DNA of 64,000 nucleotides from Aristaeella hokkaidonensis. GTDB lineage: Bacteria > Bacillota > Clostridia > Christensenellales > Aristaeellaceae. Under the pieces are notes generated by a model. The model was not told the DNA's origin and searched no databases. It saw only the letters and a list, made by a program, of their open reading frames with translations. Shown here one piece after another: positions 1 to 64,000 of the stretch. The first letter of the stretch is position 1. Each line of letters opens with the position of its first letter. The stretch covers positions 2,976,001 through 3,040,000 of the forward strand of contig NZ_CP068393.1 of the NCBI RefSeq assembly GCF_018128945.1. The letters are read 5' to 3'. The position numbers were made by a program, and so were the translations under genes.

Positions 1-693
1 AACGGCGGCGACCACGGCTATCCCTTTGCCACCAACTTCAACCCGGAGGTTAACCTGCGGGAGGTTTCCGCACCCGGAAGCTATATGGAGAACGGCAAGT
101 GGGTGGAGATTCCCGCGATGAGCATCAAACGGGAATACAACTTCGAGGACGTGGGTCAGAAGGATATGTACCTGCTGCATCATGAGGAGATCGAATCCCT
201 GGCCCAGAACATTCCGGAGGTGAAGCGGATCCGCTTCTTCATGACCTTCGGCCAGAGCTACCTGACCCATATGCGCTGCCTGGAGAACGTGGGCATGCTG
301 TCCACTACTCCCGTGATGTTCGAGGGACACGAGATCGTGCCGATCAAGTTCCTGAAGGCGCTGCTGCCCGATCCGGCCAGCCTGGGTCCGAGAACCCACG
401 GCAAGACCAATATCGGCTGCATCTTCACCGGCAAAAAGGACGGCAAGGAAAAAACCTACTACATCTACAACGTGTGCGACCATCAGGAATGCTATCGTGA
501 GGTGGAAAGCCAGGCGATCAGCTATACCACGGGCGTTCCGGCAATGTGCGGCGCCATGATGCTGCTGACCGGCAAGTGGAACAAGCCCGGTGTGTATACG
601 GTGGAAGAGTTCGATCCCGATCCCTTCCTGGACGCGCTGGACCGCTACGGCCTGCCCCGCAGGGAGAACCATAATCCGGTTCTGGTGGACTGA
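1..693 (+). CDS. Carboxynorspermidine synthase (saccharopine dehydrogenase family), C-terminal part
   Basis: The reading frame is open from the first base, so the gene is cut by the window edge and only the last 230 residues are present. It resembles the C-terminal half of Lys1-like carboxynorspermidine (carboxyspermidine) dehydrogenase, which reductively condenses aspartate semialdehyde with a diamine using NADPH. Segments such as NPEVNLREVSAPG and the region ending in GLPRRENHNPVLVD are typical of this family. The stop codon shares one base (TGATG) with the start of the decarboxylase that performs the next step, so the two are translationally coupled. The pairing with NspC is the main reason for choosing this function over a true saccharopine dehydrogenase. 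Confidence 0.85.
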   Translation, partial: NGGDHGYPFATNFNPEVNLREVSAPGSYMENGKWVEIPAMSIKREYNFEDVGQKDMYLLHHEEIESLAQNIPEVKRIRFFMTFGQSYLTHMRCLENVGMLSTTPVMFEGHEIVPIKFLKALLPDPASLGPRTHGKTNIGCIFTGKKDGKEKTYYIYNVCDHQECYREVESQAISYTTGVPAMCGAMMLLTGKWNKPGVYTVEEFDPDPFLDALDRYGLPRRENHNPVLVD

Positions 694-1895
694 TGAAAAA
701 GAGAGAAGTATTCAAAGGGCTTGCCGGCCGAAACGCGCCGGACTGCTTTGCCCCCCTCCGGACGCCATGCTATGTGATTGATGAAGAACGGCTGAAGGAA
801 AACGGCAGGATCCTGGCCTCGGTGGCGGAACGCACCGGGTGCCGGATCCTGCTTGCCCAGAAAGCCTTCTCCAACTATGATTTCTATCCGCTCCTGGCTC
901 CGTATCTTGCCGGAACTGAGGCCAGCGGCCTGTATGAAGCCCGGCTCGGCGCTGAGGAGATGCCTGGAAAAGAGGTGCACGTCTTCTGTGCCGCCTACCG
1001 GGAGGATGAATTCGAAGAGCTGCTGCGGTATGCGGACCATATCGTGTTCAATTCCGTGAACCAGCTGAAGCGGTTCGGGAAAAGGGCGAAAGACAGCAGA
1101 AAAAGCATCGGGCTGCGGATCAATCCGGAATGCTCCACCCAGGAGGGGCACGAAATCTACGATCCCTGCGCGAAGGGCAGCCGCCTGGGCGTGACGCGGG
1201 AAGCCTGGATCCGGGAAATGACGGAAGAACTGCTGGAACTGCTGGACGGCCTGCATTTCCATACGCTGTGCGAGCAGGACTCCGACGCCCTGGAAACGAC
1301 CCTGGAGGCGGTGGAACGCGGCTTCGGCGACGTGCTGTCCCGGATGAAGTGGCTGAACATGGGCGGCGGACATCACATTACCCGGGAGGATTATGATCTG
1401 CCGCGGCTGGAGAACCTGATCCGCCGGGCACAGGAAAAGTGGCAGCTGCAGGTTTACCTGGAGCCGGGCGAGGCTGTGGCGCTGAACGCGGGCTACCTGG
1501 TTACCACGGTGCTGGACGTGACAGAGAACAGCGGAATCCGGACGGCTGTGCTGGATGTGAGCGCAGCCTGCCATATGCCGGACGTGATTGAAATGCCCTA
1601 TATGCCGCCGCTGATGAACGGCGAAACGGAAGGGGAACTGAAGCATCCGTACCGGCTGGCGGGCCCTACCTGCCTGGCAGGAGACGTGATCGGTGAATAT
1701 GGCTTTGAAGCCGGGGTGAAGCCGGGAGACCGGCTGGTGTTCGGAGATATGGCGATCTATACCACCTGCAAGAACAACACCTTCAACGGGATGCCGCTTC
1801 CGGACATTTACGGGATGGATCGGGACGGGCAGTTTGTGAAACTGACCGCGTTCGGCTACGTGGACTTCAAGGGCAGGCTCGGCAAAAAAGGATAA
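693..1895 (+). CDS. nspC: Carboxynorspermidine decarboxylase
   Basis: This is a 400-residue PLP enzyme of the fold-III (alanine racemase-like) decarboxylase family. It removes CO2 from carboxynorspermidine or carboxyspermidine to give norspermidine or spermidine. Lys57 in LLAQKAFS is the expected PLP-binding lysine. The C-terminal GPTCLAGD motif supplies the active-site Cys and Asp from the partner subunit of the dimer. The length is normal for NspC. It overlaps the upstream dehydrogenase by one base, forming the alternative (carboxy-) polyamine pathway that does not need decarboxylated SAM. Which of the two triamines is made cannot be read from the sequence. Confidence 0.9.
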   Translation: MKKREVFKGLAGRNAPDCFAPLRTPCYVIDEERLKENGRILASVAERTGCRILLAQKAFSNYDFYPLLAPYLAGTEASGLYEARLGAEEMPGKEVHVFCAAYREDEFEELLRYADHIVFNSVNQLKRFGKRAKDSRKSIGLRINPECSTQEGHEIYDPCAKGSRLGVTREAWIREMTEELLELLDGLHFHTLCEQDSDALETTLEAVERGFGDVLSRMKWLNMGGGHHITREDYDLPRLENLIRRAQEKWQLQVYLEPGEAVALNAGYLVTTVLDVTENSGIRTAVLDVSAACHMPDVIEMPYMPPLMNGETEGELKHPYRLAGPTCLAGDVIGEYGFEAGVKPGDRLVFGDMAIYTTCKNNTFNGMPLPDIYGMDRDGQFVKLTAFGYVDFKGRLGKKG

Positions 1896-1941
1896 AAAGT
1901 CTGAAAAAGGCGATTTCTCTGTATACAATCGCATAAACGAA

Positions 1942-1969
1942 TTACAGATCATGGTTTTTATGATACAAT
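1942..1969 (+). promoter_or_regulatory. Candidate promoter for the M3 peptidase
   Basis: TTACAG at 1942-1947 and TACAAT at 1964-1969 are 16 bp apart, and the -10 is preceded by TGA (extended type). They lie 45 bp before the chosen start codon. The -35 is weak, so this is a moderate call. Confidence 0.4.
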
Positions 1970-2013
1970 CCGGGAGGATTCCCAATCCTCTACAGACTGA
2001 AGGAGTAAAAACC

Positions 2014-3720
2014 ATGATTACTTTTCCTGAAATGCCCTATGAACGCCCGGATGCAGAACAGCTGAAAGAACAGTGGAAGAGCCTGACTGAACGCCTGAAG
2101 GCGGCGGCCACTTATGAAGAAGCAAAGGCGGTATTCCTGGAGAAGGATCAGATGGAACGCCATGTGGACACGATGGGCACACTGGCCAGCGTCCGTCATT
2201 CCATTGATACCCGGGACACCTTCTACGATGAAGAAAACAATTTCTGGAACCAGACCTGGCCGGAACTGCAGGAATATGACCAGGCATGGACAGCAGCCAT
2301 GCTGGCATCCCCTTTCCGGGCGGACTTCGCCGCGGAATACGGCGACCTGATGTTTGTCAAGGCGGAGATGGACCTGAAAACCTTCTCCCCGGACATTATT
2401 CCGGAACTGCAGCAGGAAAACGACCTGCGCAACGAATATCAGAAACTGATCGCTTCCGCCCAGATTCCCTTTGAGGGCGGGGTATATACCATTTCCCAGA
2501 TGTCTCCCTTCAAGACCGACGCGGACGACGCAAGACGGCTGGCGGCGTGGAAGGCTGAGGGACAGTGGTACAAGGATCACCAGGACAAGCTGGATGAAAT
2601 TTACGACAAGCTGACGAAGCTGCGGGACGGCATGGGTCGGAAGATGGGCTATGAAGGCTTCACCCAGCTGGGATACTACCGTATGGGACGCAACTGCTAT
2701 ACCAAAGAGGACGTGGAAAAGTTCCGGGCGGCTGTGAGGACTTACCTGGTGCCCGTGGCGGACAGCATCTACCGGGCGCACGCAAAGCGCCTGGGCAAGG
2801 AATACCCCATGAGCTACGCTGACTATGCGCTGGAATTCCGCTCCGGCAATCCGCGGCCCCAGGGGACAGCGGATGATATCCTGGCAGCCGGCAAAAAGTT
2901 CTATGACGAGCTTTCGCCAGAGACCAGCGCGTTCTTCCGGATGATGCTGGAAGGAAAGCTGATGGACGTGCTTTCCACCGAGGGCAAGGAAGGCGGCGGA
3001 TACTGCACTGGCATTATGGACTACGGCGTGCCGTTCATCTTTGCCAACTTCAACGGAACCCAGCATGACGTGGAAGTGGTGACCCATGAAGCGGGCCACG
3101 CCTTCGCGGCCTACATGAACAGAGACCGCGTGCCCATGGGCTACATCTGGCCCAGCATGGAATCCTGCGAGGTGCACTCCATGTCCATGGAATTCCTTGC
3201 CTGGCCCTGGGCGGAAAACTTCTTCGGGGATGATACCCGGAAGTTCCTCTACAGCCACCTGGCCGGCGCCCTGACCTTTATTCCCTACGGGACGATGGTG
3301 GACCATTTCCAGCACCTGGTGTATGAGAATCCGGGCTGGACGCCCCGTGAACGGCACAATGCCTGGAAGGAACTTTCCGCGATTTACACTCCCTGGGCCC
3401 GGCTGGACGGGGATATTCCCTTTTACGGAGACGGAGAAGCCTGGCAGCGGCAGAGTCATATCTATGCCAGCCCGTTCTATTACATTGACTACTGCCTGGC
3501 GCAGACTGTTTCGCTGGAAATCTGGGCGATGCTCCAGGAAAGCAGGGAGAAGGCCTGGAAGCACTATATGGCCTATACCAGGCAGGGCGGAAGCCGCACC
3601 TTTACCGAGCTGCTGGCGAATGCCGGACTGGTCAGCCCCTTTGATGAGGAGTGTCTGAAGACGGTCTGCAGCACAGCGAAGAACTGGCTGGAAAACTACG
3701 ACATGACCGGAATTGAGTAA
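2014..3720 (+). CDS. M3 family oligoendopeptidase (PepF-like)
   Basis: A 568-residue cytosolic zinc metallopeptidase of the thimet/oligoendopeptidase F family, which cleaves short peptides. The zinc motif HEAGH lies at residues 358-362, with the downstream Glu supplied by the SMESCEVHSMSMEF segment. The frame stays open upstream to 1951. I chose ATG 2014 because GAAGGAG sits 7-10 bp before it and because the probable -10 box lies between the two candidate starts. The gene stands alone, with a NUDIX gene 24 bp downstream. The substrate is unknown; growth on peptides or turnover of internal peptides is the usual role. Confidence 0.9.
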   Translation: MITFPEMPYERPDAEQLKEQWKSLTERLKAAATYEEAKAVFLEKDQMERHVDTMGTLASVRHSIDTRDTFYDEENNFWNQTWPELQEYDQAWTAAMLASPFRADFAAEYGDLMFVKAEMDLKTFSPDIIPELQQENDLRNEYQKLIASAQIPFEGGVYTISQMSPFKTDADDARRLAAWKAEGQWYKDHQDKLDEIYDKLTKLRDGMGRKMGYEGFTQLGYYRMGRNCYTKEDVEKFRAAVRTYLVPVADSIYRAHAKRLGKEYPMSYADYALEFRSGNPRPQGTADDILAAGKKFYDELSPETSAFFRMMLEGKLMDVLSTEGKEGGGYCTGIMDYGVPFIFANFNGTQHDVEVVTHEAGHAFAAYMNRDRVPMGYIWPSMESCEVHSMSMEFLAWPWAENFFGDDTRKFLYSHLAGALTFIPYGTMVDHFQHLVYENPGWTPRERHNAWKELSAIYTPWARLDGDIPFYGDGEAWQRQSHIYASPFYYIDYCLAQTVSLEIWAMLQESREKAWKHYMAYTRQGGSRTFTELLANAGLVSPFDEECLKTVCSTAKNWLENYDMTGIE

Positions 3721-3744
3721 ACAAGCAGAAGGCAGGATACAGGA

Positions 3745-4140
3745 ATGAAAACCATTCAGGTGGTGGCAGCGCTGATCTTCCATGAGGGAAAGCTTTTTGC
3801 CACGCAGCGGGGATACGGCGCCTGGCGGGACTACTGGGAGTTTCCCGGCGGGAAAATCGAGCCCGGGGAAACACCGGAGGAAGCATTGGTCCGGGAAATC
3901 CGGGAGGAACTGGACACCGGGATCACCGTGCTTTCCCACGTCTGTGACGTGGAGTACGACTATCCCGAGTTCCACCTTTCCATGCAGTGTTTCCGGTGCG
4001 AAATCACCTCCGGGGAACCGAAACTGCTGGAGCATGAAGCCGCAAAATGGCTGGGCAGGGAAGAACTGGATACGGTGGACTGGCTGCCCGCGGACTGGAA
4101 TATCCTGCCGGATATAAAGGAAAACTGGCCGGCTGAATAA
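3745..4140 (+). CDS. NUDIX hydrolase, MutT/CTP pyrophosphohydrolase-like
   Basis: A 131-residue single-domain NUDIX protein. The Nudix box begins at GGKIEPGE and ends at REIREELD, with all the metal-binding glutamates present, and is preceded by YWEFPGG as in MutT-type enzymes. The family hydrolyses (d)NTPs such as 8-oxo-dGTP or 5-methyl-CTP to the monophosphate, cleaning the nucleotide pool. It follows the peptidase by 24 bp and precedes the acetyltransferase by 45 bp, so all three may share a transcript. The precise nucleotide is not predictable. Confidence 0.85.
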   Translation: MKTIQVVAALIFHEGKLFATQRGYGAWRDYWEFPGGKIEPGETPEEALVREIREELDTGITVLSHVCDVEYDYPEFHLSMQCFRCEITSGEPKLLEHEAAKWLGREELDTVDWLPADWNILPDIKENWPAE

Positions 4141-4185
4141 AAGACCGGCCTGGAATAAGAGAAACACACAACAGGAGAAAAAAGA

Positions 4186-5358
4186 ATGGAAGTACGTCTA
4201 CTGAAACCGGAAGAACATTTTGAGGCGAACCTGATTTCCACCGTGGCTTTCCATATGAAGATGGAAGATCCGGAGAAGAACCGGGAGGAGAGCCTGAAGA
4301 GCCAGGATGAGGACTGGGGTGCATTTTCCGAAGACGGAAAAGTGATGGCCCGGATTATCAATAACCACTATGAAACGCGCCTGGACGGGCAGCGGGTCCG
4401 GAACGGCGGAATCGGCGCTGTGTCCACGCTGCCGGAATACCGGAACACCGGCGCCGTGAAGGCGATCTTCGAAAAGCTGATTCCGGAAGCTTACCGGAAC
4501 GGGGAGATTATCTCCGCCCTGTATCCCTTTAACCACGCGTTTTACCGTAAGTTCGGCTATGAAACCGTCCGGTGGCAGGATCATTACGAGTTTGTACCGG
4601 CCGTGCTGAGCGGCTACCGCTTTTCCGGGGACGCGGAACTGTGGAAGCCCGGTGATCCGGTAAGCGAGTATACAGCCCTGTACAACCGGTTTGCGGACAG
4701 CTTCAACCTGGCCATGTACCGGGATGACAAAATGATGCTGGATCTCATCAAGGGAGAATACTATAAGGACCGGAAGTTCTGCTACCTGCTTAAGGAAAAC
4801 GGAAAAACCGTGGCTTACCTGATCTTCCAGGATGTACGTAATGATCCGGCGGCGATCCTGACTGTGAAGGACATCGCCTGGGACGGCAAAGCAGGATTCT
4901 ACGCGATCCTGGGCTTCCTGGCCCGTTTCACCGCGGACTACGGCACTATCCGCCTGTTCCTGCCTTCCTGCCTGCAGCTGCTTTCCGTGATCCAGACACC
5001 CCGGGCTTACGATATCCAGCAGACGGCTACCCAGAGTTATATGGTCCGGGCGATGAACGTGAAGCGGATTCTGGAGATCATCAAAAAACCGGATGACAGC
5101 CAGTTTGTCATCCGGGTGGAAGGCGACGCGCTGATTCCTGAAAACAACGGAACCTGGAAAGTCTGCGGAAACAGCATTGAACAGACAGAAGAGACGCCGG
5201 ACCTGACGGTTTCCATCCAGGCCTTCGGCCAGATGGCAGTCGGCGCGGTAAGCCTGGCGGAAGCAATGTACCGGCCGGACGTGACAGTGTCCGGCAACGA
5301 AGCGGTACTTGAAAAGGTGTTTGTACGCAAACCCATCCTGGTGGAGGATCATTTCTGA
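4186..5358 (+). CDS. Eis-like GNAT N-acetyltransferase with SCP2-type C-terminus
   Basis: A 390-residue protein with the architecture of the Eis family: an N-terminal GNAT domain (roughly 1-140, with the acetyl-CoA region around RNGGIGAVSTLPEYRNTGAVKAI), a second degenerate GNAT domain (about 150-280) and a C-terminal sterol-carrier-like domain (about 290-390). Eis proteins form hexamers and acetylate amines, including aminoglycosides and lysines of proteins or peptides. The start has AGGAG 9 bp upstream. Nothing in the neighbourhood shows the substrate. It converges with the glycosylase gene on the other strand only 10 bp away. Confidence 0.85.
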   Translation: MEVRLLKPEEHFEANLISTVAFHMKMEDPEKNREESLKSQDEDWGAFSEDGKVMARIINNHYETRLDGQRVRNGGIGAVSTLPEYRNTGAVKAIFEKLIPEAYRNGEIISALYPFNHAFYRKFGYETVRWQDHYEFVPAVLSGYRFSGDAELWKPGDPVSEYTALYNRFADSFNLAMYRDDKMMLDLIKGEYYKDRKFCYLLKENGKTVAYLIFQDVRNDPAAILTVKDIAWDGKAGFYAILGFLARFTADYGTIRLFLPSCLQLLSVIQTPRAYDIQQTATQSYMVRAMNVKRILEIIKKPDDSQFVIRVEGDALIPENNGTWKVCGNSIEQTEETPDLTVSIQAFGQMAVGAVSLAEAMYRPDVTVSGNEAVLEKVFVRKPILVEDHF

Positions 5359-5368
5359 TCCGTCCGGA

Positions 5369-5863
5369 TTATTCCTTCAGGACAGCCCAGGCGGCGGTCA
5401 GCTTTTCCAGAGACCACTGGGCATTGGCCGGACTGGTGGAGGGAAGGCAGACGGCCTCCCTTCCCAGGGCGGGAAGAATATACCTGTTATACATTTCATG
5501 GGATTTCCGTCCGTTGCAGTAAATCCGCTCAATCGGACAGGAATCCAGGATGATCCTGAGATCATTGGCCCGGACATCCCGGATGCTGGCATCCGAGGAA
5601 CCGGTGATGACGCAGCTGGCGATGGAATCCCAGAGCGCCAGGCCATGACTCAGGATCAGTTCTTTTTTCTCGGGAATGGCTGCCGGTACCGGCCGGTCAA
5701 ACAGAGCGGCGATTACTTTCCAGAACCGGTTCTGCGGATGACCGTAAAAAAAGTTCTGCTCCCTGGATTTTACCGAAGGAAAGGAACCCAGGATCAGGAT
5801 CCGGCTTTCCGGACAGAAAAGCGGCCCGAAGGGATGCTGGATTCTTTGCTCCTGTGCGCTCAT
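5369..5863 (-). CDS. DNA-deoxyinosine glycosylase (uracil-DNA glycosylase superfamily)
   Basis: A 164-residue member of the single-domain UDG superfamily group that removes hypoxanthine (deaminated adenine) and sometimes uracil from DNA. The signature at the N-terminus is GSFPS followed by YGHPQNRFW, and a STSPAN segment occupies the usual second motif near the C-terminus. The frame extends further upstream, but I start at ATG 5863 because AGGGGG lies just before it and because a promoter (-10 at 5898-5903) sits inside the longer version. It is divergent from a type-4 uracil-DNA glycosylase; together they cover deaminated A and C. Confidence 0.85.
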   Translation of the reverse strand: MSAQEQRIQHPFGPLFCPESRILILGSFPSVKSREQNFFYGHPQNRFWKVIAALFDRPVPAAIPEKKELILSHGLALWDSIASCVITGSSDASIRDVRANDLRIILDSCPIERIYCNGRKSHEMYNRYILPALGREAVCLPSTSPANAQWSLEKLTAAWAVLKE

Positions 5864-5897
5864 CTGGTATGTCCCCCTGTCTTTTTCTGACAGGACG

Positions 5898-5923
5898 AGT
5901 ATAGCATACGGGAAGGATGTCAA
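5898..5923 (-). promoter_or_regulatory. Promoter of the deoxyinosine glycosylase gene
   Basis: On the minus strand TTGACA (5923-5918) and an extended -10 TGCTATACT (TATACT at 5903-5898) are only 14 bp apart, which is short. The extended TGC before the -10 may compensate. Confidence 0.45.
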
Positions 5924-5947
5924 CAAGGAAGACCCGGCGGGCGTCGC

Positions 5948-5976
5948 TTGTTGCGGCCTTTTTCCTGTGCTATACT
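5948..5976 (+). promoter_or_regulatory. Promoter of the type-4 UDG gene
   Basis: TTGTTG at 5948-5953, 17 bp spacer, TATACT at 5971-5976 with TGC directly before it (extended -10). It lies 43 bp before the start codon and is back to back with the promoter of the divergent glycosylase. Confidence 0.6.
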
Positions 5977-6018
5977 TTGTACAATCAGAACACAAACCCG
6001 GAACAGGGAGGTTGTATC

Positions 6019-6618
6019 ATGCCGGAGATCACCTGGGAACTGTTTGATAAGCAGGTGGCGGAATGCAGGCTCTGCCCCCTTTGCCAGCATATCCTGCACA
6101 AGGTTCCCGGACAGGGAGACCGGCAGTCGCCGCTGATGTTCATCGGCGAGGGTCCGGGACAGACAGAGGATGAGGAAGGCCTCGCCTTTGTCGGCGCGGC
6201 GGGACAGCTGCTGACGAAAATGCTGGAAGCGATCCAGCTGCCCCGGGACCGGGTATATATCTGCAATATTGTGAAATGCCGTCCGCCCCACAACCGGGTG
6301 CCGACGCCGGAGGAAGCGGAGGCCTGCCGGATCCACCTGCGGATGCAGACCTGGCTGATCCGGCCGAAGGTGATCGTGCTGCTGGGGAGTACCGCGGCCC
6401 GGAATGTGCTTGATCCGGAAATCCGTATTACCCGGGAACGGGGAAAGTGGACGGAACGGAAAGGCGTATGGATGATGCCGACCTACCATCCGTCGGCACT
6501 GCTCCGCGATCCCGACAAGAAGAAGGAAGCCTGGGAGGATATGAAAAGCCTCCGGAACAAACTGATCGAACTGGGATTGTACCAGGATCTTTATTCCGGA
6601 GGGGAAAAGGAACTTTGA
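6019..6618 (+). CDS. Type-4 (Fe-S) uracil-DNA glycosylase
   Basis: A 199-residue family-4 UDG that excises uracil from DNA to begin base-excision repair. Four cysteines typical of the [4Fe-4S] cluster are present: C16 and C19 in ECRLCPLC, and the pair in VKCRPP and EAEAC spaced 15 residues apart. The active-site motifs GEGPGQTEDEEG and HPSALLRDP are intact. I start at ATG 6019, which has GGGAGG 8 bp upstream; the longer frame includes the promoter. A hairpin terminator follows directly. The pairing with the divergent deoxyinosine glycosylase suggests a small deamination-repair locus. Confidence 0.9.
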   Translation: MPEITWELFDKQVAECRLCPLCQHILHKVPGQGDRQSPLMFIGEGPGQTEDEEGLAFVGAAGQLLTKMLEAIQLPRDRVYICNIVKCRPPHNRVPTPEEAEACRIHLRMQTWLIRPKVIVLLGSTAARNVLDPEIRITRERGKWTERKGVWMMPTYHPSALLRDPDKKKEAWEDMKSLRNKLIELGLYQDLYSGGEKEL

Positions 6619-6623
6619 AGATG

Positions 6624-6656
6624 AGATATCCGGCGGATTACCGGATATCTTTTTTG
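6624..6656 (+). terminator. Rho-independent terminator after the type-4 UDG gene
   Basis: Stem AGATATCCGG / CCGGATATCT (6624-6633 with 6641-6650) is followed by a run of six or seven T. It overlaps the 3' end of the convergent permease gene. Confidence 0.8.
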
Positions 6657-7423
6657 TTGTATTTCCAGTAGGCCAGGGCGACGCCGATGACGGAAACCGC
6701 AAGGCCGATCAGCAGCTTGCAGCCGTCCAGGGCGCCTTTGTTGAAAATCTCCGAGCCGTCGGCATAACCGAAGGGAGTAATGTACTTCAGCACATCCGCC
6801 TTGCTGGTCAGGTTGCCGATGATATTCATGAAATACAGGGCGATGGCCAGTCCAAGCCCGATGCCGATACCGCCCTTCCACAGGAAGGCGGAGATGCCGA
6901 AGCAGACACAGGCCAGTTCCACCTGCAGCAGGAAGTAGGCTGTATGCAGCAGTGTAACCTCTTTCCACGGAACAGGCTCGCCGATGACGGCGATGGAACC
7001 GACAGCCATAAGCCAGACGGCAACGTTCAGGATCAGGATCTGAATCAGGACGGCGATGAGCTTGGCAGTGATGATTTCAGTGCGGCGCAGGGGATGCGTC
7101 AGCAGGAATTCCGCGGTGCCGTTCTTCTCTTCGATCGCCAGGGCGGCAATGCCGATCAGTGCGGCAAACAGCGCGCCGCCGATGCCGAGGATGTTGCCGC
7201 ATTCAATACCGTAGAAGCCCTTCAGGGAGCCGAAGTCCAGCGTGTCCAGCCCGAAGGCGGAGGAGAACATGCCCATGGAGGAGAAGATGGAGCTGATGCT
7301 GTTCATCTGGCTCTTCATTTCGGGGTACATAAACAGGCAGATTACGATAAACGCGCCGATGGACAGCGTCCAGATCAGAAGCGCTTTCCAGGCCTGCTTC
7401 AATTCATGACGGATCAGGGTCAT
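6638..7423 (-). CDS. ABC-2 type transporter permease
   Basis: A 261-residue membrane protein with about six hydrophobic segments and the organisation of ABC-2 permeases (N-terminal TM after LIWTLSIGAF, a periplasmic or cytoplasmic loop, then paired helices to the C-terminus). It overlaps the ATP-binding gene by 4 bp, and both lie downstream of a tetR gene. Such tripartite loci usually export a drug, peptide or lipid and are induced when the TetR ligand is present. The substrate is unknown. Confidence 0.85.
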   Translation of the reverse strand: MTLIRHELKQAWKALLIWTLSIGAFIVICLFMYPEMKSQMNSISSIFSSMGMFSSAFGLDTLDFGSLKGFYGIECGNILGIGGALFAALIGIAALAIEEKNGTAEFLLTHPLRRTEIITAKLIAVLIQILILNVAVWLMAVGSIAVIGEPVPWKEVTLLHTAYFLLQVELACVCFGISAFLWKGGIGIGLGLAIALYFMNIIGNLTSKADVLKYITPFGYADGSEIFNKGALDGCKLLIGLAVSVIGVALAYWKYNKKDIR

Positions 7424-8307
7424 GCCTGGTCACCGCCTTTCTCATAAAAATGGAGGACAATTTCTTCCAGATCCGGCTCCGCAACAGTCAGCTCGCGGAT
7501 ATCTGCGGCGGCCAGCGTACGGACCAGCTGATTCATATCCCCGTTGTAGAGGAAGCTGACTGCGCCGTCCGCTTCCTTCCAGTCCCGGGCTTCAGGCAGG
7601 GCGTCCGGTTTCAGGCTGCCCCGAAGGGTAACGCGGCGGGCACCGGTTTTGGCCAGCTTTTCCACGCTGTCGCAGGCGATAATCTTTCCCTCGCGGATAA
7701 CAGCCGCCCGGCTGCAGTAACGCTGTATTTCAGACAGGATATGGCTGGAAAGGAATACGGTGGCTCCCTTCCGGTTATGCTCCTGGAGAATGCTGAAGAA
7801 TTCGTGCTGCATCAGGGGATCCAGGCCGCCGGTAGGCTCGTCCAGGATCAGCAGCTCCGGATCGTGCTGCAGAGCGCAGACGATGCCGACTTTTTTCCGG
7901 TTGCCGAAGGACAGGTCTTCCACCTTCCTGTCCCGATCCAGCTGCAAGCGTTCACAAAGTTCCGCCGATGCGGCGCTGCAGTCTTTCCGGCGCAGATCCG
8001 CGGACAGTTTCAGCATATCCCGGACCTTCATGCCGTTATAGAAGGCGGTATCTGAGGGCAGGTATCCGACCCGCTCCAGAATGGCCTTTTTGTTTTTGAT
8101 GATATCCATGCCAAGTACCTGTCCCTTGCCGGCGGTCGGTGAGATCAGCCCCAGCAGGGTGCGGATGGTAGTGGATTTTCCGGCGCCGTTGGGGCCGATA
8201 AACCCGAAGAACTCGCCGGGGGCAACTGCCAGGTCCAGGCCGTCAATGCCCCGGGCTTTGCCGTAGTACTTGGTCAGGTTTTCAGCGAAGATTGCTTTGC
8301 TTTCCAA
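7420..8307 (-). CDS. ABC transporter ATP-binding protein
   Basis: A 295-residue ABC-2 exporter ATPase. The Walker A GPNGAGKST, signature LSFGNRKKVG and Walker B LLILDEPTGGLDP are all intact; the signature is of the LSxGxxxK form common in CcmA/drug-exporter ATPases. The last 90 residues after the helical domain form the usual regulatory tail of this group. It is translationally coupled to the permease and lies 29 bp downstream of the tetR gene, so all three are one operon. Confidence 0.9.
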   Translation of the reverse strand: MESKAIFAENLTKYYGKARGIDGLDLAVAPGEFFGFIGPNGAGKSTTIRTLLGLISPTAGKGQVLGMDIIKNKKAILERVGYLPSDTAFYNGMKVRDMLKLSADLRRKDCSAASAELCERLQLDRDRKVEDLSFGNRKKVGIVCALQHDPELLILDEPTGGLDPLMQHEFFSILQEHNRKGATVFLSSHILSEIQRYCSRAAVIREGKIIACDSVEKLAKTGARRVTLRGSLKPDALPEARDWKEADGAVSFLYNGDMNQLVRTLAAADIRELTVAEPDLEEIVLHFYEKGGDQA

Positions 8308-8336
8308 TTGACTCCCTCTTTTCGTCGAATGTCGGT

Positions 8337-8948
8337 TTACTCTTTCCGTTTATACAGGTTTTTCCAGAAGGCCATCAGCTTCCTGAAATCCTTCTCCACT
8401 TGATCGATATCAATATCGCCCTGCTGCAGCATTTCCCAGAGATAGCCTTCCGCGGCCCAGTACATCTCCCGGTACATCATCGGAATGTCCAGCCCGGAGA
8501 TGAACTGATCCGGTTCCAGGTTTAACCGGATTTTATCGGCCTTCAGGTTATAGTGACGGTGGTAGCTTTCCTGAATTGCGGAACAGACTTCCGGATCTTT
8601 TTCGTAGAACGCCTTGATGCTGAAATTGCTCATGTCCGGATAGAGGCGGATGATTTCCAGCTTGGCGATGGTTCCGAGCTCCATGGCATCGAACAGATCC
8701 GTTTTGTCATAGCAGCCGTACCGGGTCAGGTACTCGATGGTTGTCTCGGCGCTTTTCTCCCAGAGATAAAGGTACAGCTCCTTTTTGTTGTGAAAATAGT
8801 GAAACAGCAGGGCTTTGCTGATGCCCGCCGCCCCGGCGATTTCACTCATGGGGCTGTTCTTGTAGGAATTCCGGGAGAAAACCCGGTAACCCGCGTTGAG
8901 GATTGCCTGCTGCTTTTCTGCAGGCAGGGAAAAGAACTTATCGTTCAT
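8337..8948 (-). CDS. TetR/AcrR family transcriptional regulator
   Basis: A 203-residue repressor with an N-terminal helix-turn-helix (about residues 10-55, including AILNAGYRVFSRNSYKNSPMSEIAGAAGISKALLFHYF-type segments) and a ligand-binding C-terminal domain. A longer frame starts at 8990, but ATG 8948 follows GGAGG at proper distance and leaves the promoter and operator outside the gene. It is first in an operon with the ABC exporter and almost certainly represses that operon and itself; see the palindrome at 8965-8981. Confidence 0.9.
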   Translation of the reverse strand: MNDKFFSLPAEKQQAILNAGYRVFSRNSYKNSPMSEIAGAAGISKALLFHYFHNKKELYLYLWEKSAETTIEYLTRYGCYDKTDLFDAMELGTIAKLEIIRLYPDMSNFSIKAFYEKDPEVCSAIQESYHRHYNLKADKIRLNLEPDQFISGLDIPMMYREMYWAAEGYLWEMLQQGDIDIDQVEKDFRKLMAFWKNLYKRKE

Positions 8949-8964
8949 AGGCGGTGCACCTCCG

Positions 8965-9006
8965 TTGACCGATCCGGTCAATGGCATCATAAGTCCGTTG
9001 ACCGAT
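8965..9006 (-). promoter_or_regulatory. TetR operator and promoter
   Basis: A perfect inverted repeat TTGACCG-ATC-CGGTCAA occupies 8965-8981. The sequence TCCGTTGACCGAT recurs at 8961-8973 and 8994-9006, 33 bp apart. On the minus strand a -10 TATGAT (8991-8986) lies between the palindrome and the second copy, so a bound TetR dimer would block the promoter. This is inferred autoregulation. Confidence 0.65.
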
Positions 9007-9118
9007 TTTGGGAAGACCCCCTTTTTTATTTTTTTCCCCGGAGAAACACCTCTTTCGGATAAATCTTACAGGATTGATTTTACTTGCGTTTCAGGCTGGA
9101 AACAGAGTTGATCGGACA

Positions 9119-9166
9119 GAAAAAACCGTTCTATCTTTCCAAATCCGGAAAAATAGAACGGTTCTT
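9119..9166 (-). terminator. Terminator after the ADP-ribose NUDIX gene
   Basis: Eleven-bp arms AACCGTTCTAT (9124-9134) and ATAGAACGGTT (9153-9163) form a stem; on the minus strand it ends in six T. It lies just past the stop codon at 9185. Confidence 0.75.
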
Positions 9167-9184
9167 TAATGATGATATCCGGGG

Positions 9185-9748
9185 TTATGCCTGTTGCTTT
9201 GACAGCAGCCAGGCCAGCGCGTGGACGGCCTGCGGGAAGGTGCCGCCGGCCAGCATGGCGTCAATTTCTTCAGCGGAATGCTTCAGCACATTGATCCGCT
9301 CCATCTCATCCAGTTCCTGAACGGAGGTTTTCCGGCAGTTTTCAGCGGCAAAAAGCCAGGCATAGTTGTCGGAGATGGTTGCGTTGGCAGGGATGGTCAG
9401 CAGCGGGCGCCAGTGATCGGATTCATAGCCGGTCTCTTCCCGGAGTTCTCTTTTGGCCGCACGCAGGGCGGCTTCCGCGGGATCTTCTCCGTCCTTCTGC
9501 TCAATGGCGCCGGCGGGGAATTCAGTGGTGACCTCCCTGATGCCGTGCCTGAACTGGCGGACGCACAGGAACTGTCCTTCCTCATCGGAGGCGACAATCA
9601 CAACGTAATTCCGGCGGGTAAAGCTGTAATAAGGCTGGAAAATCCGGCCGTCTGGGGAACGGTAGGCGGATTTGCGGAAGTCGATCCATTCATCCTGAAC
9701 GATATGCTCGGTGGAGACTTCCTCCCAGGTAAGGTTTTCTTTTTCCAT
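9185..9748 (-). CDS. NUDIX hydrolase, ADP-ribose pyrophosphatase-like
   Basis: A 187-residue protein. The Nudix box starts at GAIEQKDGEDP and ends in REETGY; the insertion after GAIE and the N-terminal beta-rich region (about 1-50) are as in ADP-ribose or nucleoside-diphosphate-sugar pyrophosphatases, which are usually dimers. It converts ADP-ribose to AMP and ribose-5-phosphate. It is a single-gene transcript with its own promoter and terminator. GDP-mannose or another NDP-sugar cannot be excluded as substrate. Confidence 0.8.
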   Translation of the reverse strand: MEKENLTWEEVSTEHIVQDEWIDFRKSAYRSPDGRIFQPYYSFTRRNYVVIVASDEEGQFLCVRQFRHGIREVTTEFPAGAIEQKDGEDPAEAALRAAKRELREETGYESDHWRPLLTIPANATISDNYAWLFAAENCRKTSVQELDEMERINVLKHSAEEIDAMLAGGTFPQAVHALAWLLSKQQA

Positions 9749-9801
9749 ATACGGGCCCTTTCTGTATCAACCGGCGGGGCTTGGGTACCGCGCCGCTGTA
9801 C

Positions 9802-9830
9802 ATTGTAACGATGTTGCCGGAAATCCGCAA
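9802..9830 (-). promoter_or_regulatory. Promoter of the NUDIX gene
   Basis: Minus-strand TTGCGG (9830-9825), 17-bp spacer, TACAAT (9807-9802), 53 bp before the start codon. Confidence 0.5.
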
Positions 9831-9849
9831 GTGGGGGAACGATTGGTGC

Positions 9850-9878
9850 TTGACGTGCCTGACAGGCGCAGGTATGCT
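9850..9878 (+). promoter_or_regulatory. Promoter of the SGNH esterase gene
   Basis: TTGACG at 9850-9855, 17-bp spacer, TATGCT at 9873-9878. The spacer holds a small inverted repeat GCCTG-A-CAGGC that could be an operator. Confidence 0.55.
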
Positions 9879-9912
9879 ATGAAGAAAGCATCTGAAACGG
9901 AGAGCCGGAGAG

Positions 9913-11145
9913 ATGAAAGTGAAGACATGGGCGGCAATACTGGCAGTACTGGTGCTGCTGTGGACCAATACCGCATGGGGAGAAACAAAGCAAACAATGT
10001 TTGAAAAGGAATGGTACCTCCAGGCGCTGAAGGATTCCGTCATGAGCACGGGAAACAACGCCAGGCTGAAGAATGTGATTGCCCGGGCGCAGCGGGGCGA
10101 GGTGATCACGCTGGCCACTATCGGCGGATCCATTACGGAAGGCGCGGGAGCCGGCACTTATCAGGACTGCTGGGCAGCCCGGTTTCATGCCAGGTTCAAA
10201 AAGGCATACGGGGCGGAGGACGGTTCCAATGTGTGCTTTGTCAACGCGGGCGTGGGCGGCACGCCTTCGCCCTTCGGCTATATGCGGTATGAGCGGGAGA
10301 TTGTGAACCGGGTACCGGCCGTGGACAAGGATGGACTGCCGGATGTCGTGGTGATCGAGTTTTCCGTGAACGACTGGCAGGAGCCGACCAGGCACCGGTG
10401 CTTTGAATCCATGGTGAAAGAAATCCTGGACGCGCCGAACGAGCCGGCGGTGATCCTGCTGTTTGCGGTGTTCCGGAACGGATTCAACCTGCAGGATGAC
10501 CTGAAGAAGATCGGAACAAACTACGACCTGATGATGGTTTCCATCAAGGACGGATTCTATGCCCACATCGGCAAGAAACTTACACCGGAGGGCTTCTTTG
10601 CCGACGAATACCATCCGACTTCCCTGGGACACCGGATCATGACGGACTGCCTGATGCAGGCGGTAGAGGACGCGGCTGGAGCGGAAACAGATGAAGCCCC
10701 GAACCTGGATGTGAAGCCGGTATACGGAACAGATTTCATGGGACTGAAGACAATTTTCGGAGAAACGGAAACGGAGGAGTTCGTTGTGGAACGCAGCGGC
10801 TTCCCGGGATCGGACTCCTCCAGCTACCGCAACGGGCCGGTCGGCCAGGTCTGCGGAAAAAACTTCTACCACGACGTGAAGGATCTGATGGATCCCCTGA
10901 CGGTGAAAGGGGTTTTCCGGAAGTGCCTGGTGGCCTGGAAAGCGACAAACAGTGACATATTCGGCGCGGCGGATATCCTGATCGACGGAAAGAAAATCAT
11001 GACGGTCAGGGGCGGCGAAGGTAAATGGGGCCAGAGCGAAGTGGTGCTGGTCCTGGATGAGCGTGAGGCCGCGGAACATACACTGGAAATCAGGGTAACG
11101 GAGGAAGGGAAGAGATTCACCGTTACGGCAATCGGACTGCAATAA
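9913..11145 (+). CDS. Secreted SGNH/GDSL-type esterase
   Basis: A 410-residue protein with a signal peptide (cleavage likely after AWG, about residue 23) and an SGNH hydrolase domain at about 45-250. The block-I nucleophile is Ser73 in GGSITEG, a GVGG segment provides the block-II Gly, FSVND the block-III Asn and DEYHPTSLGH the Asp-x-x-His. The last 140 residues form a predicted beta-rich, possibly carbohydrate-binding, domain I cannot name. Enzymes of this type deacetylate acetylated plant glycans. It lies 22 bp before a GH51 arabinofuranosidase, which fits a role in side-chain removal from arabinoxylan. Confidence 0.8.
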   Translation: MKVKTWAAILAVLVLLWTNTAWGETKQTMFEKEWYLQALKDSVMSTGNNARLKNVIARAQRGEVITLATIGGSITEGAGAGTYQDCWAARFHARFKKAYGAEDGSNVCFVNAGVGGTPSPFGYMRYEREIVNRVPAVDKDGLPDVVVIEFSVNDWQEPTRHRCFESMVKEILDAPNEPAVILLFAVFRNGFNLQDDLKKIGTNYDLMMVSIKDGFYAHIGKKLTPEGFFADEYHPTSLGHRIMTDCLMQAVEDAAGAETDEAPNLDVKPVYGTDFMGLKTIFGETETEEFVVERSGFPGSDSSSYRNGPVGQVCGKNFYHDVKDLMDPLTVKGVFRKCLVAWKATNSDIFGAADILIDGKKIMTVRGGEGKWGQSEVVLVLDEREAAEHTLEIRVTEEGKRFTVTAIGLQ

Positions 11146-11167
11146 AAAACACAGGGAGACAGAAAAG

Positions 11168-12775
11168 ATGATGAAAGCAAGCATGACACTCCATCCGGAT
11201 TTTAAAATCGGGGAGATTTCCGGACGCCTGTTCGGCGCGTTCCTGGAACCTATCGGATCCATGGTGAACGGCAGTATGTATAACCCGAAGCATCCCACGG
11301 CGGATGAGCAGGGGCTGCGGAAGGATTTTTATGAAGCCTTGAAGGAAACCGGGCTGCCGGCGGTCCGCCTGCCGGGCGGCAACTTCGTCTCCGGCTGGCA
11401 GTGGAAGGATTCCATCGGCCCGAAGGAACAGCGGAAGACCCATCTGGATATGGCATGGTTCCAGTACATTCCGAATGACGTGGGCCATGACGAGTACCTG
11501 CAGTGGGCGGAGAAGGCCGGCACGGAAGCAATCTATACCGTGAACCTGGGAACGGGCACACTGCAGGATGCGGCGGACTGCGTGGAGTATACCAATTTCC
11601 AGGGCGGCACCTGGTGGTCTGACCTGCGAAAGAAAAACGGCCATGCGGAGCCTTACAAGGTGAAAACCTGGTGTCTGGGTAACGAGATGGACGGACCGTG
11701 GCAGATCGCGTCCTGGGAAAAGGACCCCCGGGGCTACGGCGTGCTGGCGCATGAAACCAGCAAAGCCATGAAATGGGTGGATCCCTCCATTGAGACCATT
11801 GCCTGTGTATCCAGTTCTCCCTTCCTGAATCATTATCCGGACTGGGACCTGCAGGTGCTGGAGCAGTGCTACGCTGCGGTGGACTACATTTCCCTGCATC
11901 ATTACCATCCGGCGCCTCCGGAGATGCCGCAGGCGCTGCTGGCAGGATACCAGGCGTTTGAGGATTATATCCGTACGGAAATTGCCCTGTGTGATTTCGT
12001 GAAGACGAAGATCCGCTCCCCGCGGAAGATGATGCTGGCCCTGGACGAATACGGCAGCATGATCCGGCCGAAGGGAGAGATGCACCTTGGCCTGGCGGGA
12101 CGGCAGAACGCGGACATGTTCGGCGTCTTTGTGCCCGGCAGGACCTATGTCCGGCATGATCCGGACGACTGGTCCACCCTCCGGAATCCGCCGAGGGACC
12201 ATGAAATGCTCCAGACGCTGGGTATGGCCAGCACTATGCTGGTGATGCTGCACCACGCGGACCGGATCAAGATCGGCTGCGCCACCGGCGGCCTCGGCGC
12301 ACTGTGCGCAACGGACCGGGAGCATGTATGGAAGGGTGCGGCCCATTATCCCTTTACCCAGATGATCCGCTGGGCGAAAGGCGTGTCTCTGCAGTGCGAG
12401 GTCAGCTGCGATACCTACGACGTACCGGGCTATGCCATTGACGACATGAACCAGTACGGCGGCTTTACCGGCGTACAGACGATACAGGCGGCTGCGGCAC
12501 TGAAAGAGGAAGCCGGGGAACTGACCGTGTTTGTAATCAACGGCGATCCGGCGGAGGAACAGGAGCTGAAGCTGGACGTGCGCGGCTTTGAAGGCTGGAA
12601 GCTGGCGGAACACATTGAAATGTTCGCGGAGGATGAGCACGCGGCTAATACCTGGGATCACCCGGACCGGATCCTGCCCCGCAGGAATGAAGATACCCGG
12701 GTGGAAAAGGGAATTCTCACCGCAGTATTAAAGAAGGAATCCTGGAATGTATTCCGGTTTAAGTCGCAGGCTTAA
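11168..12775 (+). CDS. GH51 alpha-L-arabinofuranosidase
   Basis: A 535-residue intracellular-type glycosidase without signal peptide. The acid/base is Glu173 in CLGNEMDG and the nucleophile Glu294 in LALDEYGSM; the N-terminal RLFGAFLEPIG and RLPGGNFVSGW segments are family landmarks of the (beta/alpha)8 barrel, and a beta-sandwich follows. It releases terminal arabinofuranose from arabinoxylan or arabinan oligosaccharides. GGGAG lies 9 bp before the start. It is probably cotranscribed with the secreted esterase upstream. Its last codons form one arm of a hairpin that starts the repeat array described next. Confidence 0.92.
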   Translation: MMKASMTLHPDFKIGEISGRLFGAFLEPIGSMVNGSMYNPKHPTADEQGLRKDFYEALKETGLPAVRLPGGNFVSGWQWKDSIGPKEQRKTHLDMAWFQYIPNDVGHDEYLQWAEKAGTEAIYTVNLGTGTLQDAADCVEYTNFQGGTWWSDLRKKNGHAEPYKVKTWCLGNEMDGPWQIASWEKDPRGYGVLAHETSKAMKWVDPSIETIACVSSSPFLNHYPDWDLQVLEQCYAAVDYISLHHYHPAPPEMPQALLAGYQAFEDYIRTEIALCDFVKTKIRSPRKMMLALDEYGSMIRPKGEMHLGLAGRQNADMFGVFVPGRTYVRHDPDDWSTLRNPPRDHEMLQTLGMASTMLVMLHHADRIKIGCATGGLGALCATDREHVWKGAAHYPFTQMIRWAKGVSLQCEVSCDTYDVPGYAIDDMNQYGGFTGVQTIQAAAALKEEAGELTVFVINGDPAEEQELKLDVRGFEGWKLAEHIEMFAEDEHAANTWDHPDRILPRRNEDTRVEKGILTAVLKKESWNVFRFKSQA

Positions 12776-12897
12776 ACCGGAAATGAAATATCAGCCTGCG
12801 GCTGATGTGAAATATTCAACTTTGTCGAATATGAAATGTGCTTCACACATGAAATATCAGAGCGCCGGGTTACAGCCCGGACGCTCTGATGTGATGA
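12752..12897 (+). repeat. Array of five hairpins joined by RTGAAAT connectors
   Basis: Five inverted repeats of unrelated stem sequence follow one another: arms 12752-12763/12771-12782 (spanning the GH51 stop codon), 12790-12796/12800-12806, 12814-12817/12827-12830, 12836-12840/12846-12850 and 12856-12869/12876-12890. Between them a constant heptamer RTGAAAT occurs at 12783, 12807, 12831 and 12849, and GTGATGA ends the array. Most stems begin and end with AT. A second array of the same design lies at 54617-54699. I do not recognise the family. Confidence 0.75.
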
Positions 12898-12929
12898 TTT
12901 GTTTTGCTGCATTTGACGGAATGCAAGGA

Positions 12930-12963
12930 AAATCCGGAAAGTTTTTTCCGGATTTTTTGTTTT
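12930..12963 (+). terminator. Terminator after the GH51/hairpin region
   Basis: Arms AATCCGGAAA (12931-12940) and TTTCCGGATT (12945-12954) are followed by T6, G, T4. Confidence 0.8.
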
Positions 12964-12968
12964 GGGTA

Positions 12969-12997
12969 TTGACAGAAAAAGAATGATGTGATACATA
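12969..12997 (+). promoter_or_regulatory. Promoter of the GGDEF-RHH gene
   Basis: Consensus TTGACA at 12969-12974, 17-bp spacer, TACATA at 12992-12997 preceded by TGA. Confidence 0.6.
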
Positions 12998-13007
12998 TTA
13001 GCCAACA

Positions 13008-13030
13008 GATATTATTTCAGAAATAATATC
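13008..13030. promoter_or_regulatory. Perfect palindrome, candidate operator
   Basis: Ten-bp arms GATATTATTT and AAATAATATC flank a CAG centre. It starts 10 bp after the -10 box and ends before the ribosome binding site (AAAAGGAG), the position expected for a repressor operator. It is not followed by a T run, so a terminator is unlikely. Confidence 0.55.
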
Positions 13031-13059
13031 ATAGAAAATTACCAAAAGGAGAATATAAC

Positions 13060-13770
13060 ATGACAGCGAAGAATGAAAAGATGAGGCCGATTACCGCGGA
13101 AGAACACAAAGAACTGGGACGGATCCACGCGGAAAAGAAGATTTCAGCCGTGAACGACGCGCTGCAGTTCCCGGTTGGAGACGCTTTTGACGAGGAACTG
13201 ACCGGCATCCTGAATTCGGACGCGGAAGCGAACGGTGAAGTGGTGGCGATTGCCCTGATTGACTGTGACCGGTTTGACCATATCAACAAAGACTTCAGCC
13301 GGGAGGCCGGTGACCAGATCCTGATCGAAGCCGGGAAATATATCCGGGACAACCTGCCGGAGGGAGCAAAGGTCTTCCGGATTGGCGGGGACGAGTTTGG
13401 CATCATCTTCCGTGGAACGCTGGAGCGGGAGGAAATCTTCCTGCTGCTGAACGACCTGAAGAACAACTACAGCGTAAAAACGCCGGATGGCGAACGGCAG
13501 ACCATCACCATCGGCATGGCGACGGCCTTTGAGGATGCCAGCCGCTGCGCGGAATTGATCCGGAAGGCAGACGGTGCGCTGTACCGGGCCAAGGTTGCCG
13601 GCGGAAACAAGGTGACTATGGCCAAGGAAGAAAAGATGGTACCCAAAACCAGCCATTTCACCCAGGACCAGCTGCAGCGGCTGGCCAAGCTGTCCAAGCG
13701 GGAAGGCGTCGGCGAAGCCATCCTGCTGCGGGAAGGACTGGACCTGCTGCTGAAAAAATACGATATCTGA
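13060..13770 (+). CDS. GGDEF-domain protein with C-terminal ribbon-helix-helix domain
   Basis: A 236-residue soluble protein. Residues about 60-188 are a GGDEF (diguanylate cyclase) domain: GGDEF at 109-113 is intact, with IDCDRFDHINKDF and REAGDQIL upstream. No RxxD inhibitory site precedes the motif. Residues about 196-234 (from KTSHFTQDQLQRLAKL to REGLDLLLKKY) look like a CopG/Arc-type ribbon-helix-helix DNA-binding domain: a short strand followed by two helices. RHH domains dimerise, which would also bring two GGDEF domains together. A palindrome lies at its own promoter. The N-terminal 50 residues are not recognised. Whether it makes c-di-GMP or only binds nucleotide is open. Confidence 0.75.
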   Translation: MTAKNEKMRPITAEEHKELGRIHAEKKISAVNDALQFPVGDAFDEELTGILNSDAEANGEVVAIALIDCDRFDHINKDFSREAGDQILIEAGKYIRDNLPEGAKVFRIGGDEFGIIFRGTLEREEIFLLLNDLKNNYSVKTPDGERQTITIGMATAFEDASRCAELIRKADGALYRAKVAGGNKVTMAKEEKMVPKTSHFTQDQLQRLAKLSKREGVGEAILLREGLDLLLKKYDI

Positions 13771-13785
13771 AGAAAGATCAAACGA

Positions 13786-13814
13786 AAAGGATCAGGCCTC
13801 AGGCCTGATCCTTT
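13786..13814. terminator. Bidirectional terminator-like palindrome
   Basis: Thirteen-bp arms AAAGGATCAGGCC and GGCCTGATCCTTT around TCA, between convergent genes; the loop is the stop codon of the HD gene. Confidence 0.65.
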
Positions 13815-14731
13815 GACTTTCCGGTTTCTTTATGTTTCCGGGAGGCGTTGTATTTGTCGTCATTCTCCGGGAAATGGATGGTCGGCATGTCTGCTTCCTT
13901 AACAGCGATCATGGCATCTCTTTCCAGGTCGGCCACCAGAGCCCGGTTGCGCCGGGCTTCGGCGCCGTTGTTTTTTGCCTCCATTGTTTTCCGTACAGAA
14001 ACAGGGACGGCGGGGACAGGAACGGGTGCCCCGAATTCCCCGTCAGCGTTCCAGGCGGCGCGGTCAGGCCTGCGGATCGCCACTTTTGTGCGGGGCTTCG
14101 CGGATCTGGCTTTCGGCGGGGCATCTTTGGCCGGTGCTTCGGGTTTGCGGGCCTGCTTTTGCGGGACTGGATTTTCTGCCTTAATCTTCGTCAGGGTATC
14201 CGCCAGGATCTCTTTCCGCAGGTTCATCAGCCAGTCTGAGAACACTACGTTATCGAAGGCGTAAGTCTTGTTCAGCTCGTACTCATTGTCGGACCAGGTG
14301 CTTAAAGGAGACTCATTATGCTGGATCAGGGCTTCCAGCTTATCCATGGCTTTATAAACTTTGGATTCCATGGTTTCCTGGGCTTCCATCTCCCTGTACA
14401 GGGCGGCCAGATCAGCGGATACTTCCGCCGGCAGGGATTTCACCCACTGGTCCAGCAGGGAATCTTCCGTCTCCCTGTCCGTGCTGGTTTTCAGGAAGGT
14501 CGGGATATCCCCGGTGAAACATTCCCCCAGATCGTGGATCAGGCACATATCCACCACTTTATCCATATCGAGCTCCGGGAACTCATGCCGCAGGAGGAAC
14601 GCCATCAGGGAGATCCTCCAGCTGTGCTCGGCGACGCTTTCCGTCCTTCCTTTTGACGTGGTGCAGTGCCGCGGCGTATCCTTCAGCCGTTCGGCCACAT
14701 GCAGAATATCCAGAAATTCTCTCGCGTTCAT
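13799..14731 (-). CDS. HD-domain phosphohydrolase (YfbR-like) with disordered C-terminal tail
   Basis: A 310-residue protein. The first 190 residues form an HD domain like YfbR/HDDC2 5'-deoxynucleotidases: His36 in ESVAEHSWR, His66-Asp67 in LIHDLGE and a later Asp give the metal site, and the C-terminal helices are present. Such enzymes dephosphorylate dNMPs. Residues about 190-310 are rich in Lys, Ala, Pro and Arg and look unstructured, an extension not usual in YfbR (about 200 residues). The gene converges with the GGDEF gene and shares its terminator. The role of the tail is unknown. Confidence 0.8.
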   Translation of the reverse strand: MNAREFLDILHVAERLKDTPRHCTTSKGRTESVAEHSWRISLMAFLLRHEFPELDMDKVVDMCLIHDLGECFTGDIPTFLKTSTDRETEDSLLDQWVKSLPAEVSADLAALYREMEAQETMESKVYKAMDKLEALIQHNESPLSTWSDNEYELNKTYAFDNVVFSDWLMNLRKEILADTLTKIKAENPVPQKQARKPEAPAKDAPPKARSAKPRTKVAIRRPDRAAWNADGEFGAPVPVPAVPVSVRKTMEAKNNGAEARRNRALVADLERDAMIAVKEADMPTIHFPENDDKYNASRKHKETGKSKDQA

Positions 14732-14864
14732 CTTTTTCTCCTGCCGGGTTCTGTGCGTTTGTAAGCTGACGCCATTATACGACAGATCCGGGGAAACCGC
14801 TACTGGATTTTATAACAAAGGGGACGGGTTAAACCGTCCCCTGATTCTTTCAGTTTATCCAGGA

Positions 14865-15224
14865 TTATTCCGGGCAGGCAATCTCGGCCACATGCTCGAT
14901 AACGTGATGCAGTTCGGAAGCCTGCACGTTATCCGAGGCACGGTAATAGACCTCTTTGCCTTCGCGCCGGCTGACGATGAGTCCGCAGGCCTTCAGCAGC
15001 TTCAGGTGGTGGGAAAGGGCAGGACTGGACATGTTCATCATCACAGACAGGTTCAGCACACATTCCTCGCAGTGGCAGAGCAGCCAGAAAAGCCGGACAC
15101 GGGTCGGATCGCCCAGCAGCTTGAAGAGCTCGGCGGTGGCGCCGAAGGCTTCCGGAACAGGCATATGATCGAACTGCTCTTCTATCCCGCAGTGATGGTT
15201 ATGGGGCAGTTTTTTCTCTTCCAT
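14865..15224 (-). CDS. ArsR/SmtB family metal-sensing repressor
   Basis: A 119-residue winged-helix repressor. The region 45-90 contains the helix-turn-helix, with a cysteine cluster C50-x-C52-x-x-C55 at the position of the CadC/ArsR alpha-3 metal site, an N-terminal HHC (10-12) and C-terminal His107, His108 and His111 that may form the alpha-5 site. This suggests sensing of Zn, Cd or Pb. I start at ATG 15224, which has GGAAGGAG upstream; a longer frame overlaps the ATPase gene. It is the last gene of the operon it probably controls, 19 bp after the ATPase. Confidence 0.85.
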   Translation of the reverse strand: MEEKKLPHNHHCGIEEQFDHMPVPEAFGATAELFKLLGDPTRVRLFWLLCHCEECVLNLSVMMNMSSPALSHHLKLLKACGLIVSRREGKEVYYRASDNVQASELHHVIEHVAEIACPE

Positions 15225-15243
15225 GTTGCATTCTCCTTCCGTG

Positions 15244-17130
15244 TTACAGTTTCCGGACAAACAGGGCGCGGATGGCATTGAGCACAGCCAGGATCATGAC
15301 GCCCACGTCGGCAAAGACCGCCAGCCACATATTGGCGATCCCCAGTGCGCCGAGCACCAGGCAGGCGAGCTTGATGCCCAGGGCGAAAATGATGTTTTCC
15401 CGGACGATGCCCATGCACTTGCGGGCAATCCGGATGGCTTTGGAAACCTTCAGGGGATCATCATCCATGAGAACCACGTCCGCGGCTTCAATGGCGGCGT
15501 CCGAACCCATGGCGCCCATGGCAATTCCCAGGTCCGCCCGGCTGAGTACCGGCGCGTCATTGATGCCGTCGCCCACAAAGGCCAGGGTTTCACCGGGCTT
15601 CTTTGCGCCGAGCAGTTCCTCCACTTTCTCCACTTTGTCACCCGGCAGCAGGTCGCTGTGAACCCGGTCGATGCCCAGGGCTTCCGCAACCTGGGCGGCA
15701 GCGGAGGGACCGTCGCCGGTCAGCATGACCGTGGAACGGACGCCGGCCCGTTTCAGGGCGGCAATGGCATCCGCAGCATCAGGCTTGATGACGTCGGAAA
15801 TAACGATATGACCCGCATATGCGTTGCCGATCGCCATGTGGACGATGGTGCCGGCGCTGTGGCATTCAATGGGTTCAATACCCAGATGACGCATGAGCCG
15901 GCTGTTTCCGGCAGCCACCTGGCGGCCGTCAATCTCCACGACAACGCCGTTGCCGCCAATCTCCTCCACTTTGCCTACCCGGGACAGGTCGATGGGTTTG
16001 CCCCAGGCCTTCCGGATGCTGACGGCGATGGGATGGGAAGAGGCGCTTTCTGCCAGGGCGGCGTATTCCAGCATGGTCTCCCGGTCCAGCTCGCTGTGGT
16101 GGATATCCACCACGTCGAAGACGCCCATGGTCAGGGTGCCGGTTTTGTCAAAAACCACAGTTCCGGTATTGGCCAGCGCTTCCAGGTAGTTGGAACCTTT
16201 GACCAGGATGCCGGCTTTGCCCGCGCCGCCGATTCCCGCAAAGAAGCTCAGCGGGATGCTGATGACCAGCGCGCAGGGGCAGCTGATGACCAGGAAGGTC
16301 AGGGCCCGGTAAATCCAGTCGCCCCAATCCGGTGCCTGTCCAATGATCAGACGAACCAGGGGCGGAAGCAGTGCCAGCGCAACGGCGCTGAAGACAACCA
16401 CAGGGGTGTAATACCGGGCGAAGCGGGCGATAAAGTTTTCAGAGCGGGATTTACGGGAGGAGGCGTTCTCCACCAGGTCCAGCACTTTGCTGACGGTGGA
16501 TTCACCGAAGACCTTGGTGGTCCGGATGCGCAGCAGGCCGCTCATGTTGATGCAGCCGCTGATGACTTCATCTCCCGGCTTCACATCCCGGGGAACGCTT
16601 TCACCGGTCAGGGCGCTGGTGTTCAGGCTGGATTCTCCATCCTCCACAATGCCGTCCAGCGGGATCTTTTCCCCGGGATTCACCGTGATGACGGTGCCGA
16701 TTTCCACCTCGTCCGGATCCACCTTTACCAGCTGTCCGTCCTGCTCAACGTTGGCATAATCCGGCCGGATGTCCATCAGCTCGCTGATATTCCGGCGGCT
16801 TTTGCCTACGGCATAGCTCTGGAACAGTTCGCCGATCTGGTAAAACAGCATTACGGCGACGGCCTCGTCATAATCGCCGGTTTTCAGCAGGCCGATAGCC
16901 AGGGCACCGAGGGTCGCAACCGCCATGAGGAAATTCTCATCGAAAACCTGCCGGTTGAGGATGCCTTTCCAGGCCTTCCGCAGGATATCATATCCAATGA
17001 TAAAGTAGGGGATGAGCCAGAGCAGGAACATGGAGACCCCGGAAAGCGGCAGCGGAACAAACTTCAGGATGAGCATCAGCGCCGCGGCGACAAGGATCCG
17101 GATCAGCATTTTCTTTTGCTTTTTTGTCAT
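15244..17130 (-). CDS. Heavy-metal P1B-type ATPase (Zn/Cd/Pb exporter, ZntA/CadA type)
   Basis: A 628-residue P-type ATPase. It shows TGES (175-178), the membrane metal site CPC (284-286), the phosphorylated Asp328 in DKTGT, HP in the SSHPIAV segment, and GDGINDAP near the C-terminus. CPC with an ArsR partner favours divalent soft metals over copper. It has no N-terminal metal-binding domain; that domain is encoded separately just upstream (17163-17381). About eight TM helices are visible. It pumps metal out of the cytoplasm. Confidence 0.92.
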   Translation of the reverse strand: MTKKQKKMLIRILVAAALMLILKFVPLPLSGVSMFLLWLIPYFIIGYDILRKAWKGILNRQVFDENFLMAVATLGALAIGLLKTGDYDEAVAVMLFYQIGELFQSYAVGKSRRNISELMDIRPDYANVEQDGQLVKVDPDEVEIGTVITVNPGEKIPLDGIVEDGESSLNTSALTGESVPRDVKPGDEVISGCINMSGLLRIRTTKVFGESTVSKVLDLVENASSRKSRSENFIARFARYYTPVVVFSAVALALLPPLVRLIIGQAPDWGDWIYRALTFLVISCPCALVISIPLSFFAGIGGAGKAGILVKGSNYLEALANTGTVVFDKTGTLTMGVFDVVDIHHSELDRETMLEYAALAESASSHPIAVSIRKAWGKPIDLSRVGKVEEIGGNGVVVEIDGRQVAAGNSRLMRHLGIEPIECHSAGTIVHMAIGNAYAGHIVISDVIKPDAADAIAALKRAGVRSTVMLTGDGPSAAAQVAEALGIDRVHSDLLPGDKVEKVEELLGAKKPGETLAFVGDGINDAPVLSRADLGIAMGAMGSDAAIEAADVVLMDDDPLKVSKAIRIARKCMGIVRENIIFALGIKLACLVLGALGIANMWLAVFADVGVMILAVLNAIRALFVRKL

Positions 17131-17162
17131 GGCTTTCTCCTTACTGATTACATTTTGTTTAA

Positions 17163-17381
17163 TCAGAGATAGATTTCACAGTCGTCTTCCACCTTTTTGC
17201 AGGCGGCAAGTACGTTCTTCATGACGGCGGCGGCATCTGCACCTTCTTCAAAGTCAACAACCATCTTCTGGGTCATGAAGTTGACGGTAACTTCCTTCAC
17301 GCCGGCGGTGTTCCGGGCGGCATCTTCCATCTTATTGGCGCAGTTTGCGCAGTCCACTTCAATCTTGTAGGTTTTTTTCAC
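17163..17381 (-). CDS. Stand-alone heavy-metal-associated (HMA) domain protein
   Basis: A 72-residue ferredoxin-fold HMA protein with the metal motif CANC (residues 10-13). It ends in EDDCEIYL, giving an extra acidic/cysteine tail. It is first in the operon, 32 bp before the P-type ATPase that lacks its own HMA domain. It likely delivers metal to the ATPase in trans or acts as the missing regulatory domain. Acidic residues after the motif fit Zn/Cd better than Cu. Confidence 0.88.
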   Translation of the reverse strand: MKKTYKIEVDCANCANKMEDAARNTAGVKEVTVNFMTQKMVVDFEEGADAAAVMKNVLAACKKVEDDCEIYL

Positions 17382-17408
17382 GGTAACAGCACCTCACTTT
17401 CAATACAA

Positions 17409-17433
17409 TTAAACAATCGTTTAATCGTTTAAC
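17409..17433. promoter_or_regulatory. Candidate ArsR operator
   Basis: Perfect inverted repeat TTAAAC-AATC-GTTTAA at 17409-17424, followed by a further half-site TCGTTTAAC. It lies directly downstream of the minus-strand -10, where a repressor would block transcription. Confidence 0.6.
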
Positions 17434-17436
17434 TGA

Positions 17437-17465
17437 ATAATAGCAGAAGAACAACCGGATGTCAA
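17437..17465 (-). promoter_or_regulatory. Promoter of the metal-efflux operon
   Basis: Minus strand: TTGACA (17465-17460), 17-bp spacer, TATTAT (17442-17437) preceded by TGC. A near-consensus promoter about 55 bp before the HMA gene. Confidence 0.75.
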
Positions 17466-17696
17466 TAGACATACCGAAAGAGGATAAAAACGGACAAAAA
17501 AGGGAATGAACCCCACTAAAATGGTCATTACATCCTTTTATAATGCTCTTTTGTGCCACTGGCAAGATGAATATCCCCACTTACAACATATATAATGCCA
17601 CTTTATATCCGCTATTGGATCATGAGCCATAGATCGGTATCCTGTATACAACTTCAGTTATAGATTTAGTCTATAGCTTCATATTGCTTTCAGGTA
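17466..17696. other. AT-rich intergenic stretch without recognised gene
   Basis: Between the divergent metal and methionine promoters. I see no plausible coding frame with a ribosome binding site. A small inverted repeat TATAGA-TTTAG-TCTATA lies near 17660-17676. Base composition is clearly richer in A and T than the surrounding genes. Confidence 0.5.
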
Positions 17697-17726
17697 TTGG
17701 ACAGGGGTAAAAACGGTGGATATAAT
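17697..17726 (+). promoter_or_regulatory. Promoter of the MetQ-like gene
   Basis: TTGGAC at 17697-17702, 18-bp spacer, consensus TATAAT at 17721-17726. Expected transcription start near 17733, giving a leader of about 145 nt. Confidence 0.7.
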
Positions 17727-17732
17727 ACGAAA

Positions 17733-17830
17733 CATCAAATCACGAGGGAGGGAGACGCCGTGAAAGGCAAATCAACCTGGCGGGACGATCGAATGCGTCG
17801 ATGTAAACTGATCACGATGCGTTGTCCCAT
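17733..17830 (+). ncRNA. Candidate structured leader RNA (possible SAM-type riboswitch relative)
   Basis: The leader begins at the expected transcription start. A possible basal stem pairs CATC-AA-ATCA (17733-17742) with TGAT-CAC-GATG (17809-17819). Inside are a purine-rich GAGGGAGGGAG, then TGAAA, then CAACC, in the same order as the conserved core of SAM-I riboswitches, and CGCC/GGCG and GACG/CGTC stems. The match to SAM-I is loose and no terminator hairpin follows, so control, if any, would be at translation. Location before a methionine importer is the main support. Confidence 0.35.
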
Positions 17831-17876
17831 AAAATAAACCCTGAATGAATTTTGAAATAATGAGAGGAGAATTCCC

Positions 17877-18710
17877 ATGAAAAAGATTATTGCTCTGCTG
17901 GTTGCCCTGGTACTGACCCTGTCCCTGACTGCCGCTTTCGCCGACGGTATCAAGATTGCCGTTCCCAATGACGCTACCAACGAAGGCCGTGCCCTCCTGC
18001 TGCTGCAGGCTTACGGACTGCTGAAGGTTGACGAAAACGCCGGTATCACCGCGACGGTGAAAGATATTACCGAGAATCCCCTGAACATCGAGTTTGTCGA
18101 AGTGGAAGCCGCGCTGGTTCCCAACGCCCTGCCCGATGTGGACTACGCCATCATCAACGGCAACTATGCCCTGGCTGCCGAACTGCCTGCCGCCCTGCTG
18201 TATGAGAATGCCGAATCCCCTTACGTGAACGTGATCAGCGTGAACGAAGCGGACAAGGACAGCGACAAGGCCAAGGCCCTGGCTGCTGCAGCGCTGAGCC
18301 AGAAGGTTGTGGACTACTTCGCTTCCTATGAAGGCCAGGCCATCTCCGTGGTGGAGAATCCCACAGACGGTTTCGATGCCACCGTGGACTACGACGCGCT
18401 GAAGGGCGAGACCATCAAAGTGGTTGCCACGCTGGATCCCCACTCCTTTGTGCTGGCGATTGTCAAGGACATCCTGGCTGAGAAGGAAATCAACGTGGAA
18501 GTGACCGTGGTGGATGACTATGTGACTCCCAACACCGCTGTGAACGACGGAGACGCTTTCGCGAACTTCTTCGCCCATCAGCCCTACCAGGATGACTTCA
18601 ACGCCAACAACGGCACCAACCTGGTGACCATCGCCGGTGTTCATGTGGAGCCCATGGGCCTCTACGCCGGACAGCAGGCTGACCTGGCTGCGCTGGGACT
18701 GGCTGAATAA
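17877..18710 (+). CDS. Circularly permuted MetQ/NlpA-family substrate-binding protein
   Basis: A 277-residue secreted protein with a signal peptide (cleavage after AAFA, about residue 21) and no lipobox cysteine. The mature part starts with IAVPNDATNEGRALLLLQ, then ENPLNIEFVEVEAA, AIINGNYAL and SPYVNVISV, which is the order of the C-terminal half of MetQ. After a linker (about 168-180) it continues with ETIKVVATLDPHSF, DDYVTPNTAVNDG, FFAHQPYQDDF and GVHVEPMGLY, which in normal MetQ form the N-terminal half. The halves are therefore swapped, with the new ends at the inter-domain hinge. It precedes metN and metI, so it should bind methionine or a related amino acid. AGAGGAG lies before the start. 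Confidence 0.85.
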   Translation: MKKIIALLVALVLTLSLTAAFADGIKIAVPNDATNEGRALLLLQAYGLLKVDENAGITATVKDITENPLNIEFVEVEAALVPNALPDVDYAIINGNYALAAELPAALLYENAESPYVNVISVNEADKDSDKAKALAAAALSQKVVDYFASYEGQAISVVENPTDGFDATVDYDALKGETIKVVATLDPHSFVLAIVKDILAEKEINVEVTVVDDYVTPNTAVNDGDAFANFFAHQPYQDDFNANNGTNLVTIAGVHVEPMGLYAGQQADLAALGLAE

Positions 18711-18728
18711 TCTTCAGGCTTTGAAGAC

Positions 18729-18760
18729 AAAGGCATCCGGGAAAACCCCGGATGCCTTTT
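18729..18760 (+). terminator. Terminator between the MetQ-like gene and metN
   Basis: Thirteen-bp arms (18729-18741 and 18747-18759, AAAGGCATCCGGG and complement) with a T4 tail. The transporter genes have their own promoter downstream. Confidence 0.8.
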
Positions 18761-18776
18761 CCATCGGAAAAAGGGA

Positions 18777-18806
18777 TTGCGCTTTGAAGTGGTTTCTTAC
18801 TATAAT
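18777..18806 (+). promoter_or_regulatory. Promoter of metNI
   Basis: TTGCGC at 18777-18782, 18-bp spacer, TATAAT at 18801-18806, 32 bp before metN. Confidence 0.55.
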
Positions 18807-18838
18807 AGGTTGTATTTCGGGAAGACGGAGGCTTTGAC

Positions 18839-19867
18839 ATGATTGAGCTGAAGAATCTGTCCAAGCAGTTTGAGACGATGGATGGGTCTGTGGATGCGCT
18901 GCGCCACATCAACCTGACGATCCAGGACGGGGATATCTACGGGATCATCGGCATGAGCGGCGCCGGTAAGAGTACGCTGGTACGGTGCATCAACATGCTG
19001 GAGAGACCCACGGAGGGTTCTGTGCTGGTAAACGGCAAGGATATCGGCGCACTGAAACAGAAGGACCTGCGTGCCATGCGGCGGAAGATCACCATGATCT
19101 TCCAGGGCTTTAACCTGCTGATGCAGCGGACCTGCCTGAAGAACGTGATGCTGCCCCTCCGGCTTGGCGGAATTGACCGGAAGACGGCGGAAGCAAAAGC
19201 ACGGGAATTGCTGGCACTGGTGGACCTGCCGGATAAGGCCAACAGCTATCCGGCCCAGCTGTCCGGCGGCCAGCAGCAGCGTGTGGCCATCGCCCGTGCG
19301 CTGGCGACGGAACCGGATGTGCTCCTGTGCGACGAGGCGACATCCGCGCTGGATCCGAAAACAACGCATTCCATCCTGGAGCTGATCCGGGATATCAATA
19401 AAAAACTGGGGATCACCGTGATCGTTATTACCCACCAGATGAGCGTTGTACAGGAGGTCTGCAACCGTGTGGCCATCCTGGAAAACGGCGAAGTGGTGGA
19501 GGAAGGCGGCGTGGCGGAGGTCTTCTCCAATCCACGTGCCAACGCGACCCGGAACCTGATCTATCCGGAAAGCGCGGACGGCGGTTCTGTTTTCCCGGAA
19601 GGCGGACAGCGTATACGGGTGATTTTCAACGGCGCCGTGGCGTCCCGGGAGCCCCTGATCGCAAAGATGGCAATAGACTGCGGCATTATGGCAAGTATTC
19701 TCGGCGCTTCCACCCGTTCGGTGGGAGACCGTGCCTACGGCTATATGCTGCTGGATATTCCAGGCTCACCGGAGAACCTGGCCAAAGCAGTTACTTACCT
19801 GAGCGCCACACCGGATATTACTGTACAGGTTGAAGCGGAATACGCCGCGAAGGAGGTGGAAGCATGA
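18839..19867 (+). CDS. metN: Methionine ABC transporter ATP-binding protein
   Basis: A 342-residue ABC ATPase. Walker A GMSGAGKST at 38-46, signature LSGGQQQRV at 141-149 and Walker B VLLCDEATSALD from 161. The last 85 residues (about 257-340) match the NIL domain specific to MetN, which binds methionine and inhibits transport when the cell has enough. It overlaps metI by 4 bp. The binding-protein gene lies upstream in a separate transcript. Confidence 0.93.
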   Translation: MIELKNLSKQFETMDGSVDALRHINLTIQDGDIYGIIGMSGAGKSTLVRCINMLERPTEGSVLVNGKDIGALKQKDLRAMRRKITMIFQGFNLLMQRTCLKNVMLPLRLGGIDRKTAEAKARELLALVDLPDKANSYPAQLSGGQQQRVAIARALATEPDVLLCDEATSALDPKTTHSILELIRDINKKLGITVIVITHQMSVVQEVCNRVAILENGEVVEEGGVAEVFSNPRANATRNLIYPESADGGSVFPEGGQRIRVIFNGAVASREPLIAKMAIDCGIMASILGASTRSVGDRAYGYMLLDIPGSPENLAKAVTYLSATPDITVQVEAEYAAKEVEA

Positions 19868-20577
19868 ATAACTTTGCCAATGCTTTTACCCCGGAACGCC
19901 TGCAGGAAGCCTGGGAATGCCTGCAGAACGAATTCCCCTTTGCTATCTGGGAAACCCTTTATTCCACCCTGCTTGCCACACTTTTTGCCGTGATCATCGG
20001 CCTGCCGCTGGGTGTGCTGCTTGTGACAGGCGAAAAGAAGGGCATCCGGCCCCTGCCGGCCTCACTGATGGGATTCCTGAACGTGCTGATTAACCTGCTG
20101 CGTTCCATTCCGTTCATTATCCTGATGGTGATGATTATTCCACTGACTCGTGTGATCGTCGGAACTTCCCTGGGTACGGTGGCTTCCATTGTCCCGCTGA
20201 CCATTGCCGCGTTCCCGTTCATTGCGCGACTGGTGGAATCCAGCCTGCGTGAAGTGAATCCCAACATTATTGAGACGGCCCAGTCTATGGGCGCGTCCCC
20301 CATGCAGATCGTCCTGCATGTGATGCTGCCGGAAAGCGTCCCCAGCCTGGTGACCAATATCACGCTGGCGATTACAACCATCATGGGCTATACGGCCATG
20401 TCCGGCGCGGTAGGCGGCGGCGGTCTCGGTAAGCTGGCCCTGGCCTACGGATACCAGCGGTACCGTTACGCGGTACTGTACCTGGCGGTGATCGTGCTGG
20501 TGGTGATTACCCAGATCATCCAGTCTTCCGGAACCTGGCTGGCCGCACGGCTGGACAAACGGCTGAAGAACAAGTAA
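19864..20577 (+). CDS. metI: Methionine ABC transporter permease
   Basis: A 237-residue inner-membrane protein with five or six TM helices and the EAA-loop (about 140-160, SMGASPMQIVLHVMLPESVPSLV-type segment) that contacts MetN. It matches MetI in length and layout (N-terminal cytoplasmic stretch, then TM1 at about 25-50). With MetN it forms the importer; the permuted MetQ supplies substrate. Confidence 0.93.
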   Translation: MNNFANAFTPERLQEAWECLQNEFPFAIWETLYSTLLATLFAVIIGLPLGVLLVTGEKKGIRPLPASLMGFLNVLINLLRSIPFIILMVMIIPLTRVIVGTSLGTVASIVPLTIAAFPFIARLVESSLREVNPNIIETAQSMGASPMQIVLHVMLPESVPSLVTNITLAITTIMGYTAMSGAVGGGGLGKLALAYGYQRYRYAVLYLAVIVLVVITQIIQSSGTWLAARLDKRLKNK

Positions 20578-20581
20578 AAAA

Positions 20582-20614
20582 GAACCGGAGCAGTGTAAAC
20601 TGCTCCGGTTTTAT
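20582..20614 (+). terminator. Terminator after metI
   Basis: Arms AACCGGAGCAG (20583-20593) and CTGCTCCGGTT (20600-20610) followed by T4. Confidence 0.85.
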
Positions 20615-20627
20615 GATGATGCCGGGA

Positions 20628-21647
20628 TCAGAGATTCGGGCACATTTCCAGTTCCTTCAGGTTTTCCCTGGAGGGCTTTCTTTTGCCTTCCTGGATTTCA
20701 TGGATGATCTTTACGATCCGGTCGTTGAGCGGGGTGGGAATGCCTTCCAGGCTGCCTTTTTCACAGACCACACCGTTGATGGCGTCGATTTCGCAGGGCT
20801 TATGCTTCTTCAGGTCCTGCAGCATGGAGGGCTCGATGGCGGCATGCTTCTTCATGGCAATGGGCATGATCAGCTTGGCCAGCATTTTCTTGAAGGGATT
20901 GGACCAGTAGAAGAGGCTGACGAGATCCTTGCCCTGGACCGGGGCAAAAGTGATGCCGGCGGCACGGCCCACGTCGATCACTTCCTTCATGCAGGAGGCC
21001 GCGAGGTTCCGGGCTTCCGGATCCTTTGCCACATCCCCGAAGGTTCCGCCCATGACGGTGCCCAGGCCGGAGAAGGTGGCGTTGATCAGCAGTTTGGACC
21101 AGCGGGCGCCGGGGAGGTTGTTTTCAATGACCACGGGGCACATTTTCTCGAGCACGGCTTTGACCTGCTCCAGCTTGTTATCCGGAATGCCGGGCATGCT
21201 GCCCATATGGAAGGAAAGGCTTTCAGGATCGGAGGTCAGCCGGCTGCTGCCGGGAGTGGTCATGGTGGCGCCCCATTCCACGGTGACGCCGATGGTGTGT
21301 TCCGGTCCGATGATTTCCGCGATGCTGTCCTCGGGAATGCCGTTCTGCATGGTGACGATGACGCCGTCTTCGGCCAGGTAGTTCTTTAGGAACGCGACGG
21401 TTTCATGGTTGTTCAGCTGCTTGGTCATGAGGAAAATGATATCGTATTTGCCGGTCATATCCTCCGGCAGGAGGGCGTTGACCGGAACGGTTATATCAAC
21501 GGTTCCCGTGATGTGGGCGCCGGATCGGTTCAGGGCGTCCACATGGGCGTGATTCCGGTTGATCAGGTCAACCGGGACGCCCTCCCGGGTCAGATAGGCT
21601 CCCATGACCGTCCCCAGGGAACCGGCTCCGTATATTGCAGTCCGCAT
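20628..21647 (-). CDS. panE: Ketopantoate reductase family protein (2-dehydropantoate 2-reductase)
   Basis: A 339-residue NADPH-dependent reductase. The Rossmann motif GAGSLGTVMG begins at residue 7; MQNGI and GARWSKLLINATFS carry the conserved Asn and the catalytic Lys region of PanE. It reduces ketopantoate to pantoate for CoA synthesis. The protein is slightly longer than E. coli PanE, and paralogues acting on other 2-oxo acids exist, so the exact substrate is inferred. No other pantothenate genes are nearby. It is divergent from mrfA. Confidence 0.8.
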   Translation of the reverse strand: MRTAIYGAGSLGTVMGAYLTREGVPVDLINRNHAHVDALNRSGAHITGTVDITVPVNALLPEDMTGKYDIIFLMTKQLNNHETVAFLKNYLAEDGVIVTMQNGIPEDSIAEIIGPEHTIGVTVEWGATMTTPGSSRLTSDPESLSFHMGSMPGIPDNKLEQVKAVLEKMCPVVIENNLPGARWSKLLINATFSGLGTVMGGTFGDVAKDPEARNLAASCMKEVIDVGRAAGITFAPVQGKDLVSLFYWSNPFKKMLAKLIMPIAMKKHAAIEPSMLQDLKKHKPCEIDAINGVVCEKGSLEGIPTPLNDRIVKIIHEIQEGKRKPSRENLKELEMCPNL

Positions 21648-21696
21648 TTGTATTGTTCACTCCTTACATCGGTGCGTTTTTGCGCACACGGGTGCC

Positions 21697-21724
21697 ATTA
21701 TAGCACAAAACAGGATGCAGACAA
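21697..21724 (-). promoter_or_regulatory. Promoter of panE
   Basis: Minus strand TTGTCT (21724-21719), 16-bp spacer, TATAAT (21702-21697) preceded by TGC. Confidence 0.6.
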
Positions 21725-21781
21725 GAACGAAAAATGTTTTCCCTCCGGAATCAAAGATTCTGACAAATCCGTTTGTTCGCC

Positions 21782-21810
21782 TTGCATTGGCAGAATGATA
21801 CTTTTATAAT
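21782..21810 (+). promoter_or_regulatory. Promoter of mrfA-mrfB
   Basis: TTGCAT at 21782-21787, 17-bp spacer, TATAAT at 21805-21810. It excludes the upstream in-frame start codons and fixes the mrfA start at 21860. No SOS box is evident. Confidence 0.7.
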
Positions 21811-21859
21811 GAAGGCAATCGGTGAGAACAAAAAGCACAGGAAGAGGGAGGACGAAAAA

Positions 21860-24130
21860 ATGAACGTGGCTCAGCTTGCGGAGCAGCTCAGGCGGGACAA
21901 CCAGTTCATGAAGGATGTCACCCGGTGGGAGGTTATTCCTGCCCGGCCGGCAAAGACTGCCCCCTTCCCGGATAACCTGGATCCCAGGCTCATCCCCGTG
22001 CTGGCACAGCGGGGGATCCACAGCCTTTATACCCATCAGGCGAAAAGCCTGGAAGCCATTGCCCGCGGGGAAGACGTGACCGTCGTGACGCCCACGGCTT
22101 CCGGCAAGACGATGTGCTATAACCTGCCCGTGCTTTCCGCCATCCTGCAGAATGAGGACTCCCGGGCACTTTATCTGTTTCCGACAAAGGCCCTGTCCGC
22201 CGACCAGGTCAGCGAGCTGTATGACATGATCGAGGGCATGGGTGTTGATATCAAAACCTATACATACGACGGGGATACGCCCGCCGCAGCCCGCCGCGCC
22301 GTGCGGCAGGCAGGCCACATCGTGGTGACCAACCCGGATATGCTGCATTCCGGCATCCTGCCCCATCACACCAAGTGGGTCAAGCTGTTTGAGAACCTGC
22401 GGTATATCGTGATTGACGAAATCCACACCTACCGCGGCGTCTTCGGCAGCAACCTGGCCAACGTGCTCCGCCGGCTGATGCGCCTGTGCGAGTTCTACGG
22501 CAGTCATCCGCAGTTCATTCTCTGCAGCGCCACCATCGCCAATCCGAAGGAACTGGCGGAGACGCTGATCGGCCGTACGGTGACCCTGATCGATGAAAAC
22601 GGTGCCCCCATGGGCGAGCGCCATTTTGTGTTCTACAACCCGCCGGTGGTGAACCGGCAGCTGGGGATCCGCCAGGGCGCGATCCCGATTACCCGGGCCA
22701 TCAGCGGGATGCTGCTCAAGAACGGCATCCAGGCGATCACCTTTGCCCGGTCCCGGCTGACGGTGGAAGTGCTGACCCGCTACCTGAAGGACATGGTCCG
22801 GGATCCGCTGGGCAATGCCGGAAAAGTCCGGGGCTACCGGGGCGGCTATCTGCCCGGGGAACGCCGGGAGATTGAAAAGGGTCTGCGGAACGGACAGGTG
22901 GACGCAGTGGTATCCACCAACGCGCTGGAGCTGGGCATTGACATCGGTGCGCTGGACGCCTGCGTGATGTGCGGGTATCCGGGAACCATTGCCAGCGCCT
23001 GGCAGCAGGCGGGCCGTGCCGGAAGGCGGAAGGGAACCAGCATCGTGTTCTTTATCGCCTCTTCCGCGGCAATTGACCAGTATATCGTGAACCATCCGGA
23101 TTACCTGCTGACCCAGAGCCCGGAGAACGCCCTGCTGAATCCGGACAACCTGTATATCCTGCTGAGCCATTTCAAGTGCGCGGCCTTTGAGCTGCCCTTT
23201 GCGGACGGAGACAAATTCGGCAACACGCAGTCCACCCAGGAACTGCTGGACTACCTGGACGAGCAGGGAATCCTGCACCATGTGGACGGGCGGTATCACT
23301 GGTCCGCGGAGGATTTCCCGGCCAGCGAGATTTCCCTCCGATCCGCGGCGGCGGAAAACTTCATTATTATCGATATTACCGATCCGGCACATCACCGGGT
23401 GGTGGGCGAAATGGACCGGTTCACCGCTCCCATGCTGCTGCATGAGAACGCCATCTATATGCATGAAGGCCGCCAGTTCCAGGTGGAGAAGCTGGACTTT
23501 GACGCCTGCAAGGCCTTCATCCGCAGTGTGGACGTCGGCTACTACACGGACGCAGACCTGAACATCAACCTGAGCCTGCTGGATATCGAGAAGGAAGAGC
23601 AGACCCCGCAGGGCGGAATCGCCGGACTGGGCGAGATCAAGGTCACGGCCCTGGTGACGATGTTCAAGAAAATCAAATTTGACACCCATGAGACGCTGGG
23701 TTTCGGCCATGTACAGCTGCCGGAGACGGATATGCATACTACCTCCATGTGGTGGACCCTGCCGGAGAAGCTGGCGGCAAAGATTCCCAGCGACCAGCTG
23801 AAGAACGGGATGATGGGCATCGCAAACCTGCTGCGCATCGTATGTCCGCTGTACCTGATGTGCGCGCCGCAGGATATTGCCGTGGTCTACCAGGTCAAGA
23901 GCCCGATCACCAATGAGCCGACGATCCTGCTTTATGACAACACGCCCGGCGGCATCGGCCTGAGCCACAAAGCTTTCGGGATGAAGGAACTGCTGCTGAG
24001 CAAGGCACTGCAGGTGGCGGAGGACTGCTCCTGTGCCTACGGCTGCCCCTCCTGCGTCGGCCCGGTGGGTGAAATCGGGGAGGATGGGAAACGTACGGCG
24101 ATCCGCCTGCTGAAGGAGCTGACGAAATGA
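21860..24130 (+). CDS. mrfA: DEAD/DEAH-box helicase of the MrfA (YprA) family
   Basis: A 756-residue superfamily-2 helicase. Motif I TPTASGKT ends at residue 84, the Walker B box is VIDEIHTYRG, and motifs STNALELGIDIG and QQAGRAGRRKG mark the second RecA domain. The C-terminal domain (DUF1998) ends with four cysteines C723, C725, C729 and C732 (CSCAYGCPSC), a probable zinc site. In Bacillus subtilis MrfA works with the nuclease MrfB to repair mitomycin C adducts independently of UvrABC. The next gene, overlapping by 4 bp, is the MrfB homologue, so the pair is conserved here. Start chosen by GGGAGG and the promoter position. Confidence 0.9.
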   Translation: MNVAQLAEQLRRDNQFMKDVTRWEVIPARPAKTAPFPDNLDPRLIPVLAQRGIHSLYTHQAKSLEAIARGEDVTVVTPTASGKTMCYNLPVLSAILQNEDSRALYLFPTKALSADQVSELYDMIEGMGVDIKTYTYDGDTPAAARRAVRQAGHIVVTNPDMLHSGILPHHTKWVKLFENLRYIVIDEIHTYRGVFGSNLANVLRRLMRLCEFYGSHPQFILCSATIANPKELAETLIGRTVTLIDENGAPMGERHFVFYNPPVVNRQLGIRQGAIPITRAISGMLLKNGIQAITFARSRLTVEVLTRYLKDMVRDPLGNAGKVRGYRGGYLPGERREIEKGLRNGQVDAVVSTNALELGIDIGALDACVMCGYPGTIASAWQQAGRAGRRKGTSIVFFIASSAAIDQYIVNHPDYLLTQSPENALLNPDNLYILLSHFKCAAFELPFADGDKFGNTQSTQELLDYLDEQGILHHVDGRYHWSAEDFPASEISLRSAAAENFIIIDITDPAHHRVVGEMDRFTAPMLLHENAIYMHEGRQFQVEKLDFDACKAFIRSVDVGYYTDADLNINLSLLDIEKEEQTPQGGIAGLGEIKVTALVTMFKKIKFDTHETLGFGHVQLPETDMHTTSMWWTLPEKLAAKIPSDQLKNGMMGIANLLRIVCPLYLMCAPQDIAVVYQVKSPITNEPTILLYDNTPGGIGLSHKAFGMKELLLSKALQVAEDCSCAYGCPSCVGPVGEIGEDGKRTAIRLLKELTK

Positions 24131-25269
24131 ACCTTCGGGATAAGCTCAGGGCGGTAGGCGGTACCGGCGGAACCCGGCAGCCTGCCCCGGAGACAGAAGA
24201 CAGGGACTGCCGCCACTTTGCCGTATACCGGCCGGCGGAAGAGTTCCCCGGCGCACTGGAGCTGTCCCGGGATACCCTTGCATTGATGAGTGAAAAGGAG
24301 ATGCCGGAGGATTTTGATCCCCGGCGGATCCTGTATCTGGATACGGAAACCACCGGCCTGGGCGGAAGCGGCACGGTGGCTTTTCTCGTTGGGATGGGAT
24401 TCCTGACGGACAACGGATTTGAGGTGCACCAGTTCCTGATGCGGGATTATCCGGAGGAGCCGTATTTACTCAAACATGTCGCTGCCGGACTGGGAAAGTT
24501 TGATGTGCTGTGTACCTTCAATGGCACCACTTTTGACGTACCACTGCTGGAAAGCCGGTTCCTGATGAACCGGATGAGCCGGAACTGCCTGGACCTTCCG
24601 CACCTGGACCTGCTGCATATGTGCCGGCGGCTGTGGAAGCTGCGGCTCGGACGGTGCAACCTGGGCCGGCTGGAGGAAGTGGTGCTGGGAAAGCCCCGGG
24701 AGGACGACTTGCCGGGAAGCGAAGTGCCCCAGCGGTACTTTACCTACCTGAAAACCAAACAGATGTCCCTGCTGGAGGATATCCTGAAACACAACGCGCA
24801 GGATATTGCCAGTCTCTGCGTACTGCTGAACCACATGGCGGAACTGTACCAGCATCCGGAAAAGATCCGTTTCAGCGAGGACGTCTATTCGATGGGGCGG
24901 GCGCTGGAACGGGTGAACCAGACGGAACCGGCGCGCAGGTGCTACCGGCTGGCCAGCCGGGGGAGAATGGGCGACCTGGCCTCCTCGGCGCTGGCGGTCA
25001 GCTACCGGCGGAGCGGACAACGGGAAGAGGCCGCGGAGGTCTGGCGGCAGATGATCCGGGAAGGCCGGGGCGGCATAATGCCCTATGTGGAGCTGGCCAA
25101 GTATGAGGAACATGTGCTGCGGGATATCCCGGAGGCACTCCGCCTGACGGAACAGGCAATCATCCGGCTCAGTGAGCCGGGATTCGGACAGGACGATGCT
25201 GTACAAGCGGATCAAAATGAGTTACAATACCGCTGGCAAAGACTGAAACGGAAACTGAAGGAGCAATAA
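24127..25269 (+). CDS. mrfB: MrfB (YprB)-like DnaQ-fold exonuclease with TPR tail
   Basis: A 380-residue protein. The exonuclease domain (about 65-245) has the DEDDh-type acidic residues: Asp72 and Glu74 in YLDTETTG, an Asp in TFNGTTFDVPLL and the final HNAQDIASL. Residues about 255-375 form helical TPR-like repeats, as in B. subtilis YprB. It is translationally coupled to mrfA and should degrade the DNA strand exposed by that helicase during adduct repair. It is followed 4 bp later by the TPR gene. Confidence 0.85.
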   Translation: MNLRDKLRAVGGTGGTRQPAPETEDRDCRHFAVYRPAEEFPGALELSRDTLALMSEKEMPEDFDPRRILYLDTETTGLGGSGTVAFLVGMGFLTDNGFEVHQFLMRDYPEEPYLLKHVAAGLGKFDVLCTFNGTTFDVPLLESRFLMNRMSRNCLDLPHLDLLHMCRRLWKLRLGRCNLGRLEEVVLGKPREDDLPGSEVPQRYFTYLKTKQMSLLEDILKHNAQDIASLCVLLNHMAELYQHPEKIRFSEDVYSMGRALERVNQTEPARRCYRLASRGRMGDLASSALAVSYRRSGQREEAAEVWRQMIREGRGGIMPYVELAKYEEHVLRDIPEALRLTEQAIIRLSEPGFGQDDAVQADQNELQYRWQRLKRKLKEQ

Positions 25270-25273
25270 CGAC

Positions 25274-26089
25274 ATGGGTTTTCTGACACCGATCAAGGCC
25301 AACAAGGCATACAGGCTTCAGCAGAAGGGCCAGAAGGCAGAGGCACGGAAGCTGTATGAGGAGGCTTTTGCGGAGGGACTGAACGATCCCCGATACAATC
25401 TGGCCTATGCCCTGATGATCATCCGGGAGGGAGAGTACCAGAAGGCGAAGGAGTTCCTGGTGAAGCACCAGAAAGCTCCGGGCATGACGCCGAGCCAGCG
25501 GGTTACGCTGCTGGTGGATTACGCGGCATGCTGCTTCCGGCTGGGAGACGTGGACAAGGGCATCAACACCCTGGAACAGCAGTTCCAGAAGGGTGAGACC
25601 GGCCTGCTTTACCAGACCCTGGGTTATCTGTATGTGGAAAAATACGACGCGGCCAACCGGCCGGACTTTGACCAGGTGACGGAACCGGCCGCGGAGCCGG
25701 AAGAAGCTGCCGGAGAAGAGAAGGCAGAAGAGACTGTTTCCCCGCGGGAAGCCTGGGAAGCCGGGCAGAAGAAGGCGGAAGAGTTTATCCGGAAGTCGCT
25801 GGAATATGATGATGAGGATCCGATCTGCCTGGATAACATGGGGCAGTTCGCATACCGGGTGCTGGAGGACAAGGCGGGAGCGAAGGAATGGTTTGATAAA
25901 GCCTACGCCCTGAAGGACAGCCAGATCGACACGCTGTATTTCCTGAGCCGGTATGATGAGGAAGCCGGGGACAGGGAAGGGGCGCTGGAGAAGCTGGAGA
26001 AAGCGGCCGGCGGCCGGTTCTCCCCGCTGAATTACTGCAACCGGGAAACGATCCTGAAAGAGATTGAAAGACTGAAGGGAGCAAACTGA
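25274..26089 (+). CDS. Tetratricopeptide-repeat protein
   Basis: A 271-residue all-helical protein with about five TPR-like units (starting at residues 8, 43, 75, 160 and 205) and an acidic linker of about 30 residues rich in Glu, Ala and Pro near 130-160. There is no signal peptide or TM segment, so it is cytoplasmic. It sits 4 bp after mrfB and 1 bp before the signal peptidase gene. It may be a scaffold, but no partner can be named. Confidence 0.75.
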   Translation: MGFLTPIKANKAYRLQQKGQKAEARKLYEEAFAEGLNDPRYNLAYALMIIREGEYQKAKEFLVKHQKAPGMTPSQRVTLLVDYAACCFRLGDVDKGINTLEQQFQKGETGLLYQTLGYLYVEKYDAANRPDFDQVTEPAAEPEEAAGEEKAEETVSPREAWEAGQKKAEEFIRKSLEYDDEDPICLDNMGQFAYRVLEDKAGAKEWFDKAYALKDSQIDTLYFLSRYDEEAGDREGALEKLEKAAGGRFSPLNYCNRETILKEIERLKGAN

Positions 26090-26090
26090 A

Positions 26091-26798
26091 ATGAGCGAGA
26101 CCAATCAGGCCGTTGAAACAGCAGCCGTTGAGAATAAACAGAAAAAGGGAAAGAAGAAGGAAAAGAAAACTGTGGGACAGGAGATTCTCAGCTGGGTGCT
26201 GACCATTCTGGTGGCCGTTGTGGCCGCGCTGGTCATTCGTTCCCTGGTGTTTGAGCCCGTGCGGGTGGACGGAGAATCCATGGATGATACCCTGGCAAAC
26301 GGGGAAATCATGTTTGTCTCCAAGTATGACTATTCCAGCACCTGGCTGTGCCTGCCCTGGCAGAGCAACACAGACAAGGAAAACGCGCCCCGGTTTACCT
26401 TCGGCGGCAATCCGCAGCGCTTTGACGTGGTCATCTGCCGGTATCCCGGCCGCGGCGATACCAACTTTGTAAAACGTGTTGTCGGCCTGCCGGGTGATAC
26501 CATCCGCCTGGAGGACGGCTACCTGTATGTGAAGGAAAAGGGCCAGGACGAGGAAGTGCGGTATGAAGAGCCCTATATCAATGACGAGTACCGCACAGGA
26601 AGCCGGAACAATTTCGGCCCCTATGAGGTTCCTGAAGGCCAGTATTTCGTCATGGGCGATCACCGGAACAATTCCAATGACAGCCGCTATGTGGGCGCTA
26701 TCAGCCGGGATATGATCGTGGGTCATGTACGCCAGGTGGTATATCCCTTCAAAGACTGGCGCGGCGTTCCGAACGGCCTGGACGTGAAGGCAGAGTAA
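26091..26798 (+). CDS. lepB: Signal peptidase I
   Basis: A 235-residue type I signal peptidase. A lysine-rich cytoplasmic N-terminus (about 17-27) precedes one TM helix (about 32-51). The catalytic Ser63 is in GESMDDTL and the Lys128 base in FVKRVVGLPGD; the GDHRNNSNDSRYVG box is at about 187-200. It removes signal peptides such as those of the SGNH esterase and the sugar-binding proteins in this window. It is the last gene of the mrfA operon, separated by one base from the TPR gene. Confidence 0.93.
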   Translation: MSETNQAVETAAVENKQKKGKKKEKKTVGQEILSWVLTILVAVVAALVIRSLVFEPVRVDGESMDDTLANGEIMFVSKYDYSSTWLCLPWQSNTDKENAPRFTFGGNPQRFDVVICRYPGRGDTNFVKRVVGLPGDTIRLEDGYLYVKEKGQDEEVRYEEPYINDEYRTGSRNNFGPYEVPEGQYFVMGDHRNNSNDSRYVGAISRDMIVGHVRQVVYPFKDWRGVPNGLDVKAE

Positions 26799-26813
26799 AA
26801 TATCAGATGATAA

Positions 26814-26852
26814 AGAATCCCCCGAAGCTTTCTGCTTCGGGGGATTTGTTTT
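26814..26852. terminator. Bidirectional terminator between lepB and the zinc-finger gene
   Basis: Arms AATCCCCCGAAG (26816-26827) and CTTCGGGGGATT (26835-26846) with T-rich sequence on the plus side. Confidence 0.75.
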
Positions 26853-26862
26853 ACCGGCTTGT

Positions 26863-27990
26863 TTATTTTGTGACCCGTGTCAGCTTAACCAGCTTGTTTC
26901 CTTTTTCATCAGAGATGTAGGGCTCTGCACCCAATCGGTTGGTGGTGATGTAGATGTTGTCATTCACATTGACTTTCATCCATTCGTTTTCGGCAAGAGT
27001 GTAGGTTTCTGGCCCCTTTTTCTCTTTAGAATGTTCCACGGTGAAGGCATATGCTTCAGAACGCTTCCCTTCCCGTTCGTTTTCTCCGAGTTCCACTTCC
27101 GGCCAGGAAGTGTTGTGATCCTCGCCGGAGGCGGTCACATCCCGGGACGGGGTCCAGCGCCAGATTTTATAGTAATACTTGGTGGCGTATTGTGGTTCGG
27201 GCCGGGTTACAGCTCGCTGCTCGGTTTTGTAACGAATTTCAGTTTTATAAACCGGATGAGCAACTTTCTCGAATGTGCCGTTTCCCTGGTCTTCCAGTGT
27301 GTATTCGTCATGGTCGTAGACTTCTACAGTGTATGGGACTTCGACATCTTCGTAGTGATCAATAACCTGAGTATAACCAGCGATTTCCAGTTTTGAATCG
27401 GTTATCTCAGTTTCATAGTCCTGAGGAACGATCCAACCGGATTCACTGAACTCTTTATATTCTTCAATATTGATATTCCTGACCCACTGCAGGCCGGTTA
27501 CCGTCAGGTCGCCGCTGGTCTTGTTTCCGTTCATCCAGACGAAGAAGACGATGATGGCCAGCAGGATGACCAGGAAAACGGTCATCGGGCTGCGGCGCTT
27601 TGCCTGCGGGGCGGAAACCTGGGGCTGGGCGGCAGCTTCCGCCGCTTCCCGTTCCTTTTTCTTCTGCAGCATCTGGAAATAGTTGTTTTCGGAATCTTCC
27701 CGGCTGGAACCGCAGTTGTTGCAGAACTTGGCGTTATCACTGTTCAGGGAATTACAGAAGGAACAGTACCAGTCGGGATTTTTGCTGAAAGATTGAGCTT
27801 TTTCATCATCGAGCTGCTCAAACTGACTCAATTCTTCTTCCCGGAGACTCTGTCCCTCGTGATAATCTTTAACATAGAACTGGACGTCTCCGCGGGCACG
27901 GCCGCAGGAAGGGCAGTTTGCCACATCCCCGCGGATCTCTTTGGTTCCGCAGACCGGACAATCCCAGTATCCCATGACGAGTTTAGACAT
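26863..27990 (-). CDS. Zinc-ribbon / RanBP2-type zinc-finger membrane protein
   Basis: A 375-residue protein of unknown function. Residues 11-29 hold a zinc ribbon (C11, C14, C26, C29). Residues 74-93 fit the RanBP2-type finger pattern exactly: W74-x-C76-xx-C79-xxx-N83-x6-C90-xx-C93. A Lys/Ala-rich linker is followed by one TM helix (about 136-153) and a 220-residue beta-rich, Tyr/Glu-rich domain that would be outside the cell (zinc fingers inside). ATG 27990 has AAAGGAG before it; a longer frame has no such site. It is monocistronic. Confidence 0.7.
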   Translation of the reverse strand: MSKLVMGYWDCPVCGTKEIRGDVANCPSCGRARGDVQFYVKDYHEGQSLREEELSQFEQLDDEKAQSFSKNPDWYCSFCNSLNSDNAKFCNNCGSSREDSENNYFQMLQKKKEREAAEAAAQPQVSAPQAKRRSPMTVFLVILLAIIVFFVWMNGNKTSGDLTVTGLQWVRNINIEEYKEFSESGWIVPQDYETEITDSKLEIAGYTQVIDHYEDVEVPYTVEVYDHDEYTLEDQGNGTFEKVAHPVYKTEIRYKTEQRAVTRPEPQYATKYYYKIWRWTPSRDVTASGEDHNTSWPEVELGENEREGKRSEAYAFTVEHSKEKKGPETYTLAENEWMKVNVNDNIYITTNRLGAEPYISDEKGNKLVKLTRVTK

Positions 27991-28137
27991 GATATACGCT
28001 CCTTTGATCAGACCCTGTATATTCGAAAAAATCCTGTATTCAATCACAGTCATTTTACATTGGAAACGGGATTTCCGTCAACGATTCTTTCATCCGGGGT
28101 TTATAAATTTTCAACGGCATTCGGGGCTTTGTATATA

Positions 28138-28166
28138 TTGCAAAAAACAATTTCCTTTGATAGAAT
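28138..28166 (+). promoter_or_regulatory. Promoter of the ATP synthase operon
   Basis: TTGCAA at 28138-28143, 17-bp spacer, TAGAAT at 28161-28166 with TGA before it (extended -10), 35 bp before the first gene. Confidence 0.65.
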
Positions 28167-28200
28167 ATTCTGTGGTTTGTTTATCTCGGAGAGGAGGCCG

Positions 28201-28629
28201 ATGCCGGGCATGGATCCTGCAGTAAAAAAGGAAACCGGGTACATCGCCATATGGGTTGTACTGCTAAGCCTGGTCATGGAGGCCGTTTTTTTGCTTGTCC
28301 GGAAATGGGATCTTTCCGTGCTCTTCGGAAACCTGGGCGGGGCGGCAATTGCAATCGGAAGTTTCTTCCTGATGGCATTGACGGTTGCCCGTGCACTGGA
28401 GAAGGGGAAACCGGAAGAAGCGGCTGCCAAAGTAAAGGCAACCGCCATGGTCCGCCTGGCAGGCTGTGCTTTGCTGTGCGTCCTCCTGATTGCCGTGTTT
28501 AAGACCAATATATACGCAACGGTGATCCCGTTGCTCTTTCCCCGGGGTGGAATTGCTTTCCGGCCGCTGATCGACCGGAAGCGCGGAGTGGAATCACCGG
28601 GGACGGAAGGAAGTGATCTGATTGACTGA
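28201..28629 (+). CDS. atpI: ATP synthase subunit I-like membrane protein
   Basis: A 142-residue protein with four hydrophobic segments (about 14-35, 40-62, 85-102, 106-120) at the head of the atp operon, the place and size of AtpI. AtpI helps assemble the c-ring and may carry Mg2+. Sequence similarity is weak in this family, so position carries most weight. GGAGG lies 5 bp before ATG 28201. It overlaps atpB by 8 bp. Confidence 0.65.
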   Translation: MPGMDPAVKKETGYIAIWVVLLSLVMEAVFLLVRKWDLSVLFGNLGGAAIAIGSFFLMALTVARALEKGKPEEAAAKVKATAMVRLAGCALLCVLLIAVFKTNIYATVIPLLFPRGGIAFRPLIDRKRGVESPGTEGSDLID

Positions 28630-29539
28630 CGAAAGGGTGCCGGACATCAAAAGCACCCGGTTCCGGTTGACCGACTATGCCCTGATCGCGATGATGATTC
28701 TGCCGATCCTGGCCTGCATTGTACTGAAGGTGCTGTTCACTCCGGCATCTGAAGGAGTACACATTGCCGGTGCATTGGTATTCGCGGAATTTGAGGCTCC
28801 ACTGATGAACGCGTACATCTCCGAGAGCCAGGTGAACAGCTGGGCGGTCATGATTTCCATCTTCGGGCTCTGCCTGTACCTGACACACGGGCTGACAGCC
28901 AAGGCTGTCTGCAAACGTCAGCTGGCGGCGGAGTGGATTGTGGAAAAGTGTGAAAAGCTGGTCCGGGACAACATGGGCGGCTTTTTTGCGGAATGGGGAC
29001 CCTTCATCGCCGCCATCATGGGACTGAGCGCGTTCTCCTCGCTGATCTGCCTGCTTGGCCTGTTCAGCCCGACGGGAGACGTGAACGTCACCTTCGGATG
29101 GGCGATCCTGGTTTTCATCCTGATTATGCACTTCAAGTTCCGCGGCGGACTGTGGAATTATTTCATCGGGCTGTTCAAGCCCATTCCCGTGTTCGCCCCG
29201 ATGAACCTGATCGGCGAATTTGCGACTCCCGTGTCCATGGCTTTCCGTCATTACGGCAACATCCTGTCCGGCGCGGTTATCTCCGCCCTGATCGGATCGG
29301 CGCTGACGGGACTGAGCAATTCGCTGCTGGGCTGGCTGCCCGGCGTGCTGGGAGACATGCCGCTGCTGCGGGTTGGTCTTCCCGCAATCCTGAGTATCTA
29401 TTTTGACGTGTTCAGCGGTGTGATGCAGGCGTTCATCTTTGCCATGCTGACCATGCTGAATATCTCCGGCGCGGTGCCGTGGGATGACTGGAACAAGAAG
29501 CGTGAGCGCCGTGGCAAAGAAGCGCTCTCCGCCAATTAA
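28622..29539 (+). CDS. atpB: F0F1 ATP synthase subunit a
   Basis: A 305-residue membrane subunit that forms the ion half-channels against the c-ring. The essential arginine is Arg209 in AFRHYGNILSG; five to six TM helices follow the normal layout. It starts with TTG, preceded by GGAAGG and overlapping the previous gene. It is longer than E. coli subunit a by about 35 residues, chiefly in the loop around 60-110. Confidence 0.9.
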   Translation: MTDERVPDIKSTRFRLTDYALIAMMILPILACIVLKVLFTPASEGVHIAGALVFAEFEAPLMNAYISESQVNSWAVMISIFGLCLYLTHGLTAKAVCKRQLAAEWIVEKCEKLVRDNMGGFFAEWGPFIAAIMGLSAFSSLICLLGLFSPTGDVNVTFGWAILVFILIMHFKFRGGLWNYFIGLFKPIPVFAPMNLIGEFATPVSMAFRHYGNILSGAVISALIGSALTGLSNSLLGWLPGVLGDMPLLRVGLPAILSIYFDVFSGVMQAFIFAMLTMLNISGAVPWDDWNKKRERRGKEALSAN

Positions 29540-29580
29540 TCAATCATCAATCAAATAAGGAAAAACAGCCTGAAGGCTGA

Positions 29581-29884
<304 letters not shown>

Positions 29885-29886
<2 letters not shown>

Positions 29887-29912
29887 TTCAGAATTAAGAA
29901 TTCAGAATTCAG
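29885..29912 (+). repeat. Heptamer tandem repeat, AATTCAG type (4 units)
   Basis: Four contiguous 7-nt units: AATTCAG, AATTAAG, AATTCAG, AATTCAG. The first two bases are part of the atpE stop codon. The rest of the atpE-atpF gap (29913-30011) has no gene. Confidence 0.85.
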
Positions 29913-30011
29913 AAAAATCCGCTGCGGCGGGGAATTGTTCCCGAGTCAGATCCGGGATGACGCCCGGCAGAATGCGGAGGATAATCTGATGGATGGACTG
30001 AGAGGAAAAGC

Positions 30012-30506
30012 ATGCAGTTCTTAGATGTTATTTCCGTCAATGTCTGGGCGATTCTGGCCTCGCTGGCGAACCTGCTGCTGTTGACATGGATCATCAAGCG
30101 GTTTCTCTTCAAGCCGGTCAAGAAGATGATGGATGCCCGGCGTGCCGCCATTGACGAGGATTATGCACAGGCGAAAGCCGCCCGCGAAGAGGCGGAAGAG
30201 AGCCGGCTGAACTATGAAGCCGCCATGGCTGCGGCCAAGCAGACCGGCGATCAGATCATTGCTGACGCGAACCGTACGGCTGAATACCGCAGCAACGAGA
30301 TTGTTGCACAGGCACGGGACAAGGCTTCGGAGATTCGCCGCCAGGCGGAACAGGACGCCCTGCTGGAACGCAAGAAGGCAGAGGCCGAAATGAAGCACGA
30401 GATTGCCAACGTGTCCGCACAGCTGACCGGGAAATTGCTGCAGCGTGAGATCAACGAGGAGGATCATCGCGACCTGATTGATTCCTTCCTGAACGAGCTG
30501 GACTGA
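30012..30506 (+). CDS. atpF: F0F1 ATP synthase subunit b
   Basis: A 164-residue peripheral-stalk subunit: one N-terminal TM helix (about 9-29) followed by a long charged helix rich in Ala, Glu, Arg and Lys (about 35-150) that dimerises and reaches delta. The length is typical. It lies 125 bp after atpE, the gap containing a heptamer array, and 25 bp before atpH. Confidence 0.92.
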   Translation: MQFLDVISVNVWAILASLANLLLLTWIIKRFLFKPVKKMMDARRAAIDEDYAQAKAAREEAEESRLNYEAAMAAAKQTGDQIIADANRTAEYRSNEIVAQARDKASEIRRQAEQDALLERKKAEAEMKHEIANVSAQLTGKLLQREINEEDHRDLIDSFLNELD

Positions 30507-30531
30507 ACGGCAGCAAGACGGGAGACAGACA

Positions 30532-31062
30532 ATGACGACAACGAGTAGGGAATATGCCGAGGCGCTGTTTGAGCTGGCGGTTCAGGGCAACGTGACGGAG
30601 GAAACGTCCGAAGGCCTGGAGACCGTGATCAGCGCGCTGATGCAGACGCCGGAATACAAGGCGATGCTGGCCAGCCCCGCTATCGGCAAGGAAGAGCGGC
30701 TGAACGCTCTGGACAGCGCTTTCCGCGGGAAGATCCCGGATATTCTGCTGGCCATTCTGCGCATGATGATCTCCAGAGGGCAGATCGGTGCGCTGAACGG
30801 TATGGCCAGGAATTACGAGGAACTTGCCAGGGGATACCGCGGCGAGTCCGTTGCCCTGGTGACATCCGCCGTTGAACTGACGGAGGCCCAGGCAGTGGCG
30901 CTGCGCGCGAAGCTTGAAAAGAAGCTGGCGCGGAAAGTGACGCTTCAGTTCCAGGTCAATCCGGAACTGATCGGCGGTATCCGCGTGGAAGTTGACGGCC
31001 GTGTGATTGACGGCAGTATCCGGAATAAGCTTGATGAGATCAAGGAAGTGATGAACGCATGA
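30532..31062 (+). CDS. atpH: F0F1 ATP synthase subunit delta
   Basis: A 176-residue OSCP/delta subunit connecting the b dimer with the top of the alpha3beta3 head. It has the helical N-terminal domain (about 1-105) and the C-terminal segment with [21 protein letters not shown], a strong family motif. It overlaps atpA by 4 bp. Confidence 0.92.
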
Positions 31063-32552
31063 GCTCCAAGGCAGGAGAAATCAGCAGTATCATAAAAGAA
31101 CAAATCAAACAGTACGAATCCAAAATTGAAATGAAGGAAAACGGTACTGTCATTACCGTCGGCGACGGTATTGCCACAGTGTACGGCCTTCGTTCCTGTA
31201 TGGCCAACGAGCTGCTCCGTTTTGAGGACGGCAGTTTCGGCGTGGCCCAGAACCTGGAGGAGGAGACGGTTTCCGTCGCTATCCTGTCCGACAAGGACAA
31301 TATCCAGGAAGGCAGCTCCGTGTACCGCACGGGTGAGGCTCTTTCCGTTCCGGTAGGCGAAAACCTGCTGGGTCGTGTGGTGAACGCCCTGGGCGCTCCC
31401 ATCGACGGCAAGGGCCCGGTGGAAACCACCGAGATCCGTCCCGTGGAAGCGATCGCGCTGGGTATCATTCAGCGCCAGAGCGTCAGCGTCCCGCTGCAGA
31501 CCGGTATCAAGGCCATCGACAGTATGATCCCGATCGGCCGCGGCCAGCGTGAGCTGATCATCGGTGACCGTCAGACGGGCAAAACCACCATTGCCGTTGA
31601 CACGATCATCAACCAGAAGGATACAGGCGTGCTCTGTATCTACGTTGCCATCGGCCAGAAACGTACCAGCGTCGTGCAGATTGCCCAGGAGCTGGAAAAG
31701 GCCGGTGCCCTGCCTTATACGATTATCGTCAGCGCGTCCGCGGCGGAAAGTGCTCCGCTGCAGTACATCGCTCCCTATGCCGGCTGCGCCATGGCGGAGT
31801 ATTTCCGGGAAAAGGGACAGGACGTCCTGATTGTTTACGATGATCTTTCCAAGCACGCGGTGGCCTACCGCGCCCTGAGCCTGCTGATCCGCCGGCCTCC
31901 GGGACGTGAAGCCTATCCCGGAGACGTCTTCTATCTGCATTCCCGTCTGCTGGAGCGGGCGGTCTGCGTGGCGCCGGAATACGGCGGAGGCTCCATCACG
32001 GCCCTGCCGATCATCGAAACCCAGGCGGGCGACGTTTCCGCCTACATTCCCACCAACGTGATTTCCATCACCGACGGCCAGATCTTCCTGGAAACCGAAC
32101 TGTTCCACAGTGGTATCCGTCCGGCTATCAACCCCGGTATCTCGGTCAGCCGCGTCGGCGGTTCCGCCCAGATCAAGGGCATGAAGAAGGTTGCCGGTGA
32201 GCTGAAGCTGCTGTATGCGCAGTACCGCGAACTGCAGGCCTTTGCCCAGTTCGGCAGCGACCTGGACGCGGATACAAAGTCCCGTCTGGCCCTGGGCGAG
32301 CGCATCGTGGAAGTGCTGAAGCAGAAGCGTTCCTCTCCTGTGGACGTCGGCTGCCAGGTGGCGATCGTGTATGCTGTTATCAACGGCTACCTCAACGACG
32401 TGGAGCCGAAGGACGTGGCAGCGTACGAAGAGAAGCTGTTTGAATATCTGCAGTCCCGCTACCCCGGCCTGCTTGAGCGGATTGAGCTGGGCAAATGGGA
32501 TACTGAAGAAATCGAAGAGATGAAGCAGGCTCTGTCTGGCTTCAGGGGGTAA
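31059..32552 (+). CDS. atpA: F0F1 ATP synthase subunit alpha
   Basis: A 497-residue regulatory nucleotide-binding subunit of F1. Walker A GDRQTGKT at 169-176, the family motif [14 protein letters not shown] and the conserved arginine finger region at SVSRVGGSA are intact. Length is normal. Overlaps atpH and is 3 bp from atpG. Confidence 0.96.
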
Positions 32553-32555
32553 CGG

Positions 32556-33365
32556 ATGGGCGCTGATATCAAATCATTGCGGAGCCGCATCCGCAGCGTG
32601 GACTCCACGCTGCACCTGACCAAGGCCATGGGACTGGTTGCGGCATCCAAGATCCGCCGGGCTACCCGGACCATGAACCAGAGCCGGGAATACGCTTCCG
32701 CCATGGACGATGTGGTTTCCGTGCTGAGTTCTTCTCCGGAATGCGCACGTACACCGTACATGCAGCCCAAGGGCGAAGGAACCCGGCTGATCGTGATCGC
32801 CGGCGACCGCGGCCTGGCAGGCGGCTACAATGCCAACGTATTCCGTCTGGCATCCACCGTGGAGGATGCAGAGGTGATCCCGATCGGCAAGCGCGCGTGC
32901 GAACGCTGGGGCAAGCCGGTGGTTTCCTCTGAAAAGTTCCCGGCGACGGAGTCGGCCAGACTGGCCAATGAACTGTGCCAGGACTTCAAGGACGGCAAGT
33001 TCGGCCGTCTGGGCATCCTGTACACCCGCTATCGTTCCATGATGAGCCAGGAGGCAACCCTGCTGTGGGTGCTGCCGCTGGAGAAGAAGGAAAAGGATGC
33101 GGAGAACGCGGAAGCGGCACCGGTATTTGAGCCGAATGAGCAGACCGTGCTGAACGCGGCGGTTCCCACCTATGTGAGCGGACTGCTGTCCGCCTGCATC
33201 CGGGAAAGCTACGCGTGCGAAGTGGCGGCCCGCCGTATGGCTATGGACTCCGCCGGCAAGAATGCCCAGGATATGATCGACAAACTGCAGCTGCAGTATA
33301 ACCGGGCACGCCAGAACTCCATTACACAGGAGATTACGGAAATTGTTGCCGGCTCTGGCCTGTGA
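32556..33365 (+). CDS. atpG: F0F1 ATP synthase subunit gamma
   Basis: A 269-residue central-shaft subunit with the N-terminal helix (SLRSRIRSVDSTLHLTKAM) and the C-terminal helix (RMAMDSAGKNAQDMIDKL and QNSITQEITEIVAG) that pack inside the F1 head, and the ITGDRGL-like VIAGDRGLAGGYN motif. It is a little shorter than the usual 285, in the globular part. The gap to atpD (106 bp) contains a heptamer array. Confidence 0.94.
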   Translation: MGADIKSLRSRIRSVDSTLHLTKAMGLVAASKIRRATRTMNQSREYASAMDDVVSVLSSSPECARTPYMQPKGEGTRLIVIAGDRGLAGGYNANVFRLASTVEDAEVIPIGKRACERWGKPVVSSEKFPATESARLANELCQDFKDGKFGRLGILYTRYRSMMSQEATLLWVLPLEKKEKDAENAEAAPVFEPNEQTVLNAAVPTYVSGLLSACIRESYACEVAARRMAMDSAGKNAQDMIDKLQLQYNRARQNSITQEITEIVAGSGL

Positions 33366-33368
33366 GTT

Positions 33369-33403
33369 AATTCAGAATTCAGAATTAAGAATTCAGAATG
33401 AAT
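33369..33403 (+). repeat. Heptamer tandem repeat, AATTCAG type (5 units)
   Basis: Units AATTCAG, AATTCAG, AATTAAG, AATTCAG, AATGAAT in exact 7-nt register, four bases after the atpG stop codon, inside the ATP synthase operon. Confidence 0.85.
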
Positions 33404-33408
33404 TGTAA

Positions 33409-35135
<1,727 letters not shown>

Positions 35136-35142
35136 TATTTTT

Positions 35143-35172
35143 ACGGCGGACGGGATACCCGTCCGCCGTTCG
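35143..35172 (+). terminator. Hairpin after atpC
   Basis: Twelve-bp arms ACGGCGGACGGG and CCCGTCCGCCGT around ATA (35143-35169) with a weak T-rich tail (TCGTTC). Probably a partial terminator. Confidence 0.55.
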
Positions 35173-35204
35173 TTCAATAAACGGAATAACAGGAGGAGAA
35201 TCTA

Positions 35205-36464
35205 ATGGACCGTCTGGAACAATTTCTGAATTTTGCGGAGCAGTCTCCCACAGCCTTCCACGCGGCGGCAGGCTTTCGGGAAATGCTGAAAAACGCGGGC
35301 TTTACCGAACTGAAGGAGACAGATCCCTGGCTGGTGGACGCGGGCGGAAAGTACTTTGTGGTACGGAATGATTCCGCTGTGATTGCCTTTGAAGTTCCGG
35401 AAACCGGCTTTTCTCCCTTCCGGATCGTGGCGGCCCATGGGGATTCGCCTGCCTTCAAGCTGAAGGAGAATTTTGAGGATGCCGGGGACCACTATGTGCG
35501 GCTGAATGTGGAACGGTACGGCGGGATGATCATGTCCTCCTGGCTGGACCGGCCGCTGTCTGTTGCCGGCCGGCTGGCGGTTCGCGAAGGAGACGGTGTA
35601 GGCATACGGCTGGTCAATCTGGACCGGGACGCGGTGCTGATTCCGAATCAGCCGATTCATTTTAACCGGGAGATCAACGATGGATTCAAGTATGATCCCC
35701 AGACCGATTTGCTGCCCCTGTACGGAAACCAGGACGCTAAGGGCGGCCTGATGGAGGAAGTTGCGGAGGCGGCAGGCGTCCGCCGGGAGGATATCCTCAG
35801 CCACGACCTGTTCCTGTACAGCAGGGAGCGGGCGACGGTATGGGGCGCCGGGGACGCGTTCTTCTCCTGCGCGCGAATCGATGACCTGGAATGCGCCTGG
35901 GCAGGCATGGCTACCCTGGCGGAGAGCAGCGCCAGGGACGCAGTGAATGTGTGTGCGGTATTTGATAATGAGGAAGTGGGTTCCTCCACCCGCCAGGGTG
36001 CGGATTCTTCTTTCCTGTATGATACCTTGACCCGGATGGGCTTTGCGCTGGGCGCGTCGGACGGGGAGATCCGCGCGGCGATCGCCGGCAGCTTTATGGT
36101 CTCCGCGGACAACGCGCATGCGGTGCATCCGAACCATCCGGAGAAGTTTGACCGGCAGAACCGGTCCTATATGAATGAAGGCGTTGTGATCAAGCACAAC
36201 GCCAACCAGAAGTATACAACGGACGCGGTTTCTTCCGCACGGTTCGCCCTGATCTGTGAGCGCGCCGGTGTACCGGTACAGCACTTTGTGAACCGGTCAG
36301 ACCTGTTGGGCGGCTCCACGCTGGGCAATATCTCCAATACTCATGTTTCCATGGATACGGTGGATATCGGCCTGCCGCAGCTGGCCATGCATTCCCTGTA
36401 TGAAACCGCGGGCACGAAGGACCTGGAGTACCTGCTTAAGGCACTGGAAGAATTCTGGAAATAA
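35205..36464 (+). CDS. M18 family aminopeptidase
   Basis: A 419-residue cytosolic zinc aminopeptidase of the aspartyl-aminopeptidase family (PF02127). Metal and catalytic landmarks include AAHGDSPAFKLK, FDNEEVGSSTRQGADS, SADNAHAVHPNHPEK and the C-terminal TVDIGLPQLAMHS motif. It removes N-terminal residues, often acidic ones, and forms a large tetrahedral dodecamer in studied members. GGAGGAG precedes the start. It follows the ATP synthase operon by 69 bp across a weak terminator. Confidence 0.92.
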   Translation: MDRLEQFLNFAEQSPTAFHAAAGFREMLKNAGFTELKETDPWLVDAGGKYFVVRNDSAVIAFEVPETGFSPFRIVAAHGDSPAFKLKENFEDAGDHYVRLNVERYGGMIMSSWLDRPLSVAGRLAVREGDGVGIRLVNLDRDAVLIPNQPIHFNREINDGFKYDPQTDLLPLYGNQDAKGGLMEEVAEAAGVRREDILSHDLFLYSRERATVWGAGDAFFSCARIDDLECAWAGMATLAESSARDAVNVCAVFDNEEVGSSTRQGADSSFLYDTLTRMGFALGASDGEIRAAIAGSFMVSADNAHAVHPNHPEKFDRQNRSYMNEGVVIKHNANQKYTTDAVSSARFALICERAGVPVQHFVNRSDLLGGSTLGNISNTHVSMDTVDIGLPQLAMHSLYETAGTKDLEYLLKALEEFWK

Positions 36465-36472
36465 GATGACGC

Positions 36473-36507
36473 AATTCAGAATTCAGAATTAAGAATTCAG
36501 AATTAAT
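36473..36507 (+). repeat. Heptamer tandem repeat, AATTCAG type (5 units), plus ATTATGA doublet
   Basis: Units AATTCAG, AATTCAG, AATTAAG, AATTCAG, AATTAAT, just after the aminopeptidase stop codon. The first four units are identical to those at 33369. A second small heptamer, ATTATGA twice, lies at 36535-36548, up to the end of the convergent kinase gene. Confidence 0.85.
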
Positions 36508-36542
36508 GCCCTTTTCCGGGATTGAATCCTGAACATTATGAA

Positions 36543-37469
36543 TTATGAATTGGTCTTCAGGCCAAATTCTGATGGCAGGAAACGCGGACAGGTGTTTTCC
36601 AGGGAACAGATGACGGAGGAAGCGAGCCGGACGCCGATACAGCAGGCTTCGGCCAGCGCCTTTCCATAAGTCAGTCCTGCGGCGACACCGGCAAAGAAGG
36701 CGTCGCCGGCTCCGGTGGTATCCGCCACCGGAACCTGCTGTGCGGCACAGGTGCCGTATTCTCCGTTCCGGTTTGCCCAGATGGCGCCGTCTCCGCCGAG
36801 GGTGACAACCATGGAGGGAATTTCCGCATCCATGACCCTTTCCGAAAGCTGGCGGGCCAGCGCGTCCGGATCATCTCCGCTGAATTCAGCGGAGAAGAGG
36901 ACGCCGGCTTCCTGCCGGTTGCAGACGAAGCAGTCCGTCTGCTGCAGGAAGGCGCGCCGGTCCAGGGCAATGTTGATGTTGGAAACGGCGGCATAGATCT
37001 GCTTGTTGTATTTATGTTTCAGCCGGAAGATTTCATCCAGCATCACTTCGTCCAGATCCAGCTCCAGCAGGATACTGTCGGTTTCGGCAAAGAGGGGATT
37101 TCCTTCCTCCTGAAGCAGGGGAAGCAGGGGCGACAGATCCGGCCGGTGGGAGATGGAGGCGCATACGTCGTTATTGTTGTCAAACACAGCCAGCCAGGTG
37201 CCCATGCCATCGGGAACCTTCCGGATGAAGCGGGTATCCACCCCGTGCTCCATGAGGCGCGTCAGTACATCTTCACCGGTACCGTTGGGATCCACCAGGG
37301 AAAGAAGCACCGGTTCCAACCCCAGGTTTCCCAAGTCCTCCGCAATATTCCGGCTGACACCGCCGTGGACGTACCGGACTTTGCCGGCGTTTCGTCCGCA
37401 GGGGATATAGGTGCGGGAAGGATAGCCCTTGATATCCACAAAGACGCTGCCAATCACAACAATACTCAT
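36543..37469 (-). CDS. PfkB-family carbohydrate/nucleoside kinase
   Basis: A 308-residue ribokinase-like kinase. The PfkB signature DTTGAGDAFFAGVAAGL with the catalytic Asp is at about 250-266, and the N-terminal GSVFVDIKGYP and GGVSRNIAEDLGNLG match sugar-kinase motifs. It probably phosphorylates a sugar or nucleoside such as pseudouridine, but no neighbouring gene tells which. ATG 37469 is preferred because AAAGGAG lies before it. Confidence 0.82.
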   Translation of the reverse strand: MSIVVIGSVFVDIKGYPSRTYIPCGRNAGKVRYVHGGVSRNIAEDLGNLGLEPVLLSLVDPNGTGEDVLTRLMEHGVDTRFIRKVPDGMGTWLAVFDNNNDVCASISHRPDLSPLLPLLQEEGNPLFAETDSILLELDLDEVMLDEIFRLKHKYNKQIYAAVSNINIALDRRAFLQQTDCFVCNRQEAGVLFSAEFSGDDPDALARQLSERVMDAEIPSMVVTLGGDGAIWANRNGEYGTCAAQQVPVADTTGAGDAFFAGVAAGLTYGKALAEACCIGVRLASSVICSLENTCPRFLPSEFGLKTNS

Positions 37470-37641
37470 GTGTTTCTCCTTTTTCATATCTAAAAGAATG
37501 ACACAACAAGAGAACCGGCGGATTTTATAGAAAACTTTTCCTTATTTTACCACAGGGAACTCATGAAAAACAACCGGAAAACAGCATAAACGGAAACTGT
37601 ATGATACAATACCAGACGGTATGAGAATGCGGAGGTGCACG

Positions 37642-38190
37642 GTGTTCGGCGGAGCGAGAGCGGAGAAGCAGCGGATCCGGCAGGAAGTGCGGCTGATTTC
37701 CGCAAACCTGACACCGGAGTACCGGCAGGAAGCCAGCCGGGAAATTGCCCGGCAGGTGCTGGAGCTTCCTTTCTGGAAACAGGCGGGTACCGTCATGATG
37801 TACTGCAGCCTGCCGGGGGAACCGGATACACGGGCTTTGATGGAAACGGCACTGAAGGAAGGCAAAACCCTGCTGCTGCCCCGATGCTATGAAGCCGGCA
37901 GGATGGAAGCACTGCCGGTGAAGGATCCCGCCGAACTCAAACCGGGTACGCTGGGCATTCCAGAACCGGCGGATGAGACCGGGGAGAAACCGGAACCTGA
38001 CCTGATCCTGGTGCCCTGCATGGCAGCGACGCCGAACGGGATCCGCCTGGGCCACGGCGCGGGGTATTATGACCACTTCCTGGCAGAGCATTCCGGGAAA
38101 ACCGTATGTCTCTGCTTCCGGAAACTGCTGCGGAGTGATCTCCCGGCAGAAGATACGGATATTTCCATGGACCTTGTGATCTCCGACTGA
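37642..38190 (+). CDS. 5-formyltetrahydrofolate cyclo-ligase
   Basis: A 182-residue MTHFS-family enzyme that converts 5-formyl-THF to 5,10-methenyl-THF with ATP. The family motif NGIRLGHGAGYYDHFL (phosphate and folate binding) is intact, as are the basic residues near the N-terminus (EKQRIRQEVR). I prefer GTG 37642, which has GGAGG 6 bp before it, over ATG 37621 located upstream of that site. A -10-like TACAAT lies at 37605-37610. Confidence 0.9.
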   Translation: MFGGARAEKQRIRQEVRLISANLTPEYRQEASREIARQVLELPFWKQAGTVMMYCSLPGEPDTRALMETALKEGKTLLLPRCYEAGRMEALPVKDPAELKPGTLGIPEPADETGEKPEPDLILVPCMAATPNGIRLGHGAGYYDHFLAEHSGKTVCLCFRKLLRSDLPAEDTDISMDLVISD

Positions 38191-38203
38191 GTATTGGCGG
38201 GGA

Positions 38204-38232
38204 TTGACGAAGGTTTTTTCATGAGGTAAACT
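38204..38232 (+). promoter_or_regulatory. Promoter of the dapA-dapB-ddh cluster
   Basis: TTGACG at 38204-38209, 17-bp spacer, TAAACT at 38227-38232, 34 bp before dapA. Confidence 0.6.
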
Positions 38233-38266
38233 GCATTCAATCGTTCAATTCTGGAGGTGTTCCGGT

Positions 38267-39160
38267 ATGAAGCACACGATCTTTACGGGCGCGGCTACCG
38301 CGATTATCACTCCCTTTACTGAAGAAGGGATTGATTGGGATGCCTTTGGCCGGCTGATTGACTTTCAGCTCGCCGGGGGGATCAACGCGCTTGTAGTCGC
38401 CGGTACGACAGGCGAGGGAAGCACTCTCACGGACCGGGAGCATGAAGACGCGGTCGTCTTCTGCGTTAAACGTGTTGCGGGCAAAGTACCGGTAATCGCC
38501 GGAACGGGCTCCAACAATACCGCTCATGCCATTGAGCGGACACAGACCGCCTGCAAAGCCGGCGCGGACGCTGTGCTGCTTGTGACGCCCTACTATAACA
38601 AGACCACACAGCGGGGACTGATCGCCAGCTTTTCCGCCATCGCGGACGCCAGTGACGTGCCCTGCATCCTGTATAATGTTCCGTCCCGGACCGGGCTGAA
38701 CATGCTGCCGGATACCCTGGCGGTGCTGGCAAAGCATGAAAAGATTGCCGCGGTGAAGGAAGCCTGCGGCAACCTGAGCCAGGTTGCGAAGGAACGGCTG
38801 CTGTGCGGGGATGACCTGGATATCATCTCCGGCTGTGACGACCAGATCGTACCGACCCTGAGCCTGGGCGGTATAGGCGTCATCTCTGTGGTGGCCAACA
38901 TGATGCCGAAGGAGACGGCGGAAATCTGCTCCCGCTTCTTCAGCGGGGACGTGAAGGGCGCTGCAACGCTGCAGCTGAAGATGCTGTCCCTGATGAACCA
39001 GCTGATGATTGAGACCAACCCCATTCCCGCCAAGGCGGCCTGCGCAGCCATGGGTTTCGGTAAAAACCTGCTCCGTCTGCCCCTGGTGCCGATGGAAGAG
39101 GGCAACCGGCAGAAGATGCTGCAGATGATGCGTGAACTGAACCTGGAGGTAACGGAATGA
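38267..39160 (+). CDS. dapA: 4-hydroxy-tetrahydrodipicolinate synthase
   Basis: A 297-residue class-I aldolase-fold enzyme joining pyruvate and aspartate semialdehyde, the first step of the lysine branch. The Schiff-base Lys164 is in IAAVKEACGNL, Tyr136 in LYNVPSRTG and the GTTGEGSTL substrate loop is at 46-54. GGAGG precedes the start. It overlaps dapB by 4 bp. Confidence 0.95.
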   Translation: MKHTIFTGAATAIITPFTEEGIDWDAFGRLIDFQLAGGINALVVAGTTGEGSTLTDREHEDAVVFCVKRVAGKVPVIAGTGSNNTAHAIERTQTACKAGADAVLLVTPYYNKTTQRGLIASFSAIADASDVPCILYNVPSRTGLNMLPDTLAVLAKHEKIAAVKEACGNLSQVAKERLLCGDDLDIISGCDDQIVPTLSLGGIGVISVVANMMPKETAEICSRFFSGDVKGAATLQLKMLSLMNQLMIETNPIPAKAACAAMGFGKNLLRLPLVPMEEGNRQKMLQMMRELNLEVTE

Positions 39161-39894
39161 GAATCATTCTGAGCGGATACGGCGGACATATGGGCAGGGA
39201 AGTCCGGGCCTGCGCGGAACGGATGGAAGACGCCCGGATTGTTGCGGGTGTGGATCCTATGGCACCGGCGGATGACATCTGTGTGAAATCCATTGCTGAT
39301 TGCAAAACGGAAGCAGACGTGATTATCGACTTCAGCCATCACTCCGGAACCGGAGCACTGCTGGAGTATGCCATCGCGAAAAAGCTGCCGGTGGTGCTTG
39401 CAACCACAGGCCAGACCGAAGAAGAGAAAGCCCTCATTACAGAGGCTTCCAAACAAATCCCGATTTTCCTGGCAGCAAACTATTCCCTGGGAATTGCCAC
39501 GCTGATAGACCTGGTGAAACGGGCGGTTGCCCTGTATCCGGACGGCGAGATCGAAATCGTGGAACAGCATCATGACCGGAAACTGGACGCGCCGAGCGGA
39601 ACAGCCCTGTCTCTGTTCAATGCTGTGAAGGAAGTCCGGCCGGAAGCCACCGCCAACTGCGGCCGCTCCGGACAGGGCAAGCGGACACAGGACGAGGTGG
39701 GCATCCATGCCATCCGGATGGGTAATATCGTCGGCATTCATGAGGTGATGATCAGCACCCAGAATGAGCGGATCAGCCTGAAACATGAAGCTTTCAGCCG
39801 GGGTGTATTCGCCGAAGGCAGCCTGAAAGCGGCGGCATTCATGGTGGGAAAGAAACCGGGAATGTATGACATGAAGGACATGTTAAATGCTTAA
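39157..39894 (+). CDS. dapB: 4-hydroxy-tetrahydrodipicolinate reductase
   Basis: A 245-residue NAD(P)H reductase, second step of the pathway. The Rossmann motif is GYGGHMGR near residue 6 and the catalytic box is EQHHDRKLDAPSGTA. Translationally coupled to dapA. Its last codons are part of a 30-bp perfect palindrome that includes the stop codon. Confidence 0.95.
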   Translation: MRIILSGYGGHMGREVRACAERMEDARIVAGVDPMAPADDICVKSIADCKTEADVIIDFSHHSGTGALLEYAIAKKLPVVLATTGQTEEEKALITEASKQIPIFLAANYSLGIATLIDLVKRAVALYPDGEIEIVEQHHDRKLDAPSGTALSLFNAVKEVRPEATANCGRSGQGKRTQDEVGIHAIRMGNIVGIHEVMISTQNERISLKHEAFSRGVFAEGSLKAAAFMVGKKPGMYDMKDMLNA

Positions 39895-39907
39895 GCATTT
39901 AACATGT
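39878..39907. repeat. 30-bp perfect palindrome over the dapB stop codon
   Basis: Two 15-nt arms without spacer: ACATGTTAAATGCTT and its exact complement. As RNA it would form a long hairpin at the dapB-ddh junction. It lacks a T run, so it is more likely a processing or stability element than a terminator. Confidence 0.7.
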
Positions 39908-39942
39908 AATGAATACTGAAAAATGAATACTTAAAACTTAAG
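39908..39942 (+). repeat. Heptamer tandem repeat, AATGAAT/ACTKAAA type (5 units)
   Basis: Units AATGAAT, ACTGAAA, AATGAAT, ACTTAAA, ACTTAAG in 7-nt register between dapB and ddh, directly adjoining the palindrome. Confidence 0.65.
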
Positions 39943-39979
39943 AATATTTTGTTATACAGACAGATAAGGGAGAAAAACA

Positions 39980-40957
39980 ATGAAGATTGCAATTTACGGG
40001 TATGGTAATCTTGGACGGGGTGTGGAACTGGCGATCCGGCAGAATCCGGATGCGGAACTGTTCGGCGTATTTACCCGCCGGGATCCGAAAACGGTGACAA
40101 CCCTGACCGGCGCGCCGGTGTATGCCGCGCAGGACGTGGAAAACTACGTCGGACAGATTGACGTTATGATCATCTGCGGCGGCAGCGCTTCCGACCTGCC
40201 GGAAATGACCCCCATGCTGGCGAAGAGGTTCAACGTGGTGGATTCCTTCGATACCCACGCACGGGTGCCGGAGCATTTTGCCAATGTGGATAAAGCAGCC
40301 CTGCTGGGCGCACATACCGCGATCATCAGCGCAGGCTGGGATCCCGGCCTGTTCTCCCTGGCCCGCCTGTACATGAACATCGTCCTGCCGGACGGCAAGG
40401 ACTACACCTTCTGGGGCCGCGGCGTGAGCCAGGGCCACAGTGACGCTATCCGCCGGATCCCCGGTGTGAAGGACGCCCGCCAGTACACCGTGCCGGTGGA
40501 AGACGCCCTGGCAAAGGTGCGCGCCGGAGAGAATCCGGAACTGACCACCCGCCAGAAGCATACCCGTGAGTGCTACGTGGTGGCGGAGGAAGGCGCGGAC
40601 AAGACCCTGATTGAAAAGCAGATCAAGGAGATGCCCAACTACTTCGCTGATTATGATACGACGGTGACCTTCATCACTGCTGAAGAGATGAAGCGGGATC
40701 ACAGCGAACTGCCCCACGGCGGACAGGTGATCCGCTGCGGTGAAACCGGCAAAGACGGCAATCACAAGCATGTGATGGAGTTCTCCCTGAAGCTGGACTC
40801 CAATCCGGAGTTCACCGCTTCCGTACTGGTGGCCTGTGCCCGGGCGGTTGTCCGGATGAACAGCCGTCAGATTTTCGGCTGCAAGACGCTGTTTGACGTC
40901 GCTCCGGCGGATCTGTCTCCCATAGATCCTGCGGATATCCGGAAGAAGCTGCTGTAA
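39980..40957 (+). CDS. ddh: meso-Diaminopimelate D-dehydrogenase
   Basis: A 325-residue NADPH-dependent enzyme that makes meso-DAP in one step from tetrahydrodipicolinate and ammonia. N-terminal GYGNLGRGV (nucleotide binding), SAGWDPGLFS and the WGRGVSQGHSDA motif are strong markers. It explains why no succinylase or acetylase branch genes are needed next to dapA and dapB. It is 85 bp after dapB, across the palindrome and heptamer repeat. Confidence 0.95.
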   Translation: MKIAIYGYGNLGRGVELAIRQNPDAELFGVFTRRDPKTVTTLTGAPVYAAQDVENYVGQIDVMIICGGSASDLPEMTPMLAKRFNVVDSFDTHARVPEHFANVDKAALLGAHTAIISAGWDPGLFSLARLYMNIVLPDGKDYTFWGRGVSQGHSDAIRRIPGVKDARQYTVPVEDALAKVRAGENPELTTRQKHTRECYVVAEEGADKTLIEKQIKEMPNYFADYDTTVTFITAEEMKRDHSELPHGGQVIRCGETGKDGNHKHVMEFSLKLDSNPEFTASVLVACARAVVRMNSRQIFGCKTLFDVAPADLSPIDPADIRKKLL

Positions 40958-40988
40958 GTTTCCGGACACAAAAAGCATAAAATGATCA

Positions 40989-41018
40989 ATGCCTCCCCTG
41001 CGCTGCGGGGGAGGCATT
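40989..41018 (+). terminator. Hairpin after ddh
   Basis: Arms AATGCCTCCCC and GGGGAGGCATT separated by about 8 nt, followed by TGTTG; a weak T tail makes this a moderate call. Confidence 0.55.
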
Positions 41019-41019
41019 G

Positions 41020-41048
41020 TTGCATTCAGGGCACAATCCCGGTATAAT
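41020..41048 (+). promoter_or_regulatory. Promoter of the first solute-binding protein gene
   Basis: TTGCAT at 41020-41025, 17-bp spacer, consensus TATAAT at 41043-41048. Leader of about 137 nt to the start codon. Confidence 0.7.
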
Positions 41049-41191
41049 AGGGAATGAAAAGAGCACTGTTTTCTGAAGAACTGAATGATTCCTGAAAAAC
41101 CGGCCGACGAGAATAACGACAGCGGAATCTGTTGTTGTTCCCTGGAAAAGGACATAATCGGCAAACATAATTGTTTACGGAGGGATGCGCC

Positions 41192-42841
41192 ATGAAAAAG
41201 ATGCTGGCTGTGCTGCTTGCATTGGCATTGATTTTCGGGACTGCTGCTGTGGCTGAGGACGGGACGCCTGAGCTGATCACCGTCACGGTGTTCCGGGGAG
41301 AAGCGGGTGAACAGCCCACCGCGGACAACCGGATTTACAGGAAGATCGAGGAAGAACTGGGCATCCGGTTTGACATCCGGTTCCTGACCGGAGATCTGGA
41401 TGAGACCCTGCTGCAGATTCTGTCAGAGGATACATATCCGGATCTGATTGACGGCGCGAACAGCGATGAAATCCTGGAGGACGCGGGCATACTGATTGAC
41501 CTGCTGCCCCATATCAGCGAGGAGAAAACACCGAACCTGTACAAGCATCTCTATACGGACAACCGGATCAACCAGCTGGTTACGGATGACGGAAAGCTGT
41601 ACATTATTCCGAATTACGGGATTAACTATAATCAAAGGTCACTGACCTATGCCAACGGTCCGGCTTTCTTCCTGCAGAAGCAGGTTATAGCCTGGAACAA
41701 TTACAAAGTTCCGACTACATTGAATGAGTATTTTGACCTGATAGAACGATATATTGCCGCAAATCCGGAAACACCGGAGGGAGTTCCCTATACGGGTTTC
41801 GCGATTCTCTGTGATGACTGGCATCGTTACTGCCTGGTCAATCCGGTTCAGCACCTGATGGGCCGTCCGAACGACGGAGACGTGATTGTGGACGTCTCAA
41901 CGCCGGAGTACAAAACTGAGACCTTTATCAACCAGCCTTACGCAAAGGCTTATTATGCCAAACTGAATGAAGCGTTCAACAAGGGCCTGATACGGGAAGA
42001 AACCTTCCACTGGAATTATGACCAGTATATGGATGCGCTTTCGGGCGGTTCTGTGCTGGGTATGTTTGACCAGAACTGGAATATGTCTGCCGCAAACGAC
42101 GCCCTGTACATGTCCGTAAAATTTGAACAGACTTACCTGGCGCTGCCGCTGGTCTACGATCCGGAATATGTGGACGGCCGGGAAATCGAAGAGCATTACG
42201 TGAACTATGACGTGATGAACAAGGACCGGGGCTTCGGCATCTCAGTCACTTGTCCGTATCCGGAACGCCTGATCGCCATGATGGATACCTTCCTGTCTGA
42301 TGAATGGCAGCTCCTGTTCCAGTGGGGAATTGAGGGGGAAGACTATTACGTCGATGAAAACGGCCGGATGAGGATGACGCTGGAACAGTTCCTGGCGCAG
42401 GCGGCTGATACAGAGTGGAAACTGGCAAACAAGGCCTTGGCCATCTGGGAAGGTTGCCCGAAGAAGGAAGGAACAATGGATGACGGCAACGCCTGGGCAC
42501 CCATGGAACAGCCCGAAATCTACTATGACCAGATGACAGACTATGACAAGGAATTCCTCGCAGCCTGTGGAAAGAAACTGCCGATTGACTTTTTCAATCC
42601 GCCGCTGGAACTCGCGCCCTACGGGGAAGCCTGGCAGATAGACAAGGACCCGATCGACATGGATTATATGGACTTTGAACAGATTGAGGATCAGTGGCTG
42701 CCGGAAATTATTATGTGCGATCCGGCTGAACTGGACAGCCTGTGGGATGATTTTGTGGATGAGATCAGTCACAGCGCCGCTGTTTACTCTGAATTCATGC
42801 AGGAGGAGATCCTGAAACTGGTGGAAAAGGCGGCAAAATGA
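41192..42841 (+). CDS. Extracellular solute-binding protein (LplA-like), copy 1
   Basis: A 549-residue secreted protein with a signal peptide (cleavage after VAVA-like AAVA, about residue 20) and no lipobox. It is a type-2 periplasmic-binding fold of the LplA family, which feeds oligosaccharides to LplB/LplC permeases. It is clearly paralogous to the next binding protein: both have FAILCDDW and then NPVQHLMGRPNDG near residue 210, and EEHYVN plus GFGISV further on. ATG 41192 has GGAGG before it. It has its own promoter and is followed by a palindrome and a strong terminator, so it is a separate transcript. Confidence 0.85.
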   Translation: MKKMLAVLLALALIFGTAAVAEDGTPELITVTVFRGEAGEQPTADNRIYRKIEEELGIRFDIRFLTGDLDETLLQILSEDTYPDLIDGANSDEILEDAGILIDLLPHISEEKTPNLYKHLYTDNRINQLVTDDGKLYIIPNYGINYNQRSLTYANGPAFFLQKQVIAWNNYKVPTTLNEYFDLIERYIAANPETPEGVPYTGFAILCDDWHRYCLVNPVQHLMGRPNDGDVIVDVSTPEYKTETFINQPYAKAYYAKLNEAFNKGLIREETFHWNYDQYMDALSGGSVLGMFDQNWNMSAANDALYMSVKFEQTYLALPLVYDPEYVDGREIEEHYVNYDVMNKDRGFGISVTCPYPERLIAMMDTFLSDEWQLLFQWGIEGEDYYVDENGRMRMTLEQFLAQAADTEWKLANKALAIWEGCPKKEGTMDDGNAWAPMEQPEIYYDQMTDYDKEFLAACGKKLPIDFFNPPLELAPYGEAWQIDKDPIDMDYMDFEQIEDQWLPEIIMCDPAELDSLWDDFVDEISHSAAVYSEFMQEEILKLVEKAAK

Positions 42842-42873
42842 TACGAACGGGTACAGAAAGACCAAGTTCCGGG

Positions 42874-42895
42874 GACGGGGTGAATTCACCCCGTC
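42874..42895. repeat. 22-bp perfect palindrome
   Basis: Arms GACGGGGTGAA and TTCACCCCGTC without spacer, 33 bp after the binding-protein stop codon. Followed by TCTGTTTG only; may act as a weak terminator. Confidence 0.6.
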
Positions 42896-43046
42896 TCTGT
42901 TTGAATGGACGGACAGAAACTGTAGATGGGAAAAACAGGAAATATATGCCGACAGGCTGAAACCAGACTGATCACAAGATGCTGTATACAAAGGAAAACT
43001 GAGCAACAACTTATCATATTTCTCAAATAGTTGCGTAAGTTTTTGA

Positions 43047-43077
43047 TGAGATGATTTGTGTAATCATCTCATTTTTT
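43047..43077 (+). terminator. Terminator upstream of the second binding-protein gene
   Basis: Ten-bp arms TGAGATGATT and AATCATCTCA followed by six T. Confidence 0.85.
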
Positions 43078-43078
43078 G

Positions 43079-43106
43079 TTGCACAATTATTGAGAATGGA
43101 TACAAT
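43079..43106 (+). promoter_or_regulatory. Promoter of the second binding-protein gene
   Basis: TTGCAC at 43079-43084, 16-bp spacer, TACAAT at 43101-43106. It immediately follows the terminator. Confidence 0.5.
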
Positions 43107-43324
43107 ATAAAACAGGCATACTTATTGATATACAAAGGGATTCCGGATCGCACGGTTTGAGCATCAAAGAAATCGATTTCAAAATTGAGGAGCAAAAACT
43201 AATAAATAAAAGAGCAACAACTTGTTAACAGTGACCGAATGTGCCATTGTGAAAGTACGTACATTTTGACACAATAGATGCAAAGGCACGAGGTGCCAAA
43301 AAGAAAAAATGGAGGAGAAACACT

Positions 43325-45046
43325 ATGAGGAAAATCCTGGCTGCCCTGTTGGCTCTGGCGATGGTTCTCGCTCTCGTTCCCGCCGTTATGGCTGAAGGCG
43401 AAGAACCCCTAACGCTCACCGTCTTTATCAGCGATCCCGGCGAACCGCCGACTGAAGACAACAAGATCTACAAGCTGATCGAAGAAAAACTCGGCATCAA
43501 ATTCGAGTTCGAATACGTTGCCGGCAACCTGGACGAGAGCCTGGGTCTGAAGATCACCAACAAGGACTATGCTGACCTGTTCTCCGGCGGCAACAGCGCT
43601 GACCTGATCATCAACGGCGGTGCTCTGATCAACCTGCTGGACTATGTTAGCCCCGAAAAGACTCCCCTGCTGTGGGAGCACTTCGCAGCTCAGAAGGCTC
43701 GCCTGATCGACAAGGATGAAAACGGCAATGACGTGCTGTACATCATCCCCAACTTCGGTCTTGCGGACGGCGGCCAGATCGTTAACACCGTGAGAGGCCC
43801 CGGATTCTTCATTCAGAAGCAGGTTCTGGAGTTCAATGGCTATCCCCAGATCAAGACCCTGAATGACTACTTCGATGCTATTGAAAAGTTCATTGATGCC
43901 AACCCCACCGATGAGAACGGCACTCCCTATGTCGGATTTGCCATCCTGTGCGATGACTGGCGTCATTTCTGCCTGATCAACCCCGTGCAGCACCTGATGG
44001 GCCGTCCGAACGACGGTGAAGTCGTGGTCGACATCAATGATCCTGACCTCCACACCGAAACCTTCATCGACAAGCCCTATGCCAAGATCTACTACAAGAA
44101 GCTGAACGAAGAATTCAACAAGGGCCTGATCGAACGCGATACCTTCACCGATGGTTATGAAGCCAACTACATCCCGAAGCTGTCCAGCGGCATCGTTCTG
44201 GGCATGTTCGACCAGGGATGGGACTTCGATACTCCCACTGCTGCCCTGCAGGATGCGGGTATGTACAAGAACACCTATGTCGGCCTGGGCCTGACCTACG
44301 AAGCGAAGGACCTGGAAGGCGTACAGCTGCCCACCGAAAACTGGCAGATCGAAGAACATTACGTGAACAGCGAAGTTCCGAACGTCCGCCGTGGCTTCGG
44401 TATCTCTGTGAACTGCAAGTGCCCCGAGCGCGTTGTCGCTATGTGGGAAGAATTCATGAAGCCCGAATGGCAGCTGATCTTCAACTGGGGCATCGTGGAT
44501 GAAGACTACTATATCGATGAAAACGGCCGCCTGCAGATGACAGACGAGCAGTACAAGAACACCCTGAACAGCCAGTGGAAGCTGGAGAACAAGGCTGATG
44601 GCATCTTCGGCAACAGCCCGAAGCGTCAGGGCACCATCCTTGAGGACATCGTTCTTGAAGATGGCCAGGTCGTCAAGGCCGGCAACTGCTGGGAAGTTGG
44701 CAACCAGCCCGAGATCCTGTTCGGCCAGATGGACGAATATGACAAGAACTTCCTGGCTGCTTACGGCTACAAGAAGTTCTCTGACTTCGTGAACCAGCCC
44801 ATTGAGCTGGCTCCCTGGGGCGAAGCCTGGCAGCTGAACAAAGAAGCTGTGGCTACCGAAGTTACCCAGTTTGGCCAGATTCAGGACAAGCGCCTGCCCG
44901 AGCTGATCATGTGCGACCCCGCCGAATTCGATGCCAAGTGGGACGAATTCGTCGCCGAGATCGGACCGGCCGCCAAGGTCTATTCCGAGCATATGCAGAA
45001 AGCAGTTGTTGAAGCGACTCAGAAATTCCTTGAAGGTCAGAAGTAA
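43325..45046 (+). CDS. Extracellular solute-binding protein (LplA-like), copy 2
   Basis: A 573-residue secreted binding protein with signal peptide (cleavage after AVMA, about residue 23) and no lipobox. It shares long blocks with the protein encoded at 41192. Its codon choice is more uniform (AAG, CTG, GAA, ACC, GGC) than that of its paralogue, which suggests high expression. GGAGGAG precedes the start. A hairpin with T5 follows, then the permease genes, so it is probably made in excess over the permeases. Ligand unknown; family members bind oligosaccharides or their derivatives. Confidence 0.87.
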   Translation: MRKILAALLALAMVLALVPAVMAEGEEPLTLTVFISDPGEPPTEDNKIYKLIEEKLGIKFEFEYVAGNLDESLGLKITNKDYADLFSGGNSADLIINGGALINLLDYVSPEKTPLLWEHFAAQKARLIDKDENGNDVLYIIPNFGLADGGQIVNTVRGPGFFIQKQVLEFNGYPQIKTLNDYFDAIEKFIDANPTDENGTPYVGFAILCDDWRHFCLINPVQHLMGRPNDGEVVVDINDPDLHTETFIDKPYAKIYYKKLNEEFNKGLIERDTFTDGYEANYIPKLSSGIVLGMFDQGWDFDTPTAALQDAGMYKNTYVGLGLTYEAKDLEGVQLPTENWQIEEHYVNSEVPNVRRGFGISVNCKCPERVVAMWEEFMKPEWQLIFNWGIVDEDYYIDENGRLQMTDEQYKNTLNSQWKLENKADGIFGNSPKRQGTILEDIVLEDGQVVKAGNCWEVGNQPEILFGQMDEYDKNFLAAYGYKKFSDFVNQPIELAPWGEAWQLNKEAVATEVTQFGQIQDKRLPELIMCDPAEFDAKWDEFVAEIGPAAKVYSEHMQKAVVEATQKFLEGQK

Positions 45047-45062
45047 GATTCGGTAATACCTG

Positions 45063-45097
45063 CCAGGGGAGAGAGTCATTCTCTCCCCTGGGTTTTT
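45063..45097 (+). terminator. Attenuating hairpin between binding protein and permeases
   Basis: Twelve-bp arms CCAGGGGAGAGA (45063-45074) and complement (45080-45091), then GTTTTT. Likely partial termination, as is usual between binding-protein and permease genes. Confidence 0.75.
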
Positions 45098-45118
45098 GAG
45101 AAAGGGGTTGTCCACCGC

Positions 45119-46117
45119 ATGACCAGTATCCCGCGGAATGCCAATAAAGTGATTAATACAGGACGAAAATCCAAATTTGCCAAGATCATGGGAAGCCAGT
45201 GGCAGCTAATGCTGATGTCGGTTCCCGTGCTTCTTTACGTTCTGTTGTTTAATTATACGCCTCTGTGGTACTGGATTAATGCTTTTAAGGACTTCGGCAA
45301 CAAAAACGCGTTCGGCAAAGGCAATGCGGCCTGGTTCGGTCTGGGCAATTTCGCGCAACTGTTCAGGCCGAATGCTGAAGTAGTGGGCGGACGAATGGGC
45401 CTCTGGAACGATTTCGGTCAAAGTGTCCGGAACACCCTGGCTATGAGCCTGATCAACCTGGTATTCAGTACGGTGGCTGCCATTGTGCTGGCAATCCTGT
45501 TGAACGAGGTGAAGAACAAGGGGTTCAAGCGGACTGTACAGACTGTCACCTATCTTCCTCACTTTCTGAGCATGATTGTCGTGGTAAGCATGACGCAGAA
45601 TATTTTCTCCACCAACGGGGCTGTAAACAATTTTCTGATGAATACGGGCCTGATCAAGGATGAGATATTCTGGCTGGGTGATAAACGATACTTCTGGCTG
45701 CTGGTTGGTATTGTCAACGTGTGGAAAGAAGTCGGCTGGGGCACTATTATCTATATTTCAGCCATGACTTCCATCGATCCCTGCCTTTATGAAGCGGCAG
45801 CAATTGATGGCGCGGGACGGTTACAGCGGATCCTGCACGTAACGCTCCCGGGCATCAAATCCACTTTTGTTATTCTTCTGATTATGAATATCGGCCACTT
45901 GATGGAGGCCGGATTTGAAATTCAGTATCTGCTGGGCCGCGGCGTGGTATACGATGTGGCCTGCACCATTGATATCTTCGTGCTGAAGTACGGCACCGAA
46001 AAGCTTGACATGGGTATTGCGACTGCTGCCGGCATATTCAAGAGCGTGGTGGCGATCGTACTGCTGATTGTCGCGAATGTGATCGCTAAGGCGTTGGATG
46101 AAGATACACTGATCTGA
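45119..46117 (+). CDS. ABC sugar transporter permease, LplB-like
   Basis: A 332-residue permease with six TM helices. The EAA loop EAAAIDGAGRLQRILHVTLPGI (given here as its start EAAAIDGAG and end TLPGI) contacts an ATPase not encoded in the window; such importers often share one MsmX-type ATPase. N-terminal QWQLMLMSVPVLLYVLLF-type TM1 matches LplB/YtcP. It lies between the second binding protein and the LplC-like gene. Confidence 0.88.
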   Translation: MTSIPRNANKVINTGRKSKFAKIMGSQWQLMLMSVPVLLYVLLFNYTPLWYWINAFKDFGNKNAFGKGNAAWFGLGNFAQLFRPNAEVVGGRMGLWNDFGQSVRNTLAMSLINLVFSTVAAIVLAILLNEVKNKGFKRTVQTVTYLPHFLSMIVVVSMTQNIFSTNGAVNNFLMNTGLIKDEIFWLGDKRYFWLLVGIVNVWKEVGWGTIIYISAMTSIDPCLYEAAAIDGAGRLQRILHVTLPGIKSTFVILLIMNIGHLMEAGFEIQYLLGRGVVYDVACTIDIFVLKYGTEKLDMGIATAAGIFKSVVAIVLLIVANVIAKALDEDTLI

Positions 46118-46170
46118 CGAAAATGGCGAAACAGACACGGCAAAGAGCGGAAGACAAGGAAGGTGGACGT

Positions 46171-48195
46171 ATGAGCATGATCAATCAGGAGTCCAATAAG
46201 GAATTTATCGGAACTCAAAGAGGTATTCGGGATATTCTGAAAACCATCCGGGAAGGTACCCGGATGTCAAGAATACAGCTTCGTTTCGCCATGACTGTGG
46301 CGATAGTACTTCTTATTGCTCTGTTTGTGATTATGATCGTTGCCGGAGAACGGGCGAACAATACCGTCCTGGTGAATGAAGAAGCAGAATTACTGACAGA
46401 TGCAACGACTGCCGAGCGGATTTTTTCCGCAGACGGCAAAACCCTGGCGTTCCAGGAAGGATACACATGGTCCGGTGAAGGACCCCGGTATATCCTGAAT
46501 GAGCGTATGACCACATCCAAACCCTATTGGCTGACACTGAGCACGGAGAGCGAGATCGCCGAATACGAGCAGGTACTCGGTGAAGGACGCTTCCTTCAGG
46601 TTGAAAATCTCGGAAACAACGGTATCTGGGTCGCAATGGCCACCGAGGATGAAATCAAAAATGTGACGAAGGCTTCAGAAGAGGCTAAGATTGCTCGCCT
46701 TGACGGTATCAAAGATTCATCCTGGCTGCAGAAAGGTACTGATGAAGATAACAAGGCTGCTGAGGCTGCTTTCAATAAGATCCGGTTTATCCAGTTTGAA
46801 CGGCTCGGCAATACACACATCCGCCTGCGTCGCGGCACAGACGCAGAGATACAGGCTATTGATAACGAAAAATCCCATTATGAACAGCTGCGTTCCATTG
46901 CACTGATACTCGTGCTTGTTGCACTCGGAGTATTTATCTTTGTCCTGAAATCCGGAAAGATGCATAACAAACCGATTTCTTTCAGGAATGCGGTCAAAAT
47001 GATCGCGCTGGTTGCCGGTGCGGTTTTCCTGGGACTGGCAGTATTCATGACAATACAGGCGGATTACAGACAAGATGAAATGAATCGCCAGAATCCTATG
47101 ATTATGGTAATCGATGGTGAAACGACGGAGGACGAAGAGATTCTCGAAACAACCGCATCTGATCAGAAGTTCAGTTTCCCGGACAAACAGGGAGCGACCA
47201 GGACGGTCGTGATTCCTCAGAGAGTTACAGGCCTTTCAACACACCGGATTATTCAGTACGCTGCATTAGCGCTGCTGGGTATTTTATTGGCGGTTATAGT
47301 GTATTTCTTCCGGTATGAACGTGATCTTGGTTTCCCGATTTTCAATACGGTGGTTCTGATCCTGCTGATGATGGTTACGCTTTATCCGGTGCTGAACACA
47401 CTGGCTACCGCATTCAATGAAGGAACGGACGCAATCCGCGGCGGGATCGGCATACTGCCCCGTAAATTTAGCATGAAGAGCGTGGACAATATCCTGTCCA
47501 AGCAGGAGATCTTCGACGCTGCCTGGGTATCTGCTTCGAAGACAGTGATCATTACCGTCCTAAACCTTTTCTGGACCGGCATGCTGGCATATGCGCTTTC
47601 CCGCAGGGAATACGTGCTTCGTAAGCTTATGACCACGGTGATGGTGCTGACCATGTACGTGAATGCCGGCTTGATCCCGAACTACATCCTGATTTCCCAG
47701 ACGCTGAACCTGGCACATACTTATTGGGTATATATTATTCCGACCATGTTCTCCTGCTTTAATATGATCGTAATCCGAACCTATATCCTCGGACTGCCGG
47801 ACGCCCTGGTGGAATCCGCGAAGATTGACGGTGCGGGTGATCTGAGAATCTACTGGAAAATCATTTTCCCGCTGTGTATGCCGGTTTTGGCAACGGTTGC
47901 GCTGTTTGTTGCAGTAGGCAGCTGGAATAGCTGGTTCGATACCCGGTTGTATAATGCAGGACAAAAGGATCACAAGACGTTGCAGTACCTACTGCAGATG
48001 AAGATTCTGACTGCGGGAACAAACGCTAATGCGGCGAATGCCACTACAGACGCTCTGAAAGCGTCTTCCAAGGTGGAACCTGTCACGATCCGGGCCGCTA
48101 TTACCGTCATTTCCACTGTTCCGATTCTGGTTGTATATCCGCTTCTCCAGAAGTATTTCGTAACAGGTATGGCGCTGGGCAGCGTGAAGGGATGA
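46171..48195 (+). CDS. LplC-like ABC permease with about 385-residue N-terminal extension
   Basis: A 674-residue protein, more than twice the usual length of LplC (about 295). The C-terminal part from about residue 388 is an ordinary LplC-type permease with six TM helices and the EAA loop ESAKIDGAGDLRIYWKIIFPL. The N-terminal part has TM helices at about 40-60, 241-258, 276-294 and 361-380 and two segments predicted outside the membrane (about 61-240 and 295-358) of no family I recognise. ATG 46171 follows AGGAAGGTGG. No stop or frameshift separates the parts, so this looks like a real fusion. It is likely cotranscribed with the LplB-like gene. Confidence 0.8.
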   Translation: MSMINQESNKEFIGTQRGIRDILKTIREGTRMSRIQLRFAMTVAIVLLIALFVIMIVAGERANNTVLVNEEAELLTDATTAERIFSADGKTLAFQEGYTWSGEGPRYILNERMTTSKPYWLTLSTESEIAEYEQVLGEGRFLQVENLGNNGIWVAMATEDEIKNVTKASEEAKIARLDGIKDSSWLQKGTDEDNKAAEAAFNKIRFIQFERLGNTHIRLRRGTDAEIQAIDNEKSHYEQLRSIALILVLVALGVFIFVLKSGKMHNKPISFRNAVKMIALVAGAVFLGLAVFMTIQADYRQDEMNRQNPMIMVIDGETTEDEEILETTASDQKFSFPDKQGATRTVVIPQRVTGLSTHRIIQYAALALLGILLAVIVYFFRYERDLGFPIFNTVVLILLMMVTLYPVLNTLATAFNEGTDAIRGGIGILPRKFSMKSVDNILSKQEIFDAAWVSASKTVIITVLNLFWTGMLAYALSRREYVLRKLMTTVMVLTMYVNAGLIPNYILISQTLNLAHTYWVYIIPTMFSCFNMIVIRTYILGLPDALVESAKIDGAGDLRIYWKIIFPLCMPVLATVALFVAVGSWNSWFDTRLYNAGQKDHKTLQYLLQMKILTAGTNANAANATTDALKASSKVEPVTIRAAITVISTVPILVVYPLLQKYFVTGMALGSVKG

Positions 48196-48235
48196 ACCTC
48201 TTTTGACCGCCAGTGGCGGAAATATCAAAAGAGGT
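48196..48235 (+). terminator. Large hairpin after the LplC-like gene
   Basis: Outer arms ACCTCTTTTGA and TCAAAAGAGGT (48196-48206, 48225-48235) enclose an inner stem CCGCC-AGT-GGCGG followed by AAATATC. No T run follows. The inner part resembles one unit of the hairpin arrays at 12752 and 54617. Confidence 0.5.
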
Positions 48236-48314
48236 GAATTCAACCGAAACAAGCGAGCTGCCCGGTGGGCAGTCGCGCCGATTGAGGTTGCGGGGCAAAA
48301 GCAGAGCATTAACC

Positions 48315-48342
48315 AATGAAAAATGAAGAATGAATAATTAAG
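48315..48342 (+). repeat. Heptamer tandem repeat, AATGAAR type (4 units)
   Basis: Units AATGAAA, AATGAAG, AATGAAT, AATTAAG in exact 7-nt register before the AraC-family gene. Confidence 0.7.
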
Positions 48343-48386
48343 TGTTTTCTTAAGGACACTTATCAGACAAAAGGAGGCGTGGACCG

Positions 48387-49292
48387 GTGTCACAGATGAG
48401 GAGCGCGGAGGTCTCTGCCCGGGCCGCGCGCTATGAGGACGGTTTCCGGGTGCTCCAGGGCAGGCGGGAATATGTTACCTACCTGGATGATTCATCGATC
48501 CGTATCTGGTATTCGGATATCCCGTGGCGGTATGAAACACACGATCATTCAGCGGTGGAGATTCTCCTAACGCTGGAGGGCATGGTGACATACACCATCG
48601 AGGATAAGATTTACCAGGTTCGCAAGGGGGAGATCCTGATTGTGCCACCGGATACGCTTCATTCCCTGACCATGGGCGAGGGAAGCAGCCGGTATCTCTT
48701 CCTGTTTGAATCCGACGCTATTATGACCATGCGGGATATCAAATCCATGGCCATGTATTTCCACAAACCGTTCCATCTGAGGGACGGATCGGACGCTCAT
48801 GTGCGTATCCGGGAGCTGCTGCTCAGGGCAAGGGAAGCCTATGAGAAGCGGGAAATGATGTGGAACACCATGTGCTACAGCTGCATTCTCCGGGTTTATG
48901 CTACGCTTGGACAGCGGTATCTGAGCGGCATCAAACCGCGAACCGGGGATAACATGCGGAACATGGACTCGGAAGTGATCAATGCGGTAATGACTTACAT
49001 CAACAATCATTATCGTGAAGAACTTTCTCTGGAGGATGTGGCGAAGTTTGCCGGATTCAGCCGTTACTACTTCTCCCGGTCCTTCAAACGGCAGACAGGT
49101 TATTCGTTCAAGGATTACCTGTGCCAGAAACGGTTGCAGGTGGCAATGGACCTGCTGATCCGCACAAACCGTTCCATGCGGGATGTGGCCATTGAAAGCG
49201 GGTTTGGCAGTGTGGCGACGTTTAACCGGGTTTTCCGGGAAAAGAAAGGATGTACCCCCACGCAGTATCGGGCGATTTATGGAACATACTGA
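48387..49292 (+). CDS. AraC family transcriptional regulator
   Basis: A 301-residue regulator with an N-terminal cupin sensor (about 35-125, with HDHSAVEILLTLEG and PPDTLHSL) and a C-terminal pair of helix-turn-helix motifs (about 200-298; LEDVAKFAGFSRYYFSRSFKRQTG-type and SMRDVAIESGFGSVATFNRVF-type segments). GTG start with AAAGGAGG 11 bp upstream. It follows the sugar permeases and probably activates the two binding-protein promoters in response to the sugar; this is inference from position. Confidence 0.88.
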   Translation: MSQMRSAEVSARAARYEDGFRVLQGRREYVTYLDDSSIRIWYSDIPWRYETHDHSAVEILLTLEGMVTYTIEDKIYQVRKGEILIVPPDTLHSLTMGEGSSRYLFLFESDAIMTMRDIKSMAMYFHKPFHLRDGSDAHVRIRELLLRAREAYEKREMMWNTMCYSCILRVYATLGQRYLSGIKPRTGDNMRNMDSEVINAVMTYINNHYREELSLEDVAKFAGFSRYYFSRSFKRQTGYSFKDYLCQKRLQVAMDLLIRTNRSMRDVAIESGFGSVATFNRVFREKKGCTPTQYRAIYGTY

Positions 49293-49346
49293 TCGATCAT
49301 TCTGGTTTCCGAGTGTACTGTAATACTTATAGAGAGGCGAAAAAGT

Positions 49347-49904
49347 GTGAAAAAACTTGGCATTATTATCAGCGTCATCTGCGCGATCATTACCGCGATT
49401 GCCGTATTGGGTATCATTCTGGCAAACCAGGGCAAGGTGGAAACTTTTGAAGCCAATCAGCTGGGAGAAGTATACCGGATTGCAGCAATGGATTTCCCGG
49501 AAGCACCGGAAGGGGAACCGGTTGATCCGACTGCAAGCCACCCCAAATCTGATTCTCTTGTTCAAATCCTGAAAAAGAAAACAAGTGATACACTGACCGG
49601 CCGCCTCCGGTTGATCGAAGGCCTGATGAACCGCTTTGAGGCCATGGAAGTCAAGATGGTAGGGGAAGGTTGGGACAGATCGGATCCTGCCTATAATGAT
49701 GCACTTGAAAAAAGATATGTAGAAGAAATAACCAGCTATGGTATTTACCGAAATCTCACAAGCCTGTCAGCTTGGGAAAAGTTCTGCATGTTTGCGATCA
49801 CCTATCGTTCGGTGATGTTGATTTTCGGATTCCTGGGTGTTGGCCTTGGTCTGGCAATCGCCTCCTCCAGCAATTATGAAAGTGATCTGGATGAGTCAAA
49901 ATAA
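49347..49904 (+). CDS. Membrane protein of unknown function
   Basis: A 185-residue protein starting with GTG (GAGAGGC upstream). It has a TM helix at each end (about 4-26 and 149-172) and a charged, mostly helical central domain (about 30-145) that would lie outside the cell. I do not recognise a family. It is 54 bp after the AraC gene and before a bidirectional terminator, so it belongs to the sugar-transport locus by position. Confidence 0.65.
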   Translation: MKKLGIIISVICAIITAIAVLGIILANQGKVETFEANQLGEVYRIAAMDFPEAPEGEPVDPTASHPKSDSLVQILKKKTSDTLTGRLRLIEGLMNRFEAMEVKMVGEGWDRSDPAYNDALEKRYVEEITSYGIYRNLTSLSAWEKFCMFAITYRSVMLIFGFLGVGLGLAIASSSNYESDLDESK

Positions 49905-49918
49905 TGGTTTTTCTGCAC

Positions 49919-49957
49919 AAAAAACGCATCGGGGTATATGACCCTGATGCGTTTTTT
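49919..49957. terminator. Bidirectional terminator
   Basis: Arms AAAACGCATC-GGGGT and ACCCT-GATGCGTTTT (49921-49935, 49941-49955) with A and T runs on the two sides; serves the orphan membrane-protein gene and the convergent AEC gene. Confidence 0.8.
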
Positions 49958-49970
49958 CGATGAATCCAAT

Positions 49971-50906
49971 TTATACCAGCAGGCTGAGCAGCGGAATGGT
50001 GAGGATGCTCAGCAGGGTGGAGAGGAGGGCGCAGTTTGCGGCCAGTTCCTGGCCGTTGTGATGGATCTCGGCGAGATTCAGCAGGATGCTGGCACAGGGA
50101 GTGCCAGCCAGGATCAGGATGCTGCCCTTGAACACCGGATCAAGCGGAAAGGGCAGCACCAGCAGGTAGCAGAAGAGCGGGAACACCAGCAGTTTGCCGG
50201 CGGAGATCAGCCAGGCCAGCTTCGTGGTGAAGAGGGCTTTGAAATCCATGGTGGCCAGCCGGACACCGAGGATGATCATGCAAAGCGGGGTGGACATGGC
50301 TCCCAGGGTGCTGAAGCCGGTGCGCAGGATATCGGGAAGCCAGTCTTTGGCATTCAGGAGGCACAGGATCATACCCGTGAAGACAGCCAGCATGGATGGA
50401 TTCACCAGGGCGGCCTTCAGGGAGATATGCTTTTTCTCCCCGGTCAGGGTGAAAACGCCGACAGTCCAGGCCAGGATATTCAGGGCGGCGTTAAACATGG
50501 AGGAGTAAACCGCGGCTTCCGGTGCCTCCGGGAAAAGGGCGCGGACCACCGGCATGCCGAAAAAGCCCACATTGCCCATGACGGCCGCGATGGACAGCAT
50601 CCGCAGGGCGAATACCTTCCTTTTTTCCTTGCCCAGGATCAGGAGGATCAGCAGCATCAGCAGCGTTTCCCCGGCCAGGGCGAAGAGCAGGAAGAGCCCC
50701 ATCTTCGCAAAAAGGGCGGGAGAAGGATCCAGCCCGTACAGGGCGTTCACATACAGGGCGTATCCGCAGATATAGAGCAGGATGACGCTGATACTGCTCA
50801 GATGATCCGGTTTCACTTTTTTGACTTTGCACATGAAAAAACCGGGCAGAAGATACAGGAGCATGAGCAGCACATTGCTGAAGGTGACGGAGAAACTGAT
50901 CATCAA
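49971..50906 (-). CDS. AEC (auxin efflux carrier) family transporter
   Basis: A 311-residue membrane protein with ten predicted TM helices in two five-helix halves, as in bacterial AEC permeases such as those for malate or other small organic acids. The MGNVGFFGMPVV segment in helix 4 and the CMIILGVRLA region in the second half are typical family positions. GAGGTGG precedes the start and a TATAAT lies about 30 bp further upstream. Substrate unknown; no enzyme gene is linked. Confidence 0.85.
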   Translation of the reverse strand: MMISFSVTFSNVLLMLLYLLPGFFMCKVKKVKPDHLSSISVILLYICGYALYVNALYGLDPSPALFAKMGLFLLFALAGETLLMLLILLILGKEKRKVFALRMLSIAAVMGNVGFFGMPVVRALFPEAPEAAVYSSMFNAALNILAWTVGVFTLTGEKKHISLKAALVNPSMLAVFTGMILCLLNAKDWLPDILRTGFSTLGAMSTPLCMIILGVRLATMDFKALFTTKLAWLISAGKLLVFPLFCYLLVLPFPLDPVFKGSILILAGTPCASILLNLAEIHHNGQELAANCALLSTLLSILTIPLLSLLV

Positions 50907-50992
50907 AAACCACCTCGTATCCAGTATTATATCATTGCTTTTTTTGTGCGTACAGCCATGAAAGCCTGGAACCCTTGAAAATCATGGGATGC

Positions 50993-51037
50993 ACAAGATA
51001 TAGGTATTTTTATGAAAATCTTTCACAACATATTGAC
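50993..51037 (+). promoter_or_regulatory. Pair of NrdR-like boxes
   Basis: ACAAGATATAGGT (50993-51005) and ACAACATATTGAC (51025-51037) begin exactly 32 bp apart, about three helical turns, the spacing typical for paired NrdR sites upstream of ribonucleotide reductase genes. The second overlaps the -35 box. Confidence 0.6.
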
Positions 51038-51062
51038 TTTCCCGGGAGGGGCATGCTATATT
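51033..51062 (+). promoter_or_regulatory. Promoter of nrdD
   Basis: TTGACT at 51033-51038, 18-bp spacer, TATATT at 51057-51062 preceded by TGC; leader about 68 nt. Confidence 0.7.
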
Positions 51063-51136
51063 TAGTGAGCAAAAAATATAGGGTATTTCTGACTGTCAAA
51101 AACAACAAATAAGAGGAAACAAGGGAGCGCTTAGTT

Positions 51137-53554
51137 ATGTATCAGGTTGTCAAAAGAGACGGAAAAATCACGGATTTTGAGATCGGCAAAATCTCAAAAG
51201 CCATCACCAAAGCGTTCGAAGCTCTGGGAAAACAGTATCATCCCAGCGTGATCGACATGCTGGCCCTGCGGGTTACCGCGGAGTATGAACCGCTGATCCA
51301 CGACGATAAAATCGCGGTGGAAACCATCCAGGACTGCGTCGAAAAGGTGCTGTCCGAAGCGGGCTATGCTGACGTGGCCAAGGCCTACATCCTGTACCGC
51401 AAACAGCGGGAGAAAGTCCGCAACGTCAATTCCGCCCTTCTGAACTATAAGGACCTGGTGGACAACTATCTCCGCATCAACGACTGGCGCGTAAAGGAAA
51501 ACTCCACCGTCACCTATTCCGTTGGCGGCCTGATCCTGTCCAACTCCGGCGCCATCACGGCCAACTACTGGCTGAGCGAGATCTATGACAATGAAATCGC
51601 TGAAGCCCACCGCAGCGCGGCCATTCATATCCATGACCTGAGCATGCTGACCGGCTACTGTGCCGGCTGGAGCCTGAAGCAGCTGATCCAGGAAGGCCTC
51701 GGTGGCGTTCCCGGCAAGATCACCAGCTCTCCGGCCAGCCATCTGTCCACCCTGTGCAACCAGATGGTGAACTTCCTGGGCATCATGCAGAACGAGTGGG
51801 CCGGCGCTCAGGCCTTCTCCAGCTTTGATACCTACCTGGCTCCCTTCGTCCGGATTGACAACCTGTCCCAGAAGGAAGTCAAGCAGTGCATCCAGAGCTT
51901 CATCTACGGTGTGAACACCCCCAGCCGCTGGGGCACCCAGGCACCCTTCTCCAACATCACCCTTGACTGGACCTGCCCGAAGGACCTGGAAAACCTGCCG
52001 GCCATCATCGGCGGCAAGGAAATGGACTTTACCTATGGCGAGTGCCAGAAGGAAATGGACATGGTCAACAAGGCCTTCATCGAAATCATGATCGAAGGCG
52101 ACGCCAACGGCCGCGGCTTCCAGTATCCGATTCCCACCTACTCCATCACCCGGGACTTCGACTGGTCTGAAACCGAGAACAACCGGCTGCTGTTTGAGAT
52201 GACCGCCAAGTACGGCACCCCTTACTTCAGCAACTATATCAACTCCGACATGGAGCCCAGCGACGTGCGCAGCATGTGCTGCCGCCTGCGTCTTGACTTG
52301 CGTGAATTGCGCAAGAAGAGCGGCGGTTTCTTCGGCAGCGGCGAATCCACCGGTTCCATCGGCGTTGTAACCATTAATATGCCCCGCCTGGCCTATGAAG
52401 CCGCCGATGAAAAGGAATTCTACGCCAAGCTGGATCACCTGATGGACGTTGCGGCCCGCAGCCTGAAGACCAAGCGTACGGTTATCACCAAGCTGCTGGA
52501 CGGCGGCCTGTATCCCTACACCAAGCGGTACCTGGGCACCTTCAGCAATCACTTCAGCACCATCGGCCTGGTGGGCATGAATGAAGCGGCCCTGAACGCC
52601 AACTGGCTGAAGAAGGACCTGACCCATCCTGAAGCGCAGAAGTTCGCCCAGGATGTGCTGAACCATATGCGGGAGCGCCTGAGCGACTACCAGGAAGAGT
52701 ACGGCGATCTGTACAACCTGGAAGCGACCCCGGCCGAATCCACCACCTACCGTTTCGCGAAGCATGACAAGGAACAGTATCCGGACATCATCACCGCGAA
52801 CATGAACGGTACGCCCTACTACACCAACTCCAGCCACCTGCCCGTGGGCTACAGCGAGGACATCTTCTCCGCGCTGGACGTGCAGGATGAGCTGCAGACC
52901 CTGTACACCTCCGGTACCGTCTTCCACGCCTTCCTGGGCGAGAAGCTGCCGGACTGGAAGGCGGCCGCGAACCTGGTCCGCAAGATTGCGGAGAACTACA
53001 AGCTGCCCTACTACACGATGAGCCCCACCTACTCCGTCTGCAAGGACCATGGCTATCTGAGCGGCGAGCAGTACACCTGCCCCCACTGCGGACAGAAAAC
53101 CGAGGTTTACAGCCGGATCACCGGTTATTATCGTCCCGTGCAGAACTGGAACGACGGTAAGGCCCAGGAGTTCAAAGACCGGAAGGTTTATGACATCGGC
53201 CACAGCCGCCTGACCCATACCGGCCCTGTGATGGCCTCTGCACCGGCGGCTGAGCCCGTGAAGGAAGAGCCCGCTGCCCAGCCCGAGAAGGAGAACAAGG
53301 GCTGCAACTGCGCCCGCGCGATCCTGTTTGTCAGCGCTACCTGCCCCAACTGCAAGCTGGCGATCAGCATGCTGGAGAAGGCCGGCTTCCTGTTCAAGAA
53401 GGTGCTGGCGACGGACAATCCCGAACTGACCAACCAGTACGGCGTGAAGCAGGCGCCCACGCTGGTGGTGCTCGGCCAGAATCCCGATGAATACACCAAG
53501 TACAAGGGTGTATCCGAAATCAAGGGTATGCTGACGGCAAAACAGGTCGGATAA
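51137..53554 (+). CDS. nrdD: Anaerobic (class III) ribonucleoside-triphosphate reductase with fused redoxin domain
   Basis: An 805-residue glycyl-radical enzyme that makes deoxynucleotides without oxygen. An ATP-cone regulates it at the N-terminus (about 1-95), the ten-stranded barrel follows, then the zinc segment (VCKDHGY, CPHCG) and the radical site Gly663 in SRITGYYRPVQNWNDGK. After a Pro/Glu/Ala linker (about 697-720) there is an 80-residue thioredoxin/glutaredoxin-like domain with a CPNC active site at 736-739, absent in standard NrdD. This may supply electrons from NADPH via the reductase gene downstream. No nrdG activase gene is in the window. Confidence 0.93.
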   Translation: MYQVVKRDGKITDFEIGKISKAITKAFEALGKQYHPSVIDMLALRVTAEYEPLIHDDKIAVETIQDCVEKVLSEAGYADVAKAYILYRKQREKVRNVNSALLNYKDLVDNYLRINDWRVKENSTVTYSVGGLILSNSGAITANYWLSEIYDNEIAEAHRSAAIHIHDLSMLTGYCAGWSLKQLIQEGLGGVPGKITSSPASHLSTLCNQMVNFLGIMQNEWAGAQAFSSFDTYLAPFVRIDNLSQKEVKQCIQSFIYGVNTPSRWGTQAPFSNITLDWTCPKDLENLPAIIGGKEMDFTYGECQKEMDMVNKAFIEIMIEGDANGRGFQYPIPTYSITRDFDWSETENNRLLFEMTAKYGTPYFSNYINSDMEPSDVRSMCCRLRLDLRELRKKSGGFFGSGESTGSIGVVTINMPRLAYEAADEKEFYAKLDHLMDVAARSLKTKRTVITKLLDGGLYPYTKRYLGTFSNHFSTIGLVGMNEAALNANWLKKDLTHPEAQKFAQDVLNHMRERLSDYQEEYGDLYNLEATPAESTTYRFAKHDKEQYPDIITANMNGTPYYTNSSHLPVGYSEDIFSALDVQDELQTLYTSGTVFHAFLGEKLPDWKAAANLVRKIAENYKLPYYTMSPTYSVCKDHGYLSGEQYTCPHCGQKTEVYSRITGYYRPVQNWNDGKAQEFKDRKVYDIGHSRLTHTGPVMASAPAAEPVKEEPAAQPEKENKGCNCARAILFVSATCPNCKLAISMLEKAGFLFKKVLATDNPELTNQYGVKQAPTLVVLGQNPDEYTKYKGVSEIKGMLTAKQVG

Positions 53555-53557
53555 TAA

Positions 53558-53592
53558 GAGGTATGAGGTAGGAAGTAGGAGGTAGGAAGTCG
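53558..53592 (+). repeat. Heptamer tandem repeat, GARGTAG type (5 units)
   Basis: Units GAGGTAT, GAGGTAG, GAAGTAG, GAGGTAG, GAAGTCG, four bases after the nrdD stop codon. Same 7-nt period as the AATTCAG arrays but with a purine-rich, different unit. Confidence 0.75.
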
Positions 53593-53641
53593 GAAACCGA
53601 ATTATGGTTTTCGTTCCACTCCGATAGGATTACAAAATGAG

Positions 53642-53668
53642 AAAAAGGGACGCGGCGCGTCCCTTTTT
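53642..53668 (+). terminator. Terminator between nrdD and trxB
   Basis: Arms AAAAAGGGACGC and GCGTCCCTTTTT around GGC, only 17 bp before the trxB start codon; trxB may depend on read-through. Confidence 0.75.
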
Positions 53669-53685
53669 CAAAGGATGGGTGAAAA

Positions 53686-54600
53686 ATGACGGATATCATC
53701 GTGATCGGCGGAGGCCCCGCGGGCATGACGGCCGCGCTGTACGCGCAGCGGAACGGAAAGAACGCACTGGTGCTGGAAAAGCACGGTTTCGGCGGACAGA
53801 TTACCTACAGCCCCAAGGTGGAAAACTGGCCGGGTACCGCCCAGATGAGCGGCAATGAATACGCCGAGGCGCTGCTGGACCAGATCATGAACCAGGGCGC
53901 GGAAGTGGACCTGGCGGAGGTCGTCCGGATCGAGGATCACGGGGACTATAAGCGGGTATTTACAGACGACGGCCTGGAGCGGGACGCAAAGGCTGTTATT
54001 GTGGCGGCGGGCGTAAAGCACCGGATGCTGGGCCTGCCGGGTGAAAACGAGCTGGTGGGCGAGGGCATCAGCTTCTGCGCCGTGTGCGACGGGGATTTCT
54101 ATACCGGAAAAACGGTATGCGTGGCCGGCGGCGGAAACTCCGCCCTGCAGGAGGCGATCCTGCTGTCCGGTAAGTGCGAAAAGGTGATCATGCTGCAGGA
54201 CCTGCCGGAATTCACCGGTGAAAAGAAGCTGCAGGAGATCCTGTTCAGCCGTCCGAATGTGGAAAAATACACCGGCGTGAAGATCACAGGCCTGAACACG
54301 GAGGAGGGCATTCTCCGGAGCGTGACCGTGAAGCCGCAGGACGGCGGGGAAGAACGGCAGGTTGCCTGTGACGGCCTGTTTGTTGCCATCGGCCTGATTC
54401 CGGAAAACGATGCTTTCGCGCATCTGGCGGATCTGAACAAGTGGGGATACTTTGACAGCGATGAGCGCTGCGAGACAAAGACCCCCGGCGTCTTTGTGGC
54501 GGGTGACTGCCGCAGCAAGACGGTACGTCAGCTGACTACCGCGGCGGCGGACGGTGCGACAGCAGCGCTGGCAGCCTGCAGGTATATCGATAGTCTGTGA
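53686..54600 (+). CDS. trxB: Thioredoxin reductase-like flavoprotein
   Basis: A 304-residue FAD/NAD(P)H oxidoreductase. FAD motif GGGPAGM at 8-14, active-site disulfide C131-x-x-C134 in FCAVCDG, second nucleotide motif GGGNSALQEA and the C-terminal GVFVAGDCR for FAD. It passes electrons from NAD(P)H to a redoxin. Its neighbour nrdD carries a fused CPNC redoxin domain that is a likely target, although a separate thioredoxin elsewhere is possible. It is followed by the second hairpin array. Confidence 0.92.
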   Translation: MTDIIVIGGGPAGMTAALYAQRNGKNALVLEKHGFGGQITYSPKVENWPGTAQMSGNEYAEALLDQIMNQGAEVDLAEVVRIEDHGDYKRVFTDDGLERDAKAVIVAAGVKHRMLGLPGENELVGEGISFCAVCDGDFYTGKTVCVAGGGNSALQEAILLSGKCEKVIMLQDLPEFTGEKKLQEILFSRPNVEKYTGVKITGLNTEEGILRSVTVKPQDGGEERQVACDGLFVAIGLIPENDAFAHLADLNKWGYFDSDERCETKTPGVFVAGDCRSKTVRQLTTAAADGATAALAACRYIDSL

Positions 54601-54616
54601 AGAAGTCCGGTTGAAA

Positions 54617-54699
54617 ATGAAATACTGCCTTCGGCAGTATGAAATATTGAGCCGCTTGCGGCTCAATGTGAAATATCCGGCTGACGCCGGATGTGAGAA
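54617..54699 (+). repeat. Array of three hairpins joined by RTGAAAT connectors
   Basis: Stems 54622-54629/54633-54640 (ATACTGCC), 54646-54655/54658-54667 (ATTGAGCCGC) and 54675-54681/54686-54692 (ATCCGGC), each beginning and ending in AT. The heptamer RTGAAAT occurs at 54617, 54639 and 54668, and GTGAGAA ends the array. Same design as 12752-12897 with entirely different stems. Confidence 0.75.
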
Positions 54700-54708
54700 A
54701 AACTGAAA

Positions 54709-54742
54709 AATAAAAGGAGCGGCTCAGAGAGCCTCTCCTTTG
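54709..54742 (-). terminator. Terminator after hsp20
   Basis: On the minus strand AAAGGAG-A-GGCTC pairs with GAGCC-G-CTCCTTT, followed by TATTTTTC. Confidence 0.7.
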
Positions 54743-54753
54743 TTGGTTGGAGA

Positions 54754-55209
54754 TTATGCAATGAGGATTTGTTTCTTTTCGGGATCCTTCTTGGCTTCCT
54801 TCTTGGGAAGCTTGACGGTCAGGACACCGTCTTCGTATTTGGCCTGCACATCCTCCTCTGTCAGGTTGTCGCCCACGTAGAAGCTGCGCTGCATGGTGCC
54901 GGTATACCGCTCCTGGCGGAGCAGCTTGCCGTTCTTTTCTTCCTTGTTCTCCAGGTTCTTCTGGGTGGAGATGGTCAGATAGCCGTTCTGAAGATCCAGA
55001 TGAATTTCATCCTTCTTCATACCGGGCAGATCCACCGCCAGCTCATAGCCTTCGTCGGTTTCCTTCACGTCGGTTTTCATCATCCGGGCGGCGTTCTTAC
55101 CGTAGAGCGCTCTTTCCGGACGGCCGAAGCCGCGGAAGAAATCACGGTCGAAGTCATCAAACAGATCCATCATATTTTCACCGAAAACAGCAGGCAGGAA
55201 AGTACTCAT
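54754..55209 (-). CDS. Hsp20/alpha-crystallin family small heat-shock protein
   Basis: A 151-residue small heat-shock chaperone: flexible N-terminus (about 1-42), alpha-crystallin domain (about 43-130, with ELAVDLPGMKKDEIHLDLQNG and the A-x-x-x-n-GvL signature as AKYEDGVLTVKLPK) and a charged tail ending QILIA that contains the I-x-I type anchor. It holds unfolding proteins under stress. The CtsR operator at its promoter shows it belongs to the class III heat-shock regulon. Single-gene transcript. Confidence 0.92.
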   Translation of the reverse strand: MSTFLPAVFGENMMDLFDDFDRDFFRGFGRPERALYGKNAARMMKTDVKETDEGYELAVDLPGMKKDEIHLDLQNGYLTISTQKNLENKEEKNGKLLRQERYTGTMQRSFYVGDNLTEEDVQAKYEDGVLTVKLPKKEAKKDPEKKQILIA

Positions 55210-55314
55210 ATAAAACCCTCCATTCTTTTGATCCGGTTCCGTTGCTTATTGCGGTTCCGGGGAATTACTTTCCGTGGTCACTGGCCACCGCACTCTCTTT
55301 CTTGTGCTGATTAT

Positions 55315-55358
55315 ATTATACTTAAAAGTCAAAGATAGTCAAAGACATAAATAGTCAA
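55315..55358 (-). promoter_or_regulatory. hsp20 promoter with CtsR operator
   Basis: The plus strand reads AGTCAAA-GAT-AGTCAAA at 55327-55343, an exact fit to the CtsR heptamer repeat RGTCAAANANRGTCAAA; a third AGTCAA lies at 55353-55358. On the minus strand TTGACT (55342-55337) and TATAAT (55320-55315) with a 16-bp spacer make the promoter, so CtsR would cover it. Confidence 0.8.
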
Positions 55359-55362
55359 TAAG

Positions 55363-55397
55363 AAGAGCTTTCTGCCGAAAACGTGCAGAAAGCTCTT
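55363..55397. terminator. Hairpin after the DUF362 gene
   Basis: Thirteen-bp arms AAGAGCTTTCTGC (55363-55375) and complement (55385-55397); modest T content after it on the minus strand. Confidence 0.55.
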
Positions 55398-55440
55398 AAA
55401 TACTTCAAAATGCTGAATTTTTCTGATTATTTCGCGCTGA

Positions 55441-56568
55441 TCAGATTTTGATCAGTTCATAGGTTCGGGTACCCAGGCCGATCTTTTCCCCGTGGGCGAG
55501 GGTTTCCCGCCAGCTGACGTTCGGGTTGCTGTCCTTGAAGTGATCGTGATGATGCTTCCAGCCGGGTTTTGCCAGGTTGTCAGACAGCTGGCTGTTGGGC
55601 AGTGGTTCCGCGGCCAGGCACATATCCGCACAGGCCTGGTCCAGGGCTACCGGATCAAAGGAGGCCAGCATGCCGATATTCGGCAGGATGGGCGCATCGT
55701 TTTCCCCGTGGCAGTCGCAGTTGGGGGAAACATCCATGATCAGGGTGATATGGAAGGAAGGCTTCCCGGCACAGATCGCGGCGGTGTATTCTGCCATCTT
55801 GCGGCCCAGCATATCCGCCGCGGTGTCAAAAGACGGATGGATGGCATCAAAGGCACAGGCGCCGATGCACCGGCCGCAGCCCTTGCAGATATCCTGCATG
55901 ATATAGGCCTTGCCGCTTTTATAGGTGATGGCGTCCGATCCACACTCTCGGGCGCACTTACGGCAGGAACGGCACAGGGCCTGGTCAACAACCGGCTTGC
56001 CGTCGCTGTGCTGCTGCATTTTCCCGGCCCGGCTGCCGCCGCCCATACCGAGATTCTTGACCGCACCGCCGAAGCCGGCCATTTCATGACCCTTGAAATG
56101 ATTCAGGGAAATAATGATGTCCGCGTCGTAGAGGGCACGGCCGATATAGGCTTCCTTGCAGTATTCACCGCCTGGGACCGGTACGGTGATATCATCCGTC
56201 CCCTTCAGCCCATCACCGATGATGATGTAGCAGCCGGTGGTCACGCTGTTAAAACCGTTGACTTCTGCGTTGTACAGATGGTCTACGGCGTTTTTCCGGC
56301 TGCCGGGATAGAGGGTGTTGCAGTCGGTAAGGAAGGGCTTTCCGCCCAGTTCCTTGATCAGGTCTGCCACTGCCTTGACATAGTTCGGCCGGAGATAGGC
56401 AAAGTTGCCCAACTCACCGAAGTGCATTTTAATGGCAGCGAATTTCCCGGCAAAATCGATCTTGTCTATTCCGGCCCGGCGGCAGAGCTTCTGGAGCTTG
56501 ACGCCCTGGCTGACGTCAGCTACGGTCCGGAAATCGGTGAAATAGACGGGGGAAGACTTCTGGGACAT
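55441..56568 (-). CDS. DUF362 domain protein with two 4Fe-4S clusters
   Basis: A 375-residue cytosolic iron-sulfur protein. The N-terminal and C-terminal parts form the DUF362 domain (KMHFGELGNFAYLRP, DADIIISLNHFKGHEMAGFGGAVKNLGMG-type segments). In the middle (about 200-245) are two ferredoxin-type clusters, CRSCRKCARECG and CKGCGRCIGACAF. Such proteins are common in anaerobes and presumed to be electron carriers or flavin-linked enzymes; no reaction is established. It stands 28 bp downstream of the Lgt-like gene on the same strand. Confidence 0.88.
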   Translation of the reverse strand: MSQKSSPVYFTDFRTVADVSQGVKLQKLCRRAGIDKIDFAGKFAAIKMHFGELGNFAYLRPNYVKAVADLIKELGGKPFLTDCNTLYPGSRKNAVDHLYNAEVNGFNSVTTGCYIIIGDGLKGTDDITVPVPGGEYCKEAYIGRALYDADIIISLNHFKGHEMAGFGGAVKNLGMGGGSRAGKMQQHSDGKPVVDQALCRSCRKCARECGSDAITYKSGKAYIMQDICKGCGRCIGACAFDAIHPSFDTAADMLGRKMAEYTAAICAGKPSFHITLIMDVSPNCDCHGENDAPILPNIGMLASFDPVALDQACADMCLAAEPLPNSQLSDNLAKPGWKHHHDHFKDSNPNVSWRETLAHGEKIGLGTRTYELIKI

Positions 56569-56596
56569 AAGAGTTCCTCCTTTGTCAGGGTCATAT

Positions 56597-57688
56597 TTAC
56601 TTTTCCAGTGCAGATTCGGAATGGTACAAGGTCATTAAGGTGACGCCGATGGCGGTCAGGGAGGACAGCATCATCAGGTCCAGCAGAATGGTGTACAGGA
56701 ATCCGGAGGAATCCGGATCGACCGTGGCCAGCAGGTAAAGCAGGATCAGCGTGCCGGTGAACAGGCCGAACAGGCCGGCGGGCAGCTTTCCGGCTTTCCC
56801 CCGGAAGGCGATGAGCATCAGGCCGAACAGCACGGCTGTGGCGGCCAGCGCGATATACAGCAGGGTTTCCATCTGGGGCTTGTCAAACACGAACTCAGCC
56901 ATTACGACCGCGCCGGCAGCGGCAACGAGTACCGCAAAGCTCAGGATGGTCTTTTTCCGGTCGGGCCTGCGGCGGATGACCAGGACGATCATCAGGGCCA
57001 GCAGGGTCAGGACCGCGGCGATCTGGGTGAAACGAACGAAGGAATTCAGACGGACGAAGTTGTCTTTCCGGAACTGTTCCAGCAGGATCTGGCTGGTACC
57101 GAGCAACGTAACGAACAGGACGGTAAGCTCTCCTTCGCGGGCATGCTTCCGGCGGCACTGCAGCAGGATCAGGATGACCAACGCGGCGATGGCTTCCCAG
57201 AACCAGACCGCGTATAGCCAGAAACCGGAATTCAGCCCTTCGCTGGCAATGGGGAAGAAGGAGAGGGATTCCAGTGCTTCAGCGCCGACACCCTCGCCGG
57301 TATAGTATTCTCCCAGACGGCAGAAAAAGAGGACTGCACAGGCTGCGGGAGCCAGGGTATCCAGTGCTTCCAGGGGACGGATGCCGCTCAGCTTCGCACC
57401 GGCCAGCGCACCAAGGGTGCCGCCGATGAGGGCACCGTAAAGCGTATAGCCGCCCAGCCAGGGCTGGAACATGAAGGCGAAGGAACTGATTTCATCCATA
57501 TAGCCGTCGAGACGAAGGAAAGTCCAGAAGGCATGCCCCAGGACGACCGCTCCCAGGATTGTCAGCGGCAGGAGCTGAAAGACCTTTTTGTTCAGCAGGC
57601 ACAGCAATGCACCGGCCAGTACGCCGGCCAGCACGGCCAGTCCGTAGGGGGTCAGGTTCAGGGGTCCGATGGACAAGATGGTATTCAT
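56597..57688 (-). CDS. Prolipoprotein diacylglyceryl transferase (Lgt)-like membrane protein
   Basis: A 363-residue protein with about ten TM helices. The first 240 residues follow the Lgt plan: PYGLAVLAGVLAG, WLGGYTLYGALIGG (residues 77-90) and CRLGEYYTGEGVG (123-135), the last matching the Lgt RxGN-x-x-x-GE box. The usual histidine of the HGG motif is Tyr84 here, and Asn of RxGN is Glu127. An extra 120-residue membrane part is at the C-terminus. It is therefore a divergent relative and may not transfer diacylglycerol. It is in an operon with the phosphodiester glycosidase gene upstream. Confidence 0.65.
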   Translation of the reverse strand: MNTILSIGPLNLTPYGLAVLAGVLAGALLCLLNKKVFQLLPLTILGAVVLGHAFWTFLRLDGYMDEISSFAFMFQPWLGGYTLYGALIGGTLGALAGAKLSGIRPLEALDTLAPAACAVLFFCRLGEYYTGEGVGAEALESLSFFPIASEGLNSGFWLYAVWFWEAIAALVILILLQCRRKHAREGELTVLFVTLLGTSQILLEQFRKDNFVRLNSFVRFTQIAAVLTLLALMIVLVIRRRPDRKKTILSFAVLVAAAGAVVMAEFVFDKPQMETLLYIALAATAVLFGLMLIAFRGKAGKLPAGLFGLFTGTLILLYLLATVDPDSSGFLYTILLDLMMLSSLTAIGVTLMTLYHSESALEK

Positions 57689-57736
57689 AGGCTGACGCTT
57701 CCTTTGTTGACGGTGGGCTGTGGGACAGCTCCTGGG

Positions 57737-58744
57737 TTATTCCGCGGGAACCGGTTCCGCTTCAGCAGTGACAAAGTAAATGATATCCTGAATATCCCGC
57801 TTCTTGCCGCGGGTGGCGTTGATCCGGTCGGTACCGAGCACCAGCCAGCTGGAGGAACCGCCGTCCAGGTTATAAGCCTGGACCGCACCGCAGTCATAGG
57901 CCAGCTGGGCCATTTCCTGGCCGGTGAGGCCGCCGTCCTTGGACTGTTCAGGACCTTCCGCAGTGATCATCAGGTAGGTCAGGTTATCCATCTGGCAGAT
58001 GGCCTGGCGCTGCAGGTATTTATGGAGCCCCATGCCGGGGGAACTTGCATAATTGTTGCCGTCCAGAACCTGCATCTTGCCGTCGACGACAAGCGCGGGC
58101 CCGAAGATGAAGCTGTGGGCGATACAGCCTTCATACTGTTTGAAATCGCTGGGATCGGGCTTGAGCAGGATATGGAAGTTGCCGTTCAGGTCGATAATCA
58201 GCGCGTCGTAGCCGTAACCGGTATTGAAAACGCTGTTCCGCAGCAGTTCACCGTTCCGGTAGACGATGCCTTCCGTCCGGTCGCAGAAATAGTCGCCGTT
58301 GATGGCCAGGACGGAGCGTTCACGACGGGCGAGGGAGGTTGCGGCGACGAGCTGCTTGGAAGGATAAGGCTGGTTGGTGCTGGTGCGGAGCTGGGAAGGA
58401 TCGGCAATCTTTACCCAGGTGAAATACACCGCGGTCTTGCCGCCGTTGCCGTTGACGACCGTTCTCTTCTCGATCTTTACGCAGATGGTACCGTCCTGGT
58501 ATCCCAGGGGTTCGGACGTGAAGGCGTCCTTGTGCGGGGCATACCGGGAGACCATGGAATTCTTGTACTTGGGATTCGGCTCCAGCACAACCGGTTCCGG
58601 TTCCGGGTTGGACAGCTCCACGGAAGGGAAAACAGGCATCTCTTCCGCACCCGCATAGGGCAGGGCGGAAGGAACCAGGAACGGGATCAGCAGAATCAGC
58701 ACAATCAGCGGGATCAGCCACAGCAGGGTACGCTTTTTCGTCAT
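57737..58744 (-). CDS. Phosphodiester glycosidase (NAGPA) family protein
   Basis: A 335-residue protein anchored by one N-terminal TM helix (about 8-26), with a Pro/Glu linker and an extracellular NAGPA domain (about 125-330). Family marks are LAINGDYF, the central NGELLRN region and NLDGGSSSWLVL near the C-terminus. NAGPA enzymes cleave a sugar from a phosphodiester such as GlcNAc-1-phosphodiester; bacterial members are tied to cell-surface polymers. It lies 48 bp before the Lgt-like gene, so the two may act on envelope components together. Confidence 0.85.
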   Translation of the reverse strand: MTKKRTLLWLIPLIVLILLIPFLVPSALPYAGAEEMPVFPSVELSNPEPEPVVLEPNPKYKNSMVSRYAPHKDAFTSEPLGYQDGTICVKIEKRTVVNGNGGKTAVYFTWVKIADPSQLRTSTNQPYPSKQLVAATSLARRERSVLAINGDYFCDRTEGIVYRNGELLRNSVFNTGYGYDALIIDLNGNFHILLKPDPSDFKQYEGCIAHSFIFGPALVVDGKMQVLDGNNYASSPGMGLHKYLQRQAICQMDNLTYLMITAEGPEQSKDGGLTGQEMAQLAYDCGAVQAYNLDGGSSSWLVLGTDRINATRGKKRDIQDIIYFVTAEAEPVPAE

Positions 58745-58835
58745 GAGGAACCTCCATCAGTTAACGCCGGGAATGGCGGTAAAAATGCAAAAAACATTAC
58801 ATTACAGTTTATCACTCCGCTTTGCGGAAAGTCAA

Positions 58836-59309
58836 TCAAATCAGGGCGGCGGGCGTCAGGGAAGCAATCTGAATCAGATCCGCGGGAGACAGTTCCACCT
58901 GGCAGCCGACGCGGCCCGCACTGACAAAGATCCGGGAGAGACCGGAAGCACTCTCATCAATAAACGAAGGGAAATGCTTCTTCATTCCGATAGGTGAGCA
59001 GCCCCCGTGCACATAGCCGGTCAGCGGAAGCAGATCCCGCTGGGGAATCATGCTCACGGATTTTTCACCGGCGGCAGCGGCGGCCTTTTTCAGGTTCAGT
59101 TCTGCATTGACCGGGATCACAAACACATAATACTTCTGAGGCTTGCCGACGGTAACCAGGGTTTTGAAAACCTGGGAGGGCTCCTCATTCAGCAGGTGGG
59201 CGATATCTTCCCCGGTCAGGGTCGGATCCGCTTCATATAAATGAGCGCTGTAGGCAATCTTTTTGCTGTCCAGTACCCGCATACAGTTGGTTTTGTCCTG
59301 TTTTCCCAT
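58836..59309 (-). CDS. ybaK: Cys-tRNA(Pro)/Cys-tRNA(Cys) deacylase
   Basis: A 157-residue YbaK/EbsC-type editing enzyme that hydrolyses mischarged Cys-tRNA(Pro). Conserved features include the catalytic-site lysine in QVFKTLV, and the GGCSPIG motif (GxxSPxG) near residue 104. The length is normal and there is no fused synthetase domain. Divergent from the MutS-like gene. Confidence 0.92.
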   Translation of the reverse strand: MGKQDKTNCMRVLDSKKIAYSAHLYEADPTLTGEDIAHLLNEEPSQVFKTLVTVGKPQKYYVFVIPVNAELNLKKAAAAAGEKSVSMIPQRDLLPLTGYVHGGCSPIGMKKHFPSFIDESASGLSRIFVSAGRVGCQVELSPADLIQIASLTPAALI

Positions 59310-59338
59310 GGCAAAGGCCTCCTTTCCGGCCGGGGATT

Positions 59339-59367
59339 ATTGTATCATATTGCGTACAGGCTGTCAT
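59339..59367 (-). promoter_or_regulatory. Promoter of ybaK
   Basis: Minus strand ATGACA (59367-59362), 17-bp spacer, TACAAT (59344-59339) with TGA before it. Confidence 0.55.
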
Positions 59368-59380
59368 CCGCCGCGCGGAC

Positions 59381-59418
59381 TTTACGGGAGCGGGCGGATC
59401 AGATATAATCAGATCCGC
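59381..59418 (+). promoter_or_regulatory. Promoter and flanking inverted repeat of the MutS-like gene
   Basis: TTTACG at 59381-59386, 17-bp spacer, TATAAT at 59404-59409. The -10 lies inside an inverted repeat with arms GCGGATC (59394-59400) and GATCCGC (59412-59418), a plausible repressor site. Confidence 0.55.
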
Positions 59419-59445
59419 AAGAACCGTTCAAATGAGGATAATGAA

Positions 59446-61170
59446 ATGAAGCAGACGAAGCTGAGTATATTGTTTCCCCGGCAGGATGAAGTGACCTACC
59501 GGGAAATCCCGGAAGAAAGCTGGCACGACCTGGGTATGGACGCGCTGACGGAAAAAGTGGCGGCGCAGCCCCAGGAAGAACCGCTGCTCCGCCGGGTGAT
59601 GATGAGCCTGACGGCGGACCCGGCAGTGGCGGCTTTCCGGAGCGACGTTTTTGACGACATCCTGCGCCATCCGGAAATCCGGGAGCGGCTGATGAAGCTG
59701 CTGGATAAGGTCAAGATGTTCTATGACTACGGGGTGGTCAACCGTCATGAGGGCGATGAGACCGGCATCTGGGACCTGATGCACCGGTTGGAGGAGTATC
59801 ACGACTATATCCTGACCGTGGAAGCCATCCGGGAGTGCCTGTCGGATAAGGACCTGGTTTCGGAAGGTCTGACCACGCTGCGGGACACCGTGGAGCAGAT
59901 CTACCAGGAAAAAGGGTTTGCCGCACTGCGCAAGGACGTGGAGGAAATGCGGGTTGCCGCTTCCGAAATCCGGAGCCTGACGGTAGGCATCAACCTGAAT
60001 GACCGCTTTGAGGCGATCAGTATGGGACTGGTTTCCGTCAACGCAAAGCCTTTTGTGAAGTCCAGCATCCTGAAGAACTTCCTGGCGTCCGTGTCCCCCA
60101 GGGATGAGATCCGGAAAGAGGCGGACTGGAGCGGAAGCTATAACTATTATCCCGCCAATACGGAGGTGGGGCTGCTTCAGTCTGTCGGTCAGTTTGTGGA
60201 GAGCTCGGTGATTCTCCGCAATCCGCTGGCGGCCATGTCCCTGTCCCGGATCCCCGCGGCGGACGGCACTGCCAATGTGCCGCGGCAGATGGACAGCGCG
60301 GCGTCCATGCTGACTTCCCGGATTGCCCGGAAGCTGCGGGACACACTGGGACAGTACCTGAATGTGAGCGTTAAGGAAATCGCCGACCTGATACCGGAAC
60401 TGGTGTTTTATACCCGGTGGGCGGAATACATTGAGAAGAAACAGAAAGCAGGCTGGAAGTTCTGCAAGCCGCAGGCCAGGCTGAACCGGCAGGGGGCGGC
60501 CTGCATGAAGGCAGCGGGACTGTACAACCTGAAGCTGATTGCCACCGAAAAGCCGGAGAACGTGGTACCCAATGACCTGGTCTTTGATCCGGAAAAACGG
60601 GTATACGTCCTGACTGGCGCCAACCGGGGCGGCAAAACCACGGTGACTCAGGCGGTCGGCCAGCTGTTTATCCTGGCCCAGAGCGGTATTCCGGTACCGG
60701 CGGAAAGCTTTGAGTATGACCCGGCGGACCGGGTGCTGACCCATTTCCCCGCGGATGAGGACAAGACGCTGGACCTGGGACGGCTGGGCGAGGAATGCCG
60801 GCGGTTCCGGGAACTGTTTGTCAGCTGCACACCGGAAAGCCTGCTGCTCCTGAACGAGACCTTCTCCACCACATCCTTTGAAGAGGGATACTTTATTGCG
60901 GCGGATGCCGTCCGGGCCATCCTCGGCCGGGGTACCCGCACAATCTACAATACGCACATGCACAAGCTGGCCCAGGACCTGGACACGGTGATCAATACGG
61001 GCGAAGCCGAAGGGAAGGCGGTTTCCCTGGTGGCGGAAACCAGGGAAGGAAAGCATTCCTTCCGGGTTGTGATCGCTCCGCCGGAAGGACAGTCTTTCGC
61101 AAGGGATATTGCCGAAAAATACGGCGTGACCTACGAGAGCCTGACGGCTTCCGTGCCGTCAGAAAACTGA
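59446..61170 (+). CDS. MutS-family ATPase-like protein
   Basis: A 574-residue protein with the MutS lever/clamp helices (about 100-370) and C-terminal ATPase (about 380-565), but without the N-terminal mismatch-binding domains and without the Smr domain of MutS2. Walker A is GANRGGKTT; the Walker B region reads LLLLNETFSTTS, with Asn where MutS proteins have Asp; the HMHKLAQDL segment corresponds to the TH-H switch. It may act on recombination or branched DNA, or have another role; mismatch repair is unlikely without the mismatch domain. Start ATG 59446 follows GAGG; the longer frame contains the promoter. Confidence 0.8.
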   Translation: MKQTKLSILFPRQDEVTYREIPEESWHDLGMDALTEKVAAQPQEEPLLRRVMMSLTADPAVAAFRSDVFDDILRHPEIRERLMKLLDKVKMFYDYGVVNRHEGDETGIWDLMHRLEEYHDYILTVEAIRECLSDKDLVSEGLTTLRDTVEQIYQEKGFAALRKDVEEMRVAASEIRSLTVGINLNDRFEAISMGLVSVNAKPFVKSSILKNFLASVSPRDEIRKEADWSGSYNYYPANTEVGLLQSVGQFVESSVILRNPLAAMSLSRIPAADGTANVPRQMDSAASMLTSRIARKLRDTLGQYLNVSVKEIADLIPELVFYTRWAEYIEKKQKAGWKFCKPQARLNRQGAACMKAAGLYNLKLIATEKPENVVPNDLVFDPEKRVYVLTGANRGGKTTVTQAVGQLFILAQSGIPVPAESFEYDPADRVLTHFPADEDKTLDLGRLGEECRRFRELFVSCTPESLLLLNETFSTTSFEEGYFIAADAVRAILGRGTRTIYNTHMHKLAQDLDTVINTGEAEGKAVSLVAETREGKHSFRVVIAPPEGQSFARDIAEKYGVTYESLTASVPSEN

Positions 61171-61183
61171 ATCAGGGCATAAC

Positions 61184-61216
61184 AAAGGCCGGAGGGAAAA
61201 TCCCTCCGGCCTTATT
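61184..61216. terminator. Shared terminator hairpin
   Basis: Arms AAGGCCGGAGGGA and TCCCTCCGGCCTT (61185-61197, 61201-61213) between convergent genes; T tails are short. Confidence 0.65.
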
Positions 61217-61227
61217 GCCGATCAAAC

Positions 61228-61440
61228 TTACTTGTTCTCAGCGATCTTTTCGTTGATTGCTTCGATGACCTGCTCCGCGGGAATGCCGTGAACCGCGCAG
61301 GCATCCTGTAGGGATTCATTGCGGGAAGCGGGGCAGCCCAGGCAGTGCATGCCGATGGACAGCAGGATCTCGATCGCTTCGGGGTACTTGGTAACAACTT
61401 CGCCAACCAGTGTTTCACCGGTAACATACTGTTCAGCCAT
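61228..61440 (-). CDS. DUF1858 (redox disulfide) domain protein
   Basis: A 70-residue protein of the hybrid-cluster-associated redox disulfide family, with the CLGCPAS motif (C33, C36) at the N-terminus of a helix. Members are thought to be small redox or Fe-S carriers in anaerobes; the partner is unknown. GGAGGG lies before the start. Monocistronic. Confidence 0.88.
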   Translation of the reverse strand: MAEQYVTGETLVGEVVTKYPEAIEILLSIGMHCLGCPASRNESLQDACAVHGIPAEQVIEAINEKIAENK

Positions 61441-61602
61441 GGTAAAATCCCTCCTACATACTGAGTTACTGGCTCATCATACACTATCCTTGAATAAAAA
61501 ACAAGTCATATCCCTTATAAATCAATCGGTGAAAGAAACGGGGAGACGGGTGCTGGAGGGAAGGGCGATGGAGGAAACCCTCCAAATGAAGAATGACGGA
61601 AA

Positions 61603-61640
61603 AAACAGCTTCTGAGAAAACTCAGAAGCTGTTTTGTTGA
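61603..61640 (-). terminator. Terminator after the GH4 gene
   Basis: Fourteen-bp arms AAACAGCTTCTGAG and complement (61603-61616, 61621-61634); on the minus strand it runs into six T. Confidence 0.8.
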
Positions 61641-61655
61641 TCCTGATATTCAGGG

Positions 61656-63050
61656 TTATTCAAACCATTTTACCGGCAGGTAGGCGCGCTGGTTTTCCAG
61701 CATTTCGTTGAAGAGCTTTTCTCCGTCCGCCGGGGTGACGCCGGACAGCTGCGGATCATTCAGGAAAGTGGTCAGGCCGAGCTTCCGGTCGCAGCGGAGG
61801 GCGGCGGTCAGGGTGTTTTCCTGGTTCAGCACATGCCGGGTGATGAGCGGAAGGATGGAGGCGGGCACCGGCCCCGCGTATACGGGATCAATGCGGTTCA
61901 GCCCGAAGAGGGCGTTGGTTTCCACCACGGCGCCCAGGGGCAGGTTGGGAATCTGGCCGCGGTTGGGGATGTTGACATTGGACACCATATCCCCGAGGCC
62001 GAGCAGGGCCTTCAGCAGCAGGTGGCCTTCCTCCCCGGAACCGTTCAGGGTGATTTCCTTCTTTCCGCTGACCAGGTCTTCCGACATCTGCAGCCGTTCC
62101 TTCAGGTCCTGCTTCCGCCAGGAGACGGGGGTCAGGCTGAATTTCCATTTCCGGACGGTTTCCGGATTCCGGGTATACCAGGGAGCCACAAACTCGGCCA
62201 GGTGCCGGTCTCCGGCTGCGGCGATCACGCCGTAGCGGCGGAACAGGTCAAACTTCACGCGCTGGGCGCAGTTGAAGTGGGAGTTCATCCAGTTGTCGTC
62301 CCCGCCTTCATCATAGCCACTTTCCGCGTATTTCTCCACGAAGCGGGCATAGAGGGGGAACAGGTCGCGTCCCTGCCAGGTGGCAGAGGTCAGCCAGGTG
62401 AAGTGGTTGATACCGGTGACGGTGGTATACAGATCCTGGCGCTTCACGCCGTCGATTCCCTCTTCGGTTTTCAGCATGGAGCAGAGCAGCTTCTGGGTGC
62501 CGAAAACCTCATGGCAGCAGCCAAAGGCCCGGATCTCCGGAAAGACCTCGTAGAGGGTGCGCACGCAAAGGGACATGGGGTTAGTATAGTTGATAACCCA
62601 GGCTTCCGGAGCGTAATCCCGGATGGCTTCGCCGATGGTGACAAACATGGGGATGGTACGCATGGCGCGCATGAATCCGCCGGCGCCGACCGTGTCGCCC
62701 ACCGGCTGCCAGATGCCGAGGCGCTCCGGCAGGTGGACGTCTGATTCCATTTCGTCAAAGGTGCCGGGCAGGATGGAGATGACCACAAAATCCGCCCCGG
62801 TCAGCGCTTCCTGCAGGGAATTGCTGACCTTGTAGGCCCAGCGGGACGCCGTGTCCGGGTGGGCGCTGATTTTTTCACCGATGATCCGGTTCCGCTCCGC
62901 GGCTTCCCGGTCAATATCATACAGGCGTACGGTACCGCAGATTTCGCTGTCCAGGGCAAGGTCCTTCATAAAGCCCCAGGCCCAGCCCCGGGAACCGCCG
63001 CCGATATAGGCTACCGTGAGTTCGCGAACATTCTTGGTTGTCTGATTCAT
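61656..63050 (-). CDS. GH4 family NAD-dependent glycosidase (alpha-glucosidase/galactosidase type)
   Basis: A 464-residue GH4 enzyme, which uses NAD+ and a divalent metal in an oxidation-elimination mechanism. The nucleotide motif GGGSRGW is at about 17-23, INYTNPMS supports substrate binding, and the metal ligands are in GCCHEVFG and GINHFTW. Sequence around CHEVFG suggests the alpha-glucosidase/galactosidase/galacturonidase branch rather than 6-phospho-specific enzymes. ATG 63050 has AGGAGG upstream. It follows the GH43 gene by 96 bp. Confidence 0.9.
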   Translation of the reverse strand: MNQTTKNVRELTVAYIGGGSRGWAWGFMKDLALDSEICGTVRLYDIDREAAERNRIIGEKISAHPDTASRWAYKVSNSLQEALTGADFVVISILPGTFDEMESDVHLPERLGIWQPVGDTVGAGGFMRAMRTIPMFVTIGEAIRDYAPEAWVINYTNPMSLCVRTLYEVFPEIRAFGCCHEVFGTQKLLCSMLKTEEGIDGVKRQDLYTTVTGINHFTWLTSATWQGRDLFPLYARFVEKYAESGYDEGGDDNWMNSHFNCAQRVKFDLFRRYGVIAAAGDRHLAEFVAPWYTRNPETVRKWKFSLTPVSWRKQDLKERLQMSEDLVSGKKEITLNGSGEEGHLLLKALLGLGDMVSNVNIPNRGQIPNLPLGAVVETNALFGLNRIDPVYAGPVPASILPLITRHVLNQENTLTAALRCDRKLGLTTFLNDPQLSGVTPADGEKLFNEMLENQRAYLPVKWFE

Positions 63051-63146
63051 ATGCTGCCTCCTGAGAGTGATTGATGAAAACCGGAGGAAAGGCACTGATT
63101 ATTGTTCGCCTTTCCCTCCGGATATCCTTTCAACGGAATAAGAATT

Positions 63147-63989
63147 TTACAGGCTGACCGGGATAAACCGGGGACGCTCCAGCAGGTGGGTGTTCGGACT
63201 GTGAAGGGTCAGGTACACGCCGCCTTCCAGGTCCCGGAAGAGCATGCCGTGGCCGCCGTCTTCCAGAAAGAGGGGATCGATCTGGGAAAAGTGCCCGTCT
63301 ATTTCGCCGTTGTCCGAAACGGCCAGGCCCTGGGCATAGCCTTTTTCCGAGAATCCTGACCACAGGCAGAGCAGGGTTCCGTCCTTCCGGCGCCACAGGA
63401 AAGGTCCGTCCGTCACATAGCCGGTGATGCCGGAGGAGTGATGGACCGGCCGGGCCCAGGGAGCGTCAGAGCCGCGGAAGAGCAGGAAGGGCTTTTCCGC
63501 GGCAGCCTTCAGGTCCCCGGTCAGGCGCATGGCCAGGATTTCACCGTCTCCTGCCTGCACCCATTCGTGGCAGAACACGATATAGGGTACGCCGTCGGAG
63601 GAGACGTGGAAGGTGCCGTCGAGGCATTCCCAGTCTGCCGGGGTGACAGGGCCGTCGGACCAGGGTTCAAAGGGACCGAGTGGAGAGGCGGAACGCAGGA
63701 TGGCGGTTCCGCGCCTGCGCGCGTCGCTTTTGAAGCTGGCGAACATATAGAACATGCCCTGCCAGGGATGCACCTCGGGCGCCCAGTAATTCCGGTCGGC
63801 CCAGAAGGTGCCGTCATTATGGAAACAGACGGCCGGACCTTCCCAGGTGTGCAGGTCCCGGCCGGTATAGACGTCAAAGCCGTCCGCAGGTCCCCAGCAG
63901 GTAGCCCCGCGGGTGCCGTACAGGTAATACTGTCCTTCGTGGATCAGCACAAACGGATCCCGGACGTTGATTTCCTCGGTGTGAATCAT
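63147..63989 (-). CDS. GH43 family glycoside hydrolase
   Basis: A 280-residue five-bladed propeller enzyme without signal peptide. The catalytic base Asp11 is in VRDPFVL, and the pKa-modulating Asp is in ECLDGTFHV. At the place of the usual acid Glu the sequence reads VTDGPFLW, so the acid may be Asp or come from elsewhere; some GH43 subgroups share this. Substrates in the family are arabinosides and xylosides. It is complete, with ATG 11 bp from the window edge, and forms an operon with the GH4 gene; upstream members may lie outside the window. Confidence 0.85.
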   Translation of the reverse strand: MIHTEEINVRDPFVLIHEGQYYLYGTRGATCWGPADGFDVYTGRDLHTWEGPAVCFHNDGTFWADRNYWAPEVHPWQGMFYMFASFKSDARRRGTAILRSASPLGPFEPWSDGPVTPADWECLDGTFHVSSDGVPYIVFCHEWVQAGDGEILAMRLTGDLKAAAEKPFLLFRGSDAPWARPVHHSSGITGYVTDGPFLWRRKDGTLLCLWSGFSEKGYAQGLAVSDNGEIDGHFSQIDPLFLEDGGHGMLFRDLEGGVYLTLHSPNTHLLERPRFIPVSL

Positions 63990-64000
63990 GGAAAACTCCT

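Follow-up and report, generated by a model that had tools for sequence, protein, structure and literature searches.

A circularly permuted binding protein of the MetQ/NlpA family in Aristaeella hokkaidonensis and its relatives

Introduction

Can a binding protein of the MetQ/NlpA family carry its two halves in the reverse of the usual order and still serve a methionine importer? The question is raised by a gene of Aristaeella hokkaidonensis that lies upstream of metN and metI in the 64,000-nucleotide stretch of contig NZ_CP068393.1 analyzed here (the window). A preliminary sequence-only reading described its product as a circularly permuted methionine-binding protein. We consider below whether the swapped order is real, how far it extends among relatives, how many times it could have arisen, and what it means for the function of the protein, referred to as P0001. 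The features of the locus are collected in Table 1.

Table 1. Features of the metQ-metN-metI locus, with positions in the window
Feature	Position	Strand	Basis and remarks
Sigma-70-like promoter match, TGGACA-17-TATAAT	17698..17726	+	consensus scan, 11/12
Shine-Dalgarno-like AGGAG before ATG	17865..17869	+	sequence
Circularly permuted metQ, 277 aa (P0001)	17877..18710	+	profile and alignment; start ATG, stop TAA
Signal-peptide-like N-terminus	17877..17942	+	residues 1-22; without lipobox cysteine; read from the sequence; helix 2-19 in the model
Second half of ordinary MetQ	17934..18350	+	residues 20-158, equivalent to collinear-profile 124-269; contacts R38, N94, N118
Linker, old C- to N-terminus	18351..18398	+	residues 159-174, VENPTDGFDATVDYDA, 16 residues; has invariant positions
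First half of ordinary MetQ	18399..18695	+	residues 175-273, equivalent to collinear-profile 27-125; contacts Y215, F232, H234, Y237
Strong hairpin in the metQ-metN gap, attenuator- or terminator-like	18730..18758	+	-28.7 kcal/mol for 18712-18775, z -4.1
metN, ATPase with NIL domain	18839..19867	+	Pfam ABC_tran and NIL; NCBIfam ABC_MetN 350 bits, below the cut-off of 499.7
metI, permease	19864..20577	+	BPD_transp_1; PRK10782 MetI 204.6 bits, cut-off 212

Architecture of the permuted protein

Judged by its sequence, P0001 is a true and complete circular permutant of MetQ/NlpA (Pfam PF03180). This is the only Pfam family that it matches at E 0.01, and the match (207.1 bits, Pfam cut-off 27 bits) consists of two stretches, profile positions 94-225 coming first and 1-94 second (profile length 236). 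The canonical collinear order of halves, as in the E. coli type, is absent by this profile. A phmmer search of the PDB gives the same picture: all 22 matched sequences align in two stretches, and in all four printed alignments residues 176-270 of P0001 pair with the start of the chain and residues 19-156 with its second half. No permuted chain spanning both halves was found among the 22 PDB sequences matched by each of P0001, a Faecalibacterium relative, and a protein of the second permuted group described below (clade B). The PHROGs collection yielded one matching family, of unknown function.

A profile HMM of 270 positions was built from 66 collinear relatives (73 minus seven divergent ones). 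P0001 matches its positions 124-269 (159.6 bits) and then 27-125 (102.8 bits), and after the halves are swapped back there is a single match to positions 1-269 with 284.3 bits. When P0001 was rotated at random 200 times, the eight top-scoring rotations were cut at residues 167-170. No conserved position of mature MetQ is missing from P0001 in either PF03180 or the collinear profile. The swapped order claimed in the sequence-only reading is thus borne out by PF03180, the PDB alignments, and the collinear HMM, including the realignment after swapping that it had suggested; a profile alignment collinear with MetQ, which it had named as counter-evidence, did not result. Its division into residues 21-168 and 180-277 holds for the two halves but not for their exact limits, which lie at about 20-158 and 175-273, with the linker between them.

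The predicted structure (pLDDT 90.1, pTM 0.79) points the same way. In an order-bound structure comparison, 17 of the 18 MetQ-family rows shown align only residues 24-162 of the model, to their own second half, so that the prediction is not collinear with MetQ either; the exception, 1p99, reaches residue 241 with 147 residues aligned. For a weaker model of a clade B protein (pLDDT 79.9, pTM 0.68), no MetQ chain appears among the 50 structural matches shown, and no conclusion is drawn from that model.

Conservation and spread of the swapped order

The protein cluster of P0001 represents 151 contigs. In the same genus, 30 of the 37 genomes (own included) contain a permuted orthologue with 55-100% identity, and all 30 fetched loci (L003-L032) are permuted; a search of this kind had been proposed in the sequence-only reading. 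Of the other seven genomes, G004, G010, G013, and G021 carry permuted genes of a second type in its place, in three cases alongside collinear copies; another has a match to the signal peptide only, and two have no match. Six of these seven are less than 90% complete. Other families in the order, sampled by 24 genomes, yielded seven loci that looked collinear (L044-L050), and the fetched sequences of all seven are indeed collinear. The permuted metQ is under purifying selection, with dN/dS (NG86) of 0.05-0.18 between the P0001 gene and six relatives.

Among titled genome records, 79 loci were kept from the best 80 of 574 matches; 63 are permuted and 16 collinear, the latter titled Spirochaetota (13), Actinomycetota (two), and Fibrobacter (one); beyond these best matches, further taxa may have either form. 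All 14 of these loci titled Faecalibacterium are permuted, and the permuted loci include one on the Faecalibacterium chromosome NZ_CP094466.1. No PF03180 gene besides the permuted one was found in any of the five Faecalibacterium genomes checked or in one genome titled Christensenella sp. In the sources, the relatives are named MetQ/NlpA, D-methionine substrate-binding protein, or hypothetical protein.

Permuted proteins of the same type as P0001 form clade A, with linkers of 16-24 residues in 98 proteins. The clade A profile discriminates between the two forms: clade A proteins match it in one full-length piece with about 317 bits or more and collinear proteins in two pieces with at most 166 bits. 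By this sign, clade A is present in 15 of 396 genomes of the order, in 18 of 391 genomes of the class, and in three of 398 genomes of the phylum, G839 being the single one from outside the class; these samples overlap, and loci were fetched for part of the matches. Apart from the source genome, the 17 positive genomes of the class sample come from nine other families, so that the permuted form extends to nine or more additional families within the class.

Clade B and the number of origins

Clade B proteins have 31-35% identity to P0001, and their linkers (20-33 residues in 17 proteins) are unlike those of clade A in sequence. Proteins of both clades span the mature region of the collinear model, and in both the cut falls at roughly position 124-130. 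Of the 120 genomes sampled from the family, 15 gave full-span clade B matches of at least 497 bits, one of these being interrupted by an internal stop, and clade B also occurs in two further families (L134 and L135; L139).

At L034-L038 the clade B gene adjoins a divergent collinear MetQ. At three of these loci (L034, L037, and L038) importer sets stand head to tail in the order metN-metI-metQ-metQ(permuted)-metN-metI. The collinear MetQ there (YSKSQGPYTEL type) seems to have lost several methionine contacts; these are probably the seven deviant rows. Elsewhere, a gene of G230 (L138, 4693-5598, minus strand) gives a full-span match to the permuted profile with a first half that is barely recognizable. 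It is possibly a third permuted lineage and was counted neither as permuted nor as collinear.

For phylogenetic analysis, both halves were of sufficient length in 186 rows (113 permuted, 73 collinear), which were thinned to sets of 51, 46, and 78. In the 51-row tree of re-ordered proteins, 10 of them permuted, clade A (support 100/93) is sister to a MetQ of Coriobacteriaceae (98/80) among collinear MetQs of the Clostridial type. Clade B (100/100) lies within collinear MetQs of the E. coli type, together with four from the same family (98/92). With these E. coli-type relatives included, the starred branches of the tree force two changes, and none of 200 bootstrap trees has one origin. Forcing the permuted rows into a single group lowers the log likelihood by 86 units (p-AU 0.00025, both halves). 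Trees of each half alone, which omit five further rows (L034 (collinear), L040, L042, L205, and L213), also show a single origin in none of 200 bootstrap trees. A single origin has p-AU 0.0006 for the N-half alone, the tree of which itself needs three changes, and p-AU 0.055 for the C-half alone. A quick 78-row tree groups the 22 rows of A in one clade and the six rows of B in another, apart from each other. Taken together, these trees give good support to two or more permutations at the same site, with weaker support when the C-half is considered by itself. An initial quick tree (106 rows), which lacked the E. coli-type rows and contained L050 as a long collinear branch, left the number of origins undecided; L050 was omitted and rows were added afterward.

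Genomic neighborhood

The presence of metN and metI downstream, noted in the sequence-only reading, is confirmed by Pfam, with NCBIfam scores below the curated cut-offs. The metN gene lies at most 3 kb downstream in 137 of 147 permuted rows (a redundant set), and the clade B genes at L134 and L135 are themselves downstream of metN-metI. The order metQ-metN-metI was also considered as a hallmark of the permutation, which it is only in part, since collinear examples exist (L040, L041, L116, and L203).

The promoter match upstream of metQ is weak evidence, since the region contains three such sites versus 1.4 +/- 1.3 in shuffled sequences. Hairpins of differing sequence in the metQ-metN gap were seen by eye in many of the 41 rows listed (a redundant set that includes the locus itself), and none was seen by eye in clade B rows L033-L039. 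At the hairpin of Table 1, the terminator scan called no site. In the many clade A loci that have it, the hairpin could favor the binding protein over the membrane subunits. No methionine-metabolism riboswitch was found at the Rfam gathering threshold within the 64-kb window, including the region ahead of metQ; the sole match at this threshold is a Gut-1 RNA (RF01706; 12781-12860, plus strand; 52.1 bits, cut-off 50).

Lipidation and anchoring

P0001 contains no cysteine at all and hence no lipobox, which confirms the sequence-only reading on this point; the N-terminal lipid anchor of canonical MetQ is absent. In N. meningitidis, lipidated MetQ is required for full stimulation of MetNI. Loss of the lipobox as part of the permutation can be rejected, because, of the 21 permuted rows listed from other genera, 17 have a lipobox-like cysteine, and the permuted MetQ of Faecalibacterium has a twin-arginine-like signal followed by a lipobox. 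Its absence is therefore a trait of the lineage of P0001; it is missing as well from six listed collinear MetQs of that genus. These counts were made by eye, the pattern scan being crude, with false positives at L015 and L030. A genome devoid of lipoprotein machinery was likewise rejected as an explanation, since genes for an LGT family protein and signal peptidase II are present. One of the seven PF01790 matches in the genome, a homologue of the LGT family (prolipoprotein diacylglyceryl transferase; 363 aa), is encoded within the window at 56597-57688 on the minus strand.

The putative methionine site

The published methionine contacts of N. meningitidis MetQ are R156, N213, and N238 in one lobe and Y81, F98, H100, and Y103 in the other. 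All seven are kept in P0001, as R38, N94, N118, Y215, F232, H234, and Y237, respectively; the equivalent of N238 was placed via E. coli N229 and the other six by motif and spacing. The three contacts of the one lobe are all in the new first half and the remaining four are all in the new second half, which fits the earlier suggestion that the break falls between the lobes. All 96 proteins compared from clade A retain the seven contacts; for clade B the figure is 16 or 17 of 17 proteins. In N. meningitidis MetQ, the N238A exchange, equivalent to N118A in P0001, weakens methionine binding more than 10^5-fold. No PF03180 gene other than that of P0001 was found in the source genome. The NCBIfam models for MetQ/NlpA, TIGR00363 and PRK11063, score below their cut-offs (130.6 versus 228.85 bits and 139.2 versus 374 bits), which is probably due at least partly to the split match. 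As NCBIfam scores fall below cut-off and an order-bound structure comparison sees only half of the protein, the rearrangement of MetQ is easily overlooked.

Discussion

The gene very probably encodes the methionine-binding protein of an ABC importer of the MetNI-Q type. Its product is a complete permutation of MetQ, a rearrangement that very probably arose in at least two events. P0001 would be exported and would adopt the two-lobed 'Venus flytrap' fold typical of MetQ, its termini now lying where the lobes meet. It would bind methionine between the lobes and pass it on to MetI in the manner of ordinary MetQ. Most likely, metQ was first duplicated in tandem, after which the copies fused and the outer halves were lost. 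At least two such events with the same cut probably occurred, one among Clostridial MetQs, giving rise to clade A, and one among E. coli-type MetQs, giving rise to clade B. Tandem collinear copies of metQ at L199, L200, L209, and L215, and three in a row at L169 (G544), provide the substrate needed by duplication, fusion, and truncation; a fused metQ-metQ intermediate was not found among the loci examined.

The swapped order is extremely unlikely to stem from faulty assembly or from fused gene fragments in decay. Misassembly of unrelated fragments, which the sequence-only reading had kept in mind, is excluded by the permuted orthologues in most genomes of the genus and in most loci from titled records, as well as by the 151-contig cluster, and the low dN/dS argues against decay. 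A single permutation, with clades A and B drawn apart by long branches or by mixing with collinear copies, is unlikely. It would account for the identical cut site, and it agrees with the 106-row quick tree and with the value for the C-half alone. Against it are the two forced changes and the lack of one-origin bootstrap trees once E. coli-type relatives are included, the rejection of the constrained tree, the value for the N-half alone, and linkers that differ in both length and sequence.

Drift of the permuted protein to another ligand, such as another amino acid or a methionine analogue, is very unlikely. The missed NCBIfam cut-offs and the lack of a riboswitch match in the window would fit such drift, but the former may follow from the split match, and the invariant contacts in clade A, the NIL domain on the adjoining metN, and the sole PF03180 gene of the genome argue for methionine. 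With the permuted methionine-binding protein as the preferred reading, a further idea is that permutation at the lobe boundary is recurrent and adaptive in MetQ: arising at least twice independently from tandem copies at the same cut, it might have spread through gut Clostridia because shifting the tether or exit point at the N-terminus onto the other lobe makes export, anchoring, or docking to MetNI more effective. We regard this as a tentative and rather doubtful proposal.

Natural permutants within one family, for which the ligand site, transporter neighbors, and collinear relatives are at hand, are good cases for the re-ending of folds without loss of function. Given two independent events at one site, solved structures, and a transporter that can be assayed, it becomes possible to test directly both permutation by duplication and how the position of the tether affects an ABC importer. 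Faecalibacterium, in which the sole PF03180 gene of each of the five genomes checked is permuted, is a cultured gut commensal genus.

We found no permuted MetQ among the papers listed in the open literature on permutation in MetQ, NlpA, OpuAC/ProX, and binding proteins, nor any permutation wording in a passage search of PMC2861598. This does not prove priority, and agrees with the earlier remark that no natural permutation has been described in this family; permutants of other substrate-binding proteins are known. An example is TpMglB-2 (Tp0684) of Treponema pallidum, classified as 'Type Ic / Cluster Bc', which according to PMC4990184 is a natural circular permutant able to bind its ligand and to undergo a conformational change. 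Like P0001, it is a binding protein of an ABC importer, and its relatives also occur in Gram-positive gut commensals. Unlike P0001, it is a type I glucose-binding protein in which one lobe has had its first three strands moved and the hinge has gained a fourth crossing, with 13% identity across the moved part, whereas in MetQ a whole half was moved and the change is readable from the sequence. With PF03180 as its only Pfam match, P0001 falls outside the MglB sequence family of this type. The permuted family identified by CPSARST (PMC2395249) comprises glycine-betaine-binding proteins (OpuAC 2b4l, ProX), molybdate-binding proteins, and CysB; these cases were found by structure at less than 24% identity, whereas the MetQ case lies within one family, with contacts and transporter neighbors conserved.

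The closest known systems are ordinary MetQ/NlpA proteins, such as those of E. coli, N. meningitidis, and T. pallidum (Tp32). P0001 resembles them in homology over both halves, the seven contacts, the adjoining metN and metI, and coverage of the full mature profile. It differs from them in that the halves are swapped, the old termini are joined by a 16-residue linker, the new termini lie between the lobes, and the lipobox is absent.
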